A stretch of DNA of 20,564 bases from a virus, in IMG/VR virus record IMGVR_UViG_3300035670_001455, positions 1 through 20,564 of that record; one strand, written 5' to 3'. The translations under genes were made by a program, and so were the position numbers. Positions 1 through 20,564 of this stretch are shown piece after piece (position 1 is the stretch's first letter; every line of letters starts with the position of its first letter). A model generated the notes under the pieces. That model saw nothing but the letters and a program-made list of their open reading frames with translations, was not told where the DNA came from and did not search any database.

Positions 1-313
1 ATCCGCTGAGATATGTAAAGAGACTTGTCAAGAGTTTTTTCTCATCCAAAGTACAGATGGAGAATTTAACTCCGCTCAAAACATCCTCGCAGGCGACCGA
101 AACGATCTGCCCATGCCACCAGTAGAGTGGCGCCTTTTCGATCGCTTCCTGGCGCTTCTCTCGTCGGCTTTCTTCGATCTTGGCAGGGTCTTTGAGACGC
201 TTGTCAAACCCGCAATCAGCTTGCTCTAGGTGGGTTTTGGCGTCTGGCCGGACGCACGTTTCGATGTCATAGGCGACGACGATTTCGTTGGGACGGTTGA
301 GACTCTGAAACAT
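1..313 (-). CDS. DnaQ/PolB-like 3'-5' exonuclease, 5' part only
   Basis: The minus-strand frame opens at ATG 313-311 after a good Shine-Dalgarno (GAAGGAG, complement of 319-325) and stays open to the window edge, giving about 104 residues. The N-terminus reads IVVAYDIET, an exonuclease motif I of the DEDD superfamily; Asp16 and Glu18 would bind the catalytic metals. A KRLKDPAKIEE segment and then APLYWWHGQIVSVACED follow. This order matches the predicted PolB-related 3'-5' exonucleases of phages (DNA_pol_B_exo2-type), where a 'LKDP.KI' helix precedes 'PLYG.I..I'. It would trim or proofread DNA 3' ends in phage replication or recombination. It is the first gene of a leftward unit. Motifs II and III lie outside the window, so catalytic completeness is untested. 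Confidence 0.72.
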   Translation of the reverse strand, partial: MFQSLNRPNEIVVAYDIETCVRPDAKTHLEQADCGFDKRLKDPAKIEESRREKRQEAIEKAPLYWWHGQIVSVACEDVLSGVKFSICTLDEKKLLTSLFTYLSG

Positions 314-445
314 CTTATCTCCTTCATTGCTTCTCGGCTGTGTGGCACCATGCCCGACAATCCGATTGCGGAAACACTTTTAATTCAGTAGAGTCGGCTT
401 GTCAATATTTTTGTTCATCGAATGTCAAGAAAAGGCTATTGACAA
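314..445. promoter_or_regulatory. Divergent control region with TTGACA half-sites
   Basis: This gap separates the leftward exonuclease from the rightward early operon. On the minus strand, TTGACA (405-400) and TAAAAG (382-377) are 17 bases apart, a fair sigma70 promoter for the exonuclease. TTGTCAAT (399-406) and ATTGACAA (438-445) form a perfect inverted repeat, and a third half-site TGTCAA sits at 423-428. The plus-strand TTGACA at 439-444 could be a rightward -35 with a weak -10 TAAACA (462-467). That promoter would lie inside the first annotated gene, so its start would then be wrong. The half-sites recur in the second divergent region near 9483, which suggests an operator. Confidence 0.5.
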
Positions 446-823
446 ATGAGGGTGTGGAAACTAAACAAGGACGGGTCGATAACGATCGCCGGGATGCATG
501 AGAGTTATGCGCAGGGGCAATACCGAAACATCATGCCCGCGTGGATAACCGACGCGCCGACCAAGCAGGATTTCGACGACTGGGCATCAAGGGTTCCGAG
601 GCCCAGCGATAACTTCAAAGTAAGAAAGGATTTCGACTATGGACTCTACTATCGGTCAATTGCTGGGATTGGAGACGGATGGATCTGGGGAAGTGAGCAC
701 AGCGAGCATTCGATCGCGCCCCAAGCGGATTCGCTCATTAAGTATCTGCGAGAAGCTAACCGGGAGCGTGGTGTTCAACACGACGAGTGTGTCGGCTGCG
801 GCGAGGATGTTGGGGATCAGTAA
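446..823 (+). CDS. Unknown early protein, 125 aa
   Basis: First rightward frame. Residues 1-70 (MRVWKLNKDGSITIAG..., ITDAPTKQDFDDWASR) read like a normal soluble protein with no recognised domain. The ATG directly follows a TTGACAA element, and only a weak AAAAGG lies upstream, so the start is uncertain; an ATG at 494 is an alternative. The last 185 bases overlap the next gene in another frame, which is unusually long. The C-terminal CVGCG is Cys-rich but may be only a by-product of that overlap. I assign no function. Confidence 0.5.
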   Translation: MRVWKLNKDGSITIAGMHESYAQGQYRNIMPAWITDAPTKQDFDDWASRVPRPSDNFKVRKDFDYGLYYRSIAGIGDGWIWGSEHSEHSIAPQADSLIKYLREANRERGVQHDECVGCGEDVGDQ

Positions 824-950
824 GGACACATTGTACCACCTCTATTGGCGTGCGCATAAGAAAGGAGTTTCGGAAGGCTACCCGAGGGGCGAGTACATGA
901 TCAAGTTCAACACCATCTCATGTCCGTCTTGCGGAGAAAGGATTCTGTGA
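639..950 (+). CDS. Small helix-turn-helix protein with C-terminal CxxC
   Basis: 103 residues, ATG preceded by AGAAAGGA. After a basic segment (SIRSRPKRIRS) comes a probable helix-turn-helix near residues 50-75: SVSAAARMLGISKDTLYHLY has the alternating pattern of AraC/Fis-like HTH units. The end, CPSCGERIL, carries one CxxC pair. It probably binds DNA and may regulate the early operon or the shared TTGACA half-sites; that link is inference. The stop overlaps the start of the RuvC-like gene (TGATG), so the two are translationally coupled. It overlaps the previous gene by 185 bases, and this frame looks the more convincing of the two there. Confidence 0.6.
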   Translation: MDSTIGQLLGLETDGSGEVSTASIRSRPKRIRSLSICEKLTGSVVFNTTSVSAAARMLGISKDTLYHLYWRAHKKGVSEGYPRGEYMIKFNTISCPSCGERIL

Positions 951-1450
951 TGCTCTATATCGGCATTGATCCCGGTCTTCATGGCGCCATTGCTGCGATC
1001 AACGCGACGGATGTGATCGGCGTGTGGGATATGCCAGCAGGGAAGGGTTATCCTGAGCCGTATGAAACGTGGAAGCTTATCGACTCTATCGTCGGTGATA
1101 ACGAGTTTCACATCGCCATCGAGCAGACGCAGACGAGGCCGGGGCAGGGTGTGGTTGCGTCCCATAGGTATGGGATCGGTTTTGGTGTGTTGATGGGGAT
1201 CGCATACGCGCTAGAGCCGAAGTCTATCAGGACGATCTACCCGAAGGTCTGGCAGTACCCTACTTGGTCATCGTGGGGCGGGCACATGACAGAGGACGAC
1301 GACACGAAGAAGAAGACGCACCAGGCGATGAGGCGGGCTTGGCCAGCGATGTATGTTCAGGAAATGCTAGTGACGGTAAACGGCAAGCTGATCGACGGTC
1401 GATCAGATGCTTTGGGAATAGCTACTTGGTGTAGAGAGGTGAATAGATGA
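950..1450 (+). CDS. RuvC-like Holliday junction resolvase
   Basis: 166 residues from ATG 950, chosen over an upstream in-frame ATG at 920 because GGAGAAAGG sits just before it and it overlaps the preceding stop. The RNase H-like fold is recognisable. LYIGIDPGLHGAIAA holds the first catalytic Asp (residue 7), IAIEQTQTRPGQG holds Glu58, and KLIDGRSDALGIA provides the last acidic pair (Asp149, Asp153). Length matches phage and bacterial RuvC (about 160-175). It would cut four-way and branched DNA during phage recombination and clear branches before packaging. Its stop overlaps the next gene (ATGA). Confidence 0.85.
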   Translation: MLYIGIDPGLHGAIAAINATDVIGVWDMPAGKGYPEPYETWKLIDSIVGDNEFHIAIEQTQTRPGQGVVASHRYGIGFGVLMGIAYALEPKSIRTIYPKVWQYPTWSSWGGHMTEDDDTKKKTHQAMRRAWPAMYVQEMLVTVNGKLIDGRSDALGIATWCREVNR

Positions 1451-1632
1451 TCCGCTTTTTTCTCGGCTGTATTTTCATGATGGGAGTTTGTTTCTCATGG
1501 ATACACTACAGGTTCGCGCCTCAGCAAACGCTGTTTGAGGTCGAGCTGATGAAGTGCCGGGCAGATCAGGAGCAAATGGTTTTGCAGTATGCGTCAATCA
1601 TCGCTGAGGTTGCGAATGTCTATCATAATTAG
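1447..1632 (+). CDS. Small inner-membrane protein, 61 aa
   Basis: Starts in an ATGA overlap with the RuvC-like gene, with GAGGT just upstream. Residues 2-19 (IRFFLGCIFMMGVCFSWI) form a single hydrophobic membrane segment. About 40 residues follow, mildly helical and charged (FEVELMKCRADQEQMVL). I recognise no family. One N-terminal anchor plus a short helical tail is seen in i-spanins, superinfection-exclusion peptides and host-takeover miniproteins, and nothing here decides between them. Confidence 0.65.
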   Translation: MIRFFLGCIFMMGVCFSWIHYRFAPQQTLFEVELMKCRADQEQMVLQYASIIAEVANVYHN

Positions 1633-1843
1633 CGGCGTGCTATACGTCTGCCTTGCCGCGGCGCAACAAGATCCCTGCGAGTACCACGAGCCGGAACATG
1701 GGTTCGGCCATGTCGCCTATTCGCGGTCGATGCCGTTCTTCGATCTGGCGCGGGAGGCATTGGCTGAATGTGAGGTTGTTCATGGGGAAGATCAATGCGA
1801 GCTGAGTTGCTGGGAGAGCAGGGAGGTGAACCATGTTGAGTAA
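1616..1843 (+). CDS. Small protein with signal peptide, 75 aa
   Basis: ATG 1616 is chosen over 1589 because GAGGT (1606-1610) lies five bases before it. The N-terminus MSIIISGVLYVCLAAAQQ looks like a Sec signal peptide with a likely cut after AAA. The mature part of about 55 residues has four Cys (CEY, CEV, QCELSC), which suits disulfides in the periplasm. No lipobox is visible, so a Rz1-type o-spanin reading is weak. It overlaps both neighbours out of frame. A secreted Cys-containing miniprotein in an early operon could act in the envelope, for example by blocking superinfection, but this is inference. Confidence 0.6.
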   Translation: MSIIISGVLYVCLAAAQQDPCEYHEPEHGFGHVAYSRSMPFFDLAREALAECEVVHGEDQCELSCWESREVNHVE

Positions 1844-2369
1844 GGTAGATGATATTAAACAGCGAATGGTCGAAGCCGGTTTTGCGGGAGACATCGTAGC
1901 TTATTGTGAAAACCTTGAAAATAAGATCAAACGCCTCCGCGCCGAACTCCACGACACACAGATACTCGCCGATCAGCGCAACAGCTACCGTGGCGCGTTG
2001 CATGACAAGATAGCGGAGTGTGATGAGCTTAAGAAGGAGCTTGCCGCCAATTCTACATTGCAACCTGAGATCCTTGAGTGGATAAAGTCTCGTCCAGCCG
2101 AGAGTGAGCATATTAAAGCTATAGTCGAGGAGAATGAAAAACTAAGGAAGGAGCTTGATTTTATGAAGGCCGCTACTTGTGTTGGTTTCTCTGATCCTAG
2201 GCTTGATGGGATGCCTTCACGAAAGCTAATTGACGATATGGTTTATTGCCTTGAGCAAGCTAGTTTTGGACTTCCGAATCCTAACGGCCATAGTGACCAA
2301 GCGGAAATAGATGCGGAAAATTCATTGAAATGGCTCCGACGGATGTGCGATGCGGGAGGTGAATCGTGA
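1833..2369 (+). CDS. Coiled-coil protein, 178 aa, unknown role
   Basis: Starts at ATG 1833 behind a strong GGGAGGTG. Two heptad-rich stretches are visible: residues about 24-70 (ENLENKIKRLRAEL..., CDELKKELAA) and about 88-112 (ESEHIKAIVEENEKLRKELDF). The C-terminus WLRRMCDAGGES ends in the same DAGG coding block found at several other gene ends in this operon. The N-terminal coil resembles that of the gene at 3143 (KRLRAEL versus RRLRAEL), so the two may be diverged relatives. Function unknown. Confidence 0.7.
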   Translation: MLSKVDDIKQRMVEAGFAGDIVAYCENLENKIKRLRAELHDTQILADQRNSYRGALHDKIAECDELKKELAANSTLQPEILEWIKSRPAESEHIKAIVEENEKLRKELDFMKAATCVGFSDPRLDGMPSRKLIDDMVYCLEQASFGLPNPNGHSDQAEIDAENSLKWLRRMCDAGGES

Positions 2370-2509
2370 GCAAAACGCATAAATGGGTTTACGACCCTAC
2401 AATCAAAAGCAAGTGGAAATGCGCCCCTCATCGCTGCGTTCGTTGCGGGATGATTGTCATGATGTACGCCTATTTCAAAGTTGGACCGTGTACGGGAGGC
2501 AACAAATGA
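2366..2509 (+). CDS. Zinc-ribbon-like miniprotein, 47 aa
   Basis: A GTG start at 2366 overlaps the previous stop (GTGA) and follows GGGAGGTG. The product MSKTHKWVYDPTIKSKWKC... contains CAPHRCVRCG, a tight C-x2-H-x-C-x2-C cluster that could bind one zinc ion. Such miniproteins are common in phage early operons and usually uncharacterised. Its end carries another CGGGAGG-type ribosome site for the next gene, with a further ATGA overlap. Confidence 0.6.
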   Translation: MSKTHKWVYDPTIKSKWKCAPHRCVRCGMIVMMYAYFKVGPCTGGNK

Positions 2510-2919
2510 AACTACCTAACAACCTGTTCCCAGAATTCGACAACCCAGACGAGATTCACCTGCTACCGTCAGCGGGTTATATGACGTACGACGATGCGAT
2601 GAAATATGCTGCCGATAATGGAACACGACTCCCAACGAAGGAGGAACTGAACTATCTGATCGCAGTCGGAAAATTGAAGGCTGGTGATGGCGATATGTGG
2701 TCCTCCTCGGTCAATTCCTTCTTCCGTGACAACGCGTGGTACTTCTACAGCTACTACGGCAGCGTCAGCAGCGACGTCCGTAGCGACACGATCGGCGCGC
2801 GTTGTGTCGGTCGCCCCTGCGCTAATACCTTTCCCGCTGCGAGCGAAGCGAAGCCGGACAGGGCAGTCGAGTTGCTGGAGAGGATTGCTAATTCGCTTGA
2901 GGAGCTTTGCAAACGATGA
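2506..2919 (+). CDS. DUF1566-like C-type-lectin-fold protein, possible hypervariable target
   Basis: 137 residues from ATG 2506, which overlaps the previous stop as ATGA and has CGGGAGG upstream. The order YMTYDDAMKYAADNGTRLPTKEEL (residues 25-48), WSSS (65-68), NAW (76-78), then GARCVGR (97-103) is the signature of DUF1566/Lcl-type formylglycine-enzyme or C-type-lectin folds. Residues 104-137 form a helical tail (AVELLERIANSLEEL). In this family the segment between WSSS and R.V is often the variable region of diversity-generating retroelements. Here 19 of the 25 codons from residue 75 to 99 are GAC, AAC, TAC, TTC, AGC, GGC, GTC or ATC, all reachable from AAC by changing A. No signal peptide is present. 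No reverse transcriptase or template repeat was found in the window. Confidence 0.7.
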   Translation: MKLPNNLFPEFDNPDEIHLLPSAGYMTYDDAMKYAADNGTRLPTKEELNYLIAVGKLKAGDGDMWSSSVNSFFRDNAWYFYSYYGSVSSDVRSDTIGARCVGRPCANTFPAASEAKPDRAVELLERIANSLEELCKR

Positions 2920-3149
2920 TGGCAGAAGAACGAATCAAAGAGATCATTGACGGATTGGTTCTGGAACTCATCGATGAAATCAGGCGCATGAGAGGTTGTG
3001 TTTCCGCATTCATCGACAAAGCAGAACATCCTGAGTGGTGCGATTACATGGTGTGTCACAACCGTCGTCCGTGTAGTTGCGGCCTGCGGAGACTGGCCGA
3101 TGAATTTGGATTGAGGCGTTTGGCCGATGCGGGAGGTGAACCATGTTGA
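2916..3149 (+). CDS. Small Cys-rich protein, 77 aa
   Basis: Starts at ATG 2916 (ATGA overlap; GAGGAG at 2899-2904), with a second ATG at 2919. An N-terminal helix (ERIKEIIDGLVLELIDEIRRM) is followed by WCDYMVCHNRRPCSCG, a Cys/His cluster that may bind zinc. The end LADEFGLRRLADAGGEPC contains a short internal repeat of RRLAD and the recurrent DAGG block. Unknown function. Confidence 0.6.
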   Translation: MMAEERIKEIIDGLVLELIDEIRRMRGCVSAFIDKAEHPEWCDYMVCHNRRPCSCGLRRLADEFGLRRLADAGGEPC

Positions 3150-3463
3150 GTGAAGAACGAATTGAAAAGCTAGAAATCCTCGCCGGAACACACGTCGGAC
3201 TAGCACGAAACGAGGTTCGTGAGGTTCTGGCTGAAATCCGCCGCCTCCGTGCTGAGCTGGAAGCAAACAAGTCAGCATTAGAAGCGGCTCGCTCTCATGT
3301 AATCAAACTCAATGCAGAACTGTTCCGGTATCGGGATGGGATTCCTGATAAACAGCATATCCGTGACGCAGAAATGGAATTGGCATTTTCACCGATGCAC
3401 GACATTGTTCGCAGTTGGCTTAGAAGTGTGTCTGATATGGTGGTTAATGATGCACGTTTATAA
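3143..3463 (+). CDS. Coiled-coil protein, 106 aa
   Basis: ATG 3143 follows a GGGAGGTGAACC leader that is identical, through the first codons, to the leader of the gene at 1833. Residues 1-60 are almost wholly helical and heptad-like (VREVLAEIRRLRAELEANKSALEAA...). The rest (SPMHDIVRSWLRSVSDMVV) is amphipathic. It is probably a relative of the 1833 gene or shares its N-terminal module. Function unknown. Confidence 0.65.
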   Translation: MLSEERIEKLEILAGTHVGLARNEVREVLAEIRRLRAELEANKSALEAARSHVIKLNAELFRYRDGIPDKQHIRDAEMELAFSPMHDIVRSWLRSVSDMVVNDARL

Positions 3464-3671
3464 TTTTTTCTCTCATGACGGCTATTCTGTTGTTCAGGAT
3501 ATCAATGGATCTCTGTTAAATGGAGGTGCCTGTTTTCTCGAATACAAAACCAAGGATGATGATCTTTGGATGCTGGCAGAGAAAGGATTTACACCACCTA
3601 ATGCGATTAGGTTTCGCGTGAAGAGAGAAGATGGCGCAATCCGACTTAGCAATGCGGGAGGTGGGAAGTGA
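3447..3671 (+). CDS. Unknown small protein, 74 aa
   Basis: Two adjacent ATGs (3447, 3450) lie within the end of the preceding gene and are preceded by a weak GGTGG. The frame stays open further upstream, but that part is the shadow of the previous gene. The protein (YNFFSHDGYSVVQDINGSLLNG..., DDDLWMLAEKGFTPP) looks like a small beta-rich domain. It ends with LSNAGGGK, the DNA version of the shared GATGCGGGAGGTG junction. No family recognised. Confidence 0.55.
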   Translation: MMHVYNFFSHDGYSVVQDINGSLLNGGACFLEYKTKDDDLWMLAEKGFTPPNAIRFRVKREDGAIRLSNAGGGK

Positions 3672-3859
3672 ACAATCAGATGTGGAAGATTCAAGTCCTA
3701 GTTCAGATGATCGCCGCCATGAAACATAGTCTTGGCCTGACAAACGAGGAAACAGTCGCTGGCTTGCTGATTGTTCAAAAGCGATTGCTTGGCCACGCCG
3801 GAAGGGGGTTGGACGAGTTGATTGACTGTATAAAGGCCGATGCGGGAGGTGATGCGTGA
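3668..3859 (+). CDS. Unknown small helical protein, 63 aa
   Basis: GTG start at 3668 overlaps the previous stop (GTGA) and sits behind GGGAGGTG. The product is mostly helical (WKIQVLVQMIAAMKHSLGLTNEETVAGLLIVQKRLL) and ends CIKADAGGDA with the shared junction block. No recognised domain. Confidence 0.55.
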   Translation: MNNQMWKIQVLVQMIAAMKHSLGLTNEETVAGLLIVQKRLLGHAGRGLDELIDCIKADAGGDA

Positions 3860-4077
3860 GTAGAACAATAACAATAGACGAAAGCAAATCTCCAAAACCC
3901 TGGTGGCCGGGTGATAGCCGTGTGGAATTATTTATGGGCAATGTTCATGAAGCACTAGACAGGAACGGCATAACAGGTCAATCCCGTGTCGATATCTATA
4001 ATCGATGCTATGAAGCGGTTTATGCAGCTATCAAACACTATGCGAAAGAACCCAGCCCCGATGAGGTTAAGCCATGA
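3856..4077 (+). CDS. Unknown small protein, 73 aa
   Basis: GTG start at 3856, coupled to the previous stop and driven by GGGAGGTG at 3844-3851. An ATG at 3852 is closed at once by a stop, so GTG is the only sensible start. The product is soluble and acidic-to-neutral (WWPGDSRVELFMGNVHEALDR, RVDIYNRCYEAVYAAIKHYAKE). Function unknown. Confidence 0.55.
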   Translation: MSRTITIDESKSPKPWWPGDSRVELFMGNVHEALDRNGITGQSRVDIYNRCYEAVYAAIKHYAKEPSPDEVKP

Positions 4078-4253
4078 AGAAACGGAAGCCGAGGCCGTTC
4101 ATGTTGGGAGACACGCCGGAATATTGGTGCGGTCTTTGGGATGATAAAGAACGAGCTGTTATGTGTGCATGTGGCGCGTATGAAACAAAAGACCTCAAAC
4201 GCCTCCGCGACTGGCTGACCAAAGCGATTGAGTGGGTGGAGGATGGGAAATGA
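4074..4253 (+). CDS. Cys-containing miniprotein, 59 aa
   Basis: ATGA overlaps at both ends tie this short frame into the operon. A basic start (MKKRKPRPF) is followed by WCGLWDDKERAVMCACG, a possible metal site, and a C-terminal amphipathic helix (LKRLRDWLTKAIEWVE). The shape suggests a small zinc-binding protein of unknown role. Confidence 0.5.
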   Translation: MKKRKPRPFMLGDTPEYWCGLWDDKERAVMCACGAYETKDLKRLRDWLTKAIEWVEDGK

Positions 4254-4501
4254 GAATCGAGAAAAATGTTGCATACACCCAAGCGAAAAACTGTTGGTTG
4301 TGCATCCATGTCGGTACAAAAGCCTATTACATCGGACGACCGACGAAAGGCATGATGCGGCGCATTGAAGTAGCAACACCATTTCGATGGTTTCGTATTA
4401 CATGGAAAATGGTTGGTGTTGTTAAAATAGCTAGACCCGGCGAATTTGTCGGAGCGGCAAAGGAAGAATCTACACAAGAGGTATCAAATGATCAACCTTG
4501 A
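4250..4501 (+). CDS. Small basic protein, 83 aa
   Basis: ATG 4250 is preferred over GTG 4232 because it overlaps the previous stop and has GGAGG upstream (near 4239). The protein is basic and aromatic (CWLCIHVGTKAYYIGRP, RRIEVATPFRWFRITWKMVGVVKIARPGEF), which suggests a small beta-barrel or nucleic-acid-binding fold. I recognise no family. Confidence 0.5.
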   Translation: MRIEKNVAYTQAKNCWLCIHVGTKAYYIGRPTKGMMRRIEVATPFRWFRITWKMVGVVKIARPGEFVGAAKEESTQEVSNDQP

Positions 4502-4709
4502 AGAGCTTGAGAAATTGGCGAAGGAGTCTCTCATCGTGTGCTTTTCAAATGAAGATAAGTCATTCGTTCACTCGCCAGACACCATCCTTGCGCTCATCAA
4601 GGTGGTGAGGGCGGCTAGTGAGGTAGCTAGGGTAATCAAATACACACCAGATCACAAAGTGGCTTTTGCTCTTGAAATACTTGATGAAGCGCTGCGAGGT
4701 ATCGAATAA
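4488..4709 (+). CDS. Small helical protein, 73 aa
   Basis: ATG 4488 is chosen over 4446 because AGAGGT (4477-4482) precedes it at good spacing. Largely helical (LEELEKLAKESLIV, ALIKVVRAASEVARVI, KVAFALEILDEALRGIE). Overlaps the previous gene by 14 bases, and its stop overlaps the next start (TAATG). Unknown function. Confidence 0.55.
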   Translation: MINLEELEKLAKESLIVCFSNEDKSFVHSPDTILALIKVVRAASEVARVIKYTPDHKVAFALEILDEALRGIE

Positions 4710-5026
4710 TGAGCCGCGAATTTGGTGACTTTTCTGGTGGATACTTTCACAACAAAATCGACTCAGCAGCAAGCGACTGCCAAGAAGGCAGATGTAAACT
4801 CACGCAAATGTGGGGAGAGTTTTTGATGATCTTCTCCGATGTATCGTATGAGATCAGCAATTACGAGGCATCTGATTCCGGCCTCTACGCTCCCATCATG
4901 GAAAGCATCGCAAAGATCCCGGCCATGAAAAAGAAGTTATCAGAGATTGACGACTACCTAGACGATTACAAACGAGTGGCCGAGGAAGCCTTGAGAGAAT
5001 ACTGCCAGAAGAAGGATGAAAAATGA
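4709..5026 (+). CDS. Unknown acidic protein, 105 aa
   Basis: Starts at ATG 4709 within TAATG. The C-terminal half is helical and strongly charged (MKKKLSEIDDYLDDYKRVAEEALREYCQKKDEK). The N-terminal half has aromatic and acidic residues (FGDFSGGYFHNKID, MIFSDVSYEISNYEASD). No known domain. Its acid character contrasts with the very basic protein encoded next and coupled to it, so a binding pair is possible; that is speculation. Confidence 0.55.
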   Translation: MSREFGDFSGGYFHNKIDSAASDCQEGRCKLTQMWGEFLMIFSDVSYEISNYEASDSGLYAPIMESIAKIPAMKKKLSEIDDYLDDYKRVAEEALREYCQKKDEK

Positions 5027-5202
5027 AGCAATCAACACTCAGAAAAGCAGAGAAGAAGCGTCGCAAACTCAAGCGGCGAGCAGAGAGAAGTTTGTACTGG
5101 GAGAGGCAAAAGAGAGCTTCGATGGTGTACTACTTGGAAAGCGCTCCGTGGAGAGTTAGTAACAAGGATGTGAGAATTCAATTCGATGAAAAGCAAATTT
5201 AA
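5023..5202 (+). CDS. Very basic miniprotein, 59 aa
   Basis: ATGA-coupled to the acidic protein before it. About a third of the first 30 residues are Lys or Arg (LRKAEKKRRKLKRRAERS), then aromatic residues (LYWERQKRASMVYYLES). It should bind nucleic acid or an acidic partner. No family recognised. Confidence 0.5.
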   Translation: MKQSTLRKAEKKRRKLKRRAERSLYWERQKRASMVYYLESAPWRVSNKDVRIQFDEKQI

Positions 5203-5398
5203 CATCGAGATAGTATCTTCAAACGACACAAGTCATCTTCCACCGGGTGAGTGGGTTCGATGGGATGATGTCAAAAAGATCATCGAATGCGCTGAAGTTG
5301 TTGCTAATCAGTACAAGCACTATCTTGGTGCGAGTGTGGTTGGTGACTTGAATGTCGCAATTTACAGGCTTGTAAAGACCTTTGGAGATAGTAAATGA
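5186..5398 (+). CDS. Unknown small protein, 70 aa
   Basis: ATG 5186 lies 17 bases inside the end of the basic miniprotein gene, with AAGGATGTGAG upstream as a ribosome site. The product (KFNIEIVSSNDTSHLPPGEWVRWDDVKKIIECAEVVANQYKHYLG) looks like a compact soluble alpha/beta domain. No function can be assigned. Confidence 0.5.
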   Translation: MKSKFNIEIVSSNDTSHLPPGEWVRWDDVKKIIECAEVVANQYKHYLGASVVGDLNVAIYRLVKTFGDSK

Positions 5399-5457
5399 CC
5401 ACGTACGACACGATCGAATGGGCAAAGACTAGTCGCCCGCCTAGAGGAACTTCTTGA
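5395..5457 (+). pseudogene. Possible N-terminal fragment of the next gene, split by a frameshift
   Basis: An ATG at 5395 overlaps the previous stop (ATGA), as at most junctions here, and reads MTTYDTIEWAK before running into a stop at 5455-5457. One base further along, the frame reads ARLEELLEKEKELA and continues into the gene called at 5471. A single extra base near 5425-5430 would explain this. Alternatively it is a 20-residue peptide, and the real gene uses TTG 5471. Confidence 0.4.
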
Positions 5458-5470
5458 GAAGGAGAAAGAA

Positions 5471-5713
5471 TTGGCCATCCTAAAAACAGACTCCGTGACA
5501 TTCACACCACCAGGACGCGACGAGCTTCTTAACCTCGCGCAATCTGGCTACACCTTCCCGCGCCTCTCGGATCGCTATGATAAGTCGGTCGATTGGATCC
5601 GGCGTCAGGCGGCGCAATGGCCCGAGGTGATGGCGATCATTGTGGCAAACGGAAAGAAGCGCCACGCCCATCAACGCCCTTTCGCCAATGGAGGAAAGAA
5701 AATTGTCAAGTGA
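5471..5713 (+). CDS. Small HTH-like protein, start uncertain
   Basis: As annotated it begins at TTG 5471, eight bases after GAAGGAG, and gives 80 residues. Residues about 18-50 (RDELLNLAQSGYTFPRLSDRYDKSVDWIRRQAAQWPEVMAII) resemble a homeodomain-like HTH, so DNA binding is likely. The frame stays open upstream for a coiled coil (RLEELLEKEKELAIL) back to about 5399, which suggests a longer ancestral protein beginning at ATG 5395 with a one-base shift. The tail is basic (GKKRHAHQRPFANGGKK). Confidence 0.5.
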   Translation: MAILKTDSVTFTPPGRDELLNLAQSGYTFPRLSDRYDKSVDWIRRQAAQWPEVMAIIVANGKKRHAHQRPFANGGKKIVK

Positions 5714-5918
5714 TTTTATCCGCTACTCTCCCAAGAGATCCGAGAAAGCAAAGACAAACGCCAAGTGGGTTTCCACCGACGCATATAAAGACAACTACGA
5801 GGAAGCGATGGCCGGACGGCTCACCTACACGAGAAAGCCCTACTGCCTGAAGTGCTCGGCGCCGATCGTCGACGGAAAACTCTGCCCCTGCGGCGCGACG
5901 ACATGGGTGTACCGATGA
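5703..5918 (+). CDS. Zinc-ribbon protein, 71 aa
   Basis: TTG 5703 follows GGAGG (5690-5694) at good spacing; ATG 5688 in the same frame has no ribosome site, so I prefer TTG. The protein is basic at the start (FIRYSPKRSEKAKTNAKW). It ends with a C-terminal ribbon, YCLKCSAPIVDGKLCPCGATTW: C-x2-C and C-x-C separated by eight residues. Likely nucleic-acid- or protein-binding. The stop overlaps the next start (ATGA). Confidence 0.55.
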   Translation: MSSDFIRYSPKRSEKAKTNAKWVSTDAYKDNYEEAMAGRLTYTRKPYCLKCSAPIVDGKLCPCGATTWVYR

Positions 5919-6346
5919 AGTGGCGAGAGGGGATTTTCGCAATCTGCCCATTCTGCTACGCATCCAGGACGGGGGCGGGACGCAAAGAGAGTGGGGGTAG
6001 GATTGGGCGGGTTCATCACTACTCTTGCGGATGTTCCGTGGAGGAGTGGTACACGGAAAGGCGCAGGTACCTACAGTCTCACGTTACCGCGGCCTGTGCT
6101 GGCGGGTGTCTTGTCCTATCCCGCTCACTCTCGGCGATTGTGAATGAAAAAAACTTAGGAACCCTTGAGCTCCTAAAGGATCATCTCAGGATAGCCGAGA
6201 AGGCCTGTAACTTTTTGGCTTATCGGATGTATTACGCTGTCAAGGATTTCGCCATTATCAACGACAACTGGAGGCTCCCGCCGATCCCGCAAATTAAGTC
6301 GTTGACTAAGATAATGGTACCTGCGAAAAAGAATTTCCCCCGGTGA
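5915..6346 (+). CDS. Cys-rich protein, 143 aa, last gene of early operon
   Basis: Taken from ATG 5915, coupled to the previous stop; ATG 5903 is possible. ICPFC near residues 10-14, HHYSCGC near 38-44 and a further CAGGC could form a zinc ribbon. The second half is helical (LELLKDHLRIAEKACNFLAYRMYYAVKDFA). No known family. A hairpin (TTCCC..CGGT with ACCGAGGGAA) overlaps its stop. Confidence 0.55.
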   Translation: MKWREGIFAICPFCYASRTGAGRKESGGRIGRVHHYSCGCSVEEWYTERRRYLQSHVTAACAGGCLVLSRSLSAIVNEKNLGTLELLKDHLRIAEKACNFLAYRMYYAVKDFAIINDNWRLPPIPQIKSLTKIMVPAKKNFPR

Positions 6347-6415
6347 GCTGATAATTCAACCGAGGGAAGAAAGAAATAGCTGAGACAGTAGATAACCGAT
6401 TGCCGGTAACTAGTC

Positions 6416-6449
6416 AAGCCATTTCCTTCTCGGGGACTGGCTTTTTTTT
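6416..6449 (+). terminator. Rho-independent terminator after the early operon
   Basis: AAGCCA (6416-6421) pairs with TGGCTT (6438-6443), and a run of eight T (6442-6449) follows. It ends the rightward early block only about 20 bases before the replication gene. Expression of that gene therefore needs read-through, antitermination or an unseen promoter. Confidence 0.7.
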
Positions 6450-6470
6450 CACCACTAAACAGAGGAAGCG

Positions 6471-7277
6471 ATGAGTAGGTTTGACAACGGATGGATCAAG
6501 ATCTGGCGACTTAAAGAAAGCCATTGGCTCAACAAAGATCCCAAGGCCAGACTTCTTTGGTGGCAACTTTTAACCATGGCAACTTACAAGCCGAGCAAGA
6601 TCAAAACGGGAGGCAAAATTATTGACATTCCTGCTGGAACCGTAGTGACTAGCAAGGCTGAACTGGCTGAGCTGTGCGGGTTCTCTTTGGACACGTCGAA
6701 ACGCCTTATGAAACTGCTAGAAAGCACCCAACAAATCGCCCAACGGACCAGCCGACAAGGTAGCATCATAACCATTTGTAATTGGAGCAAATATCAGGGA
6801 AACCAAGAAGACGATCAGCCTACGGACCAACCGACAGACCAACCGATAGACCAGCCGACGCATCAGCCGACGGACCAGCCTCTTAGTGAAGAAGATAAGA
6901 AATTAAGAAGAGAAGAAACCCCCCTTACCCCCCGTGGGGGAATGACCCCTAATGACCTGATGAACATCTGGAATGAGAACCGGGGAAGGCTAAGAAAGTG
7001 CGCTTCGATAACCAAGCTTCGCAGGGGATGGGCTAACGCCCGCCTCCTGGAGTGCAGCGACCCGGAGGAGTGGACGGCCTGTGTAAAGGCCATCGCCGAT
7101 AATCCGTTTTACAACGGCCAGAACGATCGGGGATGGATTGCAGACTTTGATTTTCTGGTACGTACCCAAACTCTCGTCAGGTATCGGGAAGGGTTTTTCA
7201 ACAAGAAGCCAAAACGGGAGGCCCAGACAATCGTCTTTGAATGGGCTAAACCCAAATCAGAAGGAGGTATTCTGTGA
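6471..7277 (+). CDS. Phage replication initiator (lambda O-like organiser)
   Basis: 268 residues, ATG after GAGGAAG. The N-terminal 110 residues (WIKIWRLKESHWLNKDPKARLLWWQLL..., SKAELAELCGFSLDTSKRLMKLLES) match the winged-helix origin-binding domain of phage O-like/DnaD-like initiators. A tetrapeptide linker, D-Q-P-T repeated about six times (residues 115-137), separates it from a C-terminal domain (PNDLMNIWNENRGRL..., DNPFYNGQNDRGWIADFDFLV) of the kind that contacts the helicase or its loader. 'F.G....GW.ADFDF.' is a common ending in this family. The repeat DNA under the linker looks like origin iterons. Its stop overlaps the next gene (GTGA). Confidence 0.75.
   Translation: MSRFDNGWIKIWRLKESHWLNKDPKARLLWWQLLTMATYKPSKIKTGGKIIDIPAGTVVTSKAELAELCGFSLDTSKRLMKLLESTQQIAQRTSRQGSIITICNWSKYQGNQEDDQPTDQPTDQPIDQPTHQPTDQPLSEEDKKLRREETPLTPRGGMTPNDLMNIWNENRGRLRKCASITKLRRGWANARLLECSDPEEWTACVKAIADNPFYNGQNDRGWIADFDFLVRTQTLVRYREGFFNKKPKREAQTIVFEWAKPKSEGGIL
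6813..6918. other. Candidate replication origin: 12-bp iterons plus A-rich tract
   Basis: Five 12-bp direct repeats and a partial sixth run from 6813 to 6881, with consensus GACCARCCGACR. A purine/A-rich tract (about 6884-6918) follows. This order, within the initiator gene and between its DNA-binding and C-terminal domains, is the arrangement of the lambda origin inside gene O. Origin function is inferred; the repeats could also be only the DNA of a Pro-rich linker. Confidence 0.5.
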
Positions 7278-7729
7278 AACTGAGTGAATTCGCTAACGCA
7301 TGGAAAATGTTGGAGGATGCTTGGCCAAGAACATACACACTCATCTTGGGATCCGAGCGCTTTGCCAATCCTACCCTCTCGGCATTTATGTACCAACGGA
7401 TCGGCGACAGAGTAGCCTTTGACGACTGGAAGGCCGGAGTAGACAGCATTCTGGCCGGCGGTGGTGGTCACGATCCCAGCGACATCATCCGCGCCATCAA
7501 CGACGTTATCAACAAACGCGCTCGATCATCGGCGGCCGAGAGGAAAGAGCCCTGCGAGTATTGCCTCGATACTGGCTTTGTTGAGGCGCGGGATAAAGAC
7601 GGGTACGATTATGCCTTTCGCTGCCCTAAGTTTTGTAAAGAGATCAGCAACAAGATCCCCATGTGGGGCCCTGATTATGAGACAGCCGGGTTTAAAAGGA
7701 TAGTCGTGAACGGACAACTCACCATCTAA
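7274..7729 (+). CDS. Helicase-loader-like (P-type) replication protein
   Basis: GTG 7274 follows a near-perfect AGAAGGAGGT and overlaps the initiator's stop. The 151-residue product has a helical N-terminal domain (FANAWKMLEDAWPRTYT..., LSAFMYQRIGDRVAFDDWKAGVDSIL..., DPSDIIRAINDVI), like phage helicase loader/inhibitor proteins. It then has a zinc motif, CEYCLDTGFVEA...FRCPKFC. Place and shape suggest that it brings the host DnaB helicase to the origin. I see no ATPase motif, so a lambda P or G39P-like non-ATPase loader is the best guess. Confidence 0.55.
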   Translation: MKLSEFANAWKMLEDAWPRTYTLILGSERFANPTLSAFMYQRIGDRVAFDDWKAGVDSILAGGGGHDPSDIIRAINDVINKRARSSAAERKEPCEYCLDTGFVEARDKDGYDYAFRCPKFCKEISNKIPMWGPDYETAGFKRIVVNGQLTI

Positions 7730-7795
7730 GAACTACCTACGGACGGGTGGGGCTAAAATCAATTTTAAGGCACCAAATCGCGAAGCTGGCGAACG

Positions 7796-7821
7796 AAAAA
7801 CCCCCCGGGGCTACCGAGGGG
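7796..7821 (-). terminator. Terminator of the leftward operon
   Basis: On the minus strand CCCCTCGG pairs with CCGGGGGG (8 bp with one G-T pair, loop TAGCC), and five T follow (7800-7796). It stops the leftward genes before they run into the replication genes. A weak AT hairpin (TAAAAT/ATTTTA, 7754-7767) lies just after the replication pair on the plus strand. Confidence 0.75.
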
Positions 7822-7842
7822 ACTTCCGATGATGAGAATCGA

Positions 7843-8013
7843 TTATAGGCCAAGTTTGAAGGCTAGGCGTTTTCGCTTCCTCTCAGGACACTCGCCCTCG
7901 TGCCCGTCAACCTCGTTACCCGTCAACTTGCAAATGTAGTACACAGTCTCATCGCAATAGAGTACTTCAAGGTTTTCGCACCAATCGGCGATGCATGGGC
8001 ACTGGAGCTTCAT
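7843..8013 (-). CDS. Cys-rich miniprotein, 56 aa
   Basis: ATG 8013-8011 overlaps the stop of the upstream gene (ATGA). The product MKLQCPCIADWCENLEVLYC...YYICKLTG ends with GHEGECPERKRKRLAF. Its Cys residues (CPC, WC, YC, IC, CP) are arranged like a small zinc-binding domain, followed by a basic tail. Last gene of the leftward operon. Function unknown. Confidence 0.6.
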   Translation of the reverse strand: MKLQCPCIADWCENLEVLYCDETVYYICKLTGNEVDGHEGECPERKRKRLAFKLGL

Positions 8014-8564
8014 TTTTCCACCACGGCCACACAGAAAAAGTGGATCTTATACCCATTCCCGCCGATCGAGAAATGATGGCAATCCGGGCTAACCTCCCCA
8101 TGATACTGGAGGTATTTCCCAAGCTTCACATAGGCGGTGAGCCAATCGGCGCGGATCGTCCCAGGCTTTTCACCCTCATGGCTGAATTCCCAAGTCCGAG
8201 GGTCAAGGTACGTCTTGCGCGAAATCTTAACCTGGTTAAGAGATGCCTGGATCTTCTCACACGCCCTAACCCATTCCATGTTTTCGGTGGTGTTAGGGTT
8301 AGCGACGTGGTCTCCGCCGAGCGCGGCCTTCATGTCCGGGTAGTCCGATACCGGCATGGAATGGCGGGCGCCCAACGGGAGCAACATTTTTTGACCAGCC
8401 GATATAGGGGAGCCGTCAACATAGTGGTAAACGACGGCAAAGAAACCGTTTGTGAAGGTTGCCATGGTATCCCCTGCCGGAAGCCGCTCAAGGTGAATGA
8501 CTTGGGAATACTGGCGGAGATCGTCGGAAAACTTGGCGCACGTGCTGATGAATTTGTGAAACAT
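8010..8564 (-). CDS. Unknown protein, 184 aa
   Basis: ATG 8564-8562 is chosen because AAAGGAG lies just upstream; the frame extends further 5' only as a shadow of the next gene. The protein is soluble (MFHKFISTCAKFSDDLRQYSQVIHLERLP..., NTTENMEWVRACEKIQASLNQVKISRKTYLDPRTWEFSH). I recognise no domain. Coupled to the Cys-rich miniprotein. Confidence 0.6.
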   Translation of the reverse strand: MFHKFISTCAKFSDDLRQYSQVIHLERLPAGDTMATFTNGFFAVVYHYVDGSPISAGQKMLLPLGARHSMPVSDYPDMKAALGGDHVANPNTTENMEWVRACEKIQASLNQVKISRKTYLDPRTWEFSHEGEKPGTIRADWLTAYVKLGKYLQYHGEVSPDCHHFSIGGNGYKIHFFCVAVVEK

Positions 8565-8568
8565 GGTG

Positions 8569-8985
8569 CTACTCCTTTGAATCGTAAGCGTTTTCGTAAC
8601 CGGGGATCGACTGGATGGCGACGCGTCTAAGGGACTCGCAGAACCGTTTTGCGGAGGATTCTTTCCACCCGACATGCTCACAAGACTGGTATTCATAATG
8701 GGAAATTGCCTTGAGAACGGCCAATGGGTTAACGGGCTTTGTCCGGATATCATGACGCCCGTATTTGTAATCACCACCGGGCCCCGGGGCATCTTGGGGC
8801 TTGCACGAATACCGGGCGCAAACGGACTTGATATTCTCATCCCAGAGCATTTGGGCTGTCTTGGCCTTGTCCGTCATAGTTTCCCACCCATCGGCGCCAT
8901 ACCAAGCGAAACCGGTACGGCTCAAGATATCGGCGGAGTCGATGAGGTATTTGATATCGGAACGATCAACAATGTAAGCGCTCAT
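8569..8985 (-). CDS. Conserved phage/plasmid protein of unknown function, 138 aa
   Basis: ATG 8985-8983 follows AAAGGAATAGCTACC. The start MSAYIVDRSDIKYLID, the middle LWDENIKSVCARY and SHYEYQSCEHVGW recall a family of small uncharacterised proteins often met on phages and plasmids, which begin MSAYIV and carry YEYQSCEH. The family link is from memory of these motifs, not a search. No catalytic motif is evident. Confidence 0.65.
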   Translation of the reverse strand: MSAYIVDRSDIKYLIDSADILSRTGFAWYGADGWETMTDKAKTAQMLWDENIKSVCARYSCKPQDAPGPGGDYKYGRHDIRTKPVNPLAVLKAISHYEYQSCEHVGWKESSAKRFCESLRRVAIQSIPGYENAYDSKE

Positions 8986-8999
8986 GGTAGCTATTCCTT

Positions 9000-9176
9000 T
9001 CAGCGGTAAAAATTCCAACTACGATCGTGATCCGAGGTGATCTCATACTCTTGTCGATCCGTTTCGTAATCGGCGCCGAGCTCTTTTGAAAGAAACTCCT
9101 CCGCATCATCGAAGCTATTAAATTCTTCTCCGAGGAAACAGACTTTTCCGGTCCAATCTTGAATCAGGTAGGTCAT
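9000..9176 (-). CDS. Small acidic protein, 58 aa
   Basis: ATG 9176-9174 behind AAAGGGATAGCTAAG. The product (MTYLIQDWTGKVCFLGEEFNSFDDAEEFLSKEL...) looks like a small alpha/beta protein and is strongly acidic. Acidic miniproteins in phage early or accessory operons are often DNA mimics or inhibitors; nothing here proves that. Function unknown. Confidence 0.6.
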   Translation of the reverse strand: MTYLIQDWTGKVCFLGEEFNSFDDAEEFLSKELGADYETDRQEYEITSDHDRSWNFYR

Positions 9177-9197
9177 CTTAGCTATCCCTTTCGTTGG

Positions 9198-9413
9198 TTA
9201 AATCTCATGCTCAAAGCGATACCGATCGCCGCGCTTGACAACACGAACGGTCGGTATAAATGTCATGCCGGGATTACGGTAAACTTCAAAAACGTTAGGA
9301 CGTGATGAAACGTGAAACGATACGAGTTCGGTTGTGCACCAGTATCGTTTGATTAGCTCCCGTATCCCGTCAATCGTCCCAGCACTAGCGAGTAGTTTGT
9401 ATTTCCGTACCAT
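9198..9413 (-). CDS. Small basic protein, 71 aa, first gene of leftward operon
   Basis: ATG 9413-9411 follows AAAGGAATAGCTAAG. The frame opens further upstream (to 9488), but that part covers the promoter. The protein (MVRKYKLLASAGTIDGIRELIKRYWCTTELVSFHV..., IPTVRVVKRGDRYRFEHEI) looks like a small alpha/beta fold. No family recognised. Confidence 0.6.
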   Translation of the reverse strand: MVRKYKLLASAGTIDGIRELIKRYWCTTELVSFHVSSRPNVFEVYRNPGMTFIPTVRVVKRGDRYRFEHEI

Positions 9414-9459
9414 CTTAGCTATTCCTTTCATCGCTGGGCTCCATCGCCCGACGCAATTG

Positions 9460-9488
9460 GGTATACCTAACACACAATCGAATGTCAA
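9460..9488 (-). promoter_or_regulatory. Leftward sigma70-type promoter
   Basis: On the minus strand TTGACA (9488-9483) and TATACC (9465-9460) are 17 bases apart, about 50 bases before the first leftward gene. The -35 is consensus; the -10 matches four of six. The -35 lies inside the palindrome at 9483-9500. Confidence 0.65.
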
Positions 9489-9500
9489 TAGCTATTGACA
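9483..9500. promoter_or_regulatory. 18-bp perfect palindrome, likely operator
   Basis: TGTCAATAGCTATTGACA is a perfect palindrome that carries a consensus -35 hexamer on each strand. A dimer bound here would block leftward and possibly rightward transcription together. Near-identical flanks and half-sites occur at 419-444. The rightward -10 is poor, so the plus-strand promoter is uncertain. Confidence 0.6.
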
Positions 9501-9670
9501 GCTTTTTTTCGGGTTGTGTCATGATGGGGAAGGAAAAAAGAGCTTGACAAATGGGTTCATGCATTAAACCAATAGGTTAGGGGGAATTGGATAAGTTGTT
9601 GAGTATGCAGGGGATGAATGGTAGGGTGGGGGAGTATTCCTAAACCGCATAGCGGAGGGGGTGGTTGTCA
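9501..9670. other. Leader region before the small-terminase candidate
   Basis: About 170 bases with no credible gene. A second TTGACAAATGGG (9544-9555) resembles TTGACAAATGAG at 439-450, but no good -10 follows. The region is G-rich and T-rich on the plus strand near 9580-9664. Confidence 0.35.
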
Positions 9671-10066
9671 ATGATGATTGATGATGTTAAGAGACTCGCC
9701 GGACTAGGGCTCACACCAAAGCATATCGCGGTCCTGTTAGGACTAACCCCCCGAGAGATTGACAAGCTAGAGATCCTCTACCCTGAGGTCTCTTCCTCCA
9801 TCGAGCAAGGGCGGGCTTCCTCCCTCGAGCGTCTCACCCAGAAGCTTATCGACCTAGCCTCTCAGGGTACCGATTTAAAGGCTATCCAAGCGGCCTTGGT
9901 GCTCGTTGGCGGGGACGCCTACCGCACCGACAAGCCGACTACCTCCATTACCAATAATACCGTCGTTGCGCTCCCCAGCCCGGCTGAGGCACTAGAGATC
10001 CTAAGGAATGATCCGGCGATACTCGAAGGTGATCATAACCTTATTATGGGCGTGAACCAGAAATAA
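9671..10066 (+). CDS. HTH protein, probable small terminase subunit
   Basis: 131 residues from ATG 9671 (TTG 9665 and ATG 9674 are alternatives; GGAGGGGGTGG lies upstream). Residues 1-35 (DVKRLAGLGLTPKHIAVLLGLTPREIDKLEILYPEV) form a homeodomain-like HTH. SSSIEQGRASSLERLTQKLIDLASQGTDLKAIQAALVLVGGDAYR follows. HTH, then 'YPE...GRA', then a helical block ending near a 'W/Y-R' motif, is the layout of many phage small terminase subunits, which recognise the packaging site and stimulate the large subunit. Position upstream of the large terminase fits, although 650 bases and one gene intervene. It could instead be a regulator. Confidence 0.5.
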   Translation: MMIDDVKRLAGLGLTPKHIAVLLGLTPREIDKLEILYPEVSSSIEQGRASSLERLTQKLIDLASQGTDLKAIQAALVLVGGDAYRTDKPTTSITNNTVVALPSPAEALEILRNDPAILEGDHNLIMGVNQK

Positions 10067-10121
10067 CTAACGTGTGTTCGTTTTCGGAAGATAATCCCCT
10101 CCCTTTTCGGGCGGGGGCGCG

Positions 10122-10237
10122 GGGGGAAAGCTAAGATGGTAATGGCGGTTTTGCGGAGCTCCCCCCAAGGGAGGCGAGTTTGGCGGACGTCTAGAGAAGG
10201 CCGGCAATCTCGCCACTACACCATCATAGCTTCCCCC
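10122..10237. ncRNA. Large stem-loop, candidate structured RNA or packaging site
   Basis: The 5' arm GGGGGAAAGCTAAGATGGT (10122-10140) pairs with ACCATCATAGCTTCCCCC (10220-10237) over 17 bp with one bulged A and one A-A mismatch. TGGCG/CGCCA (10143-10147 with 10211-10215) extends it. Inside are CTCCC/GGGAG (loop CCCAA, 10159-10173) and an alternative GGCGAG/CTCGCC pairing (10173-10178 with 10209-10214). It lacks a tRNA T-arm. Whether it is transcribed, and from which strand, is unknown. Confidence 0.5.
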
Positions 10238-10585
10238 TGTCCTAAAACCAACGATTGCACCGACAGGTGCACCGACGATGAAATCTTACATAGTTGCGAG
10301 ACTGCTGGGGAAAACGGGTGTTTGGAAAACTTCATCAGCCGACAGCTGAACCAACAGACCATACAACCTAACTACGCGATATCACTAAAGCGCGTACCAG
10401 GCTACTCGCTCCGTAACTACCCGTTATCATTACTGGCTGGAATTAGGCAGGGTATCGGTAGATACACTTCTCCATTGAGTCTAATCAGGGGGCTCCTCGG
10501 CGCCCCCCGCCCCCCCGCCTTCACTCCGTATCGATCTCCGATCGTCCGGAGCCCTGTTGTCTTGGGTTTAGGATTAACATCACTT

Positions 10586-10615
10586 GGGGGCGGGAACGGG
10601 AACGGTTCGGAGGGG
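10586..10615 (+). other. Possible G-quadruplex motif
   Basis: Four G-runs (5, 3, 3 and 4 G) with loops of 1, 3 and 11 bases lie just before and overlapping the first of the two paired hairpins. A fold here would compete with that hairpin. Confidence 0.3.
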
Positions 10616-10669
10616 AAAGAATCAGGATTCGTCGTGTTTCTCCGAACCACTCCTCTATGATTAGTGGTT
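10604..10669 (+). promoter_or_regulatory. Two mutually exclusive hairpins upstream of the terminase operon
   Basis: GGTTCGGAG (10604-10612) pairs perfectly with CTCCGAACC (10640-10648), and AACCACT (10645-10651) pairs perfectly with AGTGGTT (10663-10669). The bases 10645-10648 belong to both stems, so only one can form fully. An A-run, not a T-run, follows, so this is not a simple terminator. The layout resembles a switching leader. Confidence 0.4.
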
Positions 10670-10716
10670 AAAAAATAGGCTGTCAACCAAAGATTTATTT
10701 GAAGTAGGTGTAACCC

Positions 10717-10998
10717 ATGGCAGACAAAGCTTTCCTGTTAAAACGCGTTTCTCAGCTACAAGACCGTTACAGGGGCACGTACGGCTCCGAACTGACCACC
10801 AACGAGGTCGTTTCATACCTCAAGGCGCATGTGTATCAGCGTCAAATGGCAGAACTCGCCGTGCTGGATTCCATGCCGACGGCGGAGCTGCTGGAGACTC
10901 TCGATATCCTCTCGGCTCCTCCTCCGCCAGTGAATGATAACCATCCCGTCATGCATCAGGTGAATAAACCTCGCGGGCGCCCAAAGAAGGTCAAATGA
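10717..10998 (+). CDS. Small protein with AT-hook-like tail, before the large terminase
   Basis: 93 residues, ATG after AGTAGGTG. The N-terminal two thirds are helical (FLLKRVSQLQDRYRGTYGSELTTNEVVSYLKAHVYQRQMAEL), then a Pro-rich linker (SAPPPPVND), then KPRGRPKK, an AT-hook that would bind the minor groove of AT-rich DNA. Its stop overlaps the large terminase start (ATGA), so the pair is co-translated. It may assist packaging-site recognition, or be the true small terminase; no HTH is visible. Confidence 0.6.
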   Translation: MADKAFLLKRVSQLQDRYRGTYGSELTTNEVVSYLKAHVYQRQMAELAVLDSMPTAELLETLDILSAPPPPVNDNHPVMHQVNKPRGRPKKVK

Positions 10999-12392
10999 GC
11001 GCACTACACCTTGCGGCGGTGCTGAGAGACTTGGCTAGCGTTTGGACTCCCCACGACGCCCAGCGGCACGTCCTGTCGTCTCTATTCGCCAACCGGAAGC
11101 CCATCGTCCTTGCTGAGAACGGGCGGAAGTTTGGGAAGACTGAATTGCAGGTGTACGCCCTCACTCGCTGGGCCATGACACGCCCGGGAGCGTACTATTA
11201 CTTCGCCCCCTTCAAAACCCAAGCGAGGGAGATTCTCTGGGCTCCGGGGCGCCTCCAGACGTTCCTTGGCCCTCATGTCAATAAGTACGTTGAGAGTATC
11301 GGCGAGCAAGATATGCGGATCACCTTCCGCAACGGCTCTTTCATCAAGGTGGACGGCACCGAGAACTATGACGCCTATCGGGGAGTAAACCCCCACGGTA
11401 TCGTCATCGATGAGTTTAAAGACCATCGCTACCAGTTTTGGGATGCAATGGAGCCAAACCTTGCGACGCACCAAGCTACGGCCTTCTGGGCAGGTACTCC
11501 GTCCGAGACTGACGAGCCGTTTATTGCCAAGATTACTGCCATGGCCCGTGAGTGTCGGGGGTACTACAACTTCCCCACCGAGTGTAACCCGCATATCAGC
11601 AAGGATTGGCTTGAGAACAAGAAGCGTCAGTTATACGCCTCTGGGGATGGTGCCGTATGGGAGCGAGAGTACATGGCGCGCCGGGTGTTTGGCGGAGCCG
11701 GTGCGATCATCCCGATGTTTGACAGGAAGAAGGTTGTCCGCCCGTATGATGAACTCATGAAGGAGGTTGATAGAGATGCCCATAAGCTTGAATGGATTAT
11801 CACTTGCGATCCCGGCACTGCTTCGGTCTTTGGCTTGCTCCTGTCTTGCTACAATCCGTATCGTAAGACTCTGTACCACCTTGACTGCCTCTATTTGGAG
11901 TCCCAGGCGGATACGTCGTGTAGTCATGTTATCCCTAGGCTCCAGTCAATGCGACTGGACTATCCCAAAGCGGAAGAGTGGTTGCAAGTCTACGATGAAG
12001 CCGCGAGTTGGTTCGCAGCAGAGGCAGCAGCAACTTATGACGAGCATTTTATACCCACCCGCAAAGCCCAGCACAAAAAGGAAGAAGGGCTCTCGCTCAT
12101 CAAAGACCAGTGTTTAGACGGGCGGGTGTTCATCTCTGATCGCTGCGAGAAGTTGGCTTGGGAGGTAGAGAACTATGTACGAGATCAGCATGGCCGGATA
12201 CCTAAGCATCGCGATCACCTTATTGATTGTTGGAGGTATTGCAACGCGGCCCTAGGCTTCAGCCTCTTGGACGAGGAAGAGCCGGAGGCTGTTGAGGACG
12301 AGCGCAGGGCGTTTACTCCCGATCAGGATTGGGAAGCTGCGAGGGGCGGCGACTTCGATCCTGTCAATGATGTTTTCACTTTGGAGGATTGA
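10995..12392 (+). CDS. terL: Large terminase subunit (packaging ATPase/nuclease)
   Basis: 465 residues. Walker A is GRKFGKT (43-49), Walker B is GIVIDE (135-140, with Asp139 and Glu140), and the coupling motif follows as WAGTPSE. The C-terminal RNase H-like nuclease shows ITCDPG (Asp272), VYDEAASW (Asp334) and HLIDCWRY (Asp411). The protein would pump DNA into the procapsid through the portal and cut the concatemer. Its length and motif order suit a complete enzyme. It is coupled to both neighbours. Confidence 0.93.
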   Translation: MSALHLAAVLRDLASVWTPHDAQRHVLSSLFANRKPIVLAENGRKFGKTELQVYALTRWAMTRPGAYYYFAPFKTQAREILWAPGRLQTFLGPHVNKYVESIGEQDMRITFRNGSFIKVDGTENYDAYRGVNPHGIVIDEFKDHRYQFWDAMEPNLATHQATAFWAGTPSETDEPFIAKITAMARECRGYYNFPTECNPHISKDWLENKKRQLYASGDGAVWEREYMARRVFGGAGAIIPMFDRKKVVRPYDELMKEVDRDAHKLEWIITCDPGTASVFGLLLSCYNPYRKTLYHLDCLYLESQADTSCSHVIPRLQSMRLDYPKAEEWLQVYDEAASWFAAEAAATYDEHFIPTRKAQHKKEEGLSLIKDQCLDGRVFISDRCEKLAWEVENYVRDQHGRIPKHRDHLIDCWRYCNAALGFSLLDEEEPEAVEDERRAFTPDQDWEAARGGDFDPVNDVFTLED

Positions 12393-12637
12393 TGTTAGGG
12401 TTTTGTGTAGGATTTACCATCTTTGCTTTCTTGGTGTCTTTGGGCTCTCTGGCTCTTTCGTGCTGGGCGTTGATGGAGGTGTTTGCGTACAAGCGCAGCA
12501 CTCATCGTGTGCAGTTTGTCAGCGCTGACGAGATGAAGCGCGAGATGGCCGAGGACAAGGCGTTGAATAGCGAGGTTGCCGAGACGTATGGGCGGGCTAT
12601 GCGTTTGGCGTTCAATGAAGGGGATGACGAGCGATGA
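12392..12637 (+). CDS. Small membrane protein between terminase and portal, 81 aa
   Basis: ATG 12392 shares its first base with the terL stop and has GGAGG at 12383-12387; TTG 12389 is an alternative. Residues 3-32 (GFCVGFTIFAFLVSLGSLALSCWALMEVF) are a clear membrane segment. The rest is a charged helical tail (SADEMKREMAEDKALNSEVAETYGRAMRL). The stop overlaps the portal start (ATGA). A membrane protein in this slot is uncommon; a role in lysis or in placing procapsids at the membrane is speculation. Confidence 0.7.
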   Translation: MLGFCVGFTIFAFLVSLGSLALSCWALMEVFAYKRSTHRVQFVSADEMKREMAEDKALNSEVAETYGRAMRLAFNEGDDER

Positions 12638-14832
12638 ACACGTTTGATGATGTTGACGATCTTGTGCAGAGGAACGAGAACCAGCGGGCTTTCTGGACGA
12701 TCGACCTTAAGGACGAGGACAAGCTGAGAGAGTGGGTGGTTGACAACTGGGACGCCCTTCTCAGGTCTGATATGCCCCGCGTTCAGAATATCATTGCGAA
12801 CATGGCGGCGTATCGCGGGGTTCAGTACAAGATCCCTACGGCGCAGAGTCGGCTGAATGATATCGACCCGATCGCCAAGGCGCCGAGGTACTCGGTCAAC
12901 CTGATCTATGACGCGATCGAGCAGGAAGTGTCGAAGCTGACGATCTACCGGCCTAACGTGAACTGTATCCCCACCTCATCGGATAATGACGACGTTACGA
13001 CGGCCAAGATCGGAGACGACCTGATCGAGTGGGCTTTTTACAGGGAGAAGATCGACAGGCACTTTGAGAAGTTGCAGCGGGATAAGAAGATCATCGGCGA
13101 GGCGTACATGATCCCGAAGTGGGACGAGGCGCGTGGGCCGATGGATCCTGACTATGTCGAGGCAAAGCGCAAGAACGGCGGGCGGGTTCCGCTGATCGGA
13201 GAAGATGGGAAGCAGGTGGTCGGCGTTGACGGGGATCCGCTGTATGTCGACACCCCTCTCAGGATGGGCGATTTCTATTTCGACCATATCTACTCTTGGA
13301 ATATCCAGTTCCAGAGGAAGGCCAAGTTTGAAGACGCCGAGTGGCTGATCTATGTCGAGTATTGCGACGCTGACGAGCTGAAGGCGCGCTACCCCAAGAT
13401 TGCCGACAAGATCAAGGCCACGGCGATTGAGAGTCTGGTGTTCAACCCAGAGACGTTCGACAGCAACGACTACAACAACAAGACAGAAGTCTTGACGCTG
13501 ATCCACAAGCCCTCTGAGCAGCTTGCTCATGGGTACATGGCCAAGGTGACGCGGGACGTGGTGCTTGAGTGTGGGGATCTGCCGGATTACTACCGGGCCG
13601 AGGACGAGTCTGGGCGGGCTAGTTTCCCGATCGTTCGCCTCACGGAGATTGACCCTCCCGGCTGTCAGCGGGGGTATTCTGCGCTGGATTTTGCGCGGCA
13701 GCTGAACAATCTGTACTCCAATTTCACGAACATGATGGCCCGGGCTATCTTCCACGGGGCGCATATGAAGTGGATGGTGCCGAGGGGTACGGCGAAACTT
13801 GAGAGCCTTGGGAATGGCGATACGGTGGTGCAGTACAAGGGCGCGATCCCGCCGCAACTCGCCGCACCGAATCCCGTCTCTCCGGCGTTGTGGCAGGGGC
13901 GGGAAGCGCTGAGGGGCGACTTTGAGAAGACCTTGGGCTTTAGTGGCGTGGCTCGAGGGGCGCCGCCTCCCGGCGTCAAGGCGTGGCACGCTATTCAGTA
14001 CTTGGACGAGCTTGAGAACGAAAAGCGCAACAGCTCTATCGCCAAGCACAACCAAGCAATCGTCGACGCCGCCGGGCTGGTGTTGAAGATGATCGGCTGC
14101 AAGTACGACAACAAGCGGATCGAGCGCGTGATCGGCCGGAACAATGCCGGGGATCTGAAGGGGTTTGAGCCGAAGAGCCTTGAGAGCATTTACTGCATCA
14201 AGCCGCAAGTTGGTTCGGCCTTGTCTCGGCAAAAATCCATGCGTGTTGCGCAGATCATGGACATCAAGCAAACATTCCCGGCGTTGGTTCCTGATGAAGA
14301 AGTAATCAACATGATGGGATTCGGCGATGAGGAAGGGTTCCGCAATGCCGCTACCGTCTCGGTGCGCCTTGCCGAGTATGAGAACGCCCAGCTGATGCGC
14401 TCTAAGAAGGTTAAGGATCCTGAGACATTCGAGAACCACATGGTGCATTACGGGATCCATCGTCGCCTCTTGGAAGATAAGACGTTTGCTCTGGAGACTG
14501 ACGAGTCGGTCAAGAAGAAGATGTACGAGCACGTAGAGGCCACGGAATTTGCTATGTATGAGATTTCAAAGAAGAATCCCATGTACATGCAGATGATCCT
14601 GACGCGCTTCCCGGACTTCCCGGTGTTCTATGACTTCGCCTCTCTTGGGGAGCCCTCGCCGATGCAGATTGCGATGCCTCCTCAGCAGCAGCAGGTTGCG
14701 CCTGGTGGCTCCGCGACTCCTGCGCCGATGGGAGTTGACGGGCAGACGCAGCCTATTAGTGACATGGCCACAAACCCCATGGACGCAAACGCCATGGTGG
14801 AACCTAAACCTATGATGGAGGGGACTATCTGA
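12634..14832 (+). CDS. Portal protein
   Basis: 732 residues, the size of P22-like portals (about 725). It follows terL and precedes scaffold and coat. The sequence has the features expected of portal proteins: an acidic N-terminus, a long mixed core with 'YDAIEQEVSKLTIYRPNV', an aromatic 'YFDHIYSWNIQF' region, a stem-like helical stretch 'YSALDFARQLNNLYSNFTNMMARAIFHG', and a Gln/Pro/Met-rich flexible tail (MPPQQQQVAPGG...). It would form the dodecameric ring at one capsid vertex through which DNA is packaged. Stop and next start overlap (TGATG). Confidence 0.85.
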   Translation: MNTFDDVDDLVQRNENQRAFWTIDLKDEDKLREWVVDNWDALLRSDMPRVQNIIANMAAYRGVQYKIPTAQSRLNDIDPIAKAPRYSVNLIYDAIEQEVSKLTIYRPNVNCIPTSSDNDDVTTAKIGDDLIEWAFYREKIDRHFEKLQRDKKIIGEAYMIPKWDEARGPMDPDYVEAKRKNGGRVPLIGEDGKQVVGVDGDPLYVDTPLRMGDFYFDHIYSWNIQFQRKAKFEDAEWLIYVEYCDADELKARYPKIADKIKATAIESLVFNPETFDSNDYNNKTEVLTLIHKPSEQLAHGYMAKVTRDVVLECGDLPDYYRAEDESGRASFPIVRLTEIDPPGCQRGYSALDFARQLNNLYSNFTNMMARAIFHGAHMKWMVPRGTAKLESLGNGDTVVQYKGAIPPQLAAPNPVSPALWQGREALRGDFEKTLGFSGVARGAPPPGVKAWHAIQYLDELENEKRNSSIAKHNQAIVDAAGLVLKMIGCKYDNKRIERVIGRNNAGDLKGFEPKSLESIYCIKPQVGSALSRQKSMRVAQIMDIKQTFPALVPDEEVINMMGFGDEEGFRNAATVSVRLAEYENAQLMRSKKVKDPETFENHMVHYGIHRRLLEDKTFALETDESVKKKMYEHVEATEFAMYEISKKNPMYMQMILTRFPDFPVFYDFASLGEPSPMQIAMPPQQQQVAPGGSATPAPMGVDGQTQPISDMATNPMDANAMVEPKPMMEGTI

Positions 14833-15935
14833 TGAAGGGCTTTGAGAACTCGGAAGTTGGTGCGCAGGTCGACACGGCGCCTACGGGGCAAGTGTCGTTT
14901 GACGAGATTGAGCAGGTGGTTGAGAAGGTAGAGGCCGAGGCCAAGGAGGAGAAGGCCGCGGCGAAGGAGCAGGTTAAGGAGACGGCAAAAGCCGTTGTCG
15001 AGAAGTTACAGGCCAAGGATGGGGAAGACGGGGCTAAGGATGGCCCCTCCACACCCTCTCAGGATTCCGCCCGTGGTGCTTTGAACAAGGCTATCCGTGG
15101 GTACAAGGGTGAGCAGACGATCGAGTTGGATCCGGATACCGAGATTGAGTACAAGGTTGACGGGAAGGTCGAGCGCGTGAAACTCGCCGATCTCAGGAAT
15201 AACTACTCTGGCAAAGTTAACTGGGATCGCAAGAATAACGAGTTTCATGCCGAGAAGACGAAGTTTGAGAGCCAGCTTAAGACGATCAACGAGCGTGTTG
15301 ACAATCTCCTGAAACTCTCGCAGGAGAAGCCCGAGGCGGCGTTGATCGAACTTGCCGCCCTCGCTGGAAAGAGCCCGGAAGAGTACGCCAAGATGTTTGC
15401 CGGGAGTATCGAGGCCGCGCAGAAGTGGCAGGACATGTCGGACGTTGAAAAGCGGGCGACGATGGCCGAGCTGGAGAATCAGGCGTACCGCGATCAGAAG
15501 AAGCGGGAGGAGGAGCGCCTAGAGCGTGAGCGCCAAGAAGCCGATCGGCGGTCTAAGATGGATAACGTCACTAAAGTTTTGGGCCTTGAGGCCGATGAGC
15601 TTGAGGGGCTGGTGAGTGACATCCAGCAGCACGCCGGGATCGCTAACCCTGAGCCGCAACACGTTTACACCGCTTGGGTGTACAAGTCGGTTCACGAGGC
15701 GCTCATGGCTGATGCCCCCGACTCTCTTGGCCAATTCCAAGAGGCGGCCAACGTCATTTTATCCAGCAACTTGACAAGTAAGGAAGATATCAGGCATATT
15801 ATCCGTGAGGCATACGCCGACGACAGCACCCGGAAAGTGGGAAGGAAGGTAGCCGAGAAGGCTAAGGCTTCCCAAGCCCCTCAAACGGCAAGTGCGGCAA
15901 GGCAACGTGAGCTTGTTTCATTTGACGAGATCTAA
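14832..15935 (+). CDS. Scaffold protein
   Basis: 367 residues between portal and coat. Highly charged and helical: residues 24-65 are Glu/Lys/Ala coiled coil (EQVVEKVEAEAKEEKAAAKEQ...), and about 210-245 is Arg/Glu-rich (KKREEERLERERQEADRRSK). The C-terminal part is basic and helical, as in scaffolds that bind coat through a C-terminal helix. The phrase VSFDEI occurs near residue 20 and again as the last six residues. It would direct coat assembly and leave or be cleaved before packaging; no protease gene is visible here. Confidence 0.75.
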   Translation: MKGFENSEVGAQVDTAPTGQVSFDEIEQVVEKVEAEAKEEKAAAKEQVKETAKAVVEKLQAKDGEDGAKDGPSTPSQDSARGALNKAIRGYKGEQTIELDPDTEIEYKVDGKVERVKLADLRNNYSGKVNWDRKNNEFHAEKTKFESQLKTINERVDNLLKLSQEKPEAALIELAALAGKSPEEYAKMFAGSIEAAQKWQDMSDVEKRATMAELENQAYRDQKKREEERLERERQEADRRSKMDNVTKVLGLEADELEGLVSDIQQHAGIANPEPQHVYTAWVYKSVHEALMADAPDSLGQFQEAANVILSSNLTSKEDIRHIIREAYADDSTRKVGRKVAEKAKASQAPQTASAARQRELVSFDEI

Positions 15936-15957
15936 CTAATTTTTGAGGGGTAATACC

Positions 15958-17172
15958 ATGACCGACTTCAATCTGACCAATTCCAGCAATCTGTTCAAGA
16001 TCAAGTACGCGAAGCTTTCTGAGAACGTGTACAACAGCGCCACGGTTCTCTTGGGCCGCATCAACAAGACCTACGACTTCGTTGGGAAGCAGAAATTCCA
16101 AGCCATTCCGACCGGCTTCGCTGGTTCGGTTGGTTCGGGATCGCTCCCCACCGCCTACATCCCGCCGACGGAAGGCGCGGTGTTGACGGCCAAGAAGGTC
16201 TACGGCGTTTGCACCGTCGACCGCGAAGCCATCCAAGCCGCTTCGTCGGACGAAGGCGCTTTCGTGCGTCAAACGAAGTTCTCCGTCCAGAAGACGGTTG
16301 AGAGCTTCATGCGCAACGCCAACCGCATCCTCTTCGCCGATGGCACGGGCGCTCTGGGCCGCGGTGACAACACCACGAACGTCTCCGGGACGGGCACGTC
16401 TGGCGATCCTTACGTCGTCGTGTTGAACACGGACTGGGTTGAGGCGAACTTCGAAGAGAACGATTACATCAACTACGACAGCGAAACGACGCTGTTGTTG
16501 GTTGACGAAGTCATCCCGTCGACGCGCCAAATCAAGCTGGTCGGGACGTCTGTTGGTCTGGCGGCTCTCACGGGCGCTGGCCCTGTGCCGAACACCAAGT
16601 ACTTCTATATGCAAGGCTCGAAGGGCAACGACCCCATGGGCATCAAAGGTGCCTTGGACGCGACCAGCTCGACCTTGTACGGCGTGACCGTGGCTCGCCG
16701 CTGGCAAGCCTACCAAGTCGCCGCTGGCGGCGCTGGCATCACGACCGACATGATCAACCGCGACATTCTGGCGATCGAAAAGCGCTGCGGCAAGTTGCCT
16801 ACGATGGCGATGACGAGCTACACGCAGTTCGCCAAGATCCTTAACCTCTTGGAAGATCAGAAGACCTACAACCTCCCGGCGCGTTCCGAGAGCTTGAAGG
16901 GCCAGATCTCCTTCAAGGGTGTTGAGCTGATGACCTCGTCGGGCCCCATCCCGCTGTTCGTCGATCGCTTCTGCGACGGCGACCGGATGTACTACCTGAA
17001 CGACAACTTCATCACCTCTGTGCACCGTCCTGGCTTCGGTTGGTTCGACGATGACGGCACCGTGTTCCTGCGCGACGCTTCGGCCGACACCTACTCGGCG
17101 CGTTACGGCGGGTACTACGAGAACTACATCGTCCCGACCTTCCACGGCGTTCGTACGGGCTTGGCCGTCTAA
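15958..17172 (+). CDS. Major capsid protein (HK97-like fold)
   Basis: 404 residues from ATG 15958, which follows GAGGGG; the upstream in-frame TTG at 15943 lacks a site. NLTNSSNLFKIKYAKLSENVYNSATVLLGRI is the N-arm, VYGVCTVDREAIQAA leads the long spine helix, and YYENYIVPTFHGVRTGLAV is the typical end. Codon use is strongly C-ending and more biased than in the neighbouring genes, which suits a very highly expressed protein. A terminator lies just after it. Confidence 0.88.
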   Translation: MTDFNLTNSSNLFKIKYAKLSENVYNSATVLLGRINKTYDFVGKQKFQAIPTGFAGSVGSGSLPTAYIPPTEGAVLTAKKVYGVCTVDREAIQAASSDEGAFVRQTKFSVQKTVESFMRNANRILFADGTGALGRGDNTTNVSGTGTSGDPYVVVLNTDWVEANFEENDYINYDSETTLLLVDEVIPSTRQIKLVGTSVGLAALTGAGPVPNTKYFYMQGSKGNDPMGIKGALDATSSTLYGVTVARRWQAYQVAAGGAGITTDMINRDILAIEKRCGKLPTMAMTSYTQFAKILNLLEDQKTYNLPARSESLKGQISFKGVELMTSSGPIPLFVDRFCDGDRMYYLNDNFITSVHRPGFGWFDDDGTVFLRDASADTYSARYGGYYENYIVPTFHGVRTGLAV

Positions 17173-17187
17173 TAATCCTAGAGACTA

Positions 17188-17219
17188 GGGTATGGGGGTA
17201 TCATTCCCCCTACCCTTTT
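17188..17219 (+). terminator. Terminator after the capsid gene
   Basis: GGGTA-T-GGGGG (17188-17198) pairs with CCCCC-TACCC (17206-17215), a 10-bp stem with one bulged T, and TTTT follows. It may let capsid message accumulate over downstream genes. A small CCTA/TAGG hairpin precedes it. Confidence 0.75.
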
Positions 17220-17239
17220 CATGCTTAAAGGAGCAAACA

Positions 17240-17593
17240 ATGCTGCGGAATATGCAATGTGTCCAGCGTGGTGTTCGCACCATCTTTGTCACCATCGACG
17301 GCTCTGCTGTCGGCGGCGGCACCTTGACGACGGATGGCGTGACGGTTGGGGCGCAACACGTGAAGGTTACGGAAACCGGCAACGGCGCCTACACCATCAC
17401 CTTGAACGAGCCGGGAACCCGAGCGTCGTTCGCCATGGCTTCTCCCATCACCGATAACTCTATCGTTTACATTGGCGAGTGCCTGAAAAACACCGTCAAG
17501 GTGACGCAAGAGACGGCCTCGACGGGTGCGGCGCTGGCTGATGCCGACTTCAACCTCATTATTTTCGCCATCGACGCGGAGGATGAAACCTAA
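17240..17593 (+). CDS. Minor head protein, possibly decoration, 117 aa
   Basis: ATG 17240 has AAAGGAG at 17227-17233; the frame extends upstream only through the terminator. The product is beta-rich with repeated Val/Thr strands (RTIFVTIDGSAVGGGTLTTDG..., AYTITLNEPG, VKVTQETASTGAALADADFNLIIFAID). Position just after the coat gene and C-ending codon bias suggest an abundant virion protein such as a capsid decoration protein. No motif proves it. Confidence 0.6.
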   Translation: MLRNMQCVQRGVRTIFVTIDGSAVGGGTLTTDGVTVGAQHVKVTETGNGAYTITLNEPGTRASFAMASPITDNSIVYIGECLKNTVKVTQETASTGAALADADFNLIIFAIDAEDET

Positions 17594-18006
17594 TGACTAC
17601 TCGTATCGCCAAGGATTTTGAGCAACCCGTCTACAACTGTGAATTTGCCTTTGCCACCGGCGCGGCGAATCATAGCACCGTGACGATCTCTGTGAAGGAC
17701 AAGGCCGGGAACGCGATCGGCGAAGTTATGCCACTCTTGGTGTGGTTCTCCGATGATGTTGCTGGTCAAGGCGAAGCCTCGACTGGCCCGACCAACTTGG
17801 CGTGCGCCACGGGCGGCGGGACGTACCTGAAAGAACTCACGGCCAATCAAACGGCGATCTGCTTGACGAACGCCGCTGGCCAGTGCGTGTTGGATGTGAC
17901 GGACGCCGTGACGCAAGTGTACTACGTCGCTGCCGCGCCTATGGCCGGTAACAGCGGGTTCGTGAGCGTTAGCCGGGTTATGTCTGCTGCCGATTTTGGC
18001 GTATAA
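17593..18006 (+). CDS. Ig-like minor structural protein, 137 aa
   Basis: Start and previous stop overlap (TAATG). The sequence is beta-rich and Ig-like (STVTISVKDKAGNAIGEVMPLLVWFSDD..., AICLTNAAGQCVLDVTDAVTQVYYVAAAP), like decoration or adaptor-associated domains in phage virions. It may act with the 117-residue neighbour, with which it is co-translated. Confidence 0.6.
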   Translation: MTTRIAKDFEQPVYNCEFAFATGAANHSTVTISVKDKAGNAIGEVMPLLVWFSDDVAGQGEASTGPTNLACATGGGTYLKELTANQTAICLTNAAGQCVLDVTDAVTQVYYVAAAPMAGNSGFVSVSRVMSAADFGV

Positions 18007-18056
18007 TTGAATAACAGCCTCACTAAGACCAGCCTTAGAGGACTGTAGGGGGACTA

Positions 18057-18992
18057 ATGAGCACTGCTCCTAAGGGCTATTCTACTAGCCAAAAGTTAGA
18101 TCGTCTGTCTGCTGAGTACGCTTGTGTTAATCCTGTGGGGCAGAATAGCAACGGGCTGGTGGTAAACGCCAGCCTGTTCGTTTTCTCTGTCGGCACAGAT
18201 CAGGTTGACGCCGGTTCTACGACCGACACCATCGTCGCTGCCGCCCATGCCGCGCTGAGAGGGGATGTCATCCGCTTCACCTCTGGGGCGTTGTCTGGGG
18301 TTTCTGTTGCGGTGGCCTCTACCACGACAAACAACATCATCTTGGGAGAAGACCTGTCGGTTGCGCCGACGGCCTTGGATGATTTCGTTATCCTTCGCTA
18401 CATCAATCCGGTCGCGAACTCTGTCGGAAGTCTTTCGACGGCTCTTAGCTACATCCGTGATGGTCTAGCGCAAGACGTTATCGAAGACACGGTTACTCCT
18501 GCCAACAACCGACCTCTGCCGGTTAAGATCGAGTCGACTTCTGGCGAGGTTAATATCACTGCGGGTGATCTCAATGTACAGATGGAACATGATGGCGCAT
18601 CTCCTGCCTCTGTTCGTATCGGTGATGGTTTTAACCTCCTGGGCATTACTGGGGATCTTGAAGCGAAAGTAAGGGTTAACTCGACTGCCGGGTTGACCAA
18701 GGCGATCGCACCTACCTACAACGACTACGGGACGACTCCCGTGACGACGGCGGCCTATGTCGAGCTTGTCGCCTCGACGGGAGATCAGATCCGCAAGGTG
18801 CAGATCTTCGATAGCTCCGGGGAGACCTTGGAGTTTGCCACGGGTGCGGCTGGCGCCGAAGTGCCGCTGTTCTACATCTTCCCGGGAGGGGTTGAGACTC
18901 TTGTGGACATCCCTCTAGGGACTCGTCTTTCTCTCAAGGCAGTGACGGCTAATGCCACGGCTGGTTACTTTGCGATGAACGCTTGGAAATAA
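18057..18992 (+). CDS. Virion structural protein, 311 aa
   Basis: ATG after AGGGGGACTA. The N-terminal third is beta-rich (SLFVFSVGTDQVDAGSTTDTIV...), and the middle has repeated VNITAGDLNVQ-like strands. The C-terminal 85 residues (YVELVASTGDQIRKVQIFDSSGETLEFATG..., PGGVETLVDIPLGTRLSLKAV) match a compact beta domain common in phage structural genes, often linked to head or fibre proteins. Followed by a clean terminator. Confidence 0.65.
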   Translation: MSTAPKGYSTSQKLDRLSAEYACVNPVGQNSNGLVVNASLFVFSVGTDQVDAGSTTDTIVAAAHAALRGDVIRFTSGALSGVSVAVASTTTNNIILGEDLSVAPTALDDFVILRYINPVANSVGSLSTALSYIRDGLAQDVIEDTVTPANNRPLPVKIESTSGEVNITAGDLNVQMEHDGASPASVRIGDGFNLLGITGDLEAKVRVNSTAGLTKAIAPTYNDYGTTPVTTAAYVELVASTGDQIRKVQIFDSSGETLEFATGAAGAEVPLFYIFPGGVETLVDIPLGTRLSLKAVTANATAGYFAMNAWK

Positions 18993-19000
18993 CTAATATC

Positions 19001-19018
19001 GCCCCGCGAGGGGCTTTA
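19001..19018 (+). terminator. Rho-independent terminator
   Basis: GCCCC-GCGA-GGGGC, a 5-bp GC stem with a GNRA tetraloop, followed by TTTATT. It separates the 311-residue protein from the fibre-like gene. Confidence 0.75.
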
Positions 19019-19044
19019 TTACTTACCCACGGAAAGGGTAACTT

Positions 19045-20564
19045 ATGGCCAACACTAGCTCTATCTTCAAGGGATCTCGTGCGAAAATCTTGGCCAAGGA
19101 TGGTATCGGCCTTGAGCTGAACCAAGACCTTCGCATGACCGATGGCGTTACTAGCTACGACATACAGCCAAACATCAACACCGGAACCCTTGAGGTAAGC
19201 CTTGAGGGGACGACATTTGCCCAGATCGGGCAAAGCTTGATGGCGCGGATCAGAAACGACGGCGTCGTGGTCGCAAAGGCCGCGCTGGTCTACTCTAGCA
19301 ACGTCTCAGGCCACAAGATCATCGTCAAACCGGCGATTGCTACGAGTGCTGGTCAGGTGGCCGGGGTTATTGGCTGGACGACAAGTTCTCTCGGGACGAA
19401 CGTCGATGGATACGCCCAGATCAGTGGTGTCTTGGATAACGTGAAGACAGACTTCGACTCTGACGGTAACGCCCTGTCGGTCGGGGATCTTCTCTACGTC
19501 TCGGCGAGTGTTGCGGGTGGATACACGAAGGTGGCTCCGACCAATAAGCGCCTCGTCGGTGTGGTGATGGAATCCCATCAGACTCAAGGGAAGATCCTCT
19601 GCCAAGTTAACCCTCCGGTGAGTCTCGAAGAGATCACAAACGTAACGATTAGCTCCGTGGCTGACCTTGATATGTTGCGCTACGACTCGGCTTCCGGGAC
19701 ATGGCAGAACTTTGAAAACCCTTCGAACGACACGCTTGAGCCTACGGGTTTTGTCGACCCTGCCGGTGTGGTAATCTCCTACGACTCGGGAGATCGTACC
19801 GTTACCCTCACTCACGGCTCCGGAACCATCGAATACTATCAAAATGGGGTCAAAAAGACCAAGACGAGCCCGTGGACGACGACTCCCCACACAAACACGA
19901 CCGGGAATAGCTACTTCTTCTACATCGACTCGGCTGGCGCGAGCCAGTTTACGACAAACTCCTTCCCGGGGTTTGAGCAAGTATTGGTGGCCTATGTCTA
20001 CTTCGGGGCGACGGATAAGTTTGCCGTCCGAGAGACTCACGGGCTGATGCAATGGCAGACTCACGACGAGCTCCACAGGACGATCGGGACGTATCTTCGC
20101 TCCGGCGGTCTTGTCACGGCTGGAAGTTATGTGCTGGACACAAACACCGTCGATGCCGTAACTCCTGCGGTCGATGTGGCTGTTGTCTCTGACGAGGATC
20201 TCGACTCGACGATCCCCGCGTTTACAAACGGATCTACATACACCCGAGTTCACTTTGACTCCGGATCTGCCGTGTTTACTCCCGGATCGACCTTTCCATA
20301 TCCAAACGACGGGACGGATATCCAGTACAACCAAAACCCACGTACTGGAACGGCTCTCACGGCGATGACGGTCAACAACCGCTGGGTTAACGTCTACGGG
20401 GCTTTCGTCCCTGCGACGAGCGATGCCGGGAGCCAATCCTACCGGATCATCTGGATCACGGGGCAGCAGATCTACACTACCCTCACGGCTGCCTTGGCCG
20501 AGGATTTTAGGGGTCTGTATCTCGGAAACCTCGCCTCTCTGTTCTCCGAGTTTGTCCCCTACAT
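19045..20564 (+). CDS. Large fibre-like structural protein, 3' end beyond the window
   Basis: ATG 19045 follows GGAAAGGG and the frame is open for 506 codons to the edge. The product is almost all beta, with no membrane segment. It starts MANTSSIFKGSRAKILAKDGIGLELNQDLRM. Residues near 130-190 (SVGDLLYVSASVAGGYTKVAPTNKRLVGVVMES) recall a short beta domain found in many fibre and baseplate proteins, and YFGATDKFAVRETHGLMQW..HDELHRTIGTYLRSGG recalls collar or shaft motifs of tail fibres. It is probably a virion fibre or appendage protein. Codons are mixed, unlike the capsid gene. Confidence 0.6.
   Translation, partial: MANTSSIFKGSRAKILAKDGIGLELNQDLRMTDGVTSYDIQPNINTGTLEVSLEGTTFAQIGQSLMARIRNDGVVVAKAALVYSSNVSGHKIIVKPAIATSAGQVAGVIGWTTSSLGTNVDGYAQISGVLDNVKTDFDSDGNALSVGDLLYVSASVAGGYTKVAPTNKRLVGVVMESHQTQGKILCQVNPPVSLEEITNVTISSVADLDMLRYDSASGTWQNFENPSNDTLEPTGFVDPAGVVISYDSGDRTVTLTHGSGTIEYYQNGVKKTKTSPWTTTPHTNTTGNSYFFYIDSAGASQFTTNSFPGFEQVLVAYVYFGATDKFAVRETHGLMQWQTHDELHRTIGTYLRSGGLVTAGSYVLDTNTVDAVTPAVDVAVVSDEDLDSTIPAFTNGSTYTRVHFDSGSAVFTPGSTFPYPNDGTDIQYNQNPRTGTALTAMTVNNRWVNVYGAFVPATSDAGSQSYRIIWITGQQIYTTLTAALAEDFRGLYLGNLASLFSEFVPY

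Follow-up and report, generated by a model that had tools for sequence, protein, structure and literature searches.

Is a small gene in the early region of a phage the target of a diversity-generating retroelement (DGR) when the sequenced DNA around it holds neither a reverse transcriptase (RT) nor a template repeat (TR) from which its variable region (VR) could have been written? The question is raised by IMG/VR record IMGVR_UViG_3300035670_001455, a linear piece of viral DNA, 20,564 bases long, that was analysed whole and is here called the window. Phage DGRs are known chiefly for tail proteins and host adsorption. In Bordetella phage BPP-1, the Mtd DGR has a tail tip protein as its target and a complete cassette in cis; the window gene likewise encodes a phage protein with a candidate lectin-fold VR, but differs from Mtd in both of these respects.

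A small lectin-fold gene in the early region

The candidate gene belongs to a run of small genes. Downstream of this run come a DnaD-like gene for replication (6471) and then the genes for the terminase (10995), the portal (12634) and the capsid (15943). The features of the locus are as follows.

2366..2509, + strand: small upstream open reading frame (ORF), 47 amino acids, CxxC motif (open frame, sequence)
2506..2919, + strand: small Lcl_C gene (DUF1566, C-type-lectin fold), 137 amino acids; candidate variable protein (Pfam and alignment)
2626..2646, + strand: RLPTKEE family motif in the conserved N-terminal half (alignment)
2698..2709, + strand: WSSS motif, immediately 5' of the variable stretch (alignment)
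2728..2802, + strand: VR-like stretch, codons 75-99, 19 of 25 codons NNC (codon counts)
2800..2808, + strand: conserved R-C-V behind the variable stretch (alignment)
2809..2916, + strand: C-terminal tail of 36 residues behind RCV, which makes the VR internal (sequence)
2835..2845, + strand: proposed hairpin CGCT-GCG-AGCG (fold z-score about 0, chance level)

The 47-residue ORF has no Pfam match. Its stop codon overlaps the ATG of the Lcl_C gene (ATGA), which supports the start at 2506. The family assignment made in the original prediction is supported for the product: Pfam Lcl_C (PF07603) matches it with an E value of 9.2e-6 (26.4 bits, below the curated cut-off of 34.9), and in an alignment with 17 Lcl_C domains the residues R41, P43, E47, W65, W78, G85, R99, C100 and V101 are kept, placing a C-type-lectin-fold domain around the VR. 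Ser stands where the W-x-x-x-F motif normally keeps a conserved Phe. An obvious signal peptide is absent from the 137 residues, and AlphaFold2 run on the single sequence gave an unusable model (pLDDT 37).

In human microbiomes, DGRs target DUF1566 more often than any other domain (PMC4159848). The DUF1566/Lcl_C DGR proteins share with the window protein the WSSS...AW...G...R.V frame, NNC-rich codons and fixed frame codons, but have an RT and a TR nearby and a C-terminal VR, whereas the window gene has neither on the record and its VR is internal (PMC4159848; PMC8144416).

Codon signature of the variable stretch

The codons between 2728 and 2802 are exactly as originally described: 19 of the 25 are NNC codons derivable from AAC, and the six exceptions are GCG, TGG, CGT, ACG, GCG and CGT, the two CGT being the only NNT codons. 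Just upstream, NNC codons number 6.4 per 25, a difference of 12.6; their background frequency in the other genes of the phage is 0.32. The probability of at least 19 in 25 is 7e-6 per stretch, uncorrected for position, and that of the NNC count given the amino-acid sequence and the codon use of the phage is 3.7e-4. Third-position C is enriched over T inside the stretch relative to outside (Fisher p = 0.003), and all five serine codons of the core are AGC, none being TCN. GC3 is 0.53 in codons 1-64, 0.80 in codons 65-74 and 0.92 in codons 75-99. Across 33 genes and 3,436 in-frame stretches, the Lcl_C gene ranks first both for the NNC step (14.5 at the best offset, followed by 9.5) and for the length of its NNC run (13 codons, followed by 10). 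NNC density by itself is not unique, as the capsid gene also holds a stretch with 19 of 25, on a background of 0.50.

Some further features of the gene fit DGR writing less well. The 19 NNC codons have 38 first and second positions, and C occupies none of them, while A-to-C accounts for 16 of 75 changes (21%) in five verified or closely related VRs. Had ten sites been mutated, as the share of G and T deriving from A leads one to expect, the probability of zero C would be about 0.09; with all 23 mutated it would fall to 0.004. The VRs of known DGR targets are C-terminal (PMC8144416); in the window gene, 36 residues follow RCV. The lack of C, the position of the VR and the Ser at the conserved Phe weigh mildly against a DGR.

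Calibration against Lcl_C cores and verified DGRs

The step was calibrated on genomes from a single bacterial phylum, which yielded 119 distinct Lcl_C cores; the NNC content of the last 25 codons ahead of the conserved R was compared with that of the preceding 55 codons, which give a rough background only. The Lcl_C HMM of this calibration served to set the register and not to decide membership, because the alignment behind it included the window protein. For the 63 cores whose genomes show no detectable RT, mostly high-GC MAGs in which such absence is not proof, the step ranges from -4 to 10.7, so that the 12.6 of the window gene exceeds them all. The top two of these cores share one genome, which looks like a DGR carrier, its gene pair resembling two VRs; the other RT-free genomes reach at most 7.9, and the cores at GC below 0.58 at most 4.3. 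Among the 56 cores whose genomes have an RT, the step reaches 13.7, and the window gene is about level with the best.

Two of the DGRs in RT-bearing genomes were verified at the DNA level. Of the two VRs of G063:C170, one shows 0 non-A and 19 A mismatches and the other 3 and 15, and G022:C115 has one TR and two VRs with the RT between them; the verified VRs and TRs of both rank at the top of the step list for RT genomes. Because they do, the codon signature is a real mark of DGR writing in the Lcl_C family, although it is no proof for a single gene. The codons of the variable stretch that are not NNC, namely GCG-TGG, codon 16 after the core start and the final R, fall at registers that are constant in the verified families, and the combination of variable NNC/NNY codons with fixed frame codons is thus present as calibrated on verified DGRs. 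The predicted VR-like signature is borne out, as the sharpest step among the 33 genes and as a match to verified DGRs of the same family. In its codon anatomy, the window gene works like a DGR member. Since searches for RT and TR turned up neither, it is not classed as one.

As a separate observation, a further MAG contig (L074, G046:C170) carries two adjacent Lcl_C genes at its end, with VR-like cores of 18 and 19 NNC codons in 25; an RT was not detected in this MAG.

Retroelement parts in and beyond the window

The absence of RT and template repeat from the window, noted at the outset, is confirmed on both counts: RVT_1 is absent from the 20,564-base fragment, and a search of both strands for a TR yielded a best candidate with 22 of 75 non-A mismatches, compared with 19-24 in shuffled controls. 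DGR targets that lie far from their RT are known. Searches of 2.9 million viral contigs for a TR with three patterns (NNC-rich VR, relaxed template, constant 3' end) returned chance matches only. Among the ORFs of the record tested, Pfam matches of the Avd type are absent.

Mutagenic homing would presumably have its initiation site from R-C-V (2800) onward. The original prediction had assigned this role to the small GC hairpin at 2835-2845; its letters exist, but its folding equals that of shuffled sequence (z = -0.01 to 0.23), and it was rejected as an initiation element.

Protein searches of viral contigs, phage isolates and plasmids found no relatives of the window gene. The only relatives of the phage found are L035 (IMGVR_UViG_3300046003_004865) and L097 (3300046005_001688), whose capsid is 89% and portal 59-62% identical to those of the window phage and whose contigs are too short to include the early region. 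The sole genome hit, L034, was rejected, since it aligned only spuriously, with the end of a different protein.

A complete early-region DGR in Pseudomonas phage Haboob

Pseudomonas phage Haboob (OR683404.1, 12412-15380; L172/L177) carries a complete DGR in its early region, between the early methyltransferase region and the cI repressor gene. It consists of two small Lcl_C targets, a four-helix (Avd-like) gene, an RT and a TR, annotated only as hypothetical proteins, a four-helix bundle protein and an RNA-directed DNA polymerase. Over an 84-nt core, the TR and the first VR differ by 13 A mismatches and 0 non-A mismatches. The Haboob target resembles the window gene in being a small early Lcl_C protein without obvious tail function and with the same NNC profile, though sequence identity between the two was undetectable in the searches made; unlike the window, Haboob has the RT, the Avd-like gene, the TR and two targets.

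Relatives of the Haboob target occur in 28 phage records, and a related RT in only four of them, all Pseudomonas phages and one being Haboob itself. Direct tests of complete Pseudomonas phage genomes showed at least 14 that carry a Haboob-type target without RVT_1 (L171, L173 and L178-L189, comprising PMG1, U7, the PA5oct group, FBPa42, U9 and phi_D3). With the Haboob TR as reference, though another template may have written these VRs, the VR of FBPa42 is changed at 17 of 31 A sites and 0 of 68 non-A sites, that of PA5oct at 15 of 31 and 1 of 68, and those of U7 and U9 at 16 of 31 and 2 of 68, all in genomes without RVT_1. The VRs of MIJ3, Paride and 30-2 have drifted, with 11-13 of 68 non-A changes, and several jumbo relatives have identical A sites. 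Within the jumbo group, difference rates are 0.37 at A sites, 0.15 at non-A sites and 0.06 in the upstream gene. The VRs of the RT-less phages hold 15-21 NNC codons per 25, compared with 6.7-10 upstream, as in the window gene.

These RT-less Pseudomonas phages either received freshly written targets or had their targets written in trans. As they carry VRs that match a TR in the absence of an RT, the lack of an RT on a 20-kb fragment counts only weakly against a DGR. The RT-less targets (D3, PMG1, U7, U9, FBPa42 and the PA5oct group) are like the window gene in their VR signature and in lying on RT-free DNA, which in the case of the window is a fragment; they differ in that their TR is known from Haboob, whereas the window gene has no known TR. 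In Deifobo (L183) and Paride (L186), the Lcl_C target frame is open, but the genes annotated there in the deposited records are unrelated hypothetical ones on the opposite strand.

Small Lcl_C genes in other phages

Searching viral contigs for the pattern RLPTKEELN revealed small cytoplasmic-looking Lcl_C genes, and a protein of one record, G143 (IMGVR_UViG_3300009502_000083; L145-L147), then led to the Pseudomonas phages. G143 is a 45.8-kb record of 34% GC with T4-like early genes; it has four small Lcl_C genes in its early region (28835-40061) and no RT on the record. Over 37 VR codons, pairs of these genes differ 7-15 times at positions 1 and 2 and 0-5 times at position 3, whereas upstream of the VRs, in the closest pairs, third positions differ at least as often as the first two. 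One copy has a helical-looking C-terminal tail behind the VR, as the window gene does. The original prediction had called it unusual that the protein looks cytoplasmic and sits in the early region; for such a target, and for one without an RT, Haboob, the other Pseudomonas phages and G143 provide precedents. Two further small phage Lcl_C genes (L140, L142) have neither an RT nor a strong NNC step.

Separately, the 372-kb virus record of a large phage (G145; L143) contains about a dozen Lcl_C-like matches, most of them within 328898-360214, one with 15 of 25 NNC codons compared with 5 upstream; RVT_1 and a template were both not found on that record.

Origin of the codon signature

The window gene is probably a DGR-written variable protein gene, with writing that is present or recent and with RT and template off the record. 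The evidence on the DGR reading is divided: family and codon signature support it, the hairpin does not, and overall it is supported in part. The estimates given here for the competing explanations overlap and are not intended to sum to one. It seems unlikely that the gene encodes an ordinary small phage Lcl_C protein outside any DGR, with a loop favouring N, D, Y, S, G and F and a GC-rich 3' half. If that half came from a GC-rich source, third bases would be C by composition, and the elevated GC3 of codons 65-74, outside the VR, the lack of C at positions 1 and 2, the milder probability obtained once the amino acids are taken as given, the NNC-dense capsid gene and the existence of L140 and L142 are all in keeping with this explanation. 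Yet the sharp step tops every tested RT-free Lcl_C core, those of 63-72% GC included, the core serines are uniformly AGC, and the six frame codons have G or T third bases at registers constant in verified families.

A relic, in which the VR was written in an ancestor or donor and the codon signature outlived RT writing, is rather improbable. The drifted VRs of MIJ3, Paride and 30-2 and the identical A sites of several jumbo relatives exemplify such a state, and an internal VR followed by a tail makes homing less likely; against this, third-base C is nearly intact in the window gene (19 NNC codons, NNT only in the two CGT), which suggests little drift since writing. It is likewise doubtful that the missing part of the phage genome holds the RT and TR of a complete cis-acting DGR. 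The record is a linear fragment, and Haboob and three other Pseudomonas phages hold RT and target together, but RT, TR and Avd-like gene, all present in Haboob, are all absent beside the window gene, and six of every seven records with a Haboob-type target lack the RT.

A proposed model for writing of the window gene

Under the favoured reading of a DGR-written gene, mutagenic retrohoming would have written 2728-2802, the 25-residue binding face of a small protein with a C-type-lectin fold that is probably located inside the cell. An error-prone RT would copy an AAC-rich template, misreading adenines, and the cDNA would replace the VR, leaving third-base C and a few frame codons fixed. RT and template might reside in the unsequenced part of the phage, or in another phage or prophage that either acts in trans or handed over an already written gene; one of these latter two routes must, on this model, have served the RT-less Pseudomonas phages examined. 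The family, the codon signature, the lack of RT and TR on the record and the precedents are shown; the retrohoming event in the window gene, the location of the RT and the ligand are what we infer. The early position of the gene and the lack of an obvious secretion signal make an intracellular binder more likely than a tail fibre, and the product may be a diversified binder of, for example, host defence or rival-phage proteins.

We tentatively raise a wider possibility, which we hold to be less likely than not: small early intracellular lectin-fold proteins could form a phage-wide class of orphan DGR targets in RT-less phages, diversified in trans by prophages or co-infecting phages, with the window gene as a member from an otherwise unknown phage lineage. 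Such shuffled binders would serve phage-host or phage-phage conflict in the cell rather than adsorption. Tail proteins make up most of the viral targets in three DGR clades, and the method of a large metagenome survey was blind to targets away from the RT (PMC8144416). If small early proteins of RT-less phages are written in trans, hypermutation would also serve conflicts inside the cell, and the set of phage DGR targets would be larger than counted. The codon-step statistic offers a simple, template-free way to find orphan targets. In the literature covered, full-text searches on DGR targets that are orphans or written in trans, and on PA5oct together with retroelements, turned up no publication, which does not prove novelty.

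Other repeats in the window

A gene-junction sequence, GATGCGGGAGGTGA, is repeated with its neighbours at 1821-1841, 2348-2376, 3125-3153, 3650-3678 and 3838-3866. In small early genes, the repeats encode C-termini resembling DAGGE and supply the ribosome-binding site that follows, and they look like a module boundary. In the DnaD-like replication gene, a 12-base tandem repeat, CAGCCGACGGAC, spans 6804-6883 and encodes QPTD/QPID in the protein.
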